DNA of 64,000 nt, taken from assembly GCA_025363755.1 (NCBI GenBank), contig JANYLQ010000046.1, positions 1-64,000 of the forward strand. Reading direction: 5' to 3'. Shown in pieces: positions 1 to 64,000 of this stretch. Position numbers and translations under genes: made by a program. Origin of the DNA: Hyphomicrobiales bacterium (GTDB taxonomy: Bacteria; Pseudomonadota; Alphaproteobacteria; Rhizobiales; Aestuariivirgaceae). Under the pieces are notes generated by a model, which saw only the letters and a program-made list of their open reading frames with translations, did not search any database and had not been told where the DNA came from. The number at the start of each line of letters is the position of its first letter. Within the stretch, counting starts at the first letter, position 1.

Positions 1-2
1 TT

Positions 3-599
3 GATGCCGATAGCAAGCTTATCGTTTCTTGGTTGGTTGGTGGCCGTGATGGTGAATATGCAATGGCCTTTATGGACGATTTGCGCTCACGTCTTGCTAA
101 TCGGGTTCAACTCACAACGGACGGCCACAAAGCCTATTTGCAAGCGGTAGAAGGCGCGTTTGGCGATGATGTGGACTATGCGATCTTGCACAAAGTCTAT
201 GGCAACACGCCTGAAAGCGCCAAGGGTAAGTATTCACCTGCTGAATGCATCGGCACTCAAAAGCATCGCATTACAGGTGAGCCTGATATAAAGCACGTTT
301 CGACAAGTTTCATTGAGCGCTCAAATCTCACTATGCGGATGCATAATCGGCGCTTCACACGATTGACAAATGCCTTCAGCAAGAAATTTGAAAGCCATGT
401 TCACATGGTGGTGATCTGGACGGTTTGGTATAACTTCATCCGCATCCACAAGAGCTTGCGCGTTACCCCTGCCATGCAAGCCAATCTCACTGACACAGTT
501 TGGTCATGGGAAACGATTGTTGCCAAGATGGACGAAATTGCGCCAAAGGCCGGACGGCCTAAGAATTACAAAAAGCGCGATCAAGAGATTTCAAACTGA
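3..599 (+). CDS. IS1-like family transposase, 5' end cut by window edge
   Basis: C-terminal part (about 198 residues) of a DDE-type transposase resembling the IS1-like proteins common in alphaproteobacteria. The frame is open from the first in-frame codon at position 3, so the true start lies outside the window. Visible hallmarks are an early D-x-x-S-K-L-I-V-S-W stretch, the T-T-D-G-H-K block around 110-125, and the conserved R-x-N-L-T-M-R-M segment followed by W-Y-N-F-x-R-I-H-K near the C terminus. It ends in a Lys/Arg-rich tail. I cannot see the left end of an element, and I did not find a convincing terminal inverted repeat between the stop and thrS, so it may be a domesticated copy or a remnant. 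Family assignment is by remembered motifs. Confidence 0.8.
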   Translation, partial: DADSKLIVSWLVGGRDGEYAMAFMDDLRSRLANRVQLTTDGHKAYLQAVEGAFGDDVDYAILHKVYGNTPESAKGKYSPAECIGTQKHRITGEPDIKHVSTSFIERSNLTMRMHNRRFTRLTNAFSKKFESHVHMVVIWTVWYNFIRIHKSLRVTPAMQANLTDTVWSWETIVAKMDEIAPKAGRPKNYKKRDQEISN

Positions 600-720
600 T
601 ACACTACCGATTTTCGCGAGGGCTTGACCGCCTCGCCATGACGCGGCAATTGTGGATTTCAATCAATGATTTGGCTTACCCGCGAATGGTTTGTGGGAGT
701 GAGCAAGAGGAGAAAATAAA

Positions 721-2673
721 ATGATTACACTGACATTCCCTGATGGCGCAAAGCGCGAAGTTGAACAGGGTTCCAGCTCGGCCCAAGTGGCTGCATCAAT
801 CTCTAAGTCATTGGAAAAAAAGGCAGTTGCCGCCGTAGTGAATGGCCAGCTGGTTGATTTGGCTGATCCGATCAATGCTGATGCAACATTGCAAATTGTG
901 ACGCGTGAAGACGATCGCGCATTAGAACTCATTCGCCACGATGCTGCTCACGTGTTGGCTGAAGCCGTTCAAGAATTGTTCCCCGGTACACAGGTGACGA
1001 TTGGGCCGGTGATTGAGAATGGTTTCTATTATGACTTTTTCCGCAACGAACCATTTAGCCAAGCTGACTTTGCGCCCATCGAAAAAAAGATGCGCGAGAT
1101 TATTCAGCGCGACAAGCCTTTCACAAAATCGGTGAAGAGCCGCGAAGACGCGAAGAAATTTTTCCGCGATAAAGGCGAGAATTTTAAAGTCGAGTTGGTT
1201 GATTCAATTCCCGGCGATGAAGATATAAAGTTCTACGATCAAGGTGGCTGGGTGGATATGTGCCGTGGGCCGCATATGACGAGCACGGGCAAAATCGGCA
1301 CTGCTTTTAAATTGATGAAAGTGGCTGGCGCTTATTGGCGGGGTGATTCTACAAAGCCCATGCTCACACGTATCTATGGCACGGCTTGGGCCAATGACAA
1401 AGATTTGCAAAATTATGTGACTGCGCTTGAAGAAGCTGAAAAGCGCGATCACCGCAAGCTGGGCCGCGAGATGGATTTGTTCCATTTCCAAGATGAAGGC
1501 CCCGGCGTTGTGTTCTGGCATGCCAAGGGTTGGACGATGTTCCAGCTTTTGATTTCCTACATGCGTCGCCGCTTGAACAAGCTGGACTATCAAGAGGTGA
1601 ACGCGCCACAGGTTCTCGATAAATCACTATGGGAAACGTCAGGCCACTGGGGCTGGTACCGCGAGGGCATGTTCCAAGTAACTTCCGCTGGCGAAGCGAC
1701 GGATGATCCTCAAGTGTTCGCGTTAAAGCCGATGAATTGCCCTGGTCATGTGCAGCTGTTTAAACATGGGCTTCGATCATATCGCGAATTGCCCATGCGC
1801 CTTGCCGAATTTGGTTTGGTGCATCGCTATGAGCCATCGGGTGCATTGCACGGTCTGATGCGTGTGCGCGGCTTCACACAAGATGACGCGCATATTTTCT
1901 GCACGCCAGAGCAAATGGCTGATGAGTGTTTGAAGATCAATGATTTGATCTTATCGACTTACAAGGATTTTGGTTTCGAGCAGATCGTGGTGAAGCTTTC
2001 TACGCGCCCTGAAAAGCGCGTGGGCACGGATGCAGATTGGGACCGCGCTGAAGACATTATGCAAAAGGTTTTGGTGCAAATTTCCATGGCCTCTGACGGC
2101 AAAATCAAGACGGCGATCAATCCGGGTGAGGGCGCTTTCTATGGCCCTAAGTTTGAGTATGTGTTGCGTGATGCCATTGGCCGCGATTGGCAATGCGGCA
2201 CCACCCAAGTGGATTTCAATTTGCCGGAACGCTTTGGTGCGTTTTACATTGGTGCCGATGGCGAGAAGCATGTGCCCGTAATGATCCACCGCGCCATTTG
2301 CGGTTCGATGGAACGGTTCCTTGGGATTTTGATTGAGAACTTCGCCGGACATTTCCCACTGTGGTTAGCGCCGTTGCAAGTGATGGTGGCGCCGATTACT
2401 TCGGAGGCTGATGACTATGCCGTTGAAGTGCGCGGACTGTTGCGTGCTGCTGGCTTGCGGGCTGATGCTGATCTGCGAAATGAAAAGATCAACTACAAAG
2501 TGCGCGAGCATTCTTTGGCCAAGGTGCCAGTGATTTTGGCGGTTGGTAAGCGCGAGATGGAAGAGAAGTCAGTTTCAGTGCGGCGTCTGGGTTCTCAGGA
2601 TCAGAAGGTTGCAACGCTGGCGGATACGCTGGCGGCACTGGTGAAGGAAGCGATGGCACCGGATTTGAGGTGA
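721..2673 (+). CDS. thrS: Threonyl-tRNA synthetase
   Basis: Charges tRNA-Thr with threonine in the cytosol. The 650 residues match the usual family length. An N-terminal TGS domain (about 1-60) is followed by the editing domain with the H73-x-x-x-H77 motif in R-H-D-A-A-H. The class II catalytic core carries the zinc-ligand Cys in P-M-N-C-P-G-H (about residue 340), and a C-terminal anticodon-binding domain covers the last 100 residues. The ATG is preceded by a clear AGAGGAG ribosome-binding site. The gene stands alone, between the transposase remnant and a convergent small gene whose stop lies only 6 bases downstream. Nothing looks broken. Confidence 0.98.
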
Positions 2674-2679
2674 GAGTTC

Positions 2680-3174
2680 TTAACGCTCCATCCAGCTATT
2701 CAGGCCATTCGAACGATTAGTACGGACGGCAGGTGGCTGCCTTCGCCTTTGTCTGTGGGCCTGAGTTTCAAACTCATCTTTGCAGACACTACATTTCCAG
2801 AGGCCTTCTTCGACAGTCGATAGCAAGGTGAGCTTATCTTGTTTTCCATAGCAATGTGCGCAGTATGGTCCTTCGTTTTGACCGCTTGAAACGATGCGGT
2901 AGTAGACAGGGTCTTCAAACTTCAACTTGGTTTTCAATGCGGCCAAATTTTTAAAGACACCAATTTTTTCTGTTAAGCCAAAATTTTCCTGCTTCAAAGC
3001 TAGGTTTTCTTCCTTGACAGAAAGTAACACCTCTCGCAATTGCAAGACAGCTTCTTGAGCTTCCAAATTAGTGCTGCCCTTCACTAATTTTGATACTCGC
3101 TCAATCAAAGTAAGCGCTGAATTTATTGCTGGTACTGCCGCAACAGTAGCAGTGGCTATTTCACCTATGGGCAT
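2680..3174 (-). CDS. Small protein with coiled coil and C-terminal zinc ribbon
   Basis: A 164-residue protein I cannot assign to a named family. A small-residue, mildly hydrophobic N terminus is followed by a heptad-like helical stretch (about 40-80, rich in L, E and K), consistent with a coiled coil. A C-terminal zinc-ribbon-like region has two Cys pairs, C-A-H-C and C-S-V-C, about 25 residues apart. A longer frame continues upstream to 3429, but its first 85 codons translate intergenic repeats. The ATG at 3174 has a GGAGAG ribosome-binding site six bases ahead, so I choose it. Proteins of this shape occur as accessory or phage-like genes; function unknown. Confidence 0.6.
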   Translation of the reverse strand: MPIGEIATATVAAVPAINSALTLIERVSKLVKGSTNLEAQEAVLQLREVLLSVKEENLALKQENFGLTEKIGVFKNLAALKTKLKFEDPVYYRIVSSGQNEGPYCAHCYGKQDKLTLLSTVEEGLWKCSVCKDEFETQAHRQRRRQPPAVRTNRSNGLNSWMER

Positions 3175-3604
3175 GGCAATCTCTCCAATTAATTCGCCAA
3201 GAACATAAAATGAACGACAAGCATTTACAAGTCTCAAATATTTGTTTTCCACTGGTTGGAATTTGCGCTTCTCCTTTGGAGAAGCTGTGCGAAGTGACTG
3301 ATGTGGCCCCTTTTGGTGACCACCAGTGACACTGTCGTCCAAAGCTGGATTCCGTGTCGCGCCTGCGCTGCGCTCCGGCTTGCACGGAATGACGGGTGTG
3401 AGATTTGAACTTGTGGCTAGGGACCTCATCCGCTCCTTCGGGGCACCTTCCCCAGAGGGGAAGGGTGAATTGATTTAGAGAGGTGTGGACTTCGCGCTTC
3501 TCCTTTGGAGAAGCTGTCGCGAAGCGACTGATGAGGTTCCTTTGCCGCAAGACGAACGGTTGGCGTAGTAAATCCGTCACCTCATTATCCGCGTATCTAT
3601 TTCT
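3175..3604. repeat. 430-base gap filled with intergenic repeats
   Basis: No gene is supported here. Two copies of one repeat are visible at about 3264-3313 and 3493-3542. Each is built on the perfect 8-bp palindrome GCTTCTCC-TTT-GGAGAAGC (arms 3267-3274/3278-3285 and 3496-3503/3507-3514) and shares the flank that follows it. Between them lies a REP-like hairpin (outer arms ATTCCGTG 3349-3356 and CACGGAAT 3383-3390) related to the GTCATTCC... palindromes elsewhere in the window. A second GC-rich repeat resembling common rhizobial intergenic repeats lies at about 3424-3470. Frames that read through here (including an N-terminal extension of the zinc-ribbon gene) are translated repeats. Confidence 0.75.
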
Positions 3605-4333
3605 ATGACAAAACACATCGTTATCGGCGGGACTGGCGGTATTGGGGCGGCGGTGGCTCGGTTGCTTCAGGCTGCTGGCAATGACGTTCATTTGATTGCG
3701 CGGGATGAGACGAAGCTTGCTGCGCTTGCTTCGGAGCTGGGTGCCACTTTTGCGGTGGCGGATGTTCAGGATCGGGCCTCACTTGAAACGGCTATACTTG
3801 CTGCTGGCCCTTCCGTTGATGGCCTTTGCTATGCGGCGGGGACGATTAATTTGAAGCCTTTGCACCGCCTCACAGACACCGATGCTTTGCGGGATTTTGA
3901 GATTAATGCGCTGGGTGCATTTCGGGCGACGCAGATTGCATTACCTTTGCTCAAGGCCTCCACGCAGGCGACGGCCTCCATATTGTTATTCTCGACAGTC
4001 GCTGTGGCGCAAGGTTTTACGGCGCATGCGTCTGTCTCCATGGCCAAGGGTGCCATTGAAGGGCTGACACGTGCATTGGCCGCTGAGCTTGCGCCCAAAA
4101 TTCGCGTCAATGCCATTGCGCCATCGCTCACGAAAACACCTTTGGCCAATTCCCTCACCTCCAACGAAGCGATGGCCACAGCTATTGCTGGCCTTCATGC
4201 GGCGCAAAGATTAGGCGAGGCCGATGATATTGCTGAGATGGCGGCTTTGTTGCTTTCGCCAAAATCCTCTTGGATTACAGGCCAGATTATCGGCGTGGAT
4301 GGCGGAAGGTCTACGCTGCGTACCAAGGGCTGA
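3605..4333 (+). CDS. SDR-family oxidoreductase lacking the catalytic Tyr
   Basis: A 242-residue short-chain dehydrogenase/reductase fold protein, probably NAD(P)-dependent. The Rossmann glycine motif G-G-T-G-G-I-G is at residues 8-14, the A-G motif (Y-A-A-G-T) near 76-80, the conserved Asn at 101, the active-site Ser at 130, and the P-S-L-T-K-T-P segment follows the active site. In the Y-x-x-x-K motif the Lys is K148 but the Tyr position is Val144, read directly from the DNA. Some SDR subfamilies of the FabG-like type also lack it. Substrate is unknown. The gene is followed after 3 bases by a DUF2256 gene. No strong ribosome-binding site precedes the ATG. Confidence 0.85.
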   Translation: MTKHIVIGGTGGIGAAVARLLQAAGNDVHLIARDETKLAALASELGATFAVADVQDRASLETAILAAGPSVDGLCYAAGTINLKPLHRLTDTDALRDFEINALGAFRATQIALPLLKASTQATASILLFSTVAVAQGFTAHASVSMAKGAIEGLTRALAAELAPKIRVNAIAPSLTKTPLANSLTSNEAMATAIAGLHAAQRLGEADDIAEMAALLLSPKSSWITGQIIGVDGGRSTLRTKG

Positions 4334-4336
4334 GCC

Positions 4337-4492
4337 ATGGCGAAGATGCGCAAAAAATCGGATTTACCGGAGAAAATTTGTGCTGCTTGTGGGCGGCCTT
4401 TCACGTGGCGCAAGAAATGGGCGAAAGTCTGGGACGAGGTGAAAACCTGTTCGGATGCTTGTAAAATTCAAAATCGCAAAGCCAGTCATTGA
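4337..4492 (+). CDS. DUF2256 zinc-finger-like small protein
   Basis: A 51-residue basic protein of the DUF2256 family. The pattern is visible directly: K-I-C-x-x-C-G-R-P-F-x-W-R-K-K-W, then W-D-x-V-K-x-C-S-x-x-C, giving two Cys pairs that could bind zinc. The family is short, conserved in many bacteria, often beside oxidoreductase or cryptochrome-like genes, and has no proven function. The ATG lies 3 bases after the SDR stop, so the two are probably co-transcribed. Confidence 0.85.
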   Translation: MAKMRKKSDLPEKICAACGRPFTWRKKWAKVWDEVKTCSDACKIQNRKASH

Positions 4493-4537
4493 AATGTAAC
4501 GTTCAAAAGTACATATAGGCGTCGAGAAGGTGTTTAT

Positions 4538-5557
4538 ATGGAAATTGGGATTTATACTTTTGCTGATGTGCCAGCGGGCAAGCCTGAATGGGCAGGGCAG
4601 CGCTTGCGCAATTTGGTTGCTGAAATGAAGCTCGCCGATGAAGTTGGCCTTGATGTGTTTGCGGTGGGTGAACATCACCGCGCGGATTATGCCGTGTCAT
4701 CGCCCGCCGTGGCGCTGGCAGCGGGTGCTGCGGTGACCAAGCGGATCAAGCTTTCAAGTGCGGTTTCAGTTTTGAGTTCGGATGACCCGGTGCGCCTGTT
4801 TCAACAGTTTGCAACGGTAGACGGAATTTCCAATGGTCGCGCTGAAATCATGGCGGGGCGGGGGAGTTTTATCGAGTCTTATCCGTTGTTTGGATATGAT
4901 TTAGAAGATTATGATTCACTTTTTGCTGAGAAGCTTGATCTGTTGATGAAGCTGCGTGATGGCAACAATATCACTTGGGATGGCAAATTGCGGCCATCGC
5001 TTGTGAACGCCGGAATTTATCCGCGCCCTGAGCAGAAGAAAATGCCAATTTGGATTGCGGTTGGAGGAACACCTGAATCTGTGGTGCGGGCCGCAACTCT
5101 CGATCTGCCGATGGCACTGGCGATTATCGGGGGCGATCCGCGTCGATTTGCACCGTTCTTTCAGCTTTACCGCGAAACATATCAAAAGCTTGGGCGTGAC
5201 CCTTCGAAAGCCACATTAAGCTTAAACATGCATGGCTTTGTGTCCACCACCACTGCCCATGCCAAGAATGTTTACTTTGCTGCTCATACTGAAGTGATGA
5301 ACCGCATTGGCCGTGAGCGCGGTTGGCCAGCGCAAGGGCGGCAACATTTCGAGGCTGCGGCTGGGCCAATAGGCAATCTGATTGTGGGTGACCCAGAACA
5401 TGTTGCTGCAAGGATCATCGAGCTACACAAGATTTTTGGCAATCAGCGCATTCTCATTCAAATGGCCATTGGCACTGTGCCACATGATGAACAACTGAAG
5501 GCGATAGAACTTCTGGGCACAAAGGTTGTGCCAATCGTGAAAGAGGCTTTGAAATGA
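4538..5557 (+). CDS. LLM-class flavin-dependent oxidoreductase (luciferase-like)
   Basis: A 339-residue bacterial-luciferase-like monooxygenase, expected to use reduced flavin supplied by a partner reductase. It shows the usual features: an N-terminal E-I-G-I-Y-T-F-A-D strand, A-V-G-E-H-H-R-x-D-Y (about 46-55), the R-A-E-I-M-A-G-R-G-S-F-I-E-S-Y block (about 107-121), and I-W-I-A-V-G-G-T-P-E-S mid-protein. Cytosolic; substrate unknown. A GAGAAGG ribosome-binding site precedes the ATG. The stop overlaps the pirin start in an ATGA, indicating translational coupling. Confidence 0.9.
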   Translation: MEIGIYTFADVPAGKPEWAGQRLRNLVAEMKLADEVGLDVFAVGEHHRADYAVSSPAVALAAGAAVTKRIKLSSAVSVLSSDDPVRLFQQFATVDGISNGRAEIMAGRGSFIESYPLFGYDLEDYDSLFAEKLDLLMKLRDGNNITWDGKLRPSLVNAGIYPRPEQKKMPIWIAVGGTPESVVRAATLDLPMALAIIGGDPRRFAPFFQLYRETYQKLGRDPSKATLSLNMHGFVSTTTAHAKNVYFAAHTEVMNRIGRERGWPAQGRQHFEAAAGPIGNLIVGDPEHVAARIIELHKIFGNQRILIQMAIGTVPHDEQLKAIELLGTKVVPIVKEALK

Positions 5558-6474
5558 CACTGTTCCATATTCCAGACCCAATGCCCGGCGATATTGCTGC
5601 GGCTGACGCAATCGAAACTGTGATCGTGCCACGGGCGCGTGACCTTGGTGATTTTGAAGTGCGCCGCGCCTTGCCGTCAGCCCAGCGGCAAATGGTGGGG
5701 CCGTTTATTTTCTTTGATCAGTTCGGCCCTGTGCTGATGAAAGCCGGGCAGGGCATGGATGTGCGGCCACATCCGCATATTGGGCTCTCCACTGTGTCGT
5801 GGCTGTTTGACGGCACAATCCAACACAAGGATAGTTTGGGGTTTGATCAATCGATCAAACCTGGGGAACTGAACTGGATGACGGCGGGGAAAGGCATCGT
5901 ACATTCCGAGCGTTCGCTGCCGCAGGATCGTTTGATCGAGCGTAAAGTTTACGGGACGCAAAGTTGGGTGGCCTTGCCCAAGCATCATGAAGAAACTGCT
6001 CCCGGGTTTGAACATATCGATAAGGCTGCATTGCCTCTGCTTGAAGATAAAAACCGCAGCGTGCGGGTGATTGCAGGTTCGATTTTTGGCTCAAAGTCTC
6101 CGGTTAAAACCCACTCTGATTTATTCTATGCTGAGGTGATTTTGCAGGCTGGGGGAAAATTGCCGCTGCCCACGGAACATGTCGAGCGCGGCATTTATGT
6201 TGTTGAGGGTGAGATTGAAGTGGCTGGAGATGTTTTTGCGGCGGGTCGCCTTTTGGTGTTCCATCCGCGTGATCCAATTGTCATCACTTCGTCAAAAGGC
6301 GCTCGTTTTATGATGCTGGGCGGAGAGCCCATGGACGGGCCACGTTATATCTGGTGGAATTTTGTGTCATCATCCAAAGAGAAGATCGAAGCGGCAAAAG
6401 AAGATTGGAAAAATGCGCGCTTTGCCATTGTGCCCGGCGATGACAAAGAATTTATCCCGCTGCCAGCAGTCTGA
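5554..6474 (+). CDS. Pirin family protein
   Basis: A 306-residue bicupin of the pirin family. The N-terminal cupin holds the metal-binding pattern R-P-H-P-H-I-G-L-S-T (about 71-80) with the downstream G-x-x-x-H-x-D and H-S-E-R motifs (about 95-120). A C-terminal pirin domain contains the E-P-M-x-G-P-R-Y-I-W-W-N-F-V signature near 255. Family members bind Fe(II); some act as quercetinase-like dioxygenases or redox sensors. Coupled to the upstream flavin monooxygenase through an overlapping ATGA, which suggests a shared oxidative or catabolic role; the substrate is not visible. Confidence 0.92.
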   Translation: MTLFHIPDPMPGDIAAADAIETVIVPRARDLGDFEVRRALPSAQRQMVGPFIFFDQFGPVLMKAGQGMDVRPHPHIGLSTVSWLFDGTIQHKDSLGFDQSIKPGELNWMTAGKGIVHSERSLPQDRLIERKVYGTQSWVALPKHHEETAPGFEHIDKAALPLLEDKNRSVRVIAGSIFGSKSPVKTHSDLFYAEVILQAGGKLPLPTEHVERGIYVVEGEIEVAGDVFAAGRLLVFHPRDPIVITSSKGARFMMLGGEPMDGPRYIWWNFVSSSKEKIEAAKEDWKNARFAIVPGDDKEFIPLPAV

Positions 6475-6513
6475 CTCAGAAAAAAGTTGATCGACACCGT
6501 AATCGGGAGGCGA

Positions 6514-6541
6514 TTTTGACTTTTCAAAGAAAAAGTCAAAA
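6514..6541 (+). terminator. AT-rich hairpin after pirin gene
   Basis: An 11-bp perfect inverted repeat, TTTTGACTTTT (6514-6524) and AAAAGTCAAAA (6531-6541), with a 6-base loop, lies 40 bases after the pirin stop and 105 bases before the cytochrome b gene. There is no following T-run on either strand, so it could instead be an operator. A second small inverted repeat, AACCAT-5-ATGGTT (6551-6567), follows directly. Confidence 0.35.
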
Positions 6542-6645
6542 CGCTTTAATAACCATTGAACATGGTTTCTTTCAAAAAAGTGATTGGAGTTGATTTGAGT
6601 TTGTCGTCTAATGAGCCGAGATTCGATGAATTGGAGGAGTAACTC

Positions 6646-7302
6646 ATGGAACAAGCTGACTCAAAGCAGCGCACTACAATTCATCGTTTAAGCGTGCGGG
6701 TTTTTCATTGGCTGAATGCTTTGGCCATGTTGATCATGATCCCCAGCGGTTGGCAGATCTATAATGCTACTTCGTTTTGGAATGAAGATTATCAGTTTCC
6801 TGATGCAATCACACTGGGTGGTTGGTTGGGTGGCGGCATTAAATGGCATTTGGCGGGTATGTGGTTGCTCGTCATCAATCTGTCGATTTATCTGATCATT
6901 GGCATTTTGAATGGCCATTTTAAGCGGCGCTTTTTCCCTTGGTCGCCAAGCGGCGTTATCGGGGACATAACCAAAGCTGTTCAATTCAAACTGCCGCACA
7001 ATCATACGAAATATAATTATGTGCAGAAGACAACCTATATCGGGATCATGCTGATCATCATTGTGACCATATTGTCTGGCTTTGAACTTTGGAAGCCGGT
7101 GCAATTTCAGGCGATTGGCTATTTCATGGGTGGTTTTGAAGGTGCGAGGCGTGTGCACTTCATCGGCATGTCATTGATCTGTGCGTTTCTTGTTCTGCAT
7201 CTTGCATTGGTATTGATCGTCCCATCAACATTCTTGCCGATGATCACTGGAACTTTCCGTAAAAAGAACTCTCATGAGAAGGATGCTCAACATGCTGGTT
7301 AA
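6646..7302 (+). CDS. Membrane cytochrome b subunit (YedZ1-like partner of a molybdoenzyme)
   Basis: A 218-residue integral membrane protein of the di-heme cytochrome b561/Ni-hydrogenase-cytochrome-b type. Four hydrophobic segments are visible (about 18-37, 70-92, 128-150, 170-195). Candidate heme-ligand His are in V-F-H-W (about 21), K-W-H-L-A-G (about 68), R-V-H-F-I-G (about 170) and V-L-H-L-A-L (about 184). It is not the ferric-reductase-like MsrQ of E. coli. It overlaps the next gene, a YedY-like molybdoenzyme, so it probably passes electrons from the quinone pool to it. A GGAGGAG ribosome-binding site precedes the ATG. Confidence 0.87.
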   Translation: MEQADSKQRTTIHRLSVRVFHWLNALAMLIMIPSGWQIYNATSFWNEDYQFPDAITLGGWLGGGIKWHLAGMWLLVINLSIYLIIGILNGHFKRRFFPWSPSGVIGDITKAVQFKLPHNHTKYNYVQKTTYIGIMLIIIVTILSGFELWKPVQFQAIGYFMGGFEGARRVHFIGMSLICAFLVLHLALVLIVPSTFLPMITGTFRKKNSHEKDAQHAG

Positions 7303-8047
7303 CCGCAAAACACTTATTGTCGAAAATAAACAGCTGCTCATTGATGTTCAGCGTCGTTCATTCATGAAGCAGACGCTGTCGCTTGGTGCATTGATGATGC
7401 TCACGGGTTGTGCAGATGGTTATGAGCCGGAGTTTGCTGATGATGTTCTCGATAAAATGTCGAGTTGGAATGATCGGGCTCAAGCATGGCTGTTCAGCAG
7501 CAACAGATTGGCACCAACTTATACCCAAGCCGATGTTGTCGATCCATTTCGGTTTAACGCTTATTATGGCGTTGATGAAGTCAGGACCGTGGATGAGGCA
7601 ACTTACAAGCTTGAACTTAGCGGCATGATTGCCAAGAAAGACAGTTGGACGCTCGATCAGCTTCGCGCACTGCCGCAAGAGGCAGCCATTACCCGCCATA
7701 TTTGCGTTGAAGGCTGGAGCATGATTGGCAAATGGGGCGGAGTTCCACTCAAGACATTCTTGGAAATGGTAGGCGCTGATATGACTGCCAAATATGTGGG
7801 CTTTAAATGTGCAGATGATTATTGGACGAGCTTGGACATGCCGTCAGCTTTACACCCACAAACGATAATGGCGCTCACTTTCAACGATAAAGTTTTACCA
7901 AAAGAAAATGGTTTTCCATTCAAAGTTCGTGTGCCAACAAAACTTGGTTTTAAGAATCCAAAACATGTCACGGAAATTTTTGTGACAAATGATTATCCCG
8001 GCGGATATTGGGAAGACAAGGGTTATAATTGGTTCAGTGGTTCGTGA
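7292..8047 (+). CDS. YedY/MsrP-like periplasmic molybdopterin oxidoreductase
   Basis: A 251-residue Tat-exported molybdoenzyme of the sulfite oxidase/YedY class. Known MsrP proteins reduce methionine sulfoxide in periplasmic proteins. A twin-arginine motif Q-R-R-S-F-M-K (about 22-28) is followed by a hydrophobic stretch ending L-T-G-C, a possible lipobox. The Mo-ligand Cys lies in I-C-V-E-G-W-S-M, matching the C-V-E-A-W-S-M of E. coli MsrP. I choose the ATG at 7292 because GAGAAGG lies nine bases upstream; ATGs at 7274 and 7283 are also in frame. It overlaps the cytochrome gene and is followed by the Met-rich peptide gene. Confidence 0.88.
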   Translation: MLVNRKTLIVENKQLLIDVQRRSFMKQTLSLGALMMLTGCADGYEPEFADDVLDKMSSWNDRAQAWLFSSNRLAPTYTQADVVDPFRFNAYYGVDEVRTVDEATYKLELSGMIAKKDSWTLDQLRALPQEAAITRHICVEGWSMIGKWGGVPLKTFLEMVGADMTAKYVGFKCADDYWTSLDMPSALHPQTIMALTFNDKVLPKENGFPFKVRVPTKLGFKNPKHVTEIFVTNDYPGGYWEDKGYNWFSGS

Positions 8048-8113
8048 TCAAAATTGCGTGACAAACGGCGTTGTGATTTGAAAGTGTCATGGTTGAGGGA
8101 TAGGGTTTGAGCA

Positions 8114-8127
8114 GGACAATACTGTCC
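8114..8127. promoter_or_regulatory. Short palindrome upstream of the Met-rich peptide gene
   Basis: GGACA-ATAC-TGTCC is a perfect 5-bp inverted repeat in the 100-base gap between the molybdoenzyme stop and the Met-rich peptide gene, 20 bases before its start and just ahead of the TAGGAG ribosome-binding site. It could be an operator or a small 5' hairpin. It is short enough to be chance. Confidence 0.3.
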
Positions 8128-8147
8128 GTTATCCTAGGAGAATCAAT

Positions 8148-8420
8148 ATGTTAAAGTCACTTGCAGCCGTTGCTTTGTTGGGTCTTGCTTTGGCCGCCCC
8201 AGCTCGTGCCGATGATATGATGGCCATGTGTGATGATGCCACCATGAAGATGATGACAGACGCTATGGCAAAAGACACTGATCCTAAAATGAAGGAAGGT
8301 GTGATGAAGGCTGGCGATGAAATGAAGATGGCTATGGACTCGATGAAAGCCAACAAAATGGACGATTGCAAAATGCATGTTGGCATGGCGATGGACCACA
8401 TGATGATGAAGCACAAGTAA
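8148..8420 (+). CDS. Exported methionine-rich peptide (MrpX-like)
   Basis: A 90-residue secreted protein. The Sec signal peptide is clear (M-L-K-S-L-A-A-V-A-L-L-G..., A-R-A cleavage after about residue 21). The mature 69 residues contain 20 Met together with many Lys and Asp, a few His and two Cys that could pair. Its position behind a cytochrome b and a YedY-like enzyme resembles the hypochlorite-scavenging set of Azospira suillum, in which a Met-rich peptide is oxidised and then reduced by YedY1. That function is inference here. Alternatives are copper or other metal binding. A TAGGAG ribosome-binding site and a strong downstream terminator bracket it. Confidence 0.82.
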   Translation: MLKSLAAVALLGLALAAPARADDMMAMCDDATMKMMTDAMAKDTDPKMKEGVMKAGDEMKMAMDSMKANKMDDCKMHVGMAMDHMMMKHK

Positions 8421-8441
8421 GTTACATTTTTTGCATCAAGA

Positions 8442-8465
8442 GGGCGGAGTGATCCGCCCTTTTTT
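8442..8465 (+). terminator. Rho-independent terminator of the Met-rich peptide gene
   Basis: A perfect 7-bp stem GGGCGGA (8442-8448) / TCCGCCC (8453-8459) with loop GTGA is followed by a run of six T. It lies 21 bases after the peptide stop, and its T-run overlaps the stop codon of the convergent gene at 8464. Confidence 0.9.
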
Positions 8466-9384
8466 ATGGTTTGAGATTAATCTCTGATATTTGGCCTGCA
8501 TCAATTTGAAAATTGGTTTTGAGATTTTGTTCGCCAATTTTTGCTTCGACAACGTAGCGACCCGGCCTTAAAATAATTTCTGCGTCGATGCCGATGGAAG
8601 CGGTTATGAGCGATCCTTGATCATCACTGATTTGCCATTGCACGGCACGCGCTTCATTGCCTGTCACATAGAACTTTGCTAACCCAGCAATGTGGTCGAT
8701 GTTTACAGCACTTGTGTAGCCGGCTCTTACATCCACATCAGTTACAGCAACGGCGTTGCCAGCAGAGAATTTGCTTTCGATACGGTAAGTTCCTGCAGCA
8801 ACGTTTAACACTTCGCCTGGTCTATTGCTTGTGGCAACCAGTTTGCCCTTTTCGATTCCAGACAAGGCAAAAATTTTACTGCTGCTCGCGAGACCGAATT
8901 GATCAATGCCTTTTACGCGGGGCAAGACGCGCAAGGCACCTGCGTTCATCACGAAGCTCATGCCAATCTTGGTGCCGGGCTGGACAGTAATTACTTCTTC
9001 AAGATGAGCAGAACCAAACGAGGCCTCAACATGATACTCGCCCGGTTTCAATGGAACAGTCACGATTGATGCTGTTTTGTCATAGACTAAGGCTTGATCT
9101 TGATCGCTGATCTTCCAATTAATGTTATCAACCAAAACGCTGCCATATTGCGCGTAGAGTGCTGAAAGCTCAAGGCCTTCATGGCCCGTAGGCACTGTAG
9201 TGATGGCCATTTCGCCACTGGCAGGTAAAATAATTTCGCGTGGAGCAGGGCTGGCGCTGATTGGTTTTTCGGTCGTGGCTTGTGAAATGCCTGCGGTCAA
9301 AAATAGAGCCGCCACCAAAGCAGGCGCGAAGCGCTCTAATCTTTGGTGGCGGATATGCGCTGGACGGGTGCTGAGATCGCCCAT
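8464..9384 (-). CDS. Exported beta-sandwich repeat protein, function unknown
   Basis: A 306-residue protein with an N-terminal signal-like segment (hydrophobic stretch about 20-38 ending S-Q-A). Three related units of about 80-90 residues follow, two with W-x-I-S-D near the start (about 89 and 249), all with a P-G-x-Y-x-V-E-A or A-G-T-Y-R-I-E-S core and a trailing x-x-V-x-x-G. Such units are typical of small Ig-like/prealbumin-like beta domains found in von Willebrand-associated periplasmic proteins of alphaproteobacteria. No catalytic motif is seen. An AGGGAC ribosome-binding site precedes the ATG. The gene is convergent with the Met-rich peptide gene and divergent from the nitroreductase operon. 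Confidence 0.6.
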   Translation of the reverse strand: MGDLSTRPAHIRHQRLERFAPALVAALFLTAGISQATTEKPISASPAPREIILPASGEMAITTVPTGHEGLELSALYAQYGSVLVDNINWKISDQDQALVYDKTASIVTVPLKPGEYHVEASFGSAHLEEVITVQPGTKIGMSFVMNAGALRVLPRVKGIDQFGLASSSKIFALSGIEKGKLVATSNRPGEVLNVAAGTYRIESKFSAGNAVAVTDVDVRAGYTSAVNIDHIAGLAKFYVTGNEARAVQWQISDDQGSLITASIGIDAEIILRPGRYVVEAKIGEQNLKTNFQIDAGQISEINLKP

Positions 9385-9470
9385 TCGCTTTGTCCCTGTT
9401 TAACTCTCCCCCAGCTCTTTGGCCGGTGATAGTGTTGAAGCATGTGGCGCCAGGGGCCGCAACGATATGC

Positions 9471-9485
9471 TTAATCAATGGTTAA
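9471..9485. promoter_or_regulatory. CtrA-like binding motif (TTAA-N7-TTAA)
   Basis: A perfect TTAA-TCAATGG-TTAA lies between the divergent genes at 9384 and 9547, the form recognised by the alphaproteobacterial cell-cycle regulator CtrA. It would cover an alternative upstream start of the nitroreductase (9478), which supports the later ATG. About one such match is expected by chance in a window this size, so binding is unproven. Confidence 0.45.
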
Positions 9486-9546
9486 TATCAGCATTGCAAT
9501 TGAAAGCATTGCTTCTGATGGGGCCATTTGCCAAATAGACAGCATC

Positions 9547-10131
9547 ATGAAACTTAATGACACGTCTTCAGTTTTGGCTTTTCTCAAAAGCCGCAAATCT
9601 GCTTCGGCCAAGGCGATGGCGGCGCCGGGGCCTTCGAAATCTCAAATTGATGACATTATCGAGATTGCAGTGCGTGTGCCTGATCATGGTAAGCTGGCTC
9701 CATGGCGCTTTATTTTGATCGAAGGCGAAGGACGTGCGCGGATTGGCCAAGGTTTTGCCGATGTTTGGGCCAAGAATAACCCGTCCCATAGGGCAGACAT
9801 TTTGGATTTCCAGCGTGGCTTGTTTATGCGCGCACCCGTTATTTTGGTCGTCGTTTCAACGGCTGCGGTGCACGGCAAAATTCCGGTGTGGGAGCAACAG
9901 CTATCATCGGCGGCGGTTTGCTATAATGCGGTTTTGGCGACAACTGCGCTGGGCTTTGACGCTCAATGGCAATCTGATTGGGTGGCATATGATGATGGGG
10001 CGAAAGCTGTAATGGGCGTTCATGCGCATGAGAAAGTTTCCGGCATCATCTATGTTGGAACGTCGAGCGTTCCTCTAGAAGATCGACCACGGCCCGATAT
10101 TTCTACTTTGCTCACAAGGATCAATTCATAA
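9547..10131 (+). CDS. Nitroreductase family protein (YdjA-like)
   Basis: A 194-residue FMN-dependent nitroreductase-fold enzyme of the compact YdjA type. It shows the R-x-S-A-S-x-x-x-M-x-x-P opening, then R-V-P-D-H-G-K-L-A-P-W-R-F (about 46-58), the flavin and substrate block, and the later W-Q-S-D-W. Expected to reduce nitroaromatics or quinone-like compounds with NAD(P)H; the natural substrate is unknown. The frame extends to 9478, but the extra 23 residues are not family-like. It ends in TAATG, overlapping the HAD gene by one base, and so starts a three-gene operon with a HAD phosphatase and a flavin reductase. Confidence 0.85.
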   Translation: MKLNDTSSVLAFLKSRKSASAKAMAAPGPSKSQIDDIIEIAVRVPDHGKLAPWRFILIEGEGRARIGQGFADVWAKNNPSHRADILDFQRGLFMRAPVILVVVSTAAVHGKIPVWEQQLSSAAVCYNAVLATTALGFDAQWQSDWVAYDDGAKAVMGVHAHEKVSGIIYVGTSSVPLEDRPRPDISTLLTRINS

Positions 10132-10838
10132 TGGCCATTCGCGGTGTTTTGTTTGACAAGGATGGAACGCTAATTGAATCTGACGGGACATGGATTGCCG
10201 TGTTCAAAGCCTTCTTGTCAGAAGTCAAAAAAGTGGGGCCAGATGAAGTTGATGTTCTGATGGCTAAAGCTGGATATGACATTGCCACTAATAAACTCAT
10301 TCCCGGTAGCGTTCTGGCCGCGGGCACATCTCAGGAATCAATAGCGGTTTGGTGGCCGGAACTTGACGCGGACGGCGTTGCTGAAAAATATCGCCTTTTA
10401 AACCATGACTTTGCCCATTTGGCGCAAGACCACATGAAGCCGTTGATGGATTTAGTTCCAGTCTTGGACGAGCTACACGCCATGGATTTGAAACTGGGAG
10501 TTGGAACAAACGATACGCATCGTTCAGCCACAGGTCATATGCATCAACTTGGTGTGCATGGCTATTTTGTTGAGATCATCGGGGCAGATAGTGTCGCTAT
10601 TGCCAAGCCTTCCGGCCAAATGATTAAACGCTTTGCTGATATTACAAACCTTCAACCCCATGAGATTGCGATGGTCGGAGACAACACGCATGACATGGAA
10701 GAAGCACGAGCTGGTGGGGCAGGGCTAGCGATTGGTGTTTTAACAGGCAATGCAGCGCGAGAAGACATTGCACATTTGGCAGATTATGTTTTGAATTCGA
10801 TTGCCGATATTCCGACCCTTCTGAGAAAGCTTAAGTAA
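10131..10838 (+). CDS. HAD-family hydrolase (Gph-like phosphatase)
   Basis: A 235-residue HAD-superfamily hydrolase. Motif I is F-D-K-D-G-T-L with the nucleophile Asp9 and acid/base Asp11, motif II lies in L-G-V-G-T-N-D (T/S position), motif III is the Lys of I-A-K-P-S-G, and motif IV is M-V-G-D-N-T-H-D-M. A helical cap sits between motifs I and II, as in phosphoglycolate phosphatase-like enzymes. Substrate unknown. It overlaps its neighbours on both sides by TAATG, so the three genes are translationally coupled. Confidence 0.88.
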   Translation: MAIRGVLFDKDGTLIESDGTWIAVFKAFLSEVKKVGPDEVDVLMAKAGYDIATNKLIPGSVLAAGTSQESIAVWWPELDADGVAEKYRLLNHDFAHLAQDHMKPLMDLVPVLDELHAMDLKLGVGTNDTHRSATGHMHQLGVHGYFVEIIGADSVAIAKPSGQMIKRFADITNLQPHEIAMVGDNTHDMEEARAGGAGLAIGVLTGNAAREDIAHLADYVLNSIADIPTLLRKLK

Positions 10839-11428
10839 TGTTTTATGAAGTGGCAAAGAATAATCATGGACTACCGCTCGATCCGTTTTATGCATTAGTT
10901 GGCCCACGTCCGATTGGTTGGATTTCTACTTTATCCAAAGGCGGTATTGCAAACCTTGCTCCCTATAGTTTCTACAACGCCTTTGCTCATAATCCGCATT
11001 ATGTGGCGTTTGGTTCTGGCGGATTTAAAAATACGGTCCAGAATATTTCTGACACGGGGGAATTTGCAGTCAACCTTGCGACGTTTGATCTTCGTGAAGC
11101 CATGAACATTACTTCATCAAACACTGAAGGCGATGAATTTATATTGGCGGGTTTGGAAAAAGCGGCGTGTAGTTTGATTTCACCACCACGCGTCACTGCT
11201 AGCCCAGTCTGCTTAGAGTGTCGCCATTTCCAAACTGTCGATCTGCCAAACGATGAAGGCGTGGTTGCGGACTGGCTGGTCATTGGCAAAGTGATCGGCA
11301 TCCATATTGATGAACGGTTTATTGAAGGTGGCCGCGTGAATACCTCTGCGATGAAGCCTATCGCGCGGCTCGGCTATGCCGAATATGCCACTGTTGAAGC
11401 TACTTGGAAAATGCGCAGGCCCGCTTAG
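10838..11428 (+). CDS. Flavin reductase family protein
   Basis: A 196-residue FMN-binding split-barrel protein of the flavin reductase-like family. The typical start P-L-D-P-F-Y-A-L-V-G-P-R-P-I-G-W-I-S-T and the N-L-A-P-Y-S-F-Y-N-A-F block (about 43-53) are present. Members supply reduced flavin to monooxygenases or act on flavin-dependent substrates. It is the last gene of the nitroreductase-HAD-flavin reductase operon, joined by a one-base TAATG overlap. It does not resemble the cobalt reductase CobR beyond sharing the fold. Confidence 0.88.
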   Translation: MFYEVAKNNHGLPLDPFYALVGPRPIGWISTLSKGGIANLAPYSFYNAFAHNPHYVAFGSGGFKNTVQNISDTGEFAVNLATFDLREAMNITSSNTEGDEFILAGLEKAACSLISPPRVTASPVCLECRHFQTVDLPNDEGVVADWLVIGKVIGIHIDERFIEGGRVNTSAMKPIARLGYAEYATVEATWKMRRPA

Positions 11429-11494
11429 TCTTTGCATCAAATTCGACGCATTATCTTCATATTCACAACCTTAAGCTTAGTTGCCTGATTGAGT

Positions 11495-11659
11495 GAGTCG
11501 CTCTGCGAGTCGTGAACATTGCTCGAACGCCACAATTCCGCCATGTTGATAACCCTGTGGGTAAGTAAGAATAAATTATATATAACAATGCTTTATATCG
11601 CCACATAGCCTGTGGATAACATGTTTAATCATCTGTTAACCATGGCGGAGTCAGGACTC
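11495..11659. promoter_or_regulatory. Cell-cycle-type promoter or origin-like region (CtrA, DnaA, GANTC motifs)
   Basis: The 277-base gap before the receiver gene is dense in cell-cycle motifs. A perfect TTAA-N7-TTAA followed by CCAT (CtrA consensus) is at 11625-11639. A perfect DnaA box TGTGGATAA is at 11611-11619, and a one-mismatch copy TGTGGGTAA at 11556-11564. An AT-rich stretch (about 11565-11600) lies between the two boxes. Four GANTC sites, the CcrM methylation target, are at 11495, 11507, 11648 and 11655. The arrangement fits a CtrA/DnaA-controlled promoter for the gene at 11706; a replication origin is a weaker alternative. Confidence 0.55.
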
Positions 11660-11705
11660 GCTTTACGTGCGGAAGACGCCGTAGTGAATGAGAGAGTGGA
11701 CGAAA

Positions 11706-12077
11706 ATGGTAAACTGCTTGTTGATCGATAAAAATCCTGCAGAAAGGCAAAGATTGCAACAGATGTTGGGTGCAATTGGCTTTCATTGTGACGAGCGCGC
11801 GGGAGCCGAAGAGGGCATTCGTTTCTGCCAGGAAAGCAACCCGGACGTCGTGGTCATGGAAGCCTCGGGTGCTCAGGCCACAAAAGAATTTTTGCGTCTT
11901 GTACGCTATCAAGGCCGCGCAAGCCGTCGCCCTGTAGTAATCCTTTACGCCGATAAACCCAATATGGCAGCTGTTGGCGAAACAATTATTGATGGCGCAG
12001 CAGATTTTCTGGTGAAACCCTTTGACCGCGACTTGCTGTTGTTCAAGCTCGAACAAGCGGGCGTGCTGGTAAACTGA
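11706..12077 (+). CDS. Degenerate response-regulator receiver domain protein
   Basis: A 123-residue stand-alone receiver fold. The layout matches CheY/DivK-like proteins: L-L-I-D-K-N-P at the start, N-P-D-V-V-V-M-E at the end of beta-3, and V-K-P-F-D-R-D near the end. The phosphoacceptor position is Glu52 instead of Asp, the acidic pair is reduced to one Asp (Asp8 then Lys9), and the Thr/Ser position after beta-4 appears to be Ala; only the final Lys is kept. It therefore probably cannot be phosphorylated normally. I choose the ATG at 11706 because GAGAG lies about nine bases ahead. A DUF2336 gene follows. Confidence 0.8.
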   Translation: MVNCLLIDKNPAERQRLQQMLGAIGFHCDERAGAEEGIRFCQESNPDVVVMEASGAQATKEFLRLVRYQGRASRRPVVILYADKPNMAAVGETIIDGAADFLVKPFDRDLLLFKLEQAGVLVN

Positions 12078-12175
12078 TTCAATTTCTTACTGAAACATTA
12101 AGTTTTATAATGAACTGATTGTTAAACCTTACCTCTTAGCTTTGCCAATAGTGAATAGTCGAGTTGGTGTTGGTG

Positions 12176-13342
12176 ATGAGTGAAGATGAAAATTTGGGAC
12201 TGGATATTTCAGTTCTTAATCAAGTTTTGGATGAGGGTAATGATGCGGCGCGCAAAGCACTTGCGTTGCAGCTTGCTTCATTAATAACAGATCCTGCATC
12301 TTCCGAACTTGAGCGCAATCAGGTTACACCGATCCTTCTTAAATTGACTGTTGATGATTGCGTTGACGTGCGCCGCGCCCTGGTATTGGCACTAACTCAC
12401 GAAGCTATGCTTCATTCCGATATTGTTTTTTCTATCATCGCCGATGAGGACGCAATTGCTTTGCCTTTCCTCGCGCAAACACCGGCTCTAAATTCTTGGC
12501 ATATGATGGCAATATTGCGTGTTGGCGATGAACCGCGGCAAAGAGCTGTTGCTGGGCGCGATGATCTTCCAGCAGAAGCTGCAAATTATGTTATCAAATC
12601 TTCGCCGATGGGCACAGTGCGTACATTGATGAATAATCCTATTGTTATCTTGGAAGCGCAGGATTGCCACATGCTTTATCAGCGCTTTGGAAATGCACCT
12701 GAAATCGTTGAAAGTCTTTTGGCCAGACCGGACTTGCCGCTTGACATTCGCATTACCCAGGCCAAACGCGCTGCCAGCCGCATGCGCCAATTGATGGCAG
12801 AACGTGGTTGGGTTGCGGCCAATGACGCGAGTGAACTTGTATCTGACGCCGAAGATAACGCTGTTTTGCGTGTGCTTTCTGAAGCTGATTTGGTCGAACG
12901 AGCCCAAGCAACGCAATATTTGGCACAGCAAAATATGCTCACACCTGCATTGGTTGTTCGCGCCGCGGCCACCGGGCAAATGCGCGTGGTTGAAGCAGCG
13001 CTCGCCCATCTTTCAGGATTGTCGCAATCGCGTGCTGCCGAGCAAATGTATGCGCGTTCGACACTTGGCTTTAAATCAATTTTCAAAAGATCGGGTTTGC
13101 CCGTCGCCTGTTTTGGTGTTTTGAAAGCCGCTTGTGATGTGGTGACTGATGCCAAGGATGAAGGTTTGCCGCTCGAGACAGAAGAATTTGGTCGGCGGAT
13201 ATTGGAAGCTTTGATGACGCGTTATGAACAGATGAACGCTGCTGATCGTGCCAAGCAGATTGAATATTTAGGGCGCTATGGTTCTGAGCGGGTTCGCAAA
13301 ATTGCCAAGCGCTTAAAGGCCGATATGGTTAGGGCTGCTTAA
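12176..13342 (+). CDS. DUF2336 domain-containing protein
   Basis: A 388-residue, mostly helical protein of the DUF2336 family, an alphaproteobacterial group with HEAT-like repeats and no settled function. The repeating pattern is visible in the first half: L-A-S-L-I, then V-D-V-R-R-A-L-V-L-A-L, then D-E-D-A-I-A-L-P-F-L-A-Q-T-P-A-L, then a V-G-D-E-P-R-Q-R-A-V-A-G-R-D-D-L-P segment near 110-130. No signal peptide or catalytic motif. The frame opens further upstream with TTG and GTG codons; the ATG at 12176 is the likely start. It follows the degenerate receiver gene and its stop overlaps that of nadK. Confidence 0.85.
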   Translation: MSEDENLGLDISVLNQVLDEGNDAARKALALQLASLITDPASSELERNQVTPILLKLTVDDCVDVRRALVLALTHEAMLHSDIVFSIIADEDAIALPFLAQTPALNSWHMMAILRVGDEPRQRAVAGRDDLPAEAANYVIKSSPMGTVRTLMNNPIVILEAQDCHMLYQRFGNAPEIVESLLARPDLPLDIRITQAKRAASRMRQLMAERGWVAANDASELVSDAEDNAVLRVLSEADLVERAQATQYLAQQNMLTPALVVRAAATGQMRVVEAALAHLSGLSQSRAAEQMYARSTLGFKSIFKRSGLPVACFGVLKAACDVVTDAKDEGLPLETEEFGRRILEALMTRYEQMNAADRAKQIEYLGRYGSERVRKIAKRLKADMVRAA

Positions 13343-14106
13343 AACTTAAACTGTTCGTTCAGCACGCGCTCGGCCAAACTGTGGCCCGAGTCAAAGAGCA
13401 TTTTTACGCTGCGTTTTCGATCCTCAGCAATTTCGACTGTCGCAACATTCCGCACTTCAATGTGATCGGCCACAGCAGCAACAGGTCGTTTTTCGGGTTC
13501 GAGCACAGTGATTTTAACTTTGGCGTTATGAGGCAGAATTGCGCCACGCCACCTCCTTGGCCTAAAGGCGCTGATCGGCGTTAGGGTCAGCAATGATGAA
13601 CCTATCGGCAATATGGGGCCATGGGCAGATAGATTATAGGCCGTGCTGCCGACGGGGGTTGCCACCAACAGCCCATCACAAATCAACTCATCAAGCCTTG
13701 TCTGTCCGTCTATCGTGATGTGAAGTTTTGCAGCTTGGCTGCGTTGGCGCAGCAATGAAACTTCGTTGAAAGCAAGACCCTGATGAGTTTTGCCATCGTG
13801 ACCTTTGGTCGTCATTTTCAGCGGTCGGATGCTGGTGAGTTCCGCCTCATGCAATCGCTCCAATAATTTCTTTTCGGAGTAATCATTCATCAGAAAACCA
13901 ACCGAACCTCGGTTCATCCCATAAATCGGGAGGCCCGAAGACATGAACTTGTGGAGCGCCTGCAGCATCAAGCCATCGCCACCAAGAGCCACGACAACAT
14001 CGGCCGATGTAGGTCCAGCATTTCCATAGAGTTTGGTCAGCCGCGTTAGTGCTTTGCGGGCTTCTGGGGCTTCTGAGGCTAAAAAGGCGATGCGGTTGTA
14101 TTTCAT
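13339..14106 (-). CDS. nadK: NAD kinase
   Basis: Phosphorylates NAD to NADP in the cytosol. The 255 residues match the compact rhizobial form. The family motif G-G-D-G is at 42-45 (V-A-L-G-G-D-G-L-M-L). N-E in A-F-N-E-V-S is near 114-115, and the second glycine-rich motif A-T-P-V-G-S-T-A-Y-N-L-S-A-H-G-P-I is near 150-166. The stop overlaps the DUF2336 stop by 4 bases (convergent genes). Upstream it is divergent from the DUF1636-cobU pair across about 85 bases. Confidence 0.95.
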   Translation of the reverse strand: MKYNRIAFLASEAPEARKALTRLTKLYGNAGPTSADVVVALGGDGLMLQALHKFMSSGLPIYGMNRGSVGFLMNDYSEKKLLERLHEAELTSIRPLKMTTKGHDGKTHQGLAFNEVSLLRQRSQAAKLHITIDGQTRLDELICDGLLVATPVGSTAYNLSAHGPILPIGSSLLTLTPISAFRPRRWRGAILPHNAKVKITVLEPEKRPVAAVADHIEVRNVATVEIAEDRKRSVKMLFDSGHSLAERVLNEQFKF

Positions 14107-14191
14107 GCCGTTATTTGATCGTTGACAGTCTGGGGTTGCCGTTACATTGATTTAAATACGTTACCATTGCTTGAAGGCTTGTCCACCAAAG

Positions 14192-14566
14192 ATGCGAAGT
14201 CTGGTTATTTGTTCCACCTGTAAATTTTCAACTGAGGCCAAACATGCTCCTGATGGGCGCACGGGCGGTGAGATTTTGATTGCTCATGTGCAAGAGGTTT
14301 TGGGTGAGCAGGGGCGTGACGATGTTTCAGTCCAAACACAAATATGTTTGTGGAATTGCTCTAGGCCCTGCAGCGTGGTGATGCGTGATGATGAGCGCTT
14401 TTCCTATGTGACAGGTGGCAATGAACCAACCAAGGCGCAGGCCGAAGCGATCCTCGAATGGTTTGACGCGCATGGTAAAACGGAGACAGGCGAAGTTCCA
14501 TTCAAGCTTTGGCCACAAGCGATGCGAGGTCATTTCATCGCCCGCATGCCGCCAGTAAAATTATGA
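14192..14566 (+). CDS. DUF1636 family protein, cobalamin-cluster associated
   Basis: A 124-residue protein of the DUF1636 family, thioredoxin-like ferredoxin-type proteins often found beside cobalamin genes. Cys residues that could hold a metal or Fe-S centre lie in I-C-S-T-C-K (about 7-10) and in C-L-W-N-C-S-R-P-C (about 52-60). The C terminus I-A-R-M-P-P-V is typical. A TTG at 14171 is in frame, but the ATG at 14192 fits the family start. Its stop overlaps the cobU start in ATGA, so the two are translationally coupled. Its exact role in B12 metabolism is unknown. Confidence 0.83.
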   Translation: MRSLVICSTCKFSTEAKHAPDGRTGGEILIAHVQEVLGEQGRDDVSVQTQICLWNCSRPCSVVMRDDERFSYVTGGNEPTKAQAEAILEWFDAHGKTETGEVPFKLWPQAMRGHFIARMPPVKL

Positions 14567-15096
14567 GTGTCTCACTTATACTAGGTGGTGCACGCAGCGG
14601 CAAAAGTCGCTTTGCTGAAAAGTTGGCGCATGGCACAAAACATTATATTGCGACAGCCCAAGCCTTCGATGATGAAATGAAGGAACGCATCGCTGCTCAT
14701 AAAAAACAACGCGGCGAAAATTGGGTCACGCATGAAGTGCCGTTTGATTTGGTCAATCAATTGCGCAAACTGGATGATCCAAAACATTTTATTTTAGTTG
14801 ACTGCCTCACACTATGGCTTTCCAATCTGTTGTTGAACGATGCCGATTGTGCAGAGATGATTTATGATCTTGCTGCGCATTTAAAAGAAACCAAAGCGCA
14901 TGTGATTCTTGTTTCGAACGAAGTTGGCCTTGGCATTGTGCCGGATAATAAACTCGGCCGTGCGTTCAGGGATATTCAAGGCATCGCCAATCAGGGCGTT
15001 GCTGCTATTGCCGATCATGTAGTGTTTATGGTGGCGGGCTTGCCAATGGTGCTCAAAGGGCCAAAGCCAACAGAGCCATCGCCGCCATTAGAATAA
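14563..15096 (+). CDS. cobU: Adenosylcobinamide kinase / adenosylcobinamide-phosphate guanylyltransferase
   Basis: Bifunctional enzyme (CobU, called CobP in the aerobic nomenclature) that phosphorylates adenosylcobinamide and then attaches GMP, preparing it for the lower ligand. It has 177 residues, usual for the family. The P-loop G-G-A-R-S-G-K-S is at 8-15, H-K-x-x-R-G-E-N-W near 46-54, and V-S-N-E-V-G-L-G-I-V-P near 118-128. The frame extends 18 codons upstream, but the ATG at 14563 overlaps the DUF1636 stop and precedes the conserved M-S-V-S-L-I-L. The 3' end overlaps the convergent cbiB by 44 bases. Confidence 0.95.
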   Translation: MSVSLILGGARSGKSRFAEKLAHGTKHYIATAQAFDDEMKERIAAHKKQRGENWVTHEVPFDLVNQLRKLDDPKHFILVDCLTLWLSNLLLNDADCAEMIYDLAAHLKETKAHVILVSNEVGLGIVPDNKLGRAFRDIQGIANQGVAAIADHVVFMVAGLPMVLKGPKPTEPSPPLE

Positions 15097-16009
15097 ACAA
15101 AGCGCGATCATAAAGTTCAAGACCTTTATCAATATCGCTGGCATTCATCTGACCGCGGCCATCGCCCATATAGGGCAGTTGAACCATTTCGCCATCATAT
15201 TGGCGCGGGCCACCGAATTTCAAATCAAGCGCGCCAGCCATGGCTGCCTCCGGCCAACCTGCATTAGGCGATTGATGTTTGCCAGCGTCGCGCCACATCG
15301 CGTTTAACGCCGACTGGGCTCGCATTTTTGATTTGAACCACGCGGCGGCAGCAAACATTAATCCGGTCAAGCGTGATGCAGGCAGGTTGACTAAATCATC
15401 AAGCTTGGCGGCAGCCCATCCGAAGTTGAGATATTTTTCTGACTTGTGACCGATCATTGAATCAGCCGTATTAATTGCTTTATAGATAACAATGCCGGGA
15501 AGACCGGCAACCGCGAACCAAAAAACCGGTGCGGTAATTCCATCAGCTGTATTCTCCGCCAAGCTTTCGAGTGCGGCTTTCGCAATGCCGCTTTCGTCCA
15601 ATGTGCTTGGATCACGCCCAACAATTTTTGCCACTTCCTTGCGTGCTGATAAAATGGATTGGGGCAGGGTGCGGGCCACGGCGGTCACATGATCACGTAA
15701 TGATTTTTGGGCGATGAAAGCTGTGGCCAGCAAAATGTTGAAGATCCAGCCATAGTGGAAAGACAGCAAAAGTTTTTCGATCAGAAATGCCGGAACACCA
15801 ACTGCGATACAAAGTGCAACCACAGCGAAGATACCATGATTGCGTTGGTCACCTGCTTCCGAGTCAGGGTCGTTGAGGCCTTCATCAAGATATGCGATCA
15901 GCTTGCCAATCCACTCAACGGGATGTCCGATGGCGCGTTGCAGGCTTTGTGGATAGCCCACAAAATATTCGATCACCAGAGCGAATGCCGCCATTACAAA
16001 ATGGTTCAT
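15053..16009 (-). CDS. cbiB: Adenosylcobinamide-phosphate synthase CbiB/CobD
   Basis: Integral membrane enzyme that attaches the aminopropanol arm to adenosylcobyric acid. The 318 residues fit the family. Conserved blocks are visible: H-P-V-E-W-I-G-K-L-I near 29-38, L-P-Q-S-I-L-S-A-R (about 114-122), the catalytic-loop region E-S-L-A-E-N-T-A-D-G-I-T-A-P-V-F-W (about 147-163), and A-I-N-T-A-D-S-M-I-G-H near 177-187. Several hydrophobic segments are present, including one at each end. It is the last gene of the coupled cobA-cobB-cobQ-cbiB operon and overlaps cobQ by 4 bases. Confidence 0.95.
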   Translation of the reverse strand: MNHFVMAAFALVIEYFVGYPQSLQRAIGHPVEWIGKLIAYLDEGLNDPDSEAGDQRNHGIFAVVALCIAVGVPAFLIEKLLLSFHYGWIFNILLATAFIAQKSLRDHVTAVARTLPQSILSARKEVAKIVGRDPSTLDESGIAKAALESLAENTADGITAPVFWFAVAGLPGIVIYKAINTADSMIGHKSEKYLNFGWAAAKLDDLVNLPASRLTGLMFAAAAWFKSKMRAQSALNAMWRDAGKHQSPNAGWPEAAMAGALDLKFGGPRQYDGEMVQLPYMGDGRGQMNASDIDKGLELYDRALFILMAAMALLALAL

Positions 16010-17472
16010 TGAACGGCTCCGGCAAGGTCGAGAATTTTATCAAGATCAAGATGAGTTTCGAGATGGGCTGCCAGTTCATCCAAAGTCTGTTCAATGGTTT
16101 GGTCAAACGCGAAGTTTGAAGCATTCACGCCAAGGGATTTGAGGAAGGCGTGGCGGAAGCCATCGGCGGCAAAACAGCCGTGGAGATAGGTGCCAGTGAC
16201 GAGCATGTCGGGGCTTGAAGCGCCTTCGGGGCCATTAGAGGTTTGGGCAAACAGCCGCGCGCAATCTGCGCCTGTGGTTTTGCCTAAGTGGATTTCATAG
16301 GCGTTAATGAGCTGGCCGCTGAGCGCGTGGACAGCTTGCGTCTCAGTTGTAGTTTTGTCTGGGAGTAGGGTGGTTTCAACATTGAGTAGTCCAAGCCCCT
16401 CCACGCTGGTAGGCTGGCCCTCCAGGCCTTGCGGATCATGGATCATGCGGCCCAGCATTTGATAACCACCACACAGGCCCAGAACTCGCCCGCCACGGCG
16501 CACATGGGCTTTCAGATCAATGTCCCATCCGGCCGCCCGGAGCGCTTTTAAATCTGCCATCGTTGATTTGCTGCCTGGGATGATGACTAAAGATGCATCG
16601 CCCGGAATGGCTTCACCCGTTGAAATGAACTGCACATTCACATTTGGTTCTAACCGCAATGGATCGAGATCGTCGAAATTGGCAATTCGGGGTAGGCGGA
16701 GAACGCAAATTTTTAAACCTTTTGAGTTAGTTGCAACCATATGTTCTAAAGTCACTGCATCTTCAGCAGGTAATTTACCTGCGGCGCCGAAATGCGGCAC
16801 CACGCCCAAGCACGGCGTTTTGGTTTCGCGCTCCAAATAGGTTTTTCCCTCAGAAAACAATTCCGAATCACCGTGGAACTTATTGATTATGAATCCTTTT
16901 ATGTAAGTGCGGTCAGCTTCGCTCAACACAGCAAAGGTTCCAACTATAGAAGCAATTACGCCGCCACGATGAATATCGCCGATTAATAGCGCTGGAACAT
17001 TCGCCGCACTTGCAAAGCCCAAATTGGCCAAGTCACCATCTCGCAAATTCACTTCGGCGGGGCTGCCAGCGCCTTCAACTAAGATCAAATCATGGTTTTC
17101 CGCCAATTTGTGGAAGCTTTCGAGGATAGCGGGCATGTAACTGGCGCGTTCGCGGAAGAAATCACGGGCTTTGAGCGTGGCCTTGCGCTTGCCCTGCACG
17201 ATCACCTGTGCACCTGTTTCGCTTTCAGGCTTAAGCAATACAGGATTCATGTGAACCGTGGCTGGAATACGCGCGGCGCGGGCCTGCAAAGCCTGGGCGC
17301 GGCCAATCTCGCCGCCGTCGGCGGTCACCGCAGCATTATTCGACATGTTTTGTGGCTTGAAAGGCGCAACCCTAAGCCCGCGATTTGCGAATGCCCGCGC
17401 CAAACCTGCCACGATCAAGGATTTGCCGACATCTGACCCTGTGCCGAGGAACATGATGGCTTTGGCGGTCAT
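16006..17472 (-). CDS. cobQ: Cobyric acid synthase
   Basis: Amidates four peripheral carboxylates of adenosylcobyrinic acid a,c-diamide, using glutamine and ATP. It has 488 residues. An N-terminal dethiobiotin-synthetase-like ATPase domain has the P-loop G-T-G-S-D-V-G-K-S (about 10-18), Q-N-M-S-N-N-A follows (about 41-47), and E-G-A-G-S-P-A-E-V-N-L near 130. The C-terminal class I glutamine amidotransferase domain has the nucleophile Cys in G-L-C-G-G-Y-Q-M-L-G and the catalytic His in G-T-Y-L-H-G-C-F. It overlaps cobB upstream and cbiB downstream by 4 bases each. Confidence 0.97.
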   Translation of the reverse strand: MTAKAIMFLGTGSDVGKSLIVAGLARAFANRGLRVAPFKPQNMSNNAAVTADGGEIGRAQALQARAARIPATVHMNPVLLKPESETGAQVIVQGKRKATLKARDFFRERASYMPAILESFHKLAENHDLILVEGAGSPAEVNLRDGDLANLGFASAANVPALLIGDIHRGGVIASIVGTFAVLSEADRTYIKGFIINKFHGDSELFSEGKTYLERETKTPCLGVVPHFGAAGKLPAEDAVTLEHMVATNSKGLKICVLRLPRIANFDDLDPLRLEPNVNVQFISTGEAIPGDASLVIIPGSKSTMADLKALRAAGWDIDLKAHVRRGGRVLGLCGGYQMLGRMIHDPQGLEGQPTSVEGLGLLNVETTLLPDKTTTETQAVHALSGQLINAYEIHLGKTTGADCARLFAQTSNGPEGASSPDMLVTGTYLHGCFAADGFRHAFLKSLGVNASNFAFDQTIEQTLDELAAHLETHLDLDKILDLAGAVQ

Positions 17473-18737
17473 GCCGGGGCCTGCGAGATAATATGGGCAT
17501 AAGACCCCATCACATTGCCAACGCGCTGGCCAATTGGGCCGAGATCATTCCCAGCGGCATCAGAGGCGTGAAACAGGGGATCTCTTGCGCCTTGCTTGGC
17601 AATCGTGGAATAATGAAATTCATGCCCCCGCAAGTTTGATGTCCAAGGCGCATTAAGTGGTTTCAATTGGCGATAACCTAGTTGGAGTTTGCGAACGGCA
17701 AAGCTGGTGCTGACGGGCAGCAAGCCCGTCATAGCGTGTGATTTGCCATCTGCATCAACAATTGCATCTCCCAAAACCATGTATCCGCCACATTCGCCGT
17801 AGATCAGTCCCTTTTGACTGCGCAGCGCGTCCAGAAACGCGGAGTTGGATGCCAGTTTACCCGCATGTAGTTCAGGATATCCACCCGGTAAGAAAACGGC
17901 TTCGCCATTTGGCGTTTCATTGTTCAAAGGCGAAAAGAACGAGAGTTCGGCACCTTGCTTGCGCCAATCATTCAGCAGATGAGGATAGGCAAATGCAAAA
18001 GCTAAATCGCTCGCAATGGCGATATTTTGGGCGAGCGGTGGTAGCGGTTTTGCTGATTCGAAATCGTGACGGTCAAAAATAGTTGCCGATTCGTTAATTT
18101 TGTCAAGAAATGTTTCACGGGAAACTCCTGCGGCGGCTGATTCGATAAAGCTTTCAAGCTGTTGATTCTCTTGCGCTTGAACCAATCCAAGGTGTCTAGA
18201 TGGCCAAACAGCCGAGTCATTCTGACGCATTATCCCCAAGATTCTTGAGTCCAATGAGTCACTTAGCATCTTGGCGTGGCGATCACTGGCCACGCGGTTG
18301 AGGATCACACCAGCAATATTCAGGCCCCGCCGAAAAGTCGAAAACCCATGAACGACGGCGGCAACAGATTGTGCCTGCTTGGCCGCATCAATCACCAGAA
18401 CAATCGGCAATCCCAACGCTTCGGCCAAATCCGCTGTTGAGCCCTTCGCCCCATCTGGCCCATCGAAAAGGCCCATCACGCCTTCAACAATCACCAAATC
18501 CGCATCGACTTCAGCTAGCCGCGCCTTACAGGCTTCGGCTCCCATCGCCCAATAATCGAGATTGATACAGGGCTGGCCGCTCGCAGCCTCATGAAAGCGC
18601 CCATCAATATAATCTGGCCCAACTTTGGCTGAAGCAACTTTCAGCCCGCGATTGCGTAGCGCGCGGATTATCCCAAGTGTTATAAGGGTTTTGCCGCTGC
18701 CGGAATGAGGTGCTGCAATCAGCAAGCCTCTAGCCAA
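17469..18737 (-). CDS. cobB: Cobyrinate / hydrogenobyrinate a,c-diamide synthase
   Basis: ATP- and glutamine-dependent amidation of carboxylates a and c of the corrin ring. The P-loop A-P-H-S-G-S-G-K-T sits near the N terminus, the glutamine amidotransferase Cys is in Y-G-E-C-G-G-Y-M-V-L-G, and the C-terminal His in Y-A-H-I. I set the start at the TTG 18737, which overlaps the cobA stop (TTGGCTAG) and has AAGGA upstream. This gives 422 residues beginning just before G-L-L-I-A-A-P-H. An ATG at 18803 is in frame but adds 22 non-family residues overlapping cobA. Confidence 0.93.
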   Translation of the reverse strand: MARGLLIAAPHSGSGKTLITLGIIRALRNRGLKVASAKVGPDYIDGRFHEAASGQPCINLDYWAMGAEACKARLAEVDADLVIVEGVMGLFDGPDGAKGSTADLAEALGLPIVLVIDAAKQAQSVAAVVHGFSTFRRGLNIAGVILNRVASDRHAKMLSDSLDSRILGIMRQNDSAVWPSRHLGLVQAQENQQLESFIESAAAGVSRETFLDKINESATIFDRHDFESAKPLPPLAQNIAIASDLAFAFAYPHLLNDWRKQGAELSFFSPLNNETPNGEAVFLPGGYPELHAGKLASNSAFLDALRSQKGLIYGECGGYMVLGDAIVDADGKSHAMTGLLPVSTSFAVRKLQLGYRQLKPLNAPWTSNLRGHEFHYSTIAKQGARDPLFHASDAAGNDLGPIGQRVGNVMGSYAHIISQAPA

Positions 18738-19599
18738 TTGGATTATCCTTGAGGGCAGGAGAATACCAATCCAGCAATTCTCGCCAATCAGACGCATGGC
18801 CAATCACCACAATTGCTGGCGTTGGCGGTTTGTGGTTTTTTACAAATTCACCTGCTTCACTCAAAATCGTGCTGGCCACGGATTGATTTGGCATTGAAGC
18901 ATTTGAAACCATCGTTACGGGGTGATCAGCCGGACGACCTGCTTTCATTAAAGTCTCAGCAATTTCACCTAAGTTCTTGACACCCATATACATTACGATC
19001 ACCGGTGCTGCCGTGGCAATGGCTTGCCAATTCACATTGGCTGGCATTTTACCTGTGGCGTCATGGCCCGTCAAAAAGATTACGGCATGGTTGGTATCGC
19101 GGTGAGTCACGGGAATGCCCGCATAGGCCAAACCACCAATGCCCGATGATATCCCCGGTACAATGCGAAACGGAATTCCAGCTTTGGCCAAGCTTTGGCT
19201 TTCCTCGCCGCCACGCCCAAACATAAATGGGTCGCCGCCTTTGAGGCGCAGAACGCGCTTTCCGGCATGGGCCAGCTCAATCAGCCGCACTGAAATATCG
19301 CGTTGGACAGGCGAAGGTTTACCGCCGCGCTTGCCTGCATATTCGAGCTCAGCTCCAGCGCGCACCCAGCGCAACATATCAGGGTTTACCAAAGCGTCAT
19401 AAACCACCACATCGCAGTTTTGCATGGCGTGATAACAAAGCAAGGACATGAGGCCCGGCGCGCCCGGTCCAGCGCCTACTAACCACACCCAGCCCTCAGC
19501 AAAATGTGGAAATGGTTCTTCGTCCAATTTGGCAAAGCCCGTTGCCTTGCCGGAATGGGCTTCCCAGCTCGCGACAGTTTTGGTGGTTTTATTGATCAT
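18730..19599 (-). CDS. cobA: Uroporphyrinogen-III C-methyltransferase
   Basis: Methylates uroporphyrinogen III at C2 and C7 to precorrin-2, the entry to cobalamin and siroheme. It has 289 residues. The SAM-binding G-A-G-P-G-A-P-G-L is at about 43-51, V-V-Y-D-A-L-V near 65-71, G-G-D-P-F-M-F-G-R-G-G-E-E near 120-132, and P-G-I-S-S near 147-151. About 35 residues precede the first conserved strand, slightly more than usual. It leads the cobA-cobB-cobQ-cbiB operon. Its start lies only 20 bases from the divergent cbiD start, leaving little room for two promoters. Confidence 0.96.
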   Translation of the reverse strand: MINKTTKTVASWEAHSGKATGFAKLDEEPFPHFAEGWVWLVGAGPGAPGLMSLLCYHAMQNCDVVVYDALVNPDMLRWVRAGAELEYAGKRGGKPSPVQRDISVRLIELAHAGKRVLRLKGGDPFMFGRGGEESQSLAKAGIPFRIVPGISSGIGGLAYAGIPVTHRDTNHAVIFLTGHDATGKMPANVNWQAIATAAPVIVMYMGVKNLGEIAETLMKAGRPADHPVTMVSNASMPNQSVASTILSEAGEFVKNHKPPTPAIVVIGHASDWRELLDWYSPALKDNPIG

Positions 19600-19619
19600 G
19601 GCCCCTTATAGATAGGCTC

Positions 19620-20660
19620 ATGCGTTTGGAAAAGCCTCAATCACCATTAAGACGCGGCTGGACCACTGGCGCATGCGCGACTGCGGCGGTTAAGGCTGCA
19701 TACACGGCATTGCTGACAGGTCATTTTCCAGATCCGGTTTCGATCATTTTGCCAAAGGGTGAGCAGCCAGCGTTCCCTCTGGCGCTTGAGGAAAAAGGCG
19801 AAGGCTGGGCGCGCGTGGGCATCATTAAAGACGCAGGCGATGACCCCGATGTGACACATGGTGCCATGGTGATTGCAACGTTATGCCTTTGCGGCAAAGG
19901 AGTTACGTTTAAAGCGGGCGAGGGGGTTGGCACGGTCACCAAGCCCGGTCTTCCTATCGCCGTTGGCGAACCAGCAATCAATCCGGTGCCGCGCCAAATG
20001 ATGACCGCTGAGATTGCGGCGCTTGGCGGTGGCGATGTGGAAATCGAAATCTCAATTCCCGATGGCGCTAACATCGCGATCAAAACCTGGAACCCACGCT
20101 TGGGCATTATCGGTGGGCTGTCAATTTTGGGCACCACCGGAATTGTCAATCCATTTTCCTGCGCCGCATGGATCGCCTCCATTCACCGTGGCATCGACGT
20201 GGCCCGCGCGATGAAGTTGGAACATGTCGCGGGTTGCACGGGTTCAACATCCGAAGACGCCGTGCGCGCGCATTTTAATCTACCGCTTGAAGCGATGTTA
20301 GACATGGGCGATTTTGCGGGCGGGCTTCTCAAATATATCCGAGCTAATCCAGTACCGCGCGTCACCATTGGTGGTGGCTTTGGCAAGATGGTGAAACTGG
20401 CGCAAGGTGCGATGGATTTGCATTCAGGGAGGTCACAAGTTGATTTTGCGTGGCTGGCCGAAAAGGCGCCCGAAGCAATGCGCGCCGAGGTGCTGGCCGC
20501 CAACACGGCCCAACAGGTTTCAGAATTGGTCGGCCCTTCGCTCGCAGAAAAAATTGCAGAAGAAGCCTTGCATCATGTAAAGCGCGTGTTGCAAACAAGT
20601 TCGGTTGCGGATGTCATTGTTGTCGACCGCGCAGGGAAAATTATAGCTCATGCAAGCTAA
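19620..20660 (+). CDS. cbiD: Cobalt-precorrin-5B (C1)-methyltransferase
   Basis: Methylates C1 of the corrin ring, the step done by CobF in the Pseudomonas denitrificans route. It has 346 residues. The conserved opening L-R-R-G-W-T-T-G-A-C-A-T-A-A is at 10-23. Other blocks seen are D-A-G-D-D-P-D-V-T-H-G, G-E-G-V-G-T-V-T-K-P-G-L, E-x-E-I-S-I-P-D-G, and G-I-I-G-G-L-S-I-L-G-T-T-G-I-V near 160-175. CbiD is classed with the early-cobalt pathway but also serves alphaproteobacteria that lack CobF. It overlaps cobK downstream by 11 bases. Confidence 0.96.
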   Translation: MRLEKPQSPLRRGWTTGACATAAVKAAYTALLTGHFPDPVSIILPKGEQPAFPLALEEKGEGWARVGIIKDAGDDPDVTHGAMVIATLCLCGKGVTFKAGEGVGTVTKPGLPIAVGEPAINPVPRQMMTAEIAALGGGDVEIEISIPDGANIAIKTWNPRLGIIGGLSILGTTGIVNPFSCAAWIASIHRGIDVARAMKLEHVAGCTGSTSEDAVRAHFNLPLEAMLDMGDFAGGLLKYIRANPVPRVTIGGGFGKMVKLAQGAMDLHSGRSQVDFAWLAEKAPEAMRAEVLAANTAQQVSELVGPSLAEKIAEEALHHVKRVLQTSSVADVIVVDRAGKIIAHAS

Positions 20661-21393
20661 GAAAGTTCTGATTTTGGGTGGCACGCGCGATGCGCGGCAA
20701 CTCGCATTTCGTCTCATCCATGCAGGTCATGATGTAACGACATCTTTTGCGGGCGTGACAGAACATCCGGTTCAGCCCGAAGGTAAAGTGCGTGTCGGTG
20801 GCTTTGGCGGCGCCCAAGGCTTGCGCCAATATCTTCAAGCTGAGAAATTTGAAGTGTTGGTTGATGCCACCCATCCCTTTGCCGCGATCATATCTGCCAA
20901 TGCGGCGGAAGCAGCAGGAGATGTTTTATTGCTGCGTTTGGAGCGCCCAGCTTGGACGGCGCGACCAGATGATCATTGGATCAATGTTGAAAATATCGAA
21001 GTCGCAGTTTCGGCGCTTCCTTTGAAAGCTTCCATCATGCTGACAATTGGTCGAAAAGAAATTGAGCCTTTCATCGCACGCGCTGATCTCAAAGGTGTAG
21101 CCCGCATGATTGAGCCAACCACAATAGCTTTGCCTCCCAGTTGGATTCTAATCCTCGAACGCCCACCCTTCACATTAGAAAGTGAAATGGCATTGCTCCG
21201 CGATCATAGCATCACTCACCTAGTTTCAAAAAATGCGGGCGGAAGCGAAACAGAAACCAAACTTGTTGCCGCGCGAAACTTAAAAATTCCAGTAGTGATG
21301 ATCGCAAGGCCGTTTAAGCCTGTGGTTACAACTTATTCAACTGTTGAGGCCATTAACACTCATATCTCAAAGCTTGGCAGCAAGACTGGTTAA
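20650..21393 (+). CDS. cobK: Precorrin-6A reductase (CobK/CbiJ)
   Basis: NADPH-dependent reduction of the ring after C1 methylation. It has 247 residues. The nucleotide-binding start V-L-I-L-G-G-T-R-D-A-R-Q-L-A is at 6-19. The conserved D-A-T-H-P-F-A-A-x-I-S-x-N-A segment is near 74-87, with L-R-L-E-R-P-A-W next and L-V-S-K-N-A-G-G-S-E-T-E-T-K near 193-206. Coupled to cbiD by an 11-base overlap, so the two ring-modifying steps are co-expressed. No other cobalamin gene follows on this strand. Confidence 0.95.
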   Translation: MQAKKVLILGGTRDARQLAFRLIHAGHDVTTSFAGVTEHPVQPEGKVRVGGFGGAQGLRQYLQAEKFEVLVDATHPFAAIISANAAEAAGDVLLLRLERPAWTARPDDHWINVENIEVAVSALPLKASIMLTIGRKEIEPFIARADLKGVARMIEPTTIALPPSWILILERPPFTLESEMALLRDHSITHLVSKNAGGSETETKLVAARNLKIPVVMIARPFKPVVTTYSTVEAINTHISKLGSKTG

Positions 21394-21432
21394 AGCTAGA
21401 GTTAAGCATCAACCCTGAATCGGATTCGTTAC

Positions 21433-22452
21433 ATGCGCAAAATCCTCTCCTTCGTTTTCTTATTCGCTACAATGTTCAGCATCGCCTCGGCGTCCACGCT
21501 TGATGATGTTAAAAAACGCGGTAAACTTTTGTGCGGCGTGAATTCTGGGCTGCTCGGCTTTGCGCTCAAGGGCGATGATGGCAAATGGGCGGGGTTTGAT
21601 GTTGATTATTGCCGCGCTGTTGCCGCTGCGGTTTTGGGTGATGCTGAGAAGGTGGATTATGTGCCGCTCACCACCAAGGACCGGTTTGACAGTTTGAAAT
21701 CGGGTGCTGTGGATATTCTGGCGCGTAACACCACGTGGACAATGGAACGCGAAACCAAAATGCCGTTTCGCTTTGTTGGCATTAGCTATCATGATGGGCA
21801 AAGTTTTCTGGTTCCAAAATCAATTGGCGTGAATTCGGTTTTCAATCTGGGGCAGGCGGCAATTTGTTTCCTCTCGGGCACAACAACACAGGCCAATGTC
21901 GAAGATTTCTTCCGCGAAAAGGCACTGGCTTTCACACCCGTCACCTTCGGAACGATTGATGAATTGGTGACAGCCTTCCAAGCCAAAGAAGGCGGTAAAT
22001 GCGATGCCTATTCAGCAGATCAATCGCAGCTCTATGCCGTTCGCTTAAAATTGGCCAAGCCCGATGATTATGTCATTTTACCAGAAGTGATTTCGAAAGA
22101 GCCTTTAGGCCCAGCGGTTCGCCAAGGTGACGAGCAATGGTTCAACATTGCGCGTTGGACATTGGCCGCCCTGATCAATGCTGAGGAATTGGGCCTGCGC
22201 GGGGCAGGCGTCGATGATGCCAAAGCCAATAGCAAAAAGCCCGATGTGCGCCGTTTGATCGGCCTTGAAGGCACGTTCGGTGCTGACATGGGCCTCGATG
22301 CGGAATGGGCAGCCCGTGCCATTAAAGCCGGCGGCAATTACAGCGAAATTTTTGAGCGTAATCTGGGCAAAGGATCAAAGCTTGGCATTGATCGCGGGTT
22401 GAATGCGCTGTGGAGCAAGGGCGGGATATTGTATGCTGCGCCGGTGCGGTAG
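21433..22452 (+). CDS. aapJ: Amino-acid ABC transporter substrate-binding protein (AapJ/BztA-like)
   Basis: A 339-residue periplasmic binding protein of the general L-amino-acid (AapJ) family. A signal peptide (about 1-20) ends in A-S-A. The mature start T-L-D-D-V-K-K-R-G-K-L-L-C-G-V and the W-A-G-F-D-V-D-Y-C-R-A-V-A-A-A-V block are typical. The second half shows Y-S-A-D-Q-S-Q-L and the conserved P-E-V-I-S-K-E-P-L-G-P near 225. No permease or ATPase genes (aapQMP) lie beside it, so it is either a solitary receptor or works with a transporter encoded elsewhere. It ends 2 bases before the convergent doc stop. Confidence 0.88.
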   Translation: MRKILSFVFLFATMFSIASASTLDDVKKRGKLLCGVNSGLLGFALKGDDGKWAGFDVDYCRAVAAAVLGDAEKVDYVPLTTKDRFDSLKSGAVDILARNTTWTMERETKMPFRFVGISYHDGQSFLVPKSIGVNSVFNLGQAAICFLSGTTTQANVEDFFREKALAFTPVTFGTIDELVTAFQAKEGGKCDAYSADQSQLYAVRLKLAKPDDYVILPEVISKEPLGPAVRQGDEQWFNIARWTLAALINAEELGLRGAGVDDAKANSKKPDVRRLIGLEGTFGADMGLDAEWAARAIKAGGNYSEIFERNLGKGSKLGIDRGLNALWSKGGILYAAPVR

Positions 22453-22454
22453 AA

Positions 22455-22844
22455 TTATCTTACCGGAATGAGATGTTTTCTGAACCAGATCTCAAGTTGA
22501 TTTTCACTTAGATCGCCTGATGCCAAGGCCAGAAAAGTGTTCAAGCGGTCTTCTTTGCTTGCGCCAATTTGATATCCATTGATCAACAAAAAGCTTCGGG
22601 ATGCCACCAGTGCCGTACGCTTGTTGCCATCAACGAAGGGATGGTTTCTAGCAATTCCGTATGCGTATGCTGCTGCTAAATCAGCTACATCTGGTGTTTC
22701 ATAAGATGCTTTGTTTTGAGGACGTTGTAAAGCAGATAACAACAAGCCTTCGTCGCGAACGCCCATGCCACCGCCGTGTTCTGCAAGCTGCCGCGCATGC
22801 ATAGCCAACACAGAATCTGCGGTTAACCATTTAAATGTTTGCAT
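22455..22844 (-). CDS. doc: Doc-type toxin (Fic/Doc fold) of a toxin-antitoxin pair
   Basis: A 129-residue Fic/Doc-superfamily toxin. The core motif H-P-F-V-D-G-N-K-R is at 68-76, matching the Doc form H-x-F-x-x-G-N-K-R. Doc of phage P1 phosphorylates and inactivates EF-Tu; the same activity here is inference. The N-terminal helix S-V-L-A-M-H-A-R-Q-L and G-V-R-D-E-G-L-L-L-S-A-L are also Doc-like. The gene starts 3 bases after the antitoxin stop on the same strand, the usual antitoxin-first order. The fold is intact, with no frameshift. Confidence 0.9.
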   Translation of the reverse strand: MQTFKWLTADSVLAMHARQLAEHGGGMGVRDEGLLLSALQRPQNKASYETPDVADLAAAYAYGIARNHPFVDGNKRTALVASRSFLLINGYQIGASKEDRLNTFLALASGDLSENQLEIWFRKHLIPVR

Positions 22845-22847
22845 GAT

Positions 22848-23084
22848 TTATTTAGCTAATATGCGCAATACATCGCGGTCTTCGCGCATCACGATTTCGG
22901 CTGCTTCCATGATTTCAGCAAATTCGGCTGTGTATGGAGTGAGCAGAATACCGTCAGGTGTTTCAGTCAAACAAAGCGTATCACCTTTGCTTACGCGCAA
23001 TTTTGCCAACACTTCCTTTGGAAGTGTGATGCCAGTTGAATTTCCAACTGTCGTGACTTTTGCTGTTGCGACATGCTTGTTCAT
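22848..23084 (-). CDS. AbrB/MazE-type antitoxin
   Basis: A 78-residue swapped-hairpin AbrB-domain protein: T-A-K-V-T-T-V-G-N-S-T-G-I-T-L-P-K-E-V-L is the DNA-binding core, followed by K-G-D-T-L and a C-terminal helical tail that would bind the toxin. The ATG at 23084 has AAGGAC upstream. A longer frame begins at 23171 inside sseA and is not credible. Together with Doc this makes a mixed pair, since the textbook Doc partner is Phd. A palindromic operator lies directly upstream, consistent with autoregulation. Confidence 0.85.
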   Translation of the reverse strand: MNKHVATAKVTTVGNSTGITLPKEVLAKLRVSKGDTLCLTETPDGILLTPYTAEFAEIMEAAEIVMREDRDVLRILAK

Positions 23085-23095
23085 TTGAATTGTCC

Positions 23096-23113
23096 TTATA
23101 ACATACGTTATAA
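23096..23113. promoter_or_regulatory. Operator of the AbrB-Doc operon
   Basis: A perfect 7-bp inverted repeat TTATAAC-ATAC-GTTATAA lies 12 bases before the antitoxin start. Its flank repeats TTATAACATA twice in tandem with a 12-base period (23096-23105 and 23108-23117). The position over the likely -10 region fits autoregulation by the AbrB-type antitoxin. The AT-richness stands out against the GC-richer neighbours. Confidence 0.6.
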
Positions 23114-23131
23114 CATAAAAAACGGAGAATT

Positions 23132-23959
23132 TCAACCCCCCGTCGAAATCTCCCGCCCACTCGCACCCCATTCCGCCCAGCTGCCGTCGTAGAGTTTCAG
23201 ATCACCAGCGCCCAATTCAGTCAACGCCAATGTGATGATCGCTGCCGTCACACCAGAGCCGCAGCTGGTGACGATCGGCTTATCCAAGCTTACTTTTGCT
23301 TTCTTAAAAATCGATGCAAGATCATTGGGGTGCCGCAGGGTTCCGTTGTTATGCAAAAGGCTCGCATAGTGCACATTTTTAGCACCCGGAATGTGCCCGG
23401 GCTTTACACCCTTGCGTGGTTCTGGTTCTTCGCCACGAAACCGGGTGGGCGAGCGCGCGTCGATGATTTGGGCCTTGGTGTTTGGCATTTCTTCAATCGA
23501 GATCACCTTCGATCTATCAAGCCTTGCCCAAAAACTTCCAACTGTGTTTAAGACGTTCGCGTCAGACCGTGTCTCGCGTTCCTCGGCCAGCCATTTCTTC
23601 AAACCGCCGTCTAAGACGGCAACATTGGCATGGCCAAAGGTCTTAAACATCCACCACGCGCGCGCTGCGGAAAACAGACCAACACTGTCGTAACAAATAA
23701 TTCTTTTCGCATTGCCCGCACCAAGCTTGCCCACCTCGAAACCAAATTTTTCGGCACTTGGCATCATGTGGGGCAGTTTCGATTCAGTATCTGAAATCGC
23801 ATCAAGATCAAAAAACTGCGCGCCCGGAATATGTAAAAAGTCAAACTCGGCTTTCGCACTGCGCTTTGTGGCAGGCATATGCCACGAGCAATCGAGAATA
23901 CAAATATCGGGATCGCTCAAATGATTGGCTAGCCATTCAGTTGAGATCAAATCTCTCAC
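23132..23959 (-). CDS. sseA: 3-mercaptopyruvate sulfurtransferase
   Basis: A two-rhodanese-domain enzyme of 275 residues that moves sulfur from 3-mercaptopyruvate to thiol acceptors. The active-site loop is C233-G-S-G-V-T-A, the 3-mercaptopyruvate-type signature (thiosulfate sulfurtransferases differ in this loop). Other landmarks are the first-domain H-I-P-G-A-Q-F-F-D-L-D and the second-domain D-A-R-S-P-T-R-F-R-G-E-E-P-E-P-R with G-H-I-P-G-A-K-N. It overlaps cysK by 4 bases, linking cysteine synthesis and sulfur transfer in one operon. Confidence 0.93.
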   Translation of the reverse strand: MRDLISTEWLANHLSDPDICILDCSWHMPATKRSAKAEFDFLHIPGAQFFDLDAISDTESKLPHMMPSAEKFGFEVGKLGAGNAKRIICYDSVGLFSAARAWWMFKTFGHANVAVLDGGLKKWLAEERETRSDANVLNTVGSFWARLDRSKVISIEEMPNTKAQIIDARSPTRFRGEEPEPRKGVKPGHIPGAKNVHYASLLHNNGTLRHPNDLASIFKKAKVSLDKPIVTSCGSGVTAAIITLALTELGAGDLKLYDGSWAEWGASGREISTGG

Positions 23960-24987
23960 TTTGTAATTTCCTCAAACACCTGCGGTGCTTTCGATTTTGC
24001 TTCCAGCCACATGGGCACTGGCAAATTTTTACTGCGCAAGAATTCCGGATTGAAAAGCTTGGAAGCATAGCGCGTGCCATAATCGCAGAGGATGGTCACA
24101 ATGGTGTGGCCTGGTCCCATTTGTTTGGCAAGCGCCATAGCGCCCGCCACATTCACGCCTGTTGATCCGCCCATGCACAGGCCTTCATGTTCCAGCAGAT
24201 CAAAGGCAATTTGAATGGCTTCATTGTCATGCACCTGAAATGCATCATCGATCACAGCGCCTTCCAAGTTTGCAGTAATGCGCCCTTGGCCAATGCCTTC
24301 AGTGATCGATGATCCTTCGGATTTCAATTCGCCATGTTTGTAAAAGTTATAAAGTGCAGCGCCCATCGGATCGGCCAGCGCAATGCGAATATTTTTGTTA
24401 TGTTTTTTAAGCGCCATGCTCACGCCAGCCAGCGTTCCACCTGAACCAACAGCGCAGGCAAACCCATCAACCTTGCCATTGGTTTGCGACCAAATCTCTG
24501 GCCCTGTGCCTTCAATATGCGCATTGCGATTGGCGATATTATCAAACTGATTGGCCCACACAGCGCCCATGGCCTTGGCCAAGCGACCCGAATATCTCAC
24601 ATAATTGTTCGGGTTCTTATAAGGCACCGCAGGCACTTCAATGAGTTCCGCACCCAGCTGGCGTAATACATCTTTCTTCTCTTGGGCTTGCGTATCGGGG
24701 ATCACGATGACAGTTTTAAAGCCCATGGCATTGGCCACTACACATAAGCCGATGCCTGTGTTGCCAGCCGTACCTTCAACAATTGTCCCGCCCGGTTTCA
24801 ATTCACCGCGCTTGATCGCATCTTTAATTATAAATAGCGCTGCACGGTCTTTCACCGATTGGCCGGGGTTCATGAATTCGGCTTTGCCGAGTATCGTACA
24901 ACCCGTCAGCTCCGATGCTTTGCGCAATTGAATGAGGGGCGTGTTGCCAATGGCATCAATAACATTGTGGCGAATATCCATGGGCAA
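23956..24987 (-). CDS. cysK: Cysteine synthase (O-acetylserine sulfhydrylase, CysK-like)
   Basis: PLP-dependent enzyme making cysteine from O-acetylserine and sulfide. It has 343 residues, about 30 longer than E. coli CysK and like the alphaproteobacterial variant. The PLP Lys46 is in N-P-G-Q-S-V-K-D-R-A-A, the substrate loop is E-G-T-A-G-N-T-G-I-G-L, the phosphate loop is A-V-G-S-G-G-T-L-A-G, and a late G-G-S-T-G-V-N motif follows. The loop is T-A-G-N rather than the commoner T-S-G-N. A GGAG-like ribosome-binding site lies upstream. First gene of the cysK-sseA operon, downstream of tRNA-Asn. Confidence 0.93.
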   Translation of the reverse strand: MPMDIRHNVIDAIGNTPLIQLRKASELTGCTILGKAEFMNPGQSVKDRAALFIIKDAIKRGELKPGGTIVEGTAGNTGIGLCVVANAMGFKTVIVIPDTQAQEKKDVLRQLGAELIEVPAVPYKNPNNYVRYSGRLAKAMGAVWANQFDNIANRNAHIEGTGPEIWSQTNGKVDGFACAVGSGGTLAGVSMALKKHNKNIRIALADPMGAALYNFYKHGELKSEGSSITEGIGQGRITANLEGAVIDDAFQVHDNEAIQIAFDLLEHEGLCMGGSTGVNVAGAMALAKQMGPGHTIVTILCDYGTRYASKLFNPEFLRSKNLPVPMWLEAKSKAPQVFEEITK

Positions 24988-25031
24988 CTCCTTGTGAAAA
25001 CATAAATTGCCCTAGATCAGCATCAAATGCA

Positions 25032-25061
25032 AAGGGCTGATCATGTGCATGACCAGCCCTT
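25032..25061 (-). terminator. Hairpin downstream of tRNA-Asn
   Basis: A long stem lies just past the 3' end of the tRNA: AAGGGCTG (25032-25039) pairs with CAGCCCTT (25054-25061), then after one mismatch TCATG pairs with CATGA. On the minus strand the tail after the stem is only mildly T-rich, so a termination role is plausible but not certain. Confidence 0.55.
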
Positions 25062-25067
25062 CAAATT

Positions 25068-25143
25068 TGGCTCCCCGAGCTGGACTCGAACCAGCGACAA
25101 TTCGATTAACAGTCGAATGCTCTACCAACTGAGCTATCAGGGA
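25068..25143 (-). tRNA. tRNA-Asn (GTT anticodon)
   Basis: A complete 76-base cloverleaf on the minus strand. The acceptor stem is TCCCTGA / TCGGGGA, the D arm GCTCAGTTGGTAGAGC, and the anticodon arm TCGACTGTTAATCGA with anticodon GTT. The T arm contains GGTTCGAGTCC, and the CCA end is encoded. The discriminator base is G, as usual for asparagine. Confidence 0.97.
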
Positions 25144-25257
25144 ATATGTTGAGCGCTATAGCAGATGATATTTAACGCGCAAACCCTAAATTTTACTTTC
25201 TTCTAAGGTGCTGAAAATTGCATTATTGACACTATATAACTGGTTTGGGGAGAACGC

Positions 25258-25533
25258 ATGGCACGCCACATCAAATTTGCAGGTTTTAACGTCCGCGTTC
25301 CGGCCCATCCATTGTTGCGGGCAGCGTTGGGAATAGCGCTGGTATTTGGTGGCATATTTAGCTTTTTGCCGATCCTCGGCGTTTGGATGTTGCCGTTGGG
25401 ACTGATTATTCTTTCGATTGATTCTGCGTTGATCAGAAGGTTTCGTAGAAAATCGACAGTCCGTTTGGGGCGCTGGCTTTTGCAGCGATGGCCCAATTTT
25501 GCGCGCCGCGTTGGTTTTGGCGTGGCAGCTTGA
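25258..25533 (+). CDS. Small membrane protein, PGPGW-like
   Basis: A 91-residue protein with one long hydrophobic region or two short membrane segments (about 20-35 and 38-54): A-L-G-I-A-L-V-F-G-G, then F-L-P-I-L-G-V-W-M-L-P-L-G-L-I-I-L-S. A very basic tail follows (R-R-F-R-R-K). The pattern resembles a group of small rhizobial membrane proteins related to the PGPGW family, without known function. It stands alone between the two tRNA genes. GGGGAGAACGC upstream may supply the ribosome-binding site. Confidence 0.7.
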   Translation: MARHIKFAGFNVRVPAHPLLRAALGIALVFGGIFSFLPILGVWMLPLGLIILSIDSALIRRFRRKSTVRLGRWLLQRWPNFARRVGFGVAA

Positions 25534-25548
25534 TATTTGAAGGAAATT

Positions 25549-25622
25549 TGGAGGCCTCGCCCAGAATCGAACTGGGATGCAAGGATTTGCAATCCTCTGC
25601 GTAACCACTCCGCCACGAGGCC
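25549..25622 (-). tRNA. tRNA-Cys (GCA anticodon)
   Basis: A complete 74-base tRNA on the minus strand. The acceptor stem is GGCCTCG / CGAGGCC, the anticodon arm AGGATTGCAAATCCT with anticodon GCA, and the T arm contains CAGTTCGATTCTG. The CCA end is encoded and the discriminator base is T, the strong identity element of tRNA-Cys. Confidence 0.97.
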
Positions 25623-25840
25623 TCTTTTGGTGGTCGGCGGGTTATAAGCACAGAAGATTAAAGAAACAACACCATGTTTGAGCTTTCAATAACTAATTGC
25701 ATTGAGGGTTAGTGGCGCGGTCGAAAGTTAATTTGCACCAAATTCAAATGAATGCATTTAGGCTGAACAAAAACCAGATTTCATGGACTTTTCTGAGTGA
25801 AGCAGCTAAGTGGAGCAATCAAAACGTTAATGGAAAAGCC

Positions 25841-26503
25841 ATGCTCAATTTCGCTCAAGCCCGCACGAATATGGTCGACAGTCAACTTCGCCCCAACGGC
25901 GTAACGGATGGCCGGATATTGGATGCGATGCAATCGGTCATGCGCGAAAATTTTGTTGGGCGGGCTCAGCAATCACTCGCCTATATGGATGGTGATGTGG
26001 CTTTAAACGAAGCCATAGTTGGCCCGCGTTTTCTCATCGAACCGATGGCATTTGCGCGTATGCTGCAAGTTGCAGAGTTAGATCCAAGCGACCGCGTGTT
26101 GGATGTAGGCGCTGCTTCTGGCTATGGTGCTGCAGTGCTGTCTAAACTGGTTTCGCACGTTATTGCTCTCGAGCAAGACGCAGGCTTGGCCACTCTTGCG
26201 CGGCAAAATCTCGCAGGGTTGGCAAATGTTGGTATCGTTGAAGGCAGCCTTGCCCAAGGTTCTCCAAGTTCAGAATTGTTTGACTTAATCGTTATTGAAG
26301 GTCGCATTGATGAAGTGCCTAATGAACTGTTTTCTCAGGTGAAAGACGGTGGGCGCGTGGTGGCTGCAATAGGCACACGTGATAACGCGAAATGCTGTGT
26401 TTACAGCATATCAGGACATACCCACACAAAACGTGCAGCCTTTGACATTTCTGTTGCGGCCTTGCCTAGCTTTGGAAAACCAAAAACGACGTTTGCTTTT
26501 TAA
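25841..26503 (+). CDS. pcm: Protein-L-isoaspartate O-methyltransferase family protein
   Basis: A 220-residue SAM-dependent methyltransferase of the PCMT family, which repairs isoaspartyl damage. The start M-L-N-F-A-Q-A-R-T-N-M-V-D-S-Q-L-R-P is typical of the alphaproteobacterial form, and the SAM motif is V-L-D-V-G-A-A-S-G-Y-G-A-A-V-L. This subgroup is shorter at the C terminus than E. coli Pcm and may have a different substrate. The frame opens at 25712, but the first 43 codons are not family-like; the ATG at 25841 has GGAAAAG upstream. It precedes tolC, as in other Hyphomicrobiales. The 219-base gap before it holds no gene. Confidence 0.85.
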   Translation: MLNFAQARTNMVDSQLRPNGVTDGRILDAMQSVMRENFVGRAQQSLAYMDGDVALNEAIVGPRFLIEPMAFARMLQVAELDPSDRVLDVGAASGYGAAVLSKLVSHVIALEQDAGLATLARQNLAGLANVGIVEGSLAQGSPSSELFDLIVIEGRIDEVPNELFSQVKDGGRVVAAIGTRDNAKCCVYSISGHTHTKRAAFDISVAALPSFGKPKTTFAF

Positions 26504-26652
26504 CCCAATCCGACCTATATCGGATTGTAATAGGGGTGAAGACGTAACACCTGATTCCGCAACTGGGTTTTCACCCTGTCATACGGTGTTCAGAGTTGAA
26601 GCGCGGTCGAACACCTCAGGGATGGCAGAACGGGTGTATAGAGGTAATTAGA

Positions 26653-28026
26653 TTGCAGATTCATGTTCGTATGCGCGCCCTATTGTTGGGCGCTATTGCT
26701 GTTTTTGCTTTGGCAAACACATCATCGGTTTTAGCAGAAACGCTGGCTCAGGCCATGTCTAGCGCTTACCACAATAACTCCACACTTGAATCTGAGCGTG
26801 CTGCTTTGCGCGCGACAGATGAAAATGTTCCGCAGGCTCTCTCCGGTTGGCGTCCCACGATTACCGCGAATGAAAGCGTTACTCACACTTGGACAGATAC
26901 TTCAATCCCATTGGGAACTAAGGGTGAGGCCACCCGGGGTGATCTATCAATTACATTAAGCCAACCAATTTTTAGAGGCTTCAAAACAGTTGAATCAACC
27001 GCTGTTGCGGAAGCGCAAGTGAATGCGGGGAGGCAGAATCTTTTGGTTGTCGAGCAGACAACGCTATTTAATGCCATTCAAGCCTATATGAATGTTATTC
27101 AATTTCGGCAAATCCTGGGTTTGCGCCAAAAAAATGTTAATGTTTTGCAGAAGCAATTGAATGCGACCCAAGCGCGTTTTAACGCTGGCGAATTGACGCG
27201 CACTGATGTTTCGCAAGCCCGCGCAACGTTGAGCGGTTCGCAGGGTCAGTTAGCAATTGCAGTCGCGAACGTGAAAGCAGCGGAGGCTAATTTTCTACAG
27301 ATCGTTGGCCATTCTCCTGGAAAACTTGCAGTGCCACGCTTGGCACCTCGTCCTCGCAGTTTGAATGAGGCCCAGTCAATTGCCCAACAGACTAATCCTA
27401 ACATCCTTTTCGCGGCGCAAGTTCAAGATGCTTCCGAACATCAAATTGGCGTTATTGGTGGCGATTTGTTGCCGCAATTTGGTGTTTCAGCTTCTGCAAG
27501 TCTCGACCGTAATTTCAATAATGATCAATATACTGCCGTTGGCACAATTCAGGGCTCCTTGGTAGTGCCGATTTATGAAGCTGGTCGGACCTATTCCAGT
27601 GTGCGGCAAGCTAAGGAAACGGCCAGCCAGAACCGTCTTAAGGTTGTATCCGCTGTACGAAATGTTCGTGAGAGCGTGACGAACGCTTGGAACAATATTA
27701 TATCGACGGGCCAAGGGCTTGCGTCTGCCCGGTCTCAAGTTGCAGCTTCACGCTTGGCCCTTGATGGTGTTCAACAGGAATATCAAGTTGGCTCTCGGTC
27801 AACCATTGAAGTGTTGAACGCTGAACAAACACTTGTGGGCTCTGAAATTTCGCAAGTGACAGCCCAGCATGATCAAGTTATCGCGTCTTATTCACTCTTG
27901 GCTTCAATGGGGCACCTCACGGCTCGGCATCTTGGCATTGGTGGGCTCTATGATCCGAAGGACCACTATAATGATGTGCGTAACAAGTGGATCGGTCTTG
28001 ACGCTGAAAGTGGTGAGTTGCAGTAA
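26653..28026 (+). CDS. tolC: TolC family outer-membrane efflux/secretion protein
   Basis: A 457-residue outer-membrane channel of the TolC/OEP family. A signal peptide ends V-L-A before E-T-L-A-Q-A-M. Two structural repeats of long amphipathic helices follow, with A-A-L-R-A-T-D-E-N-V-P-Q-A-L-S-G-W-R-P and R-F-N-A-G-E-L-T-R-T-D-V-S-Q-A in the first and Q-E-Y-Q-V-G-S-R-S-T-I-E-V-L-N-A-E-Q in the second, all family hallmarks. I choose the TTG at 26653 because GAGG lies eight bases ahead; an ATG at 26671 has no such site. A probable partner of the type I ATPase/HlyD pair at 46.6-49.8 kb. Confidence 0.93.
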   Translation: MQIHVRMRALLLGAIAVFALANTSSVLAETLAQAMSSAYHNNSTLESERAALRATDENVPQALSGWRPTITANESVTHTWTDTSIPLGTKGEATRGDLSITLSQPIFRGFKTVESTAVAEAQVNAGRQNLLVVEQTTLFNAIQAYMNVIQFRQILGLRQKNVNVLQKQLNATQARFNAGELTRTDVSQARATLSGSQGQLAIAVANVKAAEANFLQIVGHSPGKLAVPRLAPRPRSLNEAQSIAQQTNPNILFAAQVQDASEHQIGVIGGDLLPQFGVSASASLDRNFNNDQYTAVGTIQGSLVVPIYEAGRTYSSVRQAKETASQNRLKVVSAVRNVRESVTNAWNNIISTGQGLASARSQVAASRLALDGVQQEYQVGSRSTIEVLNAEQTLVGSEISQVTAQHDQVIASYSLLASMGHLTARHLGIGGLYDPKDHYNDVRNKWIGLDAESGELQ

Positions 28027-28105
28027 GCCTTTGTGTACATTGTATGTGAGATGACGTAGAGTTTCACATCTCAAGTGCGAACGCAAATAAGGGGCCTTTC
28101 GTTCC

Positions 28106-28864
28106 GTGACCGTTGAACCACGCGTAGAAGAATTATTAGCGTCGATCCGCAAGGCCATTGATGATGACTTGGGTGGTATTTCTGCGCCGCCTTCCACCAA
28201 AACATCCGGCAACTCACAGGGTACGTTGATGCGCGGTGCGCTTCGCGAAATGCGCGTAAATTTTGATCCCAGCGCAGCTGGCCGCGAGCAAGCTGACGGT
28301 GAAATTTCGCAATTGCGCGAACGCATCGGGCGCAGTCGCAGTGATTCAGCTTTTGCAATAAGCCCGCCTAGCCCGAAACCTCACGTGCCACGTGCGTCGC
28401 TGGCACCAGAACCAACCAAACGTAACGGCATTGGCAGCATCTTGTCTGGTGAGATATCGCGCCCCGAACTGCCGCCGCGTCAGCCGCCCGTTTTGCGCCA
28501 GACTTACGTTGAAGAAGCGCCGCGCTATGTTGAACCACCTGTCTATGAGCCTGAATATCTGGAGCAGGCATGGGATGAACAGGCTGAACCCGAACACCAA
28601 CAAGAATATTATGAACCGGCTTATGCCCCTCAGCCCTCGCAAGGCGCGTTGGTTTCACCCAGTACTGCTTATTCCGCGCAGAATTCATTTCAGCAATTGT
28701 CCGATGCCATTATGGCCCGCGCTTCAGGCGACCGTGGCATTGAAGATATCACTCAGAATTTGTTACGCGGCATGCTCAAAACTTGGCTGGATGATAATCT
28801 GCCGCAACTGGTTGAAAAACTGGTGCGCGAAGAGATTGAGCGCGTGGCGAGACGGGGAAGATAA
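28106..28864 (+). CDS. popZ: PopZ-like polar organizing protein (DUF2497)
   Basis: A 252-residue DUF2497/PopZ protein, the pole-organising scaffold that anchors chromosome partition proteins and cell-cycle kinases in alphaproteobacteria. The N-terminal helix E-E-L-L-A-S-I-R-K-A-I-D-D-D (about 7-20) is followed by a long Pro- and Glu-rich disordered linker (about 80-190) with many Tyr. The C-terminal oligomerisation helices contain L-L-R-G-M-L-K-T-W-L-D-D-N-L-P-Q-L-V-E-K-L-V-R-E-E-I. It starts with GTG behind AAGGGG. It lies between tolC and valS, the conserved order. Confidence 0.9.
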   Translation: MTVEPRVEELLASIRKAIDDDLGGISAPPSTKTSGNSQGTLMRGALREMRVNFDPSAAGREQADGEISQLRERIGRSRSDSAFAISPPSPKPHVPRASLAPEPTKRNGIGSILSGEISRPELPPRQPPVLRQTYVEEAPRYVEPPVYEPEYLEQAWDEQAEPEHQQEYYEPAYAPQPSQGALVSPSTAYSAQNSFQQLSDAIMARASGDRGIEDITQNLLRGMLKTWLDDNLPQLVEKLVREEIERVARRGR

Positions 28865-28881
28865 TTCTCTCTTCTTTTTCC

Positions 28882-28967
28882 GTCATCCCAGCGCAGGCTG
28901 GGATCCAGCTAGCCACATCATCTATTTTGACCGAAGAAAGCTGGATGCCAGCCGTCGCTGGCATGAC
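28882..28967. repeat. REP-like palindromic element between popZ and valS
   Basis: Two inverted arms of about 29 bases, 28882-28910 (GTCATCCCAGCGCAGGCTGG...) and 28939-28967, each ending in AGCT/AGCT, with a 28-base spacer. Each arm also contains its own small GC hairpin. It belongs to the same GTCATYCC family as the elements in the cobalamin operon. It follows the popZ stop by 17 bases and may act as a terminator or mRNA-stabilising structure. Confidence 0.75.
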
Positions 28968-29059
28968 GGCATTTTAACATCAATTTCCGCACCTGTTGCG
29001 CCAATCGCGCGTCTAGTGTTTAAGCCCTTCAAACTCACTTAAATTAAAGAATCCCTTCA

Positions 29060-31714
29060 ATGACTCTCGACACAAAATTCGTTCCCGCCGAAATGGAAGC
29101 CCGTCTGTATAAGCAGTGGGAAGAGGGTGGTTATTTCAAGCCGGGCCGCAAGCCAAACGCCAAGCCTTTTACCATCGTCATTCCGCCGCCCAACGTCACA
29201 GGCTCGCTGCACATGGGCCATGCACTCAACAACACCATTCAAGATGTTTTAGTGCGCTTTGAGCGCATGCGGGGCAGGGATGTTCTCTGGCAACCGGGCA
29301 CTGACCATGCAGGCATCGCCACACAAATGGTAGTGGAACGCCTGCTTGCCAAAGAAAATAAAACTGACCGCAAAACCATGGGCCGCGAAGCTTTTCTCAA
29401 ACGCGTGTGGGAATGGAAAGAGGAATCTGGCGGCATCATCACACAACAGCTCCGCCGCTTGGGTGCATCCTGTGATTGGAGTCGTGAACGCTTCACCATG
29501 GATGAAGGCCTCAGCAAAGCGGTGCGCAAAGTATTCGTGCAGCTCTATAAAGAGGGGCTGATTTATAAAGACACGCGATTGGTCAATTGGGATCCCGTTT
29601 TCGAAACCGCGATCAGCGATCTTGAAGTTGAGACTCGCGAAACCAAGGGTGCCATGTGGTCATTCGCCTATCCGTTGGTCGATGGTGAAATTGATGGTCT
29701 GAAAGAAATCGTCATTTCCACCACGCGCCCCGAAACCATGTTGGGTGATGGCGCGGTAGCAGTGCATCCTTCTGATGAGCGCTATAAAAATCTTGTTGGA
29801 AAATATGTGTGGCTTCCCATTGCCAACCGGAAAATCCCCATCATCGCCGATGAATATCCCGATCCAGAATTTGGCACGGGTGCTGTGAAGATTACAGGCG
29901 CGCATGATGAAAACGATTTTCATGTGGCCAAGCGCAATAACATTCCGCTCATCATGTTGATGGACAAAAAAGCGCGGATGATTTCCACGCCCGAAAACCA
30001 TGTGCCCGAACGCTACAACGGCGTTGATCGTTATAAAGCGCGTGAAATGGTGCTGGCCGAAATTGAAGAGCTTGGTTTTTACCGCGGCAAAGAAGAGAAA
30101 ATGATTCCGCAGCCCTTCGGTGATCGCTCCAATGTGGTCATCGAGCCGATGCTGACCGAGCAATGGTATGTGAATGCGGGCGAACTCGCGAAGCCTGCAA
30201 TCGCTGCCGTAAAAAACGGCGATACCAAATTTGTGCCTGCCAATTGGGATAAAACTTATTTCGAATGGATGAACAACATCCAACCCTGGTGCATCTCGCG
30301 CCAACTCTGGTGGGGCCATCAGATTCCAGCTTGGTATGGCGATGACGGAAAAATTTACGTCGAAGAAACTGAAGAACACGCGCAAGCCGCCGCTGGGCCA
30401 AATGTAAAACTCACACGCGATGAAGACGTGCTCGATACGTGGTTCTCATCGGCCCTCTGGCCGTTCTCTACGCTTGGTTGGCCAGAGCAAACGCCAATCC
30501 TCAAGCGCCATTATAAAACCGATGTGCTGGTCACAGGGTTCGACATCATTTTCTTCTGGGTCGCCCGCATGATGATGATGGGCCTGCATTTCATGGATGG
30601 CGAAGTGCCGTTTGAAACGGTCTACATTCATGCTCTGGTGCGTGACGAAAAGGGCCAGAAAATGTCGAAGTCCAAGGGCAATGTCATTGACCCATTGGAA
30701 TTGATCGACGAGTTCGGCGCTGACGCATTGCGCTTCACCATGGCTGCGATGGCTGCTCAAGGCCGTGATCTCAAGCTCGCCAAATCGCGCGTGGAAGGTT
30801 ACCGCAACTTCGCCACCAAGCTGTGGAACGCGGCGCGTTTTGCAGAAATGAATGGCGTGGCGAAAGATGAAAATTTCGATCCCGTCGCTGCCCGCGTCAC
30901 CGTCAATCGCTGGATTGCAGGTGAAGCCGCGCGCTGCCGTGACCTCGTCACCAAAGCCATCGAAGACCACAAATATAATGAAGCCGCCAGCGCGCTTTAT
31001 CAGTTCGCATGGAATGTGTATTGCGATTGGTATGTGGAGTTGATCAAGCCGATTTTAACGGGAACCGACGAGACCGCCAAAGCCGAAACCCGCGCCTGCG
31101 CCGCATGGGCGTTTGAGCAAATCCTCGTCTTGCTGCACCCCTTCATGCCCTTCATCACCGAAGAGTTGTGGAGCAAAACCGCGTCGCGCTCTGGTATGTT
31201 GATCGACGCCAGCTGGCCCACATACATTGGCCTCGGCGATGCCGCAGCCGATGCCGAAATGAACTGGGTCATCCGCCTCATTTCCGAAATCCGCTCGGTG
31301 CGCGCCGAAATGAATGTGAACGCCGGTGCCAAAATCCCATGCGTGATTGTGGGCGCTGCCCAAGAAGCACGTATGCGCACCGCCAACTGGGAAGCTGAAA
31401 TCATGCGGCTGGCAAGATTGAGTTCGCTGGTGTTCGAAGACTCCGTTCCCCCCCAATCCGCCCAAATCCCGCTCGATGAAGCCACAGTGGCACTGCCACT
31501 CGAAGGCATGATCGACTTCACCGCCGAACGTGCGCGGCTCAATAAAGAGCTCGAAAAAATCGCCAAGGATATGGGCGGCATCGATGGTCGCTTGAACAAC
31601 CCAGGCTTCGTCGCCAAAGCGCCACCAGAAGTGCTGGTCGAAAGCCGCGAGTTGAAGGCGCAGTTGGAAGAGAAGAAGGCGAAGGTGCTTGAGGCGTTGA
31701 AGAGGCTGGGGTGA
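29060..31714 (+). CDS. valS: Valyl-tRNA synthetase
   Basis: Class I synthetase charging tRNA-Val, 884 residues. The HIGH-type motif is P-P-N-V-T-G-S-L-H-M-G-H (about 39-50) and the KMSKS motif G-Q-K-M-S-K-S-K-G-N-V near 535. The large CP1 editing domain lies between them, with T-T-R-P-E-T-M-L-G-D and D-E-N-D-F. The C terminus ends in the coiled-coil arm typical of ValRS (about 815-880, rich in K, E and L). It is last in the conserved pcm-tolC-popZ-valS order. Confidence 0.98.
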   Translation: MTLDTKFVPAEMEARLYKQWEEGGYFKPGRKPNAKPFTIVIPPPNVTGSLHMGHALNNTIQDVLVRFERMRGRDVLWQPGTDHAGIATQMVVERLLAKENKTDRKTMGREAFLKRVWEWKEESGGIITQQLRRLGASCDWSRERFTMDEGLSKAVRKVFVQLYKEGLIYKDTRLVNWDPVFETAISDLEVETRETKGAMWSFAYPLVDGEIDGLKEIVISTTRPETMLGDGAVAVHPSDERYKNLVGKYVWLPIANRKIPIIADEYPDPEFGTGAVKITGAHDENDFHVAKRNNIPLIMLMDKKARMISTPENHVPERYNGVDRYKAREMVLAEIEELGFYRGKEEKMIPQPFGDRSNVVIEPMLTEQWYVNAGELAKPAIAAVKNGDTKFVPANWDKTYFEWMNNIQPWCISRQLWWGHQIPAWYGDDGKIYVEETEEHAQAAAGPNVKLTRDEDVLDTWFSSALWPFSTLGWPEQTPILKRHYKTDVLVTGFDIIFFWVARMMMMGLHFMDGEVPFETVYIHALVRDEKGQKMSKSKGNVIDPLELIDEFGADALRFTMAAMAAQGRDLKLAKSRVEGYRNFATKLWNAARFAEMNGVAKDENFDPVAARVTVNRWIAGEAARCRDLVTKAIEDHKYNEAASALYQFAWNVYCDWYVELIKPILTGTDETAKAETRACAAWAFEQILVLLHPFMPFITEELWSKTASRSGMLIDASWPTYIGLGDAAADAEMNWVIRLISEIRSVRAEMNVNAGAKIPCVIVGAAQEARMRTANWEAEIMRLARLSSLVFEDSVPPQSAQIPLDEATVALPLEGMIDFTAERARLNKELEKIAKDMGGIDGRLNNPGFVAKAPPEVLVESRELKAQLEEKKAKVLEALKRLG

Positions 31715-31755
31715 GCAATTTGACTTTCGTAATCAGCGTATACGGAGAACGATAG

Positions 31756-32199
31756 ATGGCCGCAAAAGTACCAATACGCTTGTCGATTATTGAGATATTA
31801 AGACTTGTGTTTCTGGCGATTTTCTACCCATCACGGTTTCAAGAGGAGGAAGCAGCTGATTGCAAGACACTTGAAACGCGCCCAAATGCGGATCTCATTC
31901 GTGTTAATATAGTTCGCAGTTCATACTTCGAATCATTTATTTTCGTGTTGACGGCGGTGGTGGTTGGGTGGTTCACCGCAAAAATTTCTCAATTTATGTG
32001 GGTTCAAAATAGACCTTTTGCTATAGGACTTGCTATTGTTGGCACTGCGATCCTGTTATGGGCAACCGTCGCTGTAAAGGGATGGGAGGTTGCCTCATTT
32101 TCAACTGTGACGCTTGGAGAGAGGCTAAACATTTGGGTATTTCGATTTCTCTACTGGCTAGGCACTATGCTACTTATCGCTGCAATATTTCTGGGATGA
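31756..32199 (+). CDS. Hypothetical membrane protein
   Basis: A 147-residue protein I do not recognise. An amphipathic N terminus precedes three likely membrane segments: about 57-75 (F-I-F-V-L-T-A-V-V-V-G-W-F), about 87-105 and about 128-146. The first 50 residues, with E-E-E-A and R-P-N-A-D-L, are probably cytosolic. A CGGAGAACG ribosome-binding site precedes the ATG. It follows valS by 41 bases but has no functional link that I can see. Confidence 0.6.
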   Translation: MAAKVPIRLSIIEILRLVFLAIFYPSRFQEEEAADCKTLETRPNADLIRVNIVRSSYFESFIFVLTAVVVGWFTAKISQFMWVQNRPFAIGLAIVGTAILLWATVAVKGWEVASFSTVTLGERLNIWVFRFLYWLGTMLLIAAIFLG

Positions 32200-32506
32200 A
32201 TTTCGTACGGCGGCTTATGTCAACTTCAGAAACATAGACTTTATAGCTTCCGTGTCGCGCTGAATCGCGGATAAAGTCTAGTAGTCGTGGAACTCCAGCA
32301 CGCTGCTGCCAGAGCGCAGTCAGCCCTTCGGGCAGCTCCCCGGCAAAGCTGGTAGGAGCGTGTTGATTTTAAGTTTTGAATTTGTTGGACGCTAAGGGCG
32401 GTCTATCAACATCACGCTCCACCAGCTTGCTGGTGGGGTGAGCTTACGCGAACGCCGAAGGACTGAGGGGGTTCTTTGGTTGAAATATTTGATTTACAAT
32501 ACCCCC
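32200..32506. repeat. 307-base gap with inverted repeats, no gene
   Basis: The gap holds two hairpin-forming elements. The first is AGACTTTAT (32236-32244) with ATAAAGTCT (32271-32279), a 9-bp stem with an inner CGCG pairing. The second is a larger imperfect inverted repeat, 32347-32367 with 32405-32427, whose arms read AGCTGGTAGGAGCGTG... and the reverse. I see no convincing coding frame; a longer frame of the ogt gene enters the right part but lacks family residues there. Confidence 0.6.
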
Positions 32507-33013
32507 ATGCATTGCTTCCTCATCGACCGCATTCAAACGCCTATCGGAGACATGATCCTTGTGGCGCGTGATGGCGCTTTATTGTTGCTTGAGTTTGAGG
32601 ACGCCACAGGCCGTGTGGAACGCGAGATGAGGCAACGCTTCAAAAGCCATGAATTGCAACAATCCGAAAACCCGTTTGGCTTATCCGAAATCATGCGGGA
32701 CTATTTCAGCGGTAACATTCATGCAATCGACACTATCCTCACCGATGGTGGCGGCACGTCTTTTGAGAAATCAGTCTGGGCCGAACTCCGCAAAATCCCC
32801 ACGGGCACCACGGTCTCTTACGGCTCCATTGCTCGTAAACTTGGCGACATTAATATGAGCCGCGCGGTGGGCACAGCCAATGGGCGCAATCCCATTGCCA
32901 TCGTTGTTCCTTGCCACCGCGTGATTGGAGCTGATGGTTCGATGACCGGCTATGGCGGCGGCATTGCCCGCAAAGAATGGTTGCTTCGCCATGAAGGCGC
33001 GTTGCTGGTTTGA
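32507..33013 (+). CDS. ogt: Methylated-DNA-[protein]-cysteine S-methyltransferase
   Basis: DNA repair protein that transfers the alkyl group from O6-methylguanine to its own cysteine. The acceptor Cys136 is in V-V-P-C-H-R-V-I-G. Upstream lie V-W-A-E-L-R-K-I-P-T-G-T-T-V-S-Y-G-S-I-A and the R-A-V-G-T-A-N-G-R-N-P helix-turn-helix recognition region. It has 168 residues from the ATG at 32507. An open frame continues to 32438, but there is no good ribosome-binding site for either start, so the N terminus is uncertain. Convergent with cobM. Confidence 0.93.
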   Translation: MHCFLIDRIQTPIGDMILVARDGALLLLEFEDATGRVEREMRQRFKSHELQQSENPFGLSEIMRDYFSGNIHAIDTILTDGGGTSFEKSVWAELRKIPTGTTVSYGSIARKLGDINMSRAVGTANGRNPIAIVVPCHRVIGADGSMTGYGGGIARKEWLLRHEGALLV

Positions 33014-33058
33014 GCAAAAAGGCGTGAGCGTCCCCACGAACCAGTTTGCACCAGCTTT

Positions 33059-33080
33059 GAAATTTTATAGGCAAAATTTC
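33059..33080. terminator. AT-rich hairpin between convergent ogt and cobM
   Basis: A perfect 8-bp inverted repeat GAAATTTT (33059-33066) / AAAATTTC (33073-33080) with a 6-base loop lies in the gap between the two convergent genes. It could end transcription from either side. The run of T near 33172 on the plus strand is inside the cobM 3' end, not next to the stem. Confidence 0.35.
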
Positions 33081-33163
33081 GAAAATCCGTCTTCACAATA
33101 TCAAACAGCAGGGCCGCTGACTTAAACGACCGAACTGATATATAATCCTAATATAAGAACAAG

Positions 33164-33952
33164 TCAAGAACTTTTTTGAATTTTCTTTTTGGCGGTTTTG
33201 CGGTTGCGCAGAACATGCTCGTGTTCTTTGTCATACAAGGCGGAATCCCTGAATTCTGTATGGCCTAAAACAGGCCCAACCAAGATCAAAGCCGTGCGTG
33301 TAATTTTGGCTTCCTTCACCTTTTTGGCAATTGTCGAAAGCGTGCCGTGGATGAATTGCTCATCGGGCCAAGTGACGCGGTAGGCCACTACCACCGGGCA
33401 GTCCGCGCCGTAATGCGGGGTCAACTCGCGTTCGATATGGCCGAGGTTACGGATTGACAGGTGAATGGCCAGCGTGGCTTTTGATGCACCCAGCAGCGCC
33501 AGTTCTTCGCCGGGTGGCATGGGTGAGGCCTGCATTGTGGTTCGCGTCAAAATCACAGTCTGGGCGATTTCCGGCAACGTGAATTCAGTTTTCAAAGCAG
33601 CCGCCGCCGCCGCAAAAGCAGGCACACCGGGCGTTACATCATATTCGATTCCCAGTGTATCGAGTCTTCGCATCTGTTCAGCAATTGCTCCGTACAAGGA
33701 CGGATCGCCGGAATGGACACGCGCCACATTTTGATTTTGCGAATGCGCCATTTTGATTTCATCGATGATCTGGTCGAGATGAAGCGGGGCCGTATCGACC
33801 ACGCGTGCGCTTTCAGGAGCAGCCTTCACAATTTCTTCCGGTACCAAAGATCCCGCATATAAACACACGGGGCAGGATTGAATAAGTTTCAATCCGCGAA
33901 CCGTAATTAAATCTGCAGCGCCAGGGCCAGCGCCGATAAAGTGTACTTTCAT
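33164..33952 (-). CDS. cobM: Precorrin-4 C11-methyltransferase
   Basis: SAM-dependent C11 methylation of precorrin-4. It has 262 residues, typical of the family. The motifs visible are V-H-F-I-G-A-G-P-G-A-A-D-L-I-T-V-R-G near the start, Y-A-G-S-L-V-P near 32-38, R-V-H-S-G-D-P-S-L-Y-G-A-I near 79-91, and T-P-G-V-P-A-F near 107-113. The C-terminal Lys-rich tail (K-T-A-K-K-K-I-Q-K) is extra. It is the last gene of the long riboswitch-led operon and overlaps cobJ by 4 bases. Confidence 0.96.
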   Translation of the reverse strand: MKVHFIGAGPGAADLITVRGLKLIQSCPVCLYAGSLVPEEIVKAAPESARVVDTAPLHLDQIIDEIKMAHSQNQNVARVHSGDPSLYGAIAEQMRRLDTLGIEYDVTPGVPAFAAAAAALKTEFTLPEIAQTVILTRTTMQASPMPPGEELALLGASKATLAIHLSIRNLGHIERELTPHYGADCPVVVAYRVTWPDEQFIHGTLSTIAKKVKEAKITRTALILVGPVLGHTEFRDSALYDKEHEHVLRNRKTAKKKIQKSS

Positions 33953-35703
33953 TTTGCATCCATTTTTTTAGCGTAACCGCGCGGCGTGTAAGCATAAGTT
34001 TTGCCATCGCCACGGGTGATTGATTTTGATTGCGACGAGCCGACCATGACGAGGGTCAGCATATCGACCTCTTCAGGATTGAACTCCGAAAACTTCCGTA
34101 TACGGACGTTCTCCTCAGGTCGCCCCAGATTGGTGGCGACAACTACTGGTGTATCAGGAGGACGGTGATTTTTCAGAATTGCAAAAGCTCGTTCTAATTG
34201 GTCCCGGCGCTTAAGGGAACGTGGGTTGTAAAAAGAAATCACAAAATCTCCCTCCGCCGCCGCCTTGATGCGTTTTTCAATCGCCTCCCAAGGTGTGAGC
34301 AAATCGGAAAGTGAGATGCAGCAGAAATCATGCCCGATCATTGCGCCAGCTTTGGCTGAAGCCGCTTGGAATGCAGAGATGCCAGGGTGCACTTCAATTG
34401 CTATGCGGCAAGGCTCACGGTCAATCAATTCATAAACCAAAGCCGCCATTGCATAGATCGCAGCATCACCGGAACAAACAAGAGCAACACGCTTGCCTTG
34501 CTTGGCGAGTTCGATGGCATGACGGCAACGAGCTTCTTCATCTCCGAGGGGGAAGCGGTGTTCGGTTTGGCCACTATGCGCGTCGCTGATTAAATCCAAG
34601 TAGAGTCCATAGCCAACCCAATCGGTTGCATACCAAATTAAGTAATTGACTTCCGGGCTTCTTGTTTCAGGGCTACCTGGTCCAATCCCTACAATCATAA
34701 GAGAACCAGCTGCTTTTCCGCGCGTTTCAAGGATCGGTTTAGGGGCACGCGCAATTGCGCAAGTGGCGCGATTGGATTTTGCTTTAGGTACAACCAAAAC
34801 TGAATCTGGCCCCGCTGCTGCCAAAGCTGAAGCTTCCGCTACACTAGGCGTTCCTACCTCATCACAGACGATTTCAGAAGGATTGGCAACCCGATGCACA
34901 ACTGCATTGAGCTCGTCCGCGCTGAAAAATCTGGTTCTTTCTGACAGACCACAGATTGCTGGTTCATCTTCTTTGAGATCAATTGATGCGTAAACAGCAA
35001 TACTCGCACGTGCGAGGTTATGGTCTCGGAGAGTCTTATCTATAAGTTCTTGAACTTCTTCAATCGAGGTTCCTCGCTCGCAACCAACTCCAACTGCTAG
35101 AGTCATCGATGTAAAAACGAGATGCTCGTCGCTGCCTACCAAGTCTTGATCTGTAATTGTTATTTTGAGCCTAGCATCGTTCGACTGTGGCAATTCTGAA
35201 AGCCACGGAGCGTTTCCGTAAATCGTAACACTTTCACCATCCAACAACGATGTTGAAAATTTCTTGTAATCATCATCATTAAAATTTTGCAAATAAAATC
35301 CGTCGGGCGAAATATCAAGTGGAGTCCCCGATTTGAAGTACGATGCAGTTCCACCAAAGGTAACTCGTTGCCACCCCAATTTTTCTTCAATCGTTTTTGC
35401 AAGTGTAGTTGCTCCATGGCTAATACCAAGCAGCGGAACCACAAAGCGTCCATCATAAGATGTTACAACAACCGGCGGATCATCAAATTTACTCTCTAAG
35501 AAAGGAGCTAATGCTCGGATAACGATGGGAGCTGCAATATTTGTTACAATTGGTCTTCCTGATCTAAAAGCAGCTTGAAGTGCTGGAACAACATTTTCAC
35601 CCCTTGCAAGTATTAGTTCCCCGTCAACAGCTTTTGAAAGCTTTGAGGGCACGCCGTTATGATCGCCGCGACCAATGACAACTGGTTGCAAAGATTTTTT
35701 CAT
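33949..35703 (-). CDS. cobJ: CbiG-CobJ fusion: cobalamin biosynthesis protein and precorrin-3B C17-methyltransferase
   Basis: A 584-residue fusion. The first part resembles CbiG: an N-terminal domain (about 25-110) with P-I-V-T-N-I-A-A-P-I-V-I-R-A-L-A-P, P-V-V-V-T-S-Y-D-G-R-F-V-V-P-L-L and S-H-G-A, then a CbiG C-terminal/CobE-like domain (about 200-320) with V-G-V-G-C-E-R-G-T-S. The last 250 residues are the CobJ/CbiH methyltransferase, with I-V-G-I-G-P-G-S-P-E, C-S-G-D-A-A-I-Y-A-M-A and Y-N-P-R-S. CbiG opens the delta-lactone in the early-cobalt route. Starts 1 base after the cobI stop. Confidence 0.93.
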   Translation of the reverse strand: MKKSLQPVVIGRGDHNGVPSKLSKAVDGELILARGENVVPALQAAFRSGRPIVTNIAAPIVIRALAPFLESKFDDPPVVVTSYDGRFVVPLLGISHGATTLAKTIEEKLGWQRVTFGGTASYFKSGTPLDISPDGFYLQNFNDDDYKKFSTSLLDGESVTIYGNAPWLSELPQSNDARLKITITDQDLVGSDEHLVFTSMTLAVGVGCERGTSIEEVQELIDKTLRDHNLARASIAVYASIDLKEDEPAICGLSERTRFFSADELNAVVHRVANPSEIVCDEVGTPSVAEASALAAAGPDSVLVVPKAKSNRATCAIARAPKPILETRGKAAGSLMIVGIGPGSPETRSPEVNYLIWYATDWVGYGLYLDLISDAHSGQTEHRFPLGDEEARCRHAIELAKQGKRVALVCSGDAAIYAMAALVYELIDREPCRIAIEVHPGISAFQAASAKAGAMIGHDFCCISLSDLLTPWEAIEKRIKAAAEGDFVISFYNPRSLKRRDQLERAFAILKNHRPPDTPVVVATNLGRPEENVRIRKFSEFNPEEVDMLTLVMVGSSQSKSITRGDGKTYAYTPRGYAKKMDAK

Positions 35704-35704
35704 C

Positions 35705-36391
35705 TCATTGCCTCACAATAATAGTTGTAAAATAGGGCAGGGCGTCGCCTTCGATATTTTCGACGGCGGTGATTTTTTGATTTTCGTGCGTGGCGTTTTC
35801 GATGGCCGTGGATTTTGACAGCAGGCCGAGTTCAGCCAGAATCAGTTTCACTTTCCCAAAATGCCGTCCCACTTTTATAATGGCCACGGCCTGGCTCATG
35901 GCGAGTTCAAAATGCAATTTGTCTTCGGGCAATGTGGCAGGCAAAACTTTCAACACATCGTTGCGTGCCACCAAAGGTTGGCCAATTGCTGCGGCTGCGG
36001 CGGTGATTGAAGTGACGCCGGGCACCACTATGGTTTCGTACTTCGCAGCCAAGCGTTCAAAAATATACATGAAGCTGCCATAGAAGAAGGGATCGCCTTC
36101 GCACAGCATGATAACATCTTTGCCCGCATCAAGGCTCGCCGCGATTTCCACGGCACCTTTGTCATAGGCTGCCTCACCAGGTTCGCGTTCCACGCGCATG
36201 GGCATATCGATGGCAATTTCAGTTGTGCCCTCGGCGATGAATGGTTTGGCGATATCTCTTGCGGTTGAGTCTTTTCCATTGGCGCAGAGATAGGCAATCA
36301 CATCGGCAGTTGAAATCAAGCGCCAAGCTTTCACCGTCATCAATTCAGGATCACCTGGGCCGACGCCAACGCCATAGAGCGTTCCGGTCAT
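35705..36391 (-). CDS. cobI: Precorrin-2 C20-methyltransferase
   Basis: SAM-dependent C20 methylation of precorrin-2. It has 228 residues from the ATG at 36391, which overlaps the cobL stop in ATGA. A longer frame from 36409 adds six non-family residues. The motifs are Y-G-V-G-V-G-P-G-D-P-E-L-M-T-V-K-A near the start, M-L-C-E-G-D-P-F-F-Y-G-S-F-M-Y near 95-109, and V-V-P-G-V-T-S-I-T-A-A-A near 122-133. In anaerobic organisms the same enzyme, CbiL, acts on the cobalt-bound form; the sequence alone does not say which substrate is used. Confidence 0.95.
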   Translation of the reverse strand: MTGTLYGVGVGPGDPELMTVKAWRLISTADVIAYLCANGKDSTARDIAKPFIAEGTTEIAIDMPMRVEREPGEAAYDKGAVEIAASLDAGKDVIMLCEGDPFFYGSFMYIFERLAAKYETIVVPGVTSITAAAAAIGQPLVARNDVLKVLPATLPEDKLHFELAMSQAVAIIKVGRHFGKVKLILAELGLLSKSTAIENATHENQKITAVENIEGDALPYFTTIIVRQ

Positions 36392-37593
36392 GGCTTTGTT
36401 ACTTTCCATTGAACAACGGACATTCTTGGTTTCATCGCACGGTAAGGGCCAACGGCACTTAAAACAGAAACATCCATCCGCACCAATTCACCACCGTGTT
36501 TTTCCTGCAAATCATACAGATGCATTTCACCTTCGATGGTTACAACATTGGCCACCATGCGTCCGCCGGATTTCAGTTTTTCCCAAGCGGTTTCAAAAAC
36601 CCCAGCAATTCCAACCCCTCCGCCGATGAACACAGCATCAGGTGCACGTAGACCATCCAAAGCTTCCGGCGCTTTGCCCGCGATGATATTTAATCGTGGT
36701 GTGCCGAGTTGATCGGCATTGGTGGCGATCATCTTCAAGCGGTCTTCGTTATGCTCAATGGCAATCGCCTCACAGCCGCGCGCCACCCTCATCCATTCAA
36801 TCGACACCGATCCGCAACCTGCACCAATGTCCCACAGCACTTGGTCTGGGGCAGGGGCAAGGGCTGCGAGTGTGGCGGCGCGCACTTCGCGCTTGGTCAA
36901 TTGGCCATCATGGATAAACGCATCATCTGGCAAACCCGCAACGCGTGAGAAAATTTTCGCTTGTGCCCCTGTGATACACTGAACCGCCAAAACATTGAGC
37001 GGTGACCAATCGAGATTTGGATTTGTGTTAGCGGTGAAGTTGCTGATGCGCTCACCAGCGCCGCCCATATTTTCGAGAACGGTGATTTTGCTGTTCTCAA
37101 AACCGCGCGCAATCAGTCGGCGGCAAACTTCTGCAATCGAAGTCCCATCCTCAGTGAGAATAAGCAAACGCGCATTTGGCTGAATGAAGGTTTCCACATT
37201 CGCAGCGGGCCTTCCATGAATGGTGAAGCAATCGCAATCTGGTAGTGACCAACCCATCCGTGCAGCCGCCAACGAGAAGGCCGAGACTTGTGGGATGATG
37301 GTCATCTCATCAAAGGGGATGAACTCCAGCAGCTTGCGCACAATGCCAAAATTCATCGGGTCGCCTGTGGCCAAGATCACAGTGTTGCGGCCTGCGAGTG
37401 GTTTGATTTGTTCAATGACAGCGGAGAAAGGTTGTGGCCATTCGTGGATTTGGGCTTTGGTCTTTGGCAGAAAACTCAAAAGCCGCGTTGAACCGACAAT
37501 GACATCGGTTGATTTAATAGCAAGGCGTGCGCGATTGGAAAGACCTTCCCAACCATCTTCACCCATGCCTACGATAGTCAACCACTTGTTCAT
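36388..37593 (-). CDS. cobL: Precorrin-6Y C5,15-methyltransferase (decarboxylating), CbiE-CbiT fusion
   Basis: Bifunctional enzyme methylating C5 and C15 with loss of the C12 acetate carboxyl. It has 401 residues: the CbiE-like domain (about 1-195) has L-T-I-V-G-M-G-E-D-G-W-E-G-L and A-T-G-D-P-M-N-F-G-I, and the CbiT-like domain (about 205-400) has L-W-D-I-G-A-G-C-G-S-V-S-I-E-W-M. The ATG at 37593 has GGAGTCG upstream; the frame extends further only through a REP element. Overlaps cobI by 4 bases. Confidence 0.95.
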   Translation of the reverse strand: MNKWLTIVGMGEDGWEGLSNRARLAIKSTDVIVGSTRLLSFLPKTKAQIHEWPQPFSAVIEQIKPLAGRNTVILATGDPMNFGIVRKLLEFIPFDEMTIIPQVSAFSLAAARMGWSLPDCDCFTIHGRPAANVETFIQPNARLLILTEDGTSIAEVCRRLIARGFENSKITVLENMGGAGERISNFTANTNPNLDWSPLNVLAVQCITGAQAKIFSRVAGLPDDAFIHDGQLTKREVRAATLAALAPAPDQVLWDIGAGCGSVSIEWMRVARGCEAIAIEHNEDRLKMIATNADQLGTPRLNIIAGKAPEALDGLRAPDAVFIGGGVGIAGVFETAWEKLKSGGRMVANVVTIEGEMHLYDLQEKHGGELVRMDVSVLSAVGPYRAMKPRMSVVQWKVTKP

Positions 37594-37611
37594 TTGCCGA
37601 CTCCAATTTCC

Positions 37612-37684
37612 GTCATTCCCGCGAGGGCGGGAATCTTTGTTTTGGTTGCAACGAAACACAGATACACGCCTTCGTGCGTATGAC
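37612..37684. repeat. REP-like element between cobH and cobL
   Basis: The left arm GTCATTCCCGCGAGGGCGGGAATC... (37612-37641) is intact. The right arm (37654-37684) still aligns as an inverted copy but has decayed at several positions. It occupies most of the 121-base gap between two operon genes. One of five such elements in the cobalamin operon. Confidence 0.7.
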
Positions 37685-37714
37685 GAGTTTTAGCGTCCAG
37701 AATTTCCAATGACA

Positions 37715-38338
37715 TCAATTTACACTCGTTAATGCGTTGACGACGGATGAAGCCATGGCGGAGCCACCTTTGCGGCCTTTGATTGTGGCAAATGGAAGCC
37801 CACGTGGATTTGCAATTAGTTCCTGCTTACTTTCTGCTGCGCCTACGAAGCCGACTGGCATTCCAACGATGCAAGCGGGTTTGACCGAGCCCGCATCAAT
37901 CATTTCAAGAAGTGCGAATAAAGCTGTGGGAGCATTACCGATTACCACAATTGAGTCTTCGAGATTTTCTTTCCACAATTGGGTGGACGCGGCTGTTCGG
38001 GTGATTGATTGTGCAATGCCGATTTCGCGCGCGCGTGGATCGTTCAGTGTGCAGATGATTTTGACACTTTCAGGAAGTTGCCGCGCGATGATGCCATGGT
38101 GCACCATTTCCACATCGACGAGGATGGGGCGCTTATTTGCAAATGCCTTGCGCGCTGCGGAAGTGAAATCTTCAGTGATCATAAGTTCTGAAACGATTTC
38201 CGGCATGCCACAAGAATGAATAATGCGAACTGCGATGTCTTGTGCATCGCGAGGAATAGAGGATAAATCAGTTTCGCTTCGAATGATTTCGAAGGAGCGA
38301 GCATAGATTTCTGCTGGATTGCGGAGATAGTTAAGCAT
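37715..38338 (-). CDS. cobH: Precorrin-8X methylmutase
   Basis: Moves the methyl group from C11 to C12 to form hydrogenobyrinic acid. It has 207 residues, the family length. The catalytic His is in R-I-I-H-S-C-G-M-P near 39-47. Other landmarks are V-D-V-E-M-V-H-H-G-I near 75-84, I-V-I-G-N-A-P-T-A-L-F-A-L near 130-142 and G-M-P-V-G-F-V-G-A-A-E-S-K near 158-170. GGGGA precedes the ATG. REP-like elements flank it on both sides. Confidence 0.96.
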   Translation of the reverse strand: MLNYLRNPAEIYARSFEIIRSETDLSSIPRDAQDIAVRIIHSCGMPEIVSELMITEDFTSAARKAFANKRPILVDVEMVHHGIIARQLPESVKIICTLNDPRAREIGIAQSITRTAASTQLWKENLEDSIVVIGNAPTALFALLEMIDAGSVKPACIVGMPVGFVGAAESKQELIANPRGLPFATIKGRKGGSAMASSVVNALTSVN

Positions 38339-38358
38339 ATCTCAAATCCCCAACACCC

Positions 38359-38431
38359 GTCATTCCCGCAAAAGCGGGAATCTCTATTTTGGTGGCCAAA
38401 AAACGCAGATTCCCGCATTCGCGGGAATGAC
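38359..38431. repeat. REP-like palindromic element between cbiX and cobH
   Basis: Arms 38359-38390 (GTCATTCCCGCAAAAGCGGG...) and 38398-38431 form a near-perfect inverted repeat with a very short spacer. It fills the gap between cbiX and cobH and ends about 20 bases before the cobH start, close to its ribosome-binding site. Confidence 0.8.
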
Positions 38432-38459
38432 GTTCTATTTGGGGACGTGCCATTCCCAC

Positions 38460-39527
38460 TTATCTACCCTTCATGCTTTTCGGCCCCAGCGGATGATCAG
38501 CATGCGGATAGATCGCGTGGGTGTGGCCATCGTCGTGAGAATGCTCGTGGTCATGCTCATGTGGCTTTGATACCAGTTTGAACGGCCCATCTTGGCAAAG
38601 CCCGGTGCAATTTCCTTGGGAATCACACTTCAAACATTCCTTAGCGCTCATGCCTTCCACATGATGATGATGGCTTTCTTGAACTGCGCCCACTTCAGCT
38701 TCAAAGCCCAAAACTGCTGTGCGATATTTGCACATCTGGCAATTCATCGCGATGTCGCCAGTGATGATCTGTTCAATGCGTTCAACAAAAGTTTCAACCA
38801 CGGCGGGGTGATCGTTCAAATATGGCGCTTTCAGGAATTCAACATTCGGGTGGTTTGCGGCCACGGCATCAGCGGCCATATAAATGCGTTGGACGAGAAC
38901 ACCGGTGAACAGGAAGTAAGGAAACACGATGATGCGTTTGAAGCCAAGCTTGGTCACATGTTCCAACGCTGGTTCCACCAGAGGGAAGGTGACGCCGGAA
39001 TAAGCCACTTCACCCCAGCCAAAGCCAAAGCCTTCCCACAATATGCGCATGACCTTTGCGACATTAGAATTAGCATCAGGGTCTGATGCGCCACGGCCGA
39101 CGACCAGCAGGAGGGTTTCATGTTTCTCGACATGCGTAGGCGCCGCATCAATCGCCTCTTGAATGCGGTCGCCAGCGGCCCGCATCATTTTGGGGTCAAT
39201 GCCCAGCTCTTTGCCGTAATCAATGCGAAGATCATTTTGCGCGGCATAGGCATTGAGCACTGACGGAATATCATTCTTGGCGTGGCCTGCGGCAAACAAC
39301 ATGCCCGGCACGGCAAGCACGCGGGTCACGCCTTTTTCTTTCAGGATATCAAGCCCGGTGCGGATGATGGGCGTCGCAAATTCGAGATAACCGAATTCAA
39401 CTGGATAATGCGGCAGGCGCTTTTTCAAATGTTCTGAAAGATTAGCAAATTCAGTAACGGCCTTGCGGTTGCGGCTGCCATGGCCACAGAGCATAACGCC
39501 GAGTTTTTCAGCTTTGGGATTGGTCAC
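38460..39527 (-). CDS. cbiX: Sirohydrochlorin cobaltochelatase CbiX with Cys/His-rich C-terminal tail
   Basis: CbiX inserts cobalt into sirohydrochlorin at the start of the early-cobalt route. It has 355 residues from the GTG at 39527, which has GGGGG seven bases upstream (the TTG at 39533 is an alternative). It has two chelatase-like halves: L-C-G-H-G-S-R-N and P-G-M-L-F-A-A-G-H-A-K-N-D-I-P in the first, V-V-G-R-G-A-S-D and F-P-Y-F-L-F-T-G-V-L in the second. The tail holds M-x-C-x-x-C (about 261-266), as in the Fe-S type of Bacillus megaterium CbiX, four more Cys (298, 301, 307, 311) and a His/Asp-rich stretch (about 323-342). Confidence 0.92.
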   Translation of the reverse strand: MTNPKAEKLGVMLCGHGSRNRKAVTEFANLSEHLKKRLPHYPVEFGYLEFATPIIRTGLDILKEKGVTRVLAVPGMLFAAGHAKNDIPSVLNAYAAQNDLRIDYGKELGIDPKMMRAAGDRIQEAIDAAPTHVEKHETLLLVVGRGASDPDANSNVAKVMRILWEGFGFGWGEVAYSGVTFPLVEPALEHVTKLGFKRIIVFPYFLFTGVLVQRIYMAADAVAANHPNVEFLKAPYLNDHPAVVETFVERIEQIITGDIAMNCQMCKYRTAVLGFEAEVGAVQESHHHHVEGMSAKECLKCDSQGNCTGLCQDGPFKLVSKPHEHDHEHSHDDGHTHAIYPHADHPLGPKSMKGR

Positions 39528-39529
39528 GT

Positions 39530-39658
39530 TCAAACCCCCATCTTTTCGTTACCCCTGCGAAGGCAGGGGTTCAGCTTGTTTAGCAGAGTGCGCGTGAATA
39601 GAAGCTGGATCCCTGCCTTCGCAGGGATGACGGTTGAGGTGTGGTGTTTCATATCCAT
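39530..39658 (-). other. Possible 42-codon leader ORF upstream of cbiX
   Basis: A short frame begins with ATG at 39658 behind a good GGAAGG site and ends with TGA two bases before the cbiX GTG start. Its middle translates the REP-like element (V-I-P-A-K-A-G-I-Q and L-R-R-G-N). The position could couple translation into cbiX, but the peptide itself looks like translated repeat. Its ribosome-binding site is inside a predicted 9-bp stem (see the leader element at 39661-39775). Confidence 0.3.
39548..39631. repeat. REP-like palindromic element upstream of cbiX
   Basis: Inverted arms 39548-39577 (GTTACCCCTGCGAAGGCAGG...) and 39602-39631 have a 24-base spacer; each arm also folds alone. It is the same family as the copies near 28.9, 37.6, 38.4, 41.8 and 44.2 kb, with CTGCGAAGGCAG in place of CCGCGNNGGCGG. 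Confidence 0.8.
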
Positions 39659-39660
39659 GT

Positions 39661-39775
39661 TGCCTTCCAAGTAAAAAGAGCCCCCAAAACTGAGGTGGAA
39701 GGCAGCTCCGTCTTGGCCCCTGAATGGGTTGGCCGCACCGGAATGGCTTTCAGTCCCTGAATGGGAACGCTGCTA
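39661..39775 (-). ncRNA. Candidate structured leader RNA upstream of cbiX (unidentified)
   Basis: Part of the 375-base gap between cobO and cbiX. On the minus strand, two hairpins with the same loop, CCC-ATTCA-GGG, start 37 bases apart (39755-39765 and 39718-39728). Downstream, TGCCTTCCA (39696-39704) can pair with TGGAAGGCA (39661-39669), which contains the GGAAGG ribosome-binding site of the leader ORF. An alternative GAGC...GCTC stem there is followed by TTTTT, like a terminator. The layout resembles a sensor plus expression platform. I do not recognise it as a known riboswitch, and it lacks the cobalamin-riboswitch core. The rest of the gap (39776-39908) includes a GC-rich intergenic repeat near 39833-39905. 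Confidence 0.4.
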
Positions 39776-39908
39776 GAAATCGTGGTTTAGGCGAATGGGG
39801 CAAGAGGGGCAAGGTTGAAAGCGGCATTTGAGAAACGTCCTCGCCCGCTTCTTGAGAGGGAGAGGAAAGGGGACCGCGAGCGAAGCGAAGTGGGATAGGT
39901 GAGGGATG

Positions 39909-40523
39909 CTAAAACTCAATCCCCGCCTGTGCCTTTACGCCTGATCTGAACGGATGTTTAATCATTTCCATTTCCGTCACCAAATCGGCCAGCTCAATCA
40001 CTTCATCACGGGCATTGCGGCCTGTGATGATGATGTGTTTATCCATTGGGCGGGCTTTCAGAACGTCCAACACCTCTTCGAGTGGCAGGTAGTCATAGCG
40101 CAGCACGATGTTGAGTTCATCTAACATCACCAAGCGATAACTCGGATCGGCGATCATGCGTTTGGCTTCTTCCCAGCCTTCTCTGGCATGGGCGATGTCG
40201 CGGTCGCGGTCTTGGGTTTCCCAGGTGAAGCCTTCGCCCATGGCTTTGATGGTGACGAGGTCTGGAAATTTTTCGAGCACTGTGCGCTCGCCTGTGCCCC
40301 ATGCGCCTTTAACGAACTGAATGACGCCTGAGCGCATCCCGTGGCCCACATGGCGGAAGACCATGCCGAAGGCGGCGGTGGATTTGCCTTTGCCTTTTCC
40401 AGTATGGACAATCAGCAGCCCACGCTCAATGGTTTTACCCGCCATGATTTTATCACGTGCAGCTTTTTTCTTGGCCATTTTTTCGTTGTGGCGGGCTGAG
40501 TCTTTTTCGAGTTCTTCGGTCAT
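39909..40523 (-). CDS. cobO: Cob(I)yrinic acid a,c-diamide adenosyltransferase
   Basis: Adds the 5'-deoxyadenosyl group to reduced corrinoids (CobO/BtuR/CobA type). It has 204 residues. The P-loop V-H-T-G-K-G-K-G-K-S-T-A-A-F-G-M is near 38-53, with V-Q-F-V-K-G near 68-73 and M-L-D-E-L-N-I-V-L-R-Y-D-Y-L-P near 130-144. A very charged N terminus (E-E-L-E-K-D-S-A-R-H-N-E-K-M) is usual for the family. It overlaps cobN by 4 bases. Confidence 0.96.
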   Translation of the reverse strand: MTEELEKDSARHNEKMAKKKAARDKIMAGKTIERGLLIVHTGKGKGKSTAAFGMVFRHVGHGMRSGVIQFVKGAWGTGERTVLEKFPDLVTIKAMGEGFTWETQDRDRDIAHAREGWEEAKRMIADPSYRLVMLDELNIVLRYDYLPLEEVLDVLKARPMDKHIIITGRNARDEVIELADLVTEMEMIKHPFRSGVKAQAGIEF

Positions 40524-43500
40524 GTTTGCAGGCCTTTCAAAACATCATAGGCGGAGTTAAGGCGCGGTTGCCAGAGGTTCCTTGCGATGGCCTCTTCAAG
40601 GCGCGCGGCAATTTCTTTCAATGCATCGGGATTATTATTTGCAATGAAACCCCGCGTTTCATCATCGGCGATAAAGGCATCATAGGCCAAATCAAAATGA
40701 TGGGTTTTCACAGCGCCAGTGGTGGCGGCGAAGGCGAACATGTAATCGACTGTCGCTGCAATTTCGAATGCGCCTTTATAACCGTGGCGTTTGACGCCAT
40801 TGATCCATTTAGGGTTTACGACGCGACTGCGCATGACGCGGCTGATTTCCTCTTCGAGTGTGCGGATCACGGGGCGTTCGGGACGGCTGTGATCATTGTG
40901 ATAGACGCGGGGCTGCGCTCCGGATTGGGTTTCGACTGCCGCACTCATGCCGCCTTCGAATTGATAGTAATCATCAGAGTCGAGCAAATCATGTTCGCGG
41001 TTGTCTTGGTTGTGGATCACGGCTTCGATGCCCGCAAGACGGCGTTTAAAAGTAGTCTCATCATTTTCCCCCATGGCTTTTGCCCCATAAGCATAGGCGC
41101 CCCAGATCACATAAGCTGCGGCGAGATCGGCTTTGGTGTCCCAGATTTTTTCGTCGATCAATGCTTGTAAGCCTGCGCCATAAGCGCCGGGCTTTGCGCC
41201 GAAGATACGGTGGGTGTCGTGGTAGGCAACCAGCGGATTATCTTCTACAGGTTCGTCGAGGGCCGCCACGGCGCGGAGTGCCTTGTCGAGCAATTCGATT
41301 TGAGTGGGGAACGCGTCGCGGAAGAAGCCACTGATGCGCAATGTGACGTCCACACGTGGGCGGGCCAGTTTTGCCATTGGGATAATTTCATAACCTGTCA
41401 CGCGCCAACTGGCTGAATCCCATACGGGTTTTGCACCGATCAAGGCCATGGCTTGGGCGATGTCGTCTCCGCCCGTGCGCATATTGGCTGTTCCCCAAGC
41501 TGAAAGACCAACGTTTTTAAGATGTCGGCCCGTATCTTGGAAGTGGCGCTTGAGGAGTTCTTCGGCAGATTTCTGACCGAGCGTCCATGCCGTTGGCGTT
41601 GGCACCGTGCGGTTATCGAGGGAAAAGAAGTTTCGACCTGTGGGCAGAACGTCGAGGCGACCTCGGGTGGGCGCGCCTGAGGGGCCAGGGGCAACGCGAT
41701 TTCCGGCGAGGCCGTTGAGAAGGGCGGCGATTTCATTGGGGCCGGAAGCGCCGAGGGCGGGGCGGATGGTGGTTAGGATGCTATCCAATACTTCTTTTAA
41801 CCCGTCATTCCCGCGCAGGCGAGAATCTGCGTTTGCACTGATCAACGCAGATTCTCGCCTGCGCGGGAATGACGATATTATCGATTGAGCGTATATCTCT
41901 AATCGCTCTATCGCATCACCGTTGGTGCGCCACGGAGCGGCGATGATTTGGAGGAGTTCGGCGGGCTTTGCGCCTTTGTAGGGTTCGGCCATGGGAGCGG
42001 TTAGCGGGTCAAATCCTTTCATGCCGAAATCTTGGGCGAGGGCGCGAATCAGGGACGCATCTCCCCTTTCGCCTAGTCCGCGCGGCACGCGGGTGAGGGC
42101 GACAAGGAGATCGGTCTCCTGTTGGCCTGTGGGTGACTTGCCCAAGATGTGAAGGCCGTCGCGGATTTGAGCTTCTTTCAAATCGCAGAGGAACGAGTCG
42201 AGCTTTTGCAAGTCGCTGTCATCGGTGCCGCTGAGGTCTGCATCTTTGTCGAGTTTAGTAGAAGCCGTAAGATCAAAAATTTGTTGGCGCAGTGTGGCGA
42301 TGCGGCGTTGGTCCAGGCCTGATGCTAAATAATATTCGTCGACAAGCGCTTCTAAATCTTTCATCGGGCCGTAAGATTCCGCTCGTGTGAGTGGCGGTGT
42401 TAAGTGATCGATGATGACTGCTGAAGTTCGGCGTTTGGCTTGGGTTCCTTCGCCGGGGTCGTTGACGATGAAGGGGTAAAGCTGCGGAATTGGGCCGAGA
42501 GTGATTTCGGGATAGCAGTCCTGCGAAAGTGCAACTGCTTTGCCGGGCAACCATTCGAGATTCCCGTGCTTGCCATTGTGGATAACGGCTTGAACTTTGA
42601 AGTGGTGGCGCAGCCAAAAATAGGTGGCGAGGTAGAAATGCGGGGGCACAAGTGCGGGATCATGATAGGTTGATTTGGGATCGATGCCGTAGCCGCGCGC
42701 AGGTTGGATGGCCACGGCAATGTTGCCGTAGAGATTGATTGCGAGGTGAAATGCGCTGTGTGAAAAGTGTGGATCGGATTCAGGCTCGCCCCATTGTGAA
42801 GTGATCTGTGTGCGGATGATTTCAGGGAGGGCGGCGAAGAAAGTGTTGTAGGCATCGAGCGTGAGCTTTGGTTGGTTAGGCTGCGGGTTCCGGCGCGTTG
42901 ATATCAGGGCCTCAACGAGTTTGTTGCCATCATTGGGAATTTTACCGACGTTGTAACTGGCAGTTTGCAACGCCTTCAAAATCTCAATCGTGCTCGCTGG
43001 CGTGTCATAACCTACACCATTGGCAACGCGGCCGTCTTTGTCTGGATAGTTCGCGAGGATGATGGCAATGGGTTTTTGGGCGTTAGGGGTTTCACGCAAA
43101 CGCAGCCAATTGGCAGCGAGTGTTGTCACATAGTCAATGCGGTCTTGAATTGGTTTATAAGTGACGATGCGGCACTGGGTTTTTTCGTGCCACAGTGCGT
43201 CGGCTTTGAAGGATATGGCGCGCGTGTAGATGCGGCCGTCGAGTTCGGGCAACACGACGGACATGGCGAGATCGGTGGCTTTGAGGCCGCGTGACGATTC
43301 CTGCCAATCGCTTTCAGAATTTCCAGCGAGGGTTACCTGAAGCACGGGGCAATCGAAACCGGCTAACGGATCGTTGCTCTCGTCGCCCACAGCGAAGGCC
43401 GTGGCGTTGATGATCACTTGTGGTGATTTTAGATTTTCGCGGATGAAGCTGGCGCTTGCCTTATCTTTCAGGCTTGCCACGAAGATTGCTGAGGCGCTGG

Positions 43501-44146
43501 TGTTTTGGTTTTTGAATGCGGCGAGCAAAGCATCGATAGGCGCAGTCTGTCCACCTTCGATGACTGAGCGATAGAAGATAATTGAAATTTTTTCGGTGCC
43601 ATCACCTTGGTAGAATTCAGAAGCGGGCAAGGGTTCGGCGGGGGCTGGGGCTGGCGATCCAGTCAACAGATGATTGGCAAATTGCAGAATGGCTTTGGCG
43701 TTGTCATGCCCGCCGCAGACGAAATATTGGCGCAGGCGTTCGCAATCGGCGGGGCTGATGGTTGAACGTGCCGAAAGCGTTGGATCAGCGTCTTTGCCGC
43801 CGGGAATGATGGCGAGCTTTAAATTGTTCTCACGCGCCAGCGTTTCGATTACATCCACGCCGTATGGCCAATAGGATGCGCCACCAAGCAGACGGATGAT
43901 GATGAGTTTGGATTTTATGCAGGTTTTTTCGGCGTAGAGATCGACTGCGAAATTGTGTTGCAGATGCATCAGATTGGCGAGTCGCAAAGATGGTGCTTGA
44001 CCACCTAATGCATCATGCGCGCTGGCGAGGCTTGAGAGTTCACTATCGGCGGCAGTGAGGACGATCACATCGGCGGGAGATTGTTTGAGGTCGATGGCTT
44101 CCGCCGCACCGTCGATGACGCCGGATGTTGTGGCGAGGAGGTGCAT
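40520..44146 (-). CDS. cobN: Cobaltochelatase subunit CobN (contains an in-frame REP insertion)
   Basis: Large subunit of the ATP-dependent cobaltochelatase (with CobS and CobT, not in this window), inserting cobalt into hydrogenobyrinic acid a,c-diamide. It has 1208 residues. Landmarks are I-I-R-L-L-G-G-A-S-Y-W-P-Y-G near 90, A-I-I-L-A-N-Y-P-D-K-D-G-R-V-A-N-G-V-G, H-N-G-K-H-G-N-L-E-W-L-P-G-K near 520, and W-G-T-A-N-M-R-T-G-G-D-D. I use the ATG at 44146; the frame runs to 44203 through a REP element. Residues about 758-781 (S-F-P-R-R-R-E-S ... S-R-L-R-G-N-D) are the translation of a palindromic repeat in frame. Confidence 0.96.
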   Translation of the reverse strand: MHLLATTSGVIDGAAEAIDLKQSPADVIVLTAADSELSSLASAHDALGGQAPSLRLANLMHLQHNFAVDLYAEKTCIKSKLIIIRLLGGASYWPYGVDVIETLARENNLKLAIIPGGKDADPTLSARSTISPADCERLRQYFVCGGHDNAKAILQFANHLLTGSPAPAPAEPLPASEFYQGDGTEKISIIFYRSVIEGGQTAPIDALLAAFKNQNTSASAIFVASLKDKASASFIRENLKSPQVIINATAFAVGDESNDPLAGFDCPVLQVTLAGNSESDWQESSRGLKATDLAMSVVLPELDGRIYTRAISFKADALWHEKTQCRIVTYKPIQDRIDYVTTLAANWLRLRETPNAQKPIAIILANYPDKDGRVANGVGYDTPASTIEILKALQTASYNVGKIPNDGNKLVEALISTRRNPQPNQPKLTLDAYNTFFAALPEIIRTQITSQWGEPESDPHFSHSAFHLAINLYGNIAVAIQPARGYGIDPKSTYHDPALVPPHFYLATYFWLRHHFKVQAVIHNGKHGNLEWLPGKAVALSQDCYPEITLGPIPQLYPFIVNDPGEGTQAKRRTSAVIIDHLTPPLTRAESYGPMKDLEALVDEYYLASGLDQRRIATLRQQIFDLTASTKLDKDADLSGTDDSDLQKLDSFLCDLKEAQIRDGLHILGKSPTGQQETDLLVALTRVPRGLGERGDASLIRALAQDFGMKGFDPLTAPMAEPYKGAKPAELLQIIAAPWRTNGDAIERLEIYAQSIISSFPRRRESALISANADSRLRGNDGLKEVLDSILTTIRPALGASGPNEIAALLNGLAGNRVAPGPSGAPTRGRLDVLPTGRNFFSLDNRTVPTPTAWTLGQKSAEELLKRHFQDTGRHLKNVGLSAWGTANMRTGGDDIAQAMALIGAKPVWDSASWRVTGYEIIPMAKLARPRVDVTLRISGFFRDAFPTQIELLDKALRAVAALDEPVEDNPLVAYHDTHRIFGAKPGAYGAGLQALIDEKIWDTKADLAAAYVIWGAYAYGAKAMGENDETTFKRRLAGIEAVIHNQDNREHDLLDSDDYYQFEGGMSAAVETQSGAQPRVYHNDHSRPERPVIRTLEEEISRVMRSRVVNPKWINGVKRHGYKGAFEIAATVDYMFAFAATTGAVKTHHFDLAYDAFIADDETRGFIANNNPDALKEIAARLEEAIARNLWQPRLNSAYDVLKGLQT
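41804..41873. repeat. Perfect 30-bp palindromic repeat inside cobN
   Basis: Left arm 41804-41833 and right arm 41844-41873 are exact reverse complements over 30 bases, with a 10-base spacer. The element is the GTCATTCCCGCGCAGGCG... family seen in the intergenic gaps of the same operon. Here it lies inside the cobN reading frame, keeps it open, and adds roughly 24 residues. Confidence 0.92.
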
Positions 44147-44167
44147 CAGGTTTTCACTTTTTCGGTC

Positions 44168-44249
44168 GTCATCCCCGCGAAGGCGGGGATCTGTGTTTTG
44201 CAATTCGATGCTGGATTGAAACAGAGATTCCCGCCTTCGCGGGAATGAC
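44168..44249. repeat. REP-like palindromic element between cobW and cobN
   Basis: Inverted arms 44168-44200 (GTCATCCCCGCGAAGGCGGGG...) and about 44219-44249 have an 18-base spacer. It fills most of the gap between cobW and cobN and ends about 20 bases upstream of the cobN start. The arms agree except for a few changes. Confidence 0.82.
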
Positions 44250-44276
44250 GTGAGTTTTTATCCAAGATGGGTCGCA

Positions 44277-45311
44277 CTAGCTAACCAACATTTTAGAAAT
44301 CCCAGCTTGATCCATCATCTTCTCGCCGATCACCACGAGCTGCGTGCGCTTTGCTTCACCCACATTCCATGGGCGGTCGAAATAGGAGTTGAGACGCGGG
44401 CCTACGGCTTGGATGAGCAGGCGGGCATTTGAAGCTGCGATGGATGCAAAGCCTTTAATGCGCAGAATGTCGTGGGCCTCGATGGTGTTGGCGATGCGTT
44501 TCAAAAGTGCATCTTTATTTTGCTCGCCATCGAGTTCAATAATGAAGGTGACGAAATCATCATGGTCATGTTGGGTCTCGCCTTCTTGCTCGTGAGTCGA
44601 AAGACGGTTGTGCATGTCGTCTTCGGCGACGGCTTTCTGGCCAAGCAAAATGCTGGCATCGATTACGCCCTGAGTGGTTTGAACTAGGCTTGTGCCTTTG
44701 CGCAGTTGAGGTTTCAAAGCCTCGCTTACAACATTCATTTCATCAGCGGAAAGAAGATCGGCCTTGTTTAGCAATACCATATCAGCGCTGTTCAATTGGT
44801 CGTTGAATAATTCTTGAATCGGATTTTCGTGGTCGACGTTGGGATCAGCGGCCCTCTGTGCGGCGATCGCTTCTTCATCATCAGCAAATCGACCTTCGCT
44901 TAATGCTTTGGCATCCACTATTGTAATGACACCATCAACAGTGACGCGAGATTTAATAGCGGGCCAGTTGAAGGCGCGCACCAAGGGTTGGGGCAAAGCG
45001 AGGCCTGAGGTTTCGATGATGATGTGATCAAGCTTATCGGTGCGGTCCAAAATTTTGTTCATGGTCGGTACAAAATCATCAGCCACTGTGCAGCAGATAC
45101 AGCCATTGGCAAGTTCGATGATGTCATCTTCGTTGCAAGCTTCTTGGCCGCAGCCTTTGAGGATTTCAGCATCGACACCAACATCGCCGAATTCGTTGAT
45201 GATAAGCGCTATCTTGCGGCCACCCGCATTCATCAGCAGGTTGCGGATCATGGTGGTTTTGCCGCTGCCTAGGAAGCCAGTGATCACCGTGGCGGGGATT
45301 TTGGTGGTCAT
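44277..45311 (-). CDS. cobW: CobW GTP-binding metallochaperone
   Basis: COG0523-family GTPase thought to deliver cobalt to the cobaltochelatase. It has 344 residues. The P-loop T-G-F-L-G-S-G-K-T-T is at about 10-19, N-E-F-G-D-V-G-V-D near 39-47, the metal-binding G-C-I-C-C-T-V near 72-78, and L-L-N-K-A-D (G4) near 184. A His/Asp/Glu-rich loop (H-E-Q-E-G-E-T-Q-H-D-H-D-D) is near 237-249. It overlaps cbtA by 4 bases and precedes cobN, as in most aerobic clusters. Confidence 0.96.
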   Translation of the reverse strand: MTTKIPATVITGFLGSGKTTMIRNLLMNAGGRKIALIINEFGDVGVDAEILKGCGQEACNEDDIIELANGCICCTVADDFVPTMNKILDRTDKLDHIIIETSGLALPQPLVRAFNWPAIKSRVTVDGVITIVDAKALSEGRFADDEEAIAAQRAADPNVDHENPIQELFNDQLNSADMVLLNKADLLSADEMNVVSEALKPQLRKGTSLVQTTQGVIDASILLGQKAVAEDDMHNRLSTHEQEGETQHDHDDFVTFIIELDGEQNKDALLKRIANTIEAHDILRIKGFASIAASNARLLIQAVGPRLNSYFDRPWNVGEAKRTQLVVIGEKMMDQAGISKMLVS

Positions 45312-46042
45312 GTTGAAGCGATGTCCTTTTGATATTTATCGAGTGCATAACCCAGAAAAAGCCCCATCACACACCAGAAAACCGCAGCGGCTGCGATGGA
45401 GTTGGCAACGAACTCTCCAGCCAAACCTGGTGGGACAGTTGTCGGTGTATTGGGGGCGATGGGTGCCCCGATAATATGTGGCAATGCGATGAGGACCACT
45501 GCCAGAACTTTGGCCCAGAGTTCTGGTTTGATCGCGATCAAGTAAATACCGATACCTGTCGCAACGATGGTACTGGTCCACCATATCTGTCGGCTCAAGA
45601 GGTCTGCAACTGGCATGCCGGGAACTTCCGGCGGCAAGCCAACTGCTGGTGCCACCGCCACGGCCAGAAATCCGCAAACACCCCAAATCATTCCATTTTG
45701 TTTGGTGATTGGAATGTTACTCAGAAATGACACGCCAGCCAGCATCGCTGCAAACCCCGCACCTGCTAACAGCGACGCCGCCGTTGTGAAGAGAGTTCGT
45801 TGTAGCCCTTCAACTGGTTCCCATACTGGGCCACCTTCTTTGGAGCACATCGTCATGCCGAGCATATTTTCGACACAAGGTTTGGTGGTTTCAGCGGTGG
45901 CTGCGACTTGTGGTTCAGATGCGTGTTCATAAACCTCACCCTGCAAAATAAGCGGCGTGAGACGTACATGTTGGATGCCTGCCAAGACAAGGCCGGCCAA
46001 CATGCCTGCGACCAAGGTCGCGAGGACAATTCTACCGATCAT
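45308..46042 (-). CDS. cbtA: Cobalt transporter subunit CbtA
   Basis: Integral membrane component of the CbtAB cobalt uptake system, typically under B12 riboswitch control. It has 244 residues with about five to six membrane segments, beginning I-V-L-A-T-L-V-A-G-M-L-A-G-L-V-L-A-G-I-Q. A periplasmic loop contains C-V-E-N-M-L-G-M-T-M-C, two Cys that could bind metal or pair. Conserved G-L-P-P-E-V-P-G-M-P near 136-145 and W-W-x-x-T near 153 are family features. It lies 14 bases after cbtB and is coupled to cobW by ATGA. Confidence 0.92.
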   Translation of the reverse strand: MIGRIVLATLVAGMLAGLVLAGIQHVRLTPLILQGEVYEHASEPQVAATAETTKPCVENMLGMTMCSKEGGPVWEPVEGLQRTLFTTAASLLAGAGFAAMLAGVSFLSNIPITKQNGMIWGVCGFLAVAVAPAVGLPPEVPGMPVADLLSRQIWWTSTIVATGIGIYLIAIKPELWAKVLAVVLIALPHIIGAPIAPNTPTTVPPGLAGEFVANSIAAAAVFWCVMGLFLGYALDKYQKDIAST

Positions 46043-46056
46043 TATGATCTATCGCT

Positions 46057-46230
46057 TTAGTGGCAGGGAAAGCCGATAGAGTGGCGCGTGTTATGTGCAG
46101 CGTTATGAGCGGCACTAATGTGCGAAAGCCCAACTGTGAAAACAATTGTGCTACCCAAAAACAGGCATATAAGCCCGGCGCTAATACGTGTTGAAACTGA
46201 AGTTGTCGTCCGAATTACGTTAGTGGTCAT
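46057..46230 (-). CDS. cbtB: Cobalt transporter subunit CbtB
   Basis: A 57-residue membrane protein with one transmembrane segment (about 18-36). The diagnostic C terminus is A-A-H-N-A-A-H-N-T-R-H-S-I-G-F-P-C-H, whose His and Cys likely bind Co(II). The ATG has a strong GGAGGGTG ribosome-binding site. First gene of the long cobalamin operon, directly behind the riboswitch and 14 bases before cbtA. Confidence 0.95.
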   Translation of the reverse strand: MTTNVIRTTTSVSTRISAGLICLFLGSTIVFTVGLSHISAAHNAAHNTRHSIGFPCH

Positions 46231-46274
46231 GTCACCCTCCGTGAGACCTAGGTTAAGGCGGATACGCCCATTTG

Positions 46275-46475
46275 TTCGGCAGGTCTCCTGACTTGCGGGT
46301 CGTAAGTTTAGAAATCACCTTCCCGGTTTCCCATTTCTGGTTCCTCAGTGGCATACACATCCTAAACCTCGCCGCTTACAGTTGCGGGGGCAGTCACGGT
46401 TTTGGCCCCTGTTGGGTCGTCCTCACCGTATTCCCTGTTAGGCCCTTTAGCGTCTGCTTATGGGCACCGAACAAC
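46275..46475 (-). ncRNA. Cobalamin riboswitch
   Basis: Minus-strand leader of the cbtB-cbtA-cobW... operon. Reading 5' to 3' it shows CGGTGCCC at the start, AAAGGGCCTAACAGGGAA, GGTG, the core GACTGCCCCCGCAACTGTAA, GCGG, GCCACTG, GGGAAGG, CGACCCGC, and the closing B12 box AGTCAGGAGACCTGCCGAA (about 46278-46295). All core elements are in canonical order. It ends about 45 bases before the cbtB start, so control at translation or by a terminator in the short linker are both possible. Confidence 0.97.
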
Positions 46476-46654
46476 TTCGTTTTGGCAGGTGATGGGGTAG
46501 GATGTCAACCTGTCTCCGTCATGGTCTTTCCCCAGCACGACATCATCCACAAATTAACAGCATTATTAACTCTGTCGATATGTGAATAATGGCTATATGG
46601 CATTTGGGGTAATTGTTGGCTAAGGGCAGCCAGAAAAAAGTTAGCGCAAAAATA

Positions 46655-48454
46655 ATGTCGATACAACAGCAAAAGAGACCTCGCGGCGAAATCATGGCCG
46701 TGATCAAAGCGAGCCGGGGCGCATTCGGTTCTGCGTTGTTCTTCAGCTGGATCATAAATATTTTGATGCTCACCAGTTCGCTTTTTGTGCTGCAGGTCTA
46801 TGACCGCGTCATTCCTTCCAGCAGTGTTCCCACGCTGATCGCCTTGTCGCTTATTGTCTTCATACTCTACCTCCATTATGGCGTTTTGGACTTTGTGCGT
46901 TCGCGCATTTTGGTGCGCTTGGGCAGGCGTGTTGAGGAAATTTTGCGTCACCGGATTTTTGACGCCGTGGCATTTCTGGCTCTCAGAAAACAAAATAATA
47001 CGGGCGGTCAGCCAGTCCAAGACCTTGGTACAATTCGCCAGTTTTTGGGCGGGCAGGGGTCAATTGCATTTATGGATATGCCGTTCGTTCCGATTTTTTT
47101 GCTGGTTTGTTTTTTGCTGCATTGGATGTTGGGCGTTGTCGCACTGGTTTCCGCAGCTGTAATTTTTGTACTTGCCATATTGACCGAACGGGCGATGCGT
47201 GGACCCGTGGCGCAAGCCGATATTACATTGGGCAAAGCAAATCTGATGACTGAAGAAGCACGGCGCAACGCCGAGGCTTTGCATTCATTGGGTATGAAAG
47301 GAGCTATGCGCAAGCAATGGATACGCATGCAGCATGAAGCTTTGGATTTACAAACCCGCGCCAATGATTCTGGTTCACGCTACACCATGCTCAGTAAAGT
47401 GTTCCGAATGGTTGCTCAGTCTGGCATGTTGGCCGTGGGTGCATATCTTGCAATCAAGCACGAAATATCGGGCGGTTCGATTATCGCGTCATCCATCATC
47501 ATGGGGCGCGCTTTGGCGCCGATTGAACAAGCGGTTGGCACATGGCAACAGTTTTTAAGCTTCCGCAAGGCTTATGAACGCTTGAACAGGGTTTTGGATG
47601 CGGTGCCACCTGATCCTGAACGCATGAAATTGCCCGATCCCAAGGGCATTCTTGAAGTTGACAATCTTCTGGTTTTGTTACCAAATTCCGACAAGCCGAT
47701 TTTGCAAGGCATCAGCTTTAAAGTATCGCCTGGTCAAGGCTTGGGTATTATCGGGCCGACTGGGGCCGGAAAATCGACATTGGCACGGGCCATTGTTGGC
47801 TTGGTTCAGGTTACGCGTGGGTCGGTGCGCCTCGACGGGGCCACACCTGATCAACGTGATGATGATGAACGCGGCAAGTTGATTGGCTATCTGCCACAAG
47901 ACATTCAGATTTTTGATGGTACTGTGGCGCAAAATATTTCACGTTTTTCTGATGCGCCCGATCCAGCGAAAATTGTTGAGGCGGCCACGCTTGCGAATAT
48001 TCATGATTTCATAATGCGGTTGCCACATGGCTATGACACACCTTTGAACGAGGGCGGCAGCAGGCTTTCAGTTGGTCAAAGACAGCGTGTGGCTTTGGCC
48101 CGAGCGTTGTTTGGTGATCCGGTTTTGTTTGTGATGGATGAACCAAATTCAAATTTGGACGCTGACGGCGAAGTTGCCTTGGACCGTGCTATTCGTTCAA
48201 GCATGAAGCGTGGTGCCGCTATTGTTGTTGTGGCGCACCGGCCAAGTGCACTTCAAGCAATGGATCATTTGTTGGTTTTGACCAATGGTACAATGGCTGC
48301 CATTGGCACGCGCGATGAAATTATGAAAAAAGTTATGGGCGCTCCGCAAGGCGGTCAAACCAACCCAAACACGGGCCAACAAAAGCAACAACCTCAGACG
48401 ATCACTGCTGCATCCGGCAGTTTTCAGACTACAGAACCGAGTAAGAGAAATTAA
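46655..48454 (+). CDS. Type I secretion system permease/ATPase (PrtD-like)
   Basis: An inner-membrane ABC exporter of 599 residues from the ATG at 46655. The N-terminal membrane domain (about 25-300) contains P-F-V-P-I-F-L-L-V-C-F. The nucleotide-binding domain has Walker A G-P-T-G-A-G-K-S-T, signature L-S-V-G-Q-R-Q-R-V-A-L-A-R and Walker B L-F-V-M-D-E-P-N-S-N-L-D; the H-loop is A-H-R. There is no C39 peptidase domain, so the class is PrtD/RTX-exporter-like. The C terminus is a Gln/Pro-rich tail. Five bases separate it from the HlyD gene. No obvious substrate gene (RTX repeats) is in the window. Confidence 0.92.
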   Translation: MSIQQQKRPRGEIMAVIKASRGAFGSALFFSWIINILMLTSSLFVLQVYDRVIPSSSVPTLIALSLIVFILYLHYGVLDFVRSRILVRLGRRVEEILRHRIFDAVAFLALRKQNNTGGQPVQDLGTIRQFLGGQGSIAFMDMPFVPIFLLVCFLLHWMLGVVALVSAAVIFVLAILTERAMRGPVAQADITLGKANLMTEEARRNAEALHSLGMKGAMRKQWIRMQHEALDLQTRANDSGSRYTMLSKVFRMVAQSGMLAVGAYLAIKHEISGGSIIASSIIMGRALAPIEQAVGTWQQFLSFRKAYERLNRVLDAVPPDPERMKLPDPKGILEVDNLLVLLPNSDKPILQGISFKVSPGQGLGIIGPTGAGKSTLARAIVGLVQVTRGSVRLDGATPDQRDDDERGKLIGYLPQDIQIFDGTVAQNISRFSDAPDPAKIVEAATLANIHDFIMRLPHGYDTPLNEGGSRLSVGQRQRVALARALFGDPVLFVMDEPNSNLDADGEVALDRAIRSSMKRGAAIVVVAHRPSALQAMDHLLVLTNGTMAAIGTRDEIMKKVMGAPQGGQTNPNTGQQKQQPQTITAASGSFQTTEPSKRN

Positions 48455-48458
48455 GCAT

Positions 48459-49775
48459 ATGAAGCCGATTGAAACCAACAAGTCTTTGCGCCGCACGCAG
48501 ATTTTTGGCTTTGGCAGCATATTTGTTATGCTTGGTATTTTCGGTGCTTGGACTGCGCTGGCCGATATTAATGGCGCCGTTATTGCTCCTGCCACAATCA
48601 TTGCTGAGAGCTATTCAAAGAAAGTTCAACACCGTGAAGGTGGCAATATTTCACGTATTTTGGTTAAAGATGGTGAGTTGGTGCAGGCGGGCCAGGATTT
48701 AGTTTTGCTAGATCCGACGGAAACCAAAGCCGAGCTCGGCATTGTCGACGGGCAATTACAGGAATTTCTCGTCAAGAAATCGCGGCTCGAAGCACAGCGT
48801 GATGGTCTTTCGGATATGACATTGCCAAATTCCGTTGTCAGCCGCGAAAATGAATCATCAGTTGCGGAAATTATCAAAGGTCAAAAGCGTTTACTCGCGT
48901 CGATAGAAGGTGGCGCAGCAGGTAAGAGGGCGCAATTAAATGAGCAAATCGTTCAGTTAAACAATCAGATTAGCGGGTTAGTGGCGCAGTTGGATTCAGG
49001 ACAACGTCAACTTACGCTGATTAAGTCAGAGGCAGATGGTCTTCGAAAGTTGCAAGCGCAGGGGCTTGTGCCCAGTAGCCGTGTTTTGGCAATCGACCGA
49101 GAAACAGCCCGCATAGATGGCGAGCAGGGGCAACTCCTCGCCAGTAGGGCGGCAGCCGAAGCCCAGATTGGGGAAACCAAGTTAAAGATTATTCAAGTGG
49201 AAGAAGATCTGCGCAACGAGTCGCTCAGCGAACTGCGCGACGTCGATGCAAAGATATCGGAGCTTCAGGGGCGTCATGTGGCGATGGAAGCGCGAATGTT
49301 GCACACCACGATCAAAGCGCCAATTACGGGCACGATATATCAGCTTAACATCCATGCTGAAGGTGCTGTCGTAGCACCCGGCCAAATACTGATGATGATT
49401 GTGCCTGAAGGCGAAGATCTGGTTTTGCAGGCTCAGATTTCTCCTTATGATATTAGTCATGTTCACGTGGGGCAAGCTGCCAAGATTCGTTTTAACTCTT
49501 TTAACTCACGCGTAACATCGGAGGTTTCTGGTGAAGTCAACCAAGTTGCCACTGAAACAACACGTACCGATGCACAAACGCCGCCTTTTTATGCCGTTAG
49601 GCTTATCATTGCGGCGAAAGAATTGGAAAAGCTTGGTGATTATAAATTAAAACCCGACATGTCCGCTGAGGCTTTTATTAAAACGGAATCACGTTCGCCA
49701 TTCTTTTATTTGGTCAAGCCACTGGTTGATCAGTTCTCGCACGCGATGCTCACAAATGGCACAAATATTAATTAG
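48459..49775 (+). CDS. HlyD-family type I secretion periplasmic adaptor
   Basis: A 438-residue membrane-fusion protein. There is one N-terminal transmembrane segment (about 16-37), then a lipoyl-like motif V-Q-H-R-E-G-G-N-I-S-R-I-L-V-K-D-G-E-L-V near 52-71. A long helical hairpin rich in Q, E and L covers about 100-280, with the returning lipoyl half I-K-A-P-I-T-G-T-I-Y-Q-L near 286-297. The C-terminal beta-barrel has I-R-F-N-S-F-N-S-R and the P-D-M-S-A-E-A-F-I segment of HlyD proteins. Works between the upstream ATPase and an outer-membrane TolC, plausibly that at 26.7 kb. Confidence 0.93.
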   Translation: MKPIETNKSLRRTQIFGFGSIFVMLGIFGAWTALADINGAVIAPATIIAESYSKKVQHREGGNISRILVKDGELVQAGQDLVLLDPTETKAELGIVDGQLQEFLVKKSRLEAQRDGLSDMTLPNSVVSRENESSVAEIIKGQKRLLASIEGGAAGKRAQLNEQIVQLNNQISGLVAQLDSGQRQLTLIKSEADGLRKLQAQGLVPSSRVLAIDRETARIDGEQGQLLASRAAAEAQIGETKLKIIQVEEDLRNESLSELRDVDAKISELQGRHVAMEARMLHTTIKAPITGTIYQLNIHAEGAVVAPGQILMMIVPEGEDLVLQAQISPYDISHVHVGQAAKIRFNSFNSRVTSEVSGEVNQVATETTRTDAQTPPFYAVRLIIAAKELEKLGDYKLKPDMSAEAFIKTESRSPFFYLVKPLVDQFSHAMLTNGTNIN

Positions 49776-49840
49776 TCATTAGGTTTAAATGCACTATTCA
49801 GCAACGGAGTTTTAACCCTAACGCTTTATGACCAGTTGCT

Positions 49841-51214
49841 ATGAAAGTTCGTAGCGTAGCATTGGCGTTTGTTAGTTCCGTGTATCTTGTAGCGTTAGGC
49901 GCAAATATCGGCTCGGCATTCGCAACAACAAACCCTGTCACTTCACAGGCTTATCAGGCGTTGACCAGCGGAGATAGCGCAAAGGCAATTTCGCTTTATT
50001 CTTTCGCCATTGAATCGCGTGGGCTTGAGCCAGAGGTTTTGGCAAATGCTCTGCTCAATCGGGCGCTGGCTTACCAACAGCAGGGGCAAAGTGCTAAAGC
50101 TGTCGATGATTATTCGGCTGCACTTACTCTTGATGCCATGTCTGCTGAACTTCGCGCAACGGCACTTTATAATCGTGGCTTGTCGCAACAAAAGCAGGGT
50201 TATACCCCTTTAGCGATCGAAGATTTTACCAGCGCCTTGATGCTGAACCCCAGTTTTGCCCATGCATTTTTAAGCCGTGGCAACGCATTGCGCGAAAGTG
50301 GTCAATATCTGTTTGCACTTTCAGATTATGAGCGCGCTCTGAAGTTTGGTCATCCAGAGCCAGCGCGGGTTTATTTTGGCGAAGCACAAACTTATGAGTT
50401 GCTCAATCGACCAAATGACATGAGACAAATGTTGAACTCTGCCGTGATGGCCGATGCTCAATTTGTGCCAGCACAAGAAAAGTTGGCAAGCCTTAGTCAA
50501 CAGTCATCGAGCGCTGATGGTACCACGTCTGAAGTTGCTAACGCGGTTGATCCCATATTGACGGGTACGGCAGTTGCTGTCGGTGGTTCCACAATCATTC
50601 ATAAACCTGACTTGCCACAAGGTGTTGAGCCGCCGGCAAACTTGACTGCGGATGTTTCTGATCAGGCTGACGCCGTGGTTGCCCAGAGTGAAGAGCCAAT
50701 ATTTAGCGAAACTGGAAAACTTTATAATGATCGTCTGCCAGCGAGCGTAGAGGAAACTGCGAGTGCTGGTGTTGCCCCAGTTGAATCGCAAGAAAAAATT
50801 GTGGCAGTCGCGGAAGTGCCGGCTATTCCTAAAAGCACCAAGGCCAAGAAAATTTTGGCTGCAGTGGTTGCCGTAGCCGAAGCTCCTGGTGATGACTCAA
50901 TTGAGACGGCGAGCCTAACGCCTGTTGCTCAACCAAAGTCTCTTGCGGCGCCGATTGCTGGTTGGGGGGTGCAAGTTGCATCTGCTACAAGCGAGGATGC
51001 GGCTTGGACGACTTGGAAAAATATGCAAAAACGTTTCAAGGTCTTAGCGGACAAATCCCCGGTTGTGGTGAAAGCCGACCTCGGAACCAGAGGTATATTC
51101 TACCGTGTCCGTTTAGCTGGATTTGAAGATCAGATTGGTGCTAAATCTGAATGTAACGCATTGAAATCAAAAGGCGTTTCTTGCTTTATCAGTAAATCTG
51201 AGGGTGCAACTTAG
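49841..51214 (+). CDS. TPR and SPOR domain-containing periplasmic protein
   Basis: A 457-residue exported protein. The signal peptide covers about 1-28. At least four TPR units (about 35-210) include A-L-L-N-R-A-L-A-Y-Q-Q-Q-G, A-L-Y-N-R-G-L-S-Q-Q-K-Q-G and F-L-S-R-G-N-A-L-R-E-S-G. A low-complexity Ala/Glu/Val linker (about 215-370) leads to a C-terminal SPOR domain (about 377-452; W-G-V-Q-V-A-S and Y-R-V-R-L-A-G-F), which binds denuded peptidoglycan at division sites. It lies 65 bases after the HlyD gene. A link with secretion is possible but unproven. Confidence 0.85.
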   Translation: MKVRSVALAFVSSVYLVALGANIGSAFATTNPVTSQAYQALTSGDSAKAISLYSFAIESRGLEPEVLANALLNRALAYQQQGQSAKAVDDYSAALTLDAMSAELRATALYNRGLSQQKQGYTPLAIEDFTSALMLNPSFAHAFLSRGNALRESGQYLFALSDYERALKFGHPEPARVYFGEAQTYELLNRPNDMRQMLNSAVMADAQFVPAQEKLASLSQQSSSADGTTSEVANAVDPILTGTAVAVGGSTIIHKPDLPQGVEPPANLTADVSDQADAVVAQSEEPIFSETGKLYNDRLPASVEETASAGVAPVESQEKIVAVAEVPAIPKSTKAKKILAAVVAVAEAPGDDSIETASLTPVAQPKSLAAPIAGWGVQVASATSEDAAWTTWKNMQKRFKVLADKSPVVVKADLGTRGIFYRVRLAGFEDQIGAKSECNALKSKGVSCFISKSEGAT

Positions 51215-51315
51215 AGTGCTAATAAACTCTGCCATAACTGGCTAAAATCGCCCATCTGTAGAAAACGCTGACTTAAGAGCTTGATGGTATGGTGGCACAT
51301 AGAGGGGCCCCAACC

Positions 51316-51999
51316 ATGGATGATGAGTATAGTTCGTTGATGTCGCCGCAGATGCGCGGCTCGCATTCAGAAATGGATGAAAAGCTTCAGCTTCACATAA
51401 ATAATCAAGCAGCCTTAAAAGCTGAAAAGCCCGCCTACCATGATCTGGTAATTGAGGCGCATCGTCAGATGATGCAAAAGCTCTGCGCTGAATTGCTGGG
51501 CTATATCTATGTGCAAAGCCATCAATTTTTTGAGACGATGGTAATCGATGTTCTTCTTGCCTTGGGATATGGTGGGAGGCGGCGTGATTTGTCGCGGAGG
51601 TTGGGCCGCAGCGGCGATGGCGGCGTGGACGGCATCATTCACATGGATGAGTTAGGTCTCGACATGATCTATATTCAAGCGAAACGATTGAAACCGGGAA
51701 GCACAGTTGCTGTTTCTGCTGTGCGCGATTTTGTCGGCAGTTTGGATGCCCAACATGCGGTCAAAGGTATTTTTGTAACGACGGGTGAGTTTACGTCTGC
51801 AGCGCATTCAGTGGCGCGGACGGTTTCGAAAAAGATTGTTTTGATTGATGGACGCCGCCTCACTGAACTTATGGTGCGGCATAATGTTGGAACGATAGCT
51901 GCCAGTACTTTTCAGTTTAAAACTGTGGATTTAAAATACTTCAATCAATCTGTTGCGGGCCGTGCGACAAGTTCAGCATCGACCCAGCCTCGGACATAG
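51316..51999 (+). CDS. Mrr-type restriction endonuclease-like protein
   Basis: A 227-residue protein with a C-terminal Mrr-catalytic domain of the PD-(D/E)XK nuclease type. The catalytic residues are visible as G-D-G-G-V-D-G-I-I (Asp) and I-Y-I-Q-A-K-R (Q-x-K), followed by V-R-D-F-V-G-S-L, K-G-I-F-V-T-T-G-E-F and L-I-D-G-R-R-L-T-E-L-M. The N-terminal half (about 1-75) is helical and not recognised. I choose the ATG at 51316, which has GAGGGG eight bases ahead; 51289 is an alternative. No methylase or specificity gene is adjacent, so it is an orphan, possibly acting on modified DNA. Its 3' end overlaps the convergent gene by 55 bases. Confidence 0.82.
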   Translation: MDDEYSSLMSPQMRGSHSEMDEKLQLHINNQAALKAEKPAYHDLVIEAHRQMMQKLCAELLGYIYVQSHQFFETMVIDVLLALGYGGRRRDLSRRLGRSGDGGVDGIIHMDELGLDMIYIQAKRLKPGSTVAVSAVRDFVGSLDAQHAVKGIFVTTGEFTSAAHSVARTVSKKIVLIDGRRLTELMVRHNVGTIAASTFQFKTVDLKYFNQSVAGRATSSASTQPRT

Positions 52000-52634
52000 T
52001 TCAGAGCACATGCAATGGACAGATCAATGTCTTCTGGATTGGCCAAAAATTTTGCGGCGGATTTAATGTTGAGTTTTTGCCTGAACTGCTCGAACAAGAT
52101 AGCCTCTTCGGCACCCAATAATCTAAACCTTGGCGCGCCGCGTTGTTTCCAAACCAAAACCTTTTGTGGCTCATCTAGCCTGTGTGGCTTAGGAGGGCGC
52201 TCTTCACACTTCATCGCGGCCCAAATGCTTGTAGTGTTTTGTTCGAAGGTTAGAAGCTGCGCAGATTGCACAAATTGGATTTTTAATTTCGGAAAATTTT
52301 GAACGTCAATAGCTTCAAACTGCTGCACACTTAAAATTGGAAGTTCAGGCGAAAGAAACGCTTGGTTTGCTGCAATCTCGAGGCAAGCCAGCTCGTAGAT
52401 TTCCGGGCTGTGTTGGAATGATGGCTGATGTTTTAGATACTGCGGAAGCGCATTCACCACAGTGACATTGAGTTTTGAAGGATTGGCCATTGCCATATCT
52501 CTGGAGAGCCTGCCAAATGCGATGTCACCCAAATATCGGTATAGGAGGGGTAGCTCATTTTCCAAATAGCCAGCGGCCGACAGAAACGAATTGATTCTGT
52601 CGCCGGGTTTCTTAAGTGTTGCCAAGTTTCTCAC
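51945..52634 (-). CDS. DUF2063-like (HvfC/BufC-type) protein, probable
   Basis: A 229-residue protein resembling the DUF2063 family that usually accompanies DUF692/MNIO enzymes making copper-binding peptides. Matching features are the L-P-L-L-Y-R-Y-L-G-D-I-A-F-G-R-L-S-R-D block, F-Q-H-S-P-E-I-Y-E-L-A-C-L-E-I-A (usual D-x-A-x-L-E-W-A), a mid S-I-W-A-A and V-L-V-W-K-Q-R. The first helical part of the family appears shortened. No MNIO enzyme or precursor peptide gene is adjacent. It starts with GTG and lacks a clear ribosome-binding site. The family call is by remembered pattern and is moderate. Confidence 0.5.
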   Translation of the reverse strand: MRNLATLKKPGDRINSFLSAAGYLENELPLLYRYLGDIAFGRLSRDMAMANPSKLNVTVVNALPQYLKHQPSFQHSPEIYELACLEIAANQAFLSPELPILSVQQFEAIDVQNFPKLKIQFVQSAQLLTFEQNTTSIWAAMKCEERPPKPHRLDEPQKVLVWKQRGAPRFRLLGAEEAILFEQFRQKLNIKSAAKFLANPEDIDLSIACALNYVRGWVDAELVARPATD

Positions 52635-52712
52635 ACCACTTTTATGGGGTGATCATTCGCGTTAAGCCAATCAACAACGGACGATTGTGTTCACTTGGCT
52701 GTGAAGTGTAGT

Positions 52713-52916
52713 TCATTTCAACAGAAACGTAACTTTCATATTGACCCGCCATTCCGCAACTTTGCCATTTTTAACAACGCATTTAATATCTTGAACCCAA
52801 GCGCTCTCAATGTTGTCGAGTGTGTTGTCAGCGCGGCGAATGCCTGTTTCGACGGCATCTTCGATACCTTTTGAAGAAGAAGACGTGAGTTCGATAACTT
52901 TGGCGACAGTGGACAT
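52713..52916 (-). CDS. Dodecin family protein
   Basis: A 67-residue flavin-binding dodecamer-forming protein. The typical start V-A-K-V-I-E-L-T-S-S-S-S-K-G-I-E-D-A-V is followed by the A-x-x-T-L-x-N-I-x-x-A-W-V helix-strand (about 29-41), where the Trp stacks on the flavin, and ends with V-A-E-W-R-V-N-M-K-V-T-F. Dodecins store or buffer free riboflavin or FMN. The ATG at 52916 has AAAGGAAAA upstream; earlier in-frame starts (52922, 52964) are less well placed. Confidence 0.93.
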   Translation of the reverse strand: MSTVAKVIELTSSSSKGIEDAVETGIRRADNTLDNIESAWVQDIKCVVKNGKVAEWRVNMKVTFLLK

Positions 52917-53020
52917 GATCATTTTCCTTTCAAAGCTTGTGGAAACTGAATTGAGTTGGTTCACCTGATAGCAGGTTGCGCCTATAGTGACGGATCAGTT
53001 CCTCTGGATACCACTATGCC

Positions 53021-53437
53021 ATGCCTTTAAATCTAATCAAACTTTGTGTTGGCGTTTCTGAAATTGAGGAAATGAACTCTTGGGTTAAAATTTCTAAGAA
53101 CAGCAACGAAGATTGCGATCATGTGACGCGCATGTTTCCGCGGCGGAAGGACGAGATTTTGCCCGGTGGTTCGCTCTATTGGGTGATCAGAGGTTTGATC
53201 CTGTGTCGACAACCGATTGCTGATTTGCAAGAAGTTGTTGGGGGTGACGGTATCAAACGCTGCCGCATTCTGTTTAAACCACAGATCATCGAAGTTCGTC
53301 CCGCTCCAAGGCGGGCCTTTCAAGGATGGCGCTATCTCAAAGCTGAAGACGCGCCCATTGATTTGCCGCGCGGAGAAAAAGGCAGTGACTTGCCCGATAA
53401 AATGCGGCGCGAGCTGGTAGAACTTGGTTTAATCTAA
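53021..53437 (+). CDS. DUF1489 family protein
   Basis: A 138-residue protein of the DUF1489 family, conserved in alphaproteobacteria with no known function. Family features are the opening N-L-I-K-L-C-V-G, R-M-F-P-R-R, G-G-S-L-Y-W-V-I-R-G near 48-57, R-Q-P-I-A-D-L and the late F-Q-G-W-R-Y-L segment. No membrane segment or catalytic signature. Its stop overlaps the panC stop by 4 bases (convergent). Confidence 0.88.
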   Translation: MPLNLIKLCVGVSEIEEMNSWVKISKNSNEDCDHVTRMFPRRKDEILPGGSLYWVIRGLILCRQPIADLQEVVGGDGIKRCRILFKPQIIEVRPAPRRAFQGWRYLKAEDAPIDLPRGEKGSDLPDKMRRELVELGLI

Positions 53438-54276
53438 ACTGCAATGTTATCAATCAAACGGGTTTTACCAAGCCAAGCGGCGGCCAGCAGTCGCAGTGGT
53501 TCGTCTGGATTTTGTGGCACGGCTAAGGTTTCAGCGTTGCGCGCAGTCACATAATCAACTTTGAAGCCCAGCGTGGTGAGCGAACGCGAGGCAGCTCTGG
53601 TTGCAGTTTGTTGGTTTATCCCACCGCGAATTTTTTCAGCGGCTTGCTGCAAGTTTTTGTGAATGGCAGTGGCATGGCCGCGTTCAGTTTTGGAAAGATA
53701 GCGATTGCGTGATGACATGGCCAAGCCGTCTACTTCGCGTCTGGTTGCTATACCAACAACTTCGGTTGGGATGTCCAAATCTTTGGCCACGCGTGTGACA
53801 ACCAATAATTGCTGATAATCTTTTTCGCCAAACATGGCGTAATTTGCGCCCGATTGGATAAACAGCTTCGATACGATGGTTGCAACGCCATCAAAAAAAT
53901 GGGGGCGGTATTTATCTTCAAGACCAACTTTCGCAGGGCCTTCAATGTGAACCGTGGTGGAAAAATCTAAAGGATAAATGCTATCTGATGTCGGTGCGTA
54001 GATAAGAGGCACACCTTCTTGATTTAATTTTTCAACATCACCTTCTTCGTCGCGCGGATAATGACTTAAGTCTTCTTTCGCGCCAAACTGTTTTGGATTC
54101 ACGAAGATAGAAACCAGCACGCGGTCAGCGCGTTTGAAACCTTCGCGCACTAAATCGAGATGACCTTCATGTAGTGCGCCCATCGTTGGAACAATGGCGT
54201 AGGTTAAGCCTTCCGTTCTCCAACGTGCAGTTTCGCGGCGCAGGGATGTTACGTTCCGAACTATTTTGGGGGTCAT
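53434..54276 (-). CDS. panC: Pantoate--beta-alanine ligase
   Basis: Final step of pantothenate synthesis, joining pantoate and beta-alanine with ATP. It has 280 residues. The HIGH-like nucleotide motif T-M-G-A-L-H-E-G-H-L-D-L-V is near 31-43, with S-I-F-V-N-P-K-Q-F-G near 56-65 and the G-E-K-D-Y-Q-Q-L region near 151-158; R-N-R-Y-L-S closes the site near 191-196. It overlaps the putR stop by 4 bases. The panB partner is not adjacent. Confidence 0.96.
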   Translation of the reverse strand: MTPKIVRNVTSLRRETARWRTEGLTYAIVPTMGALHEGHLDLVREGFKRADRVLVSIFVNPKQFGAKEDLSHYPRDEEGDVEKLNQEGVPLIYAPTSDSIYPLDFSTTVHIEGPAKVGLEDKYRPHFFDGVATIVSKLFIQSGANYAMFGEKDYQQLLVVTRVAKDLDIPTEVVGIATRREVDGLAMSSRNRYLSKTERGHATAIHKNLQQAAEKIRGGINQQTATRAASRSLTTLGFKVDYVTARNAETLAVPQNPDEPLRLLAAAWLGKTRLIDNIAV

Positions 54277-54776
54277 GCCTTTTTGGCCTTATTTATGGTG
54301 ATTGGCAGAACCTGGCTTTCTTTTACCTCTTGCATCACAAAATAAGAATGTGTGCCTTCGATCATTGGCAAGGTGCTTATAACGCCGCCCAGAATTTCTC
54401 GATATTCGCTCATGTCGCGCACCCGCAGTTTTAGAAGATAATCAAACCCGCCGCCTACCATATGGCATTCGAGAATCTGTTTGACGGGTTTTACCGCAGC
54501 ATTGAACTTTTCCAAAGTAGCTTCATCAGTGCCGCGCAGTTTTACTGTCACAAACACCATCAAAGCTTGGCCTAGGGCCTTTGGTGAGACGCGCGCATGA
54601 TAGCCCGTGATCACTCCGGTTTGTTCGAGCTTCTTGATGCGCTGGGTTATGGGGGTTGGGGAGAGGTTGATGCGTTTTGAAAGTTCAACGACCGAAGTGC
54701 GGCCATCATTTTGTAAATGGCGAAGGATTTGCAAATCGACATTATCGACATGTTCCATGACGGCTTCATTTTTCAT
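54273..54776 (-). CDS. putR: Lrp/AsnC-family regulator, probable PutR
   Basis: A 167-residue Lrp-type regulator. The N-terminal helix-turn-helix is D-L-Q-I-L-R-H-L-Q-N-D-G-R-T-S-V-V-E-L-S-K-R-I-N-L-S, and the C-terminal ligand-binding domain has G-T-D-E-A-T-L-E-K-F and G-G-F-D-Y-L-L-K-L-R-V. It is divergent from putA, and in Rhizobium, Agrobacterium and Rhodobacter such a gene (PutR) activates putA in response to proline. The start at 54776 has AGGTG upstream. The shared upstream region contains a palindrome that fits its operator. It overlaps panC, which may therefore be co-transcribed. Confidence 0.88.
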   Translation of the reverse strand: MKNEAVMEHVDNVDLQILRHLQNDGRTSVVELSKRINLSPTPITQRIKKLEQTGVITGYHARVSPKALGQALMVFVTVKLRGTDEATLEKFNAAVKPVKQILECHMVGGGFDYLLKLRVRDMSEYREILGGVISTLPMIEGTHSYFVMQEVKESQVLPITINKAKKA

Positions 54777-54802
54777 TGAAAACACCTATTTGTAAGATAT
54801 TG

Positions 54803-54821
54803 AATAGTGAATATCACTATT
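54803..54821. promoter_or_regulatory. Palindrome between putR and putA, likely PutR operator
   Basis: A perfect 7-bp inverted repeat AATAGTG-AATAT-CACTATT lies in the 115-base divergent region, 27 bases from the putR start and about 70 bases from the putA start. Size and AT-rich centre suit Lrp-type binding. Its location upstream of the putA promoter fits activation. Confidence 0.6.
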
Positions 54822-54891
54822 TTGTACCAATAATGAAGCTGAAAAATAATTTGGATCTTTGCTATTTTCGAACCTCATCGAGGAGTCTCAA

Positions 54892-57800
54892 ATGCAAAAT
54901 ACTATTGATCGCACTAACATAGACACGAGTCTTTTTCTGGATGAAACCATTTTGGTTCACGCGCTTGCTGCGAAAGCAAAGCTCCCTTCGGGCGATGATC
55001 AGAAAGTTTTAGCACTTGCTAAAGAACTGGTCTTGGCCGTTCGCAGCAACCGCAAGGCCCAAGGCAGCATCGATGCGTTCATGCAGGAATACTCTCTATC
55101 ATCGCAAGAAGGTGTTGTGTTGATGTGCTTGGCCGAGGCATTGCTCCGTATTCCGGATGCAGCGACGGCGGACCGTTTGATTGCGGACAAAATTGGTGGA
55201 GGCAATTGGCAATCTCATTTGGGGCAATCTGAATCATTGTTTGTGAATGCTTCGGCCTGGGGGCTGATGTTGACTGGCAAAATTATCACCATGGGGCAGG
55301 ATGTCAGCAGTGATGGCTTTGGTTTTCTCAAGCGTTTGGTGCGCAAGTCTGGTGAACCGATTTTGCGCAATGCCATCAAGCAGGCAATGCGCATTATGGG
55401 GCGACAATTTGTGTTGGGCCAGAACATGAGCGAGGCCTTGAACCTTGCCCGTGCAGAAGAAGCAAAAGGCTATCGCTATAGTTTTGACATGCTTGGTGAA
55501 AGCGCCATGACGATGGCAGATGCTGAACATTATTTTGAAGCTTACAAATCGGCTTTGAATGCGCTCACTGGTGGGCGTGACGTGCTGGCCTGTCCTTCAT
55601 TGTCGGTGAAGCTTTCAGCGCTTTATCCGCGTTACGAAGAAAAACACCGCGAAGAAGCGTTGGCATATTTGTTTGATGCAGTTTTGCAGTTGGCGGTGCG
55701 CGCCAAGGAACTCAATGTGGGTTTGACACTTGATGCCGAGGAAGTGGCGCGGCTCGATCTTTCGCTGGTGTTGTTTGAAAAGTTGGCGGCTGACGCGCGC
55801 TTGAGTGGATGGAATGGCTTGGGACTTGCTGTCCAAGCTTATGGGAAAAGGGCGCTTCCAACCCTGGAGTGGTTGGCAAACCTCGCGCAGAAAACGCAGC
55901 GCATTTTGCCAGTGCGACTTGTAAAAGGCGCTTATTGGGATACAGAAATTAAACGTGCGCAAGAGGCTGGATTGGAAGATTTTCCAGTGTTCACTCGCAA
56001 GATTTGCACGGATGTGAGCTATCTCGCTTGTGCGCGGTTTATGTTGTCCAGGCGCGATGTGTTCTATCCACAATTTGCCACCCATAATGCCCAAACCGTT
56101 GCTGCTGTGCAGGTGATGGCTGGCGATAAACTGGGGTTCGAGTTTCAACGTCTGCACGGCATGGGGCAGGGACTTTATGATCAGGTGATTGATAAACACC
56201 CGTGCCGTATCTATGCGCCTGTCGGCAGCCACAAGGATTTATTGGCTTATCTCGTGCGCAGGCTTTTGGAGAATGGTGCAAACACATCTTTCGTCAATCG
56301 GCTCGCCGATGATGAAGCGCCATTGGACGAAATCGTTGCAAATCCTGTGTCCCAAGTTTTGGCTTTGACGCGCGTTACACATGCCCACATTCGCAAACCT
56401 TCGGACCTGTTTACCCCGCGGGTTAATTCAGCTGGCTTGCCGCTGTGGCGGGCGAGTGACCGTGGAGATATCACCAAAGGTGTTGACGCGGCATTGCTTG
56501 AAACTTTTTCTGCATCGGCGATCATTGAAGGTCAAGCGCGCCGCGATGGACCAGAACGTCTGGTTGTTTCACCACATGAACTTTCCATTCAAGTTGGTAA
56601 GGTTTTTGAAGCAAGCGATGCTTCTGTTGCACAAGCAATGGAAAGCGCTGCACGCCATCAAGATGATTGGGACCAATTGGGTGGCGAGGCCCGCGCTGAT
56701 ATTTTGGAAACAGCTGCCAATCTATTCGAGCAGCATCGCCCAACGCTTGTTGCTCTGTTGATCAGAGAAGCAGGCAAGACGCTCGACAATGCCATGGGTG
56801 ATTTACGTGAGGCCGTGGATTTCTTACGATTTTATGCCAGCGAAGCGCGCGCGAAGTTTTCAAATCCGGTTCGCTTGCCTGGACCTACGGGCGAAATCAA
56901 TGAAATGACCTTGCATGGCCGCGGTGTGTTTGCTTGCATTTCGCCATGGAATTTTCCGTTGGCGATTTTTACGGGGCAGGTTGCCGCTGCTTTGGCGGCG
57001 GGCAATAGTGTTATAGCAAAGCCTGCCGAACAAACGCCTTTGGTGGCGCATGAAGCGATCAAACTTTTGCATCAGGCAGGTGTACCTTATGGCGTGTTGC
57101 ATTTTTTGCCAGGCGATGGCGCACGGATTGGAAAACTGCTGCTTAATCATCCGGCGCTGGCTGGTGTTGCATTTACGGGCTCGAATGATACCGCTCGCAT
57201 CATCAACCGAACACTTGCCATGCGCGAAAGTTCAATCCCCAGTTTTGTAGCAGAGACAGGGGGGATGAACGCGATGATTGTTGATTCATCCGCTCTACCT
57301 GAGCAAGCGGTGCGTGACGTGGTGGCATCTGCTTTTGACAGCGCTGGTCAACGCTGTTCAGCGGTGCGTATTTTGTTTGTGCAGGAAGATATTGCAGACA
57401 AAGTTATTGAAATGCTCAAAGGTGCCATGGCACTGTTGAAGATTGGTGACCCGATGATTTACGCGACTGATGTTGGCCCGGTTATTGACTCAGAAGCAAA
57501 GGCGACATTGGAGAAGCATAAAACTTTAATGGCCAATAAAGCTCACATGATTTTGGACATGGAGCTTCCAAAAGAATGCTCGGGCGGTAACTATGTTTCT
57601 CCCGCTGCTTATGAGCTGGATTCGATAGCACTACTTTCGCGCGAAACCTTCGGACCTATTTTGCATGTGGTGCGATTTCATGGTGAGCGGCTTGACCAAG
57701 TGTGTGATCAGATTAACGCCAAGGGTTTCGGGCTGACACTTGGCCTTCACACCCGCATTGAATCTGTTGCAAAAAGAGTGAGAGCCAGAATGCGGGTTGG

Positions 57801-57987
57801 CAATCTTTATGTGAACCGTAACCAGATTGGGGCGGTTGTGGGTGCTCAACCCTTTGGCGGTGAAGGACTTTCTGGGACAGGCCCAAAGGCGGGTGGCCCG
57901 CACACCCTTACTCGCTTCTCGGTTGAGCGCGTTTGTTCAACAGATTCAACAGCTTCAGGCGGAAACGCCGAACTTATTAACAGTTGA
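54892..57987 (+). CDS. putA: Bifunctional proline dehydrogenase / L-glutamate-gamma-semialdehyde dehydrogenase
   Basis: Oxidises proline to glutamate in two steps. It has 1031 residues, the shorter form without the N-terminal ribbon-helix-helix domain and without a long C-terminal extension. The FAD-binding PRODH domain (about 100-440) has D-A-E-E, R-L-V-K-G-A-Y-W-D-x-E-I near 343-354 and F-A-T-H-N-A. The ALDH domain (about 490-1000) has P-W-N-F-P-L-A-I-F, catalytic Glu in E-T-G-G-M-N-A and catalytic Cys in G-Q-R-C-S-A. The ATG at 54892 has GAGGAG upstream. Confidence 0.97.
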   Translation: MQNTIDRTNIDTSLFLDETILVHALAAKAKLPSGDDQKVLALAKELVLAVRSNRKAQGSIDAFMQEYSLSSQEGVVLMCLAEALLRIPDAATADRLIADKIGGGNWQSHLGQSESLFVNASAWGLMLTGKIITMGQDVSSDGFGFLKRLVRKSGEPILRNAIKQAMRIMGRQFVLGQNMSEALNLARAEEAKGYRYSFDMLGESAMTMADAEHYFEAYKSALNALTGGRDVLACPSLSVKLSALYPRYEEKHREEALAYLFDAVLQLAVRAKELNVGLTLDAEEVARLDLSLVLFEKLAADARLSGWNGLGLAVQAYGKRALPTLEWLANLAQKTQRILPVRLVKGAYWDTEIKRAQEAGLEDFPVFTRKICTDVSYLACARFMLSRRDVFYPQFATHNAQTVAAVQVMAGDKLGFEFQRLHGMGQGLYDQVIDKHPCRIYAPVGSHKDLLAYLVRRLLENGANTSFVNRLADDEAPLDEIVANPVSQVLALTRVTHAHIRKPSDLFTPRVNSAGLPLWRASDRGDITKGVDAALLETFSASAIIEGQARRDGPERLVVSPHELSIQVGKVFEASDASVAQAMESAARHQDDWDQLGGEARADILETAANLFEQHRPTLVALLIREAGKTLDNAMGDLREAVDFLRFYASEARAKFSNPVRLPGPTGEINEMTLHGRGVFACISPWNFPLAIFTGQVAAALAAGNSVIAKPAEQTPLVAHEAIKLLHQAGVPYGVLHFLPGDGARIGKLLLNHPALAGVAFTGSNDTARIINRTLAMRESSIPSFVAETGGMNAMIVDSSALPEQAVRDVVASAFDSAGQRCSAVRILFVQEDIADKVIEMLKGAMALLKIGDPMIYATDVGPVIDSEAKATLEKHKTLMANKAHMILDMELPKECSGGNYVSPAAYELDSIALLSRETFGPILHVVRFHGERLDQVCDQINAKGFGLTLGLHTRIESVAKRVRARMRVGNLYVNRNQIGAVVGAQPFGGEGLSGTGPKAGGPHTLTRFSVERVCSTDSTASGGNAELINS

Positions 57988-58033
57988 TTAGTTATTGCGG
58001 CCTAACACTGATCGTCAACAACTAGGAAGTGTG

Positions 58034-58567
58034 ATGGCAAATCTCTTAGCCACAGCAGAACGCAAACCGTTTTCGACGTTCGAGGAAGCGACGGGTTTTT
58101 TGGAAGAAACTGCGAAACGCTCGGGCGTTAAACACTTGTCCTATTGGTATATGCAGTTCAGCGATGATCTTCCTGATCAAGTTATTTGGATTGCAACTTA
58201 TGATCCAAATTACATGAACGAATATATGAAGAATTTTACCCCGCTTGGTGATCCTGTTATGAATGAAATGCGCGATGGTCGAATTATTGATTGGACGGAA
58301 TGGATGGCAGTTGATGAAACGCTGCACGACATTCACGCCGCAGCGTTTAAGTATGATGTTCCTAAATATGGTATCTCAATGCATCTGCCGGTGGCTACGC
58401 AGGACAAAGTTATTTTCTCTGTTTGCTTGAACAGTGACGATGCGAGTTGGCCAAAACTGCGTGGTACCTTGGTGAAAAGGTTCAAGCCATTCGCGGCCGA
58501 GTTCCACGAACGCATGTTACCGATGATTCAGTCGCGACAAAAAGGTGATGCAGTTTACGCGTTTTAA
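58034..58567 (+). CDS. Stand-alone autoinducer-binding (LuxR N-terminal-like) domain protein
   Basis: A 177-residue protein resembling the ligand-binding domain of LuxR-type regulators (Autoind_bind). The pattern includes a Tyr/Trp pocket (L-S-Y-W-Y-M near 30-35), T-Y-D-P-N-Y-M-N-E-Y near 54-63, G-D-P-V-M-N-E-M near 70-77, I-I-D-W-T-E-W near 82-88, and Y-G-I-S-M-H-L-P near 115-122, matching the family W, Y, D and G positions. The usual C-terminal helix-turn-helix is absent and the gene ends cleanly. I choose the ATG at 58034 for its AGGAAG site. It follows putA by 46 bases, and no acyl-homoserine-lactone synthase is nearby. Confidence 0.65.
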   Translation: MANLLATAERKPFSTFEEATGFLEETAKRSGVKHLSYWYMQFSDDLPDQVIWIATYDPNYMNEYMKNFTPLGDPVMNEMRDGRIIDWTEWMAVDETLHDIHAAAFKYDVPKYGISMHLPVATQDKVIFSVCLNSDDASWPKLRGTLVKRFKPFAAEFHERMLPMIQSRQKGDAVYAF

Positions 58568-58569
58568 GC

Positions 58570-59853
58570 TCAATCATTTCGCGCTTTGAAAGCAAGGCCA
58601 CGCTCTACTGCAGTGTTGCCGAATTTGTTGCGGATTTTATCCATAGCCAATTCTGCTTTGGTGCGCGCCACGTCGTTGGCGTCTAAAGATTTTTCTTCCT
58701 CACTGATTTCTCTCTCGACAAGATGTGAAATGCCAACCCCCAATAGCCTGAAGCTTTTCTTACCGGTTTCTTTTTTCAACAGCGGGTTTGCAGCTTCGAA
58801 TATTCTGTGCGCCAAGTTGGTTGCATCCTCATAAGAAGCAGCGCGTGTTAGGCTTTGGAAATCTCTATTTTTAAGTTTCAGTGTTACCGTGTAACCAGCC
58901 ATGTGTGATGCCTTGGCGCGGCGCGAAACTTTTTGAGCGAGGTTCCACAAAATTGGTTCAAGCAATTTGTAGTCACTGATATCTTCGTCGAAAGTTGTTT
59001 CAGCGCTAATGCTTTTGGTTTCGCGCTCGGTGGAGACTTCCCTGATGTCTTCACCGCGAGAGAGATGATAGAGCCTTGAGCCCATATTGCCGAACTTTCG
59101 CATCAAGTCGCTTTTTTCCATGCTCTGCAGTTGGTTGATCATTGTGATACCACCCTTGGCAAGTTGCGCTTGGGTTGCTTTCCCAACGCCCCAAATTGCG
59201 CCGACGGGTTTTTCCGCCAAGATCGATAGTGTGTCAGCTTTGCCGATAACTGAGAAGCCGCGCGGTTTTTCAAAATCCGATGCGAGCTTTGCTAAGAACC
59301 TGTTTTGTGACAGACCAACTGAAGCCGTTATGCCAACTTCGTTTTCGATACGCTTGACCAGCTTTGCCAGCGAAATTGCAGGGCATGTGCCGTGAAGCTT
59401 TTCTGTTCCGCTTAAATCCAGAAACGCTTCATCGATCGAGACTGGCTGAACCAGTGGTGTAAATTGAAACATTATGTCGCGAACAATTTTTCCGGCAGCT
59501 GCATATTTGGCCATATCAGGCTTCACGACCACTGCTTCAGGGCAAAGCTTCAATGCTTTGAACATCGGCATGGCTGATTTCACGCCATGAATGCGTGCAA
59601 TGTAGCAGGCCGTCGAAACCACGCCGCGAATTTGGCCGCCGACAATTACGGGTTTGTCTCTGATCGCTGGATTGTCGCGCTTTTCAACGGCTGCGTAAAA
59701 CGCGTCACAATCGATATGGGCTATGGCCAGATTATGAAGTTCGGGGTGTTTTACGATGCGCGGGCTGCCGCAGGAAGGGCAGCGTTTTGCATTGTCTGCG
59801 AACTGGGTCAGGCAGTCGCGACAAAAGCCATGGGTTGGGTTTTCGGTGGCCAT
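58570..59853 (-). CDS. dinB: DNA polymerase IV with N-terminal zinc ribbon
   Basis: Y-family translesion polymerase of 427 residues. An N-terminal zinc ribbon uses Cys11, 14, 25 and 28, a feature of alphaproteobacterial DinB. The catalytic palm has I-A-H-I-D-C-D-A-F-Y-A-A-V-E near 48-61 and S-I-D-E-A-F-L-D-L-S near 137-146; the little-finger domain follows after about 270. I start at the ATG 59853, since upstream codons lack family character. The tail is short and I see no beta-clamp motif with certainty. Confidence 0.94.
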   Translation of the reverse strand: MATENPTHGFCRDCLTQFADNAKRCPSCGSPRIVKHPELHNLAIAHIDCDAFYAAVEKRDNPAIRDKPVIVGGQIRGVVSTACYIARIHGVKSAMPMFKALKLCPEAVVVKPDMAKYAAAGKIVRDIMFQFTPLVQPVSIDEAFLDLSGTEKLHGTCPAISLAKLVKRIENEVGITASVGLSQNRFLAKLASDFEKPRGFSVIGKADTLSILAEKPVGAIWGVGKATQAQLAKGGITMINQLQSMEKSDLMRKFGNMGSRLYHLSRGEDIREVSTERETKSISAETTFDEDISDYKLLEPILWNLAQKVSRRAKASHMAGYTVTLKLKNRDFQSLTRAASYEDATNLAHRIFEAANPLLKKETGKKSFRLLGVGISHLVEREISEEEKSLDANDVARTKAELAMDKIRNKFGNTAVERGLAFKARND

Positions 59854-59885
59854 TAAAACAGAATAGAGAGAGAACAGTTGGCACG

Positions 59886-60539
59886 CTAGATGCCAATTAG
59901 CCTTGCCGCGTGAAATTGAACATCTTTCCAATTGTCACTGCGCAGAGAAACATAATCGAGGTCGGGAACATGTTTGGCAAAGCGTTCGTCGTGCAGAAAA
60001 TGAATGAGATGCACGTGAGGCGCATGGTCAAAGGCGCTTTGGATGAAATTCTGGCTGTCGTCGATAAACGCTACTGGCCCTGTGGTGCGCGATGCGATCT
60101 CACGAAGGGCCGGGCCTTTGGGCCCAGAATTTGTTATGACAGGAAAGTTCAAGCCTAACATCGCAAGATTTGCGCGTCGGTCATCACCCGCGAAATGCGG
60201 AAGATTGGTCAACATCACAATTGTTGCATCCTTGCTGAGCGCGGTTAGCCCTTCAACGGCACCTGTTATGGCTTTCATATCACGTGTGCGATGAACAAAA
60301 AACTCATTTACGAGGTCATAGCCTGATGCAGGAGATATCGTTTTTTCTGTCTCTGTTTCATAAATATGATAAAGATCCATCGGGTTTCCGGGTTTCAGGC
60401 TTAAGCCCGACTTGCCGATGTAATCTTCGAAATCTTGAATGAAGTGCACCACAACTTCATCAACATCACTGATGACTAGCGGCTTAGTTGGTGAGATCTT
60501 TAATGCAGCTAATTGTTGTTTGGTCGGCTCAGAAATCAT
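59886..60539 (-). CDS. HAD-superfamily phosphatase-like protein
   Basis: A 217-residue HAD-fold protein. Motif I is V-I-S-D-V-D-E-V-V (nucleophile Asp, then Asp two residues on), motif II I-V-M-L-T-N-L-P-H, and motif IV V-A-F-I-D-D-S-Q-N near 165-173. No clear motif III Lys stands out apart from the S-G-P-K-G-P region. Substrate unknown. The ATG at 60539 is preferred because GGAG lies six bases upstream; it overlaps the 3' end of the DUF3572 gene. Found between dinB and DUF3572. Confidence 0.75.
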   Translation of the reverse strand: MISEPTKQQLAALKISPTKPLVISDVDEVVVHFIQDFEDYIGKSGLSLKPGNPMDLYHIYETETEKTISPASGYDLVNEFFVHRTRDMKAITGAVEGLTALSKDATIVMLTNLPHFAGDDRRANLAMLGLNFPVITNSGPKGPALREIASRTTGPVAFIDDSQNFIQSAFDHAPHVHLIHFLHDERFAKHVPDLDYVSLRSDNWKDVQFHAARLIGI

Positions 60540-60822
60540 CATTGGCTCCGGGAAAGTTTCGACGTGCATTGACCAAAGTTTGTGGCGAAATTTCTTGGTT
60601 TTGCGCAAATTCAAGAATCAACGCTTCGTCCTGCAAAGCGTAATCCAGCATGAAACCGAGAAAAACCGGGTCTTGGGCACCTGTTTGCATCTCAAACAGC
60701 CCAATGCCGCTTAAGGCCGAAAATCGCTCTAATCGCTCCTCATTCGATGCAATAAAAGCCATTAATTGCAATGCAATAACATTGCTATCGGTAGTGTTTT
60801 CTGAAGGCGTTTTAAGTCGCAT
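60529..60822 (-). CDS. DUF3572 family protein
   Basis: A 97-residue helical protein of the alphaproteobacterial DUF3572 family, typically next to divK. Features are A-L-Q-L-M-A-F-I-A-S-N-E-E-R-L-E-R-F near 17-34, S-G-I-G-L near 38-42, D-P-V-F-L-G-F-M-L-D-Y near 51-61 and a D-E-A-L-I-L-E-F-A segment. No function known. Divergent from divK. Confidence 0.88.
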   Translation of the reverse strand: MRLKTPSENTTDSNVIALQLMAFIASNEERLERFSALSGIGLFEMQTGAQDPVFLGFMLDYALQDEALILEFAQNQEISPQTLVNARRNFPGANDDF

Positions 60823-61028
60823 TTGATGATGTTGTTAACCAGCGTGGTGAATGAATTTTAACGGTTTAAGGAGTTGGTTACCGTGTATGGGGCAAAAGCA
60901 AGCTTGGCTTAATGGAAAATCCGGTTGGTTTGCAATCGGTTATTTCTGGTGTGGGAGAGATGCTTGCAATGGACCTTGGGACACATGATCATGATGCCAG
61001 CGAACCACATCCTATGATGAGGACTGAA

Positions 61029-61403
61029 ATGCAAAAAACGGTGTTGGTGGTGGAAGACAATGAATTGAACATGAAGCTGTTCAATGATTTGCTTGAGGCG
61101 CATGGCTACCGTGTGGTGCAAACCCGTGACGGGCTTTCGGCGCTTGAAATTGCGCGCAAACATATGCCGGATTTGATCTTGATGGACATTCAATTGCCGG
61201 AAGTCTCTGGGATTGAAGTTACCAAATGGCTTAAAGAAGATGAAGAGTTAAAGCGTATTCCGGTGATTGCTGTCACGGCCTTTGCAATGAAGGGCGATGA
61301 ACAAAAGATCAGGGAAGGTGGCTGCGAGGCCTATATTTCCAAGCCAATCTCCGTCGTCAGTTTCCTCCAAACTATTGACAAGTTTTTGAAGCAACCAAAA
61401 TAA
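61029..61403 (+). CDS. divK: Cell-cycle response regulator DivK
   Basis: Single-domain receiver controlling asymmetric division through the PleC/DivJ kinases and DivL. It has 124 residues. The phosphoacceptor Asp53 is intact in L-I-L-M-D-I-Q-L-P, with acidic residues V-E-D-N at 8-11, Thr in A-V-T-A-F-A and Lys in I-S-K-P. The sequence [16 protein letters not shown] is strongly DivK-like. I start at the ATG 61029 because AGGA lies five bases upstream; the frame extends to 60912 without similarity. Coupled to pleD by TAATG. Confidence 0.96.
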
Positions 61404-62773
61404 TGACCGCTCGCGTTCTTGTTGTTGATGATATTCTGGCGAATGTGAGGCTTCTTGAAGCCAAGCTGACAGCCGAATATTTCGAAGTCATCACAGCGAT
61501 GAATGGACTTGATGCGCTGGAAGCCGTCGCACGCAACAAGCCGGATTTAATTTTGCTGGAAGTGATGATGCCAGGCATTGACGGCATTGAAGTTTGCAAA
61601 CGCATTAAGTCCAACCCTGCGACCCAGCACATTCCCGTTGTTATGGTAACCGCACTTGATCAACCAGAAGACCGTGTGCGTGGTTTGAATGCAGGTGCGG
61701 ATGATTTCTTGACGAAACCTGTCAATGACATCTCATTGTTTTGCCGCATCAAGAGCCTGGTTCGCCTCAAAATGCTGACGGACGAACTTCGCATTCGCGC
61801 TGAAACGGGCGATAATATCCATTCCATGCTGCGCAACGAAGTTCTGGCAACCGCGGAACAGGGCCGGATATTGCTAGTCGATACGCGCGAAACATCAGTT
61901 GAACGCATTAAGTCTGCGCTGAGTGGGCATCACATTGTTACAAGTGTTGATGATCCCAATTTGGCAATAGAAACAGCGGCAACTGCATCTGTTCCCTTTG
62001 AACTCATTGTCATAAGTTTAGAGCAAGTCAAATTTGATGGTTTGAGGCTTTGCTCCCAACTCAGATCGCTTGAGGCGACACGGCAAACGCCCATTCTCAT
62101 TCTCGTTGAACCCGATGATCAAACACGCTTGCTGCGTGCTCTTGATATGGGTGTGAATGATTATTTGTTGCGCCCGGTTGATCGGCAAGAACTTCTTGCC
62201 CGGGTTAACACGCAAATTAAGCGTTGGCGCTATACCGAGCAGTTGCGCTCCAGCGTTAAGGCATCAATTGAATTGGCGGTGACAGATTCACTGACTGGTC
62301 TTTACAACCGCCGCTATTTGGAAACGCATCTGACCAGCCTCATCGAACACTTTATAAATCGGGGTAAGTCACTTGCGGTTTTGGCTGTTGATGTCGATTT
62401 CTTCAAACCCATCAACGACACTTATGGTCACGACGCCGGCGATAAAGTGTTGCAGGAACTTGCAGTGCGAATTCGCGAAAACACACGGACGATTGATCTG
62501 TGTTGCCGCACGGGTGGTGAAGAGTTTGTCCTGGTTTTACCATCAACAAATATGGCAGCGGCGCATGTCATCGCAGAGCGCTTACGTAAATCAATTGCTT
62601 CTAAATTATTTACTGTCGGGCAAACGCCAGCCATTCCCGTGACAGTGTCAATTGGCGTTGCGGCGCTCAATAATGTTGAAGATACGCTCGACAAACTCTT
62701 GAAGCGGGCCGATTCAGCGCTTTATGCTGCAAAGCGCGAAGGCCGCAACCGGGTTGTGCAAGCTGCGGCCTAA
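61403..62773 (+). CDS. pleD: PleD-type diguanylate cyclase response regulator with Glu53
   Basis: Makes cyclic-di-GMP; PleD controls the polar cell-cycle programme. It has 456 residues: receiver 1 (about 1-120), degenerate receiver 2 (about 152-275), GGDEF domain (about 285-456). The active site is G-G-E-E-F (about 371-375), with an inhibitory-site R-x-x-D (R-T-I-D) five residues ahead. Receiver 1 keeps D9, D10, Thr and Lys, but residue 53, the phosphorylated Asp in Caulobacter PleD, is Glu (codon GAA in L-L-E-V-M-M-P). Coupled to divK by TAATG. Confidence 0.95.
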   Translation: MTARVLVVDDILANVRLLEAKLTAEYFEVITAMNGLDALEAVARNKPDLILLEVMMPGIDGIEVCKRIKSNPATQHIPVVMVTALDQPEDRVRGLNAGADDFLTKPVNDISLFCRIKSLVRLKMLTDELRIRAETGDNIHSMLRNEVLATAEQGRILLVDTRETSVERIKSALSGHHIVTSVDDPNLAIETAATASVPFELIVISLEQVKFDGLRLCSQLRSLEATRQTPILILVEPDDQTRLLRALDMGVNDYLLRPVDRQELLARVNTQIKRWRYTEQLRSSVKASIELAVTDSLTGLYNRRYLETHLTSLIEHFINRGKSLAVLAVDVDFFKPINDTYGHDAGDKVLQELAVRIRENTRTIDLCCRTGGEEFVLVLPSTNMAAAHVIAERLRKSIASKLFTVGQTPAIPVTVSIGVAALNNVEDTLDKLLKRADSALYAAKREGRNRVVQAAA

Positions 62774-62918
62774 TTTGGGTCACACCTGAATTTCTCTATT
62801 TTCACCTTTACAAATGCAAAAACAATGTCCATTTCTTGGAAAGAAGCTTGGTTGCGAGGGTTTAGGCTTTCTGCGATACTGGCGCGATTAATGTGAAAGT
62901 TTTCTGAGGAGTTTCGAA

Positions 62919-63146
62919 ATGGGTTCGTTTTCGTGGTATCATTGGGTTCTGGTTCTTGTTGTTGTCATGGTTTTGTTTGGCGGCAAGGGCAAAGTGTCGG
63001 ACTTGATGGGCGATGTAGCCAAAGGCATTAAGAGCTTTAAAAAGGGCCTTGCTGATGATCCTGCTGATGTTGCAGCCACTGCAAAATCACTGGAACAACA
63101 GGCCGCAGATACAGCCAAACAAGCTGCTGAAAAAGTAAAAAGCTAA
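62919..63146 (+). CDS. tatA: Sec-independent translocase subunit TatA
   Basis: A 75-residue pore component of the twin-arginine translocase. An N-terminal membrane helix (about 8-20) is followed by the F-G-G-K-G-K hinge and the amphipathic helix [18 protein letters not shown]. The C-terminal tail is Ala/Lys/Gln-rich. GAGGAG precedes the ATG. First gene of tatABC. It would export Tat substrates such as the YedY-like enzyme at 7.3 kb. Confidence 0.95.
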
Positions 63147-63180
63147 ACGCCGCAAATTGTAACGGCGAGGGCTTTGCTTC

Positions 63181-63561
63181 ATGTTTGATTTTGGGCTGAG
63201 TTATACGCATATGCTCGTGCTTGGTCTGATTGCTTTTATGGTGATCGGCAAGAACGACATGCCTATTGTGTTGCGCAAGTTTGGGCAGTTTATGGCCAAG
63301 GTTCGCTCCATGTCGCGCGAGTTTCAGGGCCATGTTGATATTGCCATGAAAGATGCTGGTATGGCCAGCTTGAAGAATGATTTGCAAGGTTTGAAATCGA
63401 ATATTGATGGCGCTGTTTCAATGCCTGCCATGCAAGCAGGGCAAACAGTTCCTGCATCCAGTTATAAAACAGTGGAATTTGAAAAGCTGTTTAGCGCGGG
63501 CGCTGGTGAAACCATTGTGGCGGGAAAGCCTGTCGAAATTGATCAGGCCGCCAAAGTATGA
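63181..63561 (+). CDS. tatB: Sec-independent translocase subunit TatB
   Basis: A 126-residue Tat receptor-complex component. The N-terminal M-F-D-F-G-L-S-Y-T-H-M-L-V-L-G-L-I-A helix is followed by V-I-G-K-N-D-M-P and an amphipathic helix, matching the TatB pattern F-D-I-G-x-x-E-L in a divergent form (S-Y-T-H instead of x-x-E-L). A long, less conserved tail follows. Its stop overlaps tatC in ATGA. Confidence 0.92.
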   Translation: MFDFGLSYTHMLVLGLIAFMVIGKNDMPIVLRKFGQFMAKVRSMSREFQGHVDIAMKDAGMASLKNDLQGLKSNIDGAVSMPAMQAGQTVPASSYKTVEFEKLFSAGAGETIVAGKPVEIDQAAKV

Positions 63562-64000
63562 CCAAGCAAGATATTGACGCCAGCGAAGCCCCGCTGATGG
63601 ACCATTTGAACGAGCTGCGCACGAGGCTGATGTGGTCGACTGCAGGGTTTGTCGTTGCGTTGATTGGATGCTTTTATTTTTCCACCGAAATTTTGCATAT
63701 TTTAATCAAACCTTTTCGGTGGGGCACAGGCACTGACATTACTTTGATTTCGATCAAACTGCTGGGCGTTTTCTTTGTAAAGCTGAAGATTGCGATGTTT
63801 GGCGGATTGTTCATCGCGTTTCCACTCATTGCAACGCAGATATATCGATTTGTGGCGCCAGGACTTTATAAGCATGAGCGTGCTGTTTTGGCACCGTATT
63901 TGGTGGCAACGCCGATTTGCTTTTTGGCTGGTGCGTCGCTGGTCTATTTTATGCTGCTGCCATTTGCGATCAAGTTCTTCTTCGCTGTTGGCGCTGATGC
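63558..64000 (+). CDS. tatC: Sec-independent translocase subunit TatC (cut by window end)
   Basis: The first 147 residues of TatC, the twin-arginine signal receptor. The N-terminal D-H-L-N-E-L-R-T-R-L motif (about 15-24) is the signal-binding region, followed by membrane segments at about 28-48 and 76-95 and the F-V-A-P-G-L-Y-K-H-E-R motif near 98-108. The frame is open at the window edge, so the C-terminal half is missing from view and not from the genome. Coupled to tatB by ATGA. Confidence 0.96.
   Translation, partial: MTKQDIDASEAPLMDHLNELRTRLMWSTAGFVVALIGCFYFSTEILHILIKPFRWGTGTDITLISIKLLGVFFVKLKIAMFGGLFIAFPLIATQIYRFVAPGLYKHERAVLAPYLVATPICFLAGASLVYFMLLPFAIKFFFAVGAD

What the first reader, a model, noticed from the sequence alone, without database searches (positions are those of the whole stretch)
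6646..8420. Molybdoenzyme, cytochrome b and a 29% Met exported peptide in one locus
A b-type cytochrome overlaps a Tat-exported YedY/MsrP-like enzyme, and 100 bases on comes an exported peptide whose mature 69 residues hold 20 Met. The cytochrome is not MsrQ-like. Azospira suillum has a comparable set in which a Met-rich peptide scavenges hypochlorite and YedY1 regenerates it, but there with an adjacent SigF/NrsF pair that is missing here. This may be an independent version of the same idea with different regulation and two extra Cys in the peptide.
Basis: partly seen in the sequence, partly recalled or inferred. Interest (0 to 1): 0.7.

Follow-up and report, generated by a model that had tools for sequence, protein, structure and literature searches.

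The report
Methionine shield with a swapped peptide
A bacterium of the Hyphomicrobiales carries a three-gene set that probably soaks up bleach-like oxidants on a methionine-stuffed exported protein and then repairs it; the enzyme pair is a known kind, but the methionine protein seems to come from a different, unnamed protein family than the one known elsewhere.

Summary
The genes are as described: a b561-type cytochrome (6646-7302), an overlapping YedY-like Mo enzyme (7274-8047; Tat motif plus lipobox) and an exported peptide (8148-8420) with 20 Met and 2 Cys in 69 mature residues. The enzyme pair is not independent: the enzyme is 51% identical to E. coli CFT073 C3567, and the best 80 named relatives all have this cytochrome directly upstream. 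Cytochrome, YedY-like enzyme and Met-rich peptide together are already published (Azospira, Brucella, CFT073). The peptide is different. It does not match the MXKDX (MrpX-type) model, and only its signal peptide aligns with MXKDX peptides. It is a Met-loaded member of an unnamed two-Cys, predicted all-helical family; of 24 members read outside the genus, 20 have few Met. The Cys pair is therefore probably ancestral, not 'extra'. In the genus all 10 genomes with this YedY have the peptide 100-120 bp downstream; in another family one member follows a divergent YedY. I read it as a non-homologous replacement of the sacrificial Met peptide (inferred). Main rival: a copper-handling client protein repaired by the enzyme; one relative follows a multicopper oxidase, and Met-rich members without YedY exist.

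The parts
6580..6598 (+). 19-bp element GTGATTGGAGTTGATTTGA, 66 to 48 bases before the cytochrome start; presumed promoter or operator, regulator unknown
   Evidence: Best common 19-mer of 8 genus upstream regions (of 10; two near-duplicates left out), 61-80 bp before the start, 22.2 bits against at most 14.6 in 30 shuffled sets; the finder forces one site per sequence and gave the shuffled sets fewer starts. The only copy in the genome with under 2 mismatches to a consensus pattern. Not found upstream in 7 loci outside the genus
6646..7302 (+). b561-type cytochrome b (PF01292), presumed quinol-to-enzyme electron carrier
   Evidence: 80.6 bits; six His invariant in 6 aligned sequences; directly upstream of YedY on the same strand in 80 of 80 named loci
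7274..8047 (+). YedY/MsrP-like molybdopterin oxidoreductase; Tat motif RRSFMK, lipobox LTGC, Mo-ligand Cys in RHICVEGW (ligand role recalled); start may be 7274, 7283 or 7292
   Evidence: PF00174 106 bits; NF003767 MsrP 95.5 bits, below cut-off 207; 51% identical to CFT073 C3567, 31% to E. coli MsrP; the two Arg, lipobox Cys and catalytic-region Cys invariant in 7 sequences
8148..8420 (+). exported Met-rich two-Cys peptide (signal peptide about 8148-8210, mature 69 aa with 20 Met; Cys28 and Cys74 of the precursor)
   Evidence: ribosome-binding-site-like AGGAG seen; found in 14 of 37 genus genomes; two Cys invariant in 17 of 17 aligned; signal cleavage site judged by eye
8438..8463 (+). intrinsic-terminator-like hairpin after the peptide gene
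   Evidence: 11 pairs; the pattern alone is no more frequent than in shuffles: 1 found, 2.1 expected; G+C-rich hairpins of differing sequence at the same place in all ten genus loci printed, read by eye

Best explanation
A three-gene set for a rechargeable periplasmic methionine shield. The secreted peptide folds into a small helical bundle, possibly stapled by a Cys28-Cys74 disulfide, and offers about 20 methionines to oxidants such as hypochlorous acid, chloramines or peroxide, which turn them into methionine sulfoxide. The Tat-exported, lipid-anchored YedY-like Mo enzyme reduces the sulfoxides back with electrons that the b561-type cytochrome takes from the quinol pool. The enzyme/cytochrome core is of the published YedY1/C3567 kind. 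The sacrificial peptide has been replaced by a Met-loaded member of a different two-Cys family. Shown here: gene order, conservation, family assignments, tight linkage in the genus, no match to MXKDX, Cys pair shared with low-Met relatives. Inferred: sink function, disulfide, electron path, oxidant, co-transcription.
For: Linkage: in 37 same-genus genomes, 10 of 10 with this YedY (E below 1e-100) have the peptide 100-120 bp downstream; of the 27 without it, 4 have the peptide (Fisher p 2.9e-6, not corrected for relatedness). This holds in two unlike gene neighbourhoods. In G800, another family, a 16-Met member lies 53 bp after a clade-2 YedY with a PF01292 cytochrome. G002 keeps the peptide behind a 37-residue C-terminal remnant of YedY. 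Relatives carry other Met-rich exported peptides beside the pair: of 80 named loci, 27 an MXKDX-like one (18 downstream as here, 9 upstream of the cytochrome) and 1 (Roseiarcus, L083) a Cys-free 27-Met one that does not match TIGR02953. Relative L073 has a glutathione peroxidase and an exported-looking MsrA after YedY. Published for the same module: loss of Brucella bcrXQP together lowers HOCl survival (PMC8315932, section read); loss of c3566 or c3567 lowers tert-butyl hydroperoxide survival (PMC8550376, section read). Met counts: median 18 in 5 YedY-adjacent, 7 in 25 other members (p 0.001, not corrected for relatedness).
Against: High Met does not need YedY: G790 has 19 Met of 70 and no YedY hit at E 1e-25 in a genome rated 100% complete; G658 (15), G017 (14) and G008 (14) are not adjacent to theirs; G182 has 12 of 58 and no YedY in the 2.6 kb held. 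G553 (12 Met) directly follows a multicopper oxidase. Met positions are conserved almost as well as other residues (shared-Met index 0.48, other identity 0.56, random 0.15), so specific Met sites are not excluded. 50 of 80 named YedY loci have no Met-rich peptide in the range searched, 8 of them on short contigs. There are no expression or oxidation data for this organism.
Confidence: 0.55

Rival explanations
1. The peptide is a working periplasmic protein, most likely a Cu(I)-binding chaperone or buffer using MxM/MxxM clusters, and the YedY-like enzyme keeps its Met reduced: a dedicated client, not a sink.
For: E. coli MsrPQ repairs the Met of the copper chaperone CusF and is induced by copper (PMC9302797, abstract read). 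A family member in G553 lies directly after a multicopper oxidase that itself follows an outer-membrane efflux gene. The mature peptide is full of MxM and MxxM motifs (seen). Met positions are partly conserved. Many peptide-less YedY loci have a regulator resembling one annotated as heavy-metal type.
Against: I saw no copper gene next to the window locus or the genus loci (by eye; no systematic search). Met number varies from 15 to 20 among 9 aligned YedY-adjacent members, with only 2 Met columns shared by all 9. Where the peptide differs between relatives, Met richness is kept but the mature sequences do not align.
Confidence: 0.25
2. The peptide is a small helical periplasmic chaperone or scaffold (Spy-like in role) that is repaired by the enzyme after oxidation.
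For: Spy, a periplasmic chaperone with 11 Met, is repaired by MsrP under chlorite stress (PMC12503329, passages read). The window peptide is predicted all-helical (mean pLDDT 74.3).
Against: No Spy or CpxP family match in Pfam or NCBIfam and no significant structural match in the PDB (best Foldseek E 4.0).
Confidence: 0.08
3. It is simply an MrpX-type (MXKDX repeat) homologue that has drifted.
For: Same operon position and bulk composition; one of the 17 A4 members reaches TIGR02953 at E 0.0019; some MXKDX-like peptides also have two Cys, for example CFT073 and L141, though closely spaced.
Against: The window peptide has no TIGR02953 match at E 0.01 while control L102 scores 66.2 bits against a cut-off of 41. 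Profile-profile comparison aligns only the signal peptides (24 columns). The widely spaced Cys pair is shared with low-Met proteins.
Confidence: 0.05

Closest known systems
E. coli CFT073 c3566-c3568 (OrhK/OrhR regulated, PMC8550376)
   Same: Gene order cytochrome b, YedY-like enzyme, Met-rich peptide; enzyme 51% identical to C3567
   Different: Two-component system next door; peptide resembles MXKDX (35.2 bits, under the cut-off 41); c3566 annotated as frameshifted in the held record
Brucella melitensis bcrXQP with BcrS/AbcS (PMC8315932)
   Same: Met-rich exported peptide plus a putative MetO reductase pair, also Alphaproteobacteria; HOCl phenotype of the triple deletion published
   Different: MXKDX peptide; adjacent ECF16 sigma/anti-sigma with a GTAAC...CGAA-type promoter, which I did not find before the window operon. 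I fetched no Brucella sequence
Azospira suillum yedY1-yedZ-mrpX with SigF/NrsF (Melnyk et al. 2015, mBio e00233-15)
   Same: The proposed Met-cycling mechanism
   Different: SigF/NrsF is part of the set; BcrX, called its homologue, is MXKDX type (PMC8315932). The paper is not held; I know it from recall and from PMC5748585, PMC4623255 and PMC10746228 (passages read)
E. coli MsrP-MsrQ
   Same: Mo enzyme domain and the Cys region (31% identity); periplasmic MetO reduction (published)
   Different: Window enzyme is below the MsrP equivalog cut-off; MsrQ has no significant similarity to the window cytochrome; no Met-rich peptide gene annotated beside msrPQ in K-12

Membership tests
YedY-like enzyme + b561 cytochrome + exported Met-rich peptide module (yedYZ-mrpX / c3566-c3568 kind) | YedY-like enzyme of the same clade | tested here: met
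   51% identity to C3567; both lie in the 104-row set (100/100) set apart from 5 clade-2 rows in a midpoint-rooted tree
YedY-like enzyme + b561 cytochrome + exported Met-rich peptide module (yedYZ-mrpX / c3566-c3568 kind) | b561-type cytochrome directly upstream | tested here: met
   PF01292; 80 of 80 named relatives have a homologue there
YedY-like enzyme + b561 cytochrome + exported Met-rich peptide module (yedYZ-mrpX / c3566-c3568 kind) | exported Met-rich peptide beside the pair | tested here: met
   20 of 69 mature residues are Met, 100 bp gap
YedY-like enzyme + b561 cytochrome + exported Met-rich peptide module (yedYZ-mrpX / c3566-c3568 kind) | oxidant sensitivity on loss and cycling of Met sulfoxide on the peptide | not testable with these tools
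   needs mutants and mass spectrometry
MXKDX repeat protein / MrpX type (TIGR02953) | score above the curated cut-off 41 bits | tested here: not met
   no match at E 0.01; control L102 66.2 bits; hhalign with 13 MXKDX-like peptides covers only the signal peptide
MsrP equivalog (NF003767) | score above 207 bits | tested here: not met
   95.5 bits; the window gene is the genome's only match at E 1e-5
MsrQ | similarity to E. coli MsrQ | tested here: not met
   27-residue chance match, E 7.6; Pfam gives only PF01292
SigF/NrsF-controlled locus (ECF16) | adjacent NrsF | tested here: not met
   the genome's only NrsF is at G000:C41
SigF/NrsF-controlled locus (ECF16) | ECF16-type promoter before the operon | tested here: inconclusive
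   loose GTAA..CGAA pattern not found in the 220 bases before the cytochrome; the same pattern has four matches in the 9 kb of L054, so it is a weak test

The most novel reading that the evidence does not exclude
A pre-existing, low-Met, two-Cys helical secreted protein family has been turned at least twice (window genus; G800's family) into a rechargeable methionine store beside a YedY-cytochrome pair. The module then has a fixed enzyme core and an interchangeable sacrificial peptide, and the disulfide-stapled fold makes the store work as a structured oxidant sink or sensor rather than a floppy repeat peptide.
Probability: 0.28. Interest if true: 0.7.

Novelty: new variant of a known kind. 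Interest (0 to 1): 0.5.

Why it matters
It would show that the published Met-peptide/YedY shield is modular: enzyme and electron carrier stay, while unrelated Met-rich proteins take the sacrificial role. That separates what the mechanism needs (many exposed Met, export) from what it does not (the MXKDX repeat), and gives natural low-Met and high-Met versions of one family with which to test whether Met number alone makes an oxidant sink. It may also tie Met-sulfoxide repair to copper handling through one small family.

Tried and rejected
Copy of MrpX: rejected. MsrPQ: rejected as membership. Control by the genome's own SigF/NrsF: no ECF16-type motif before the cytochrome, but this was a loose pattern scan (four matches in 9 kb of L054, one of them before the DUF2282 gene), so it neither proves nor excludes much.

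The 19-bp element as a regulon signature: rejected. Apart from the copy used to make the pattern, the genome-wide matches all have 2 mismatches and are near background (8 in all against 5 for the reversed control), and the element is not found in 7 loci outside the genus. G002 has a weaker copy near its YedY remnant (15.7, null maximum 13.1); not pursued.

Met-position turnover as proof of a bulk sink: inconclusive. Structure search: 67 hits, none below E 0.001. Rfam: nothing in 6400-8600. The BRANT and GerD NCBIfam hits (E about 0.002) were not checked further. L083's Cys-free peptide reaches the two-Cys profile weakly (E 0.00056), so 'a third kind' is probable, not proved.

The script mislabelled several genus peptides as MXKDX and missed L074 and L116; one search replaced it. 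still files L083 as MXKDX although it does not match TIGR02953, so I count 27 MXKDX-like, 1 other, 2 two-Cys (both loci of genus genomes already counted, L071 and L072) and 50 none. Only L102 and the CFT073 peptide were scored against TIGR02953; the rest rest on Met spacing. The long-branch warning for E. coli MsrP was met by leaving it out; one search warns of other long rows, L136 and L083 among them.

Full report
What is there. The window holds three genes in one direction: a 218-aa cytochrome (6646-7302), a 257-aa YedY-like enzyme (7274-8047) and a 90-aa exported peptide (8148-8420). The cytochrome matches PF01292 and the enzyme PF00174; the peptide matches nothing at E 0.1. The mature peptide has 69 residues with 20 Met, 2 Cys, 11 Lys and 14 acidic residues. 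A terminator-like hairpin follows at 8438-8463. The pattern alone is not above chance there (1 found, 2.1 expected in shuffles), but G+C-rich hairpins of differing sequence stand at the same place in all ten genus loci printed (by eye). A 19-bp element is the best common word of 8 genus upstream regions, 61-80 bp before the cytochrome start (22.2 bits against at most 14.6 in 30 shuffled sets; the finder forces one site per sequence). So the three genes look like one transcription unit; co-transcription itself is inferred.

The enzyme and cytochrome. The enzyme carries RRSFMK followed by LTGC; the two Arg, the lipobox Cys and the Cys of RHIC-EGW are invariant in seven aligned sequences, so it is probably a Tat lipoprotein. 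It is 51% identical to C3567 of E. coli CFT073 and 31% to E. coli MsrP. It stays under the MsrP equivalog cut-off (95.5 of 207 bits), and the genome has no other match to that model at E 1e-5. The best solved relative by sequence is 1xdq (that this is E. coli YedY is recalled). In all 80 the cytochrome homologue lies directly upstream on the same strand. Of the 80, 27 have an MXKDX-like peptide in the range searched (18 downstream, 9 upstream of the cytochrome), 1 (Roseiarcus fermentans) a different Cys-free Met-rich peptide, 2 the window type (both genus genomes), and 50 none, 8 of these on loci cut short. In the enzyme tree the genus falls in a 15-row set (97/93) with Roseiarcus, L073 and the long-branched L136, apart from the main MXKDX set. 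Several deeper forks have modest support.

The peptide. A profile of the genus peptides reached 5 of 385 genomes of the class at E 1e-4, the window's own included. With the four others added, it reached 44 of 397 genomes of the order at E 1e-3. I could read 30 of these 44. The Cys pair is invariant in the 17 aligned members. Of 24 members read outside the genus, 20 have 1-9 Met in about 60-70 residues; G790 (19), G800 (16), G658 (15) and G553 (12) are rich, as is G182 of the class search (12 of 58). Mature two-Cys and MXKDX profiles do not align; only the signal peptides do, and the window peptide does not match TIGR02953 where a control passes. Against a clean split, one of 17 family members reaches TIGR02953 at E 0.0019, and some MXKDX-like peptides also hold two closely spaced Cys. 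AlphaFold2 gives helices 21-28, 30-42, 46-67 and 71-89 (mean pLDDT 74.3, pTM 0.58). No solved structure matches significantly. Cys28 lies at the end of the first short helix and Cys74 near the start of the last, so a disulfide is possible; I did not measure a distance.

Linkage. Among 37 same-genus genomes, 10 have this YedY and all 10 have the peptide 100-120 bp downstream; of the other 27, four have the peptide (Fisher p 2.9e-6, relatedness not corrected). Of these four, G002 keeps a 37-residue YedY C-terminus just upstream of the peptide. G017 and G008 have only a clade-2 YedY on another contig, and G010 (4 Met) has none at E 1e-25. In G800, from another family of the order, a 16-Met member follows a clade-2 YedY and PF01292 cytochrome by 53 bp. 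Against a simple rule, G790 has 19 Met without any YedY hit, and G553's member follows a multicopper oxidase. Over the 30 loci read, 5 are beside an intact YedY, 1 beside a remnant and 24 beside none (plus the window). The median Met count is 18 in the 5 and 7 in the other 25, which include the G002 remnant and G017 (p 0.001, relatedness not corrected).

Mechanism. The best reading is a rechargeable methionine shield: oxidants hit the peptide, the lipid-anchored Mo enzyme reduces the sulfoxides, and the cytochrome supplies electrons. The same module has published oxidant phenotypes. Loss of all three Brucella bcrXQP genes lowers HOCl survival but not H2O2 survival (PMC8315932, section 6 read). 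Loss of CFT073 c3566 or c3567 lowers tert-butyl hydroperoxide survival (PMC8550376, section 10 read). That section tells no phenotype for the peptide gene, and c3566-c3567 alone restored growth in the regulator mutants, which weakens the case for the peptide as the active part there. The Azospira work (Melnyk et al. 2015) is not held; I know it from recall and from passages in PMC5748585, PMC4623255 and PMC10746228. The main rival is a repaired client protein, above all a copper chaperone, since E. coli MsrPQ repairs CusF (PMC9302797, abstract read) and Spy (PMC12503329, passages read), and one family member follows a multicopper oxidase.

Regulation. I saw no regulator gene at the locus. The genome has one NrsF with a sigma factor on another contig, beside a bufferin-like set (DUF2282, MbnB/TglH/ChrH-type enzyme, DoxX-like by eye). 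A GTAAC...CGAA site resembling the published Brucella motif stands before the DUF2282 gene, but the pattern is loose, and none was found before the window operon. The 19-bp element is seen only in the genus and is not a regulon mark. This agrees with 'different regulation' without naming the regulator.

Novelty. The gene set is a known kind. What I did not find described is the peptide family and its use here. The literature searches were (terms around methionine-rich peptide, YedY/YedY1, MrpX, MXKDX, MsrP/MsrPQ, OrhK/OrhR, Rhizobiales, hypochlorite). They cover open-licence papers only, so absence there is weak evidence. I rate it a new variant of a known kind.

Noticed in passing
L189:9930-13024 (G553): A Met/His-rich member of the two-Cys peptide family lies directly after a multicopper oxidase and an outer-membrane efflux protein, suggesting a copper role for part of the family.
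   Followed up: partly
L083:5753-6494 (Roseiarcus fermentans): After cytochrome-YedY stand a possible Met-rich ORF (111 aa) and a Cys-free exported peptide with 27 Met in its last 82 residues that does not match TIGR02953: perhaps a third kind of Met peptide beside this enzyme pair.
   Followed up: partly
L054:3337-7243 (G000:C41): Unlinked bufferin-like set (DUF2282, MbnB/TglH/ChrH-type enzyme, DoxX-like by eye) with a sigma factor and NrsF; the DUF2282 precursor also has a Met-rich stretch after its signal peptide.
   Followed up: partly
L073:2534-4539: In a related alphaproteobacterium the YedY gene is followed by a glutathione peroxidase and an exported-looking MsrA.
   Followed up: partly
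L047:9448-9558 (G002): Only the last 37 residues of a YedY remain upstream of an otherwise intact Met-rich peptide gene, with a weak copy of the 19-bp element nearby.
   Followed up: partly
window 6580-6598: The conserved 19-bp element upstream of the cytochrome resembles neither the ECF16 motif nor (from recall) the sigma-54 consensus; its regulator is unknown.
   Followed up: partly
L079, L080, L088 and other Pseudomonas/Paraburkholderia loci: Many peptide-less cytochrome-YedY loci have, upstream, a response regulator similar to one annotated as heavy-metal type, with a histidine kinase: another hint of a metal link.
   Followed up: no
window 33-599: ORF that looks by eye like an insertion-sequence transposase fragment near the window's left edge.
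   Followed up: no
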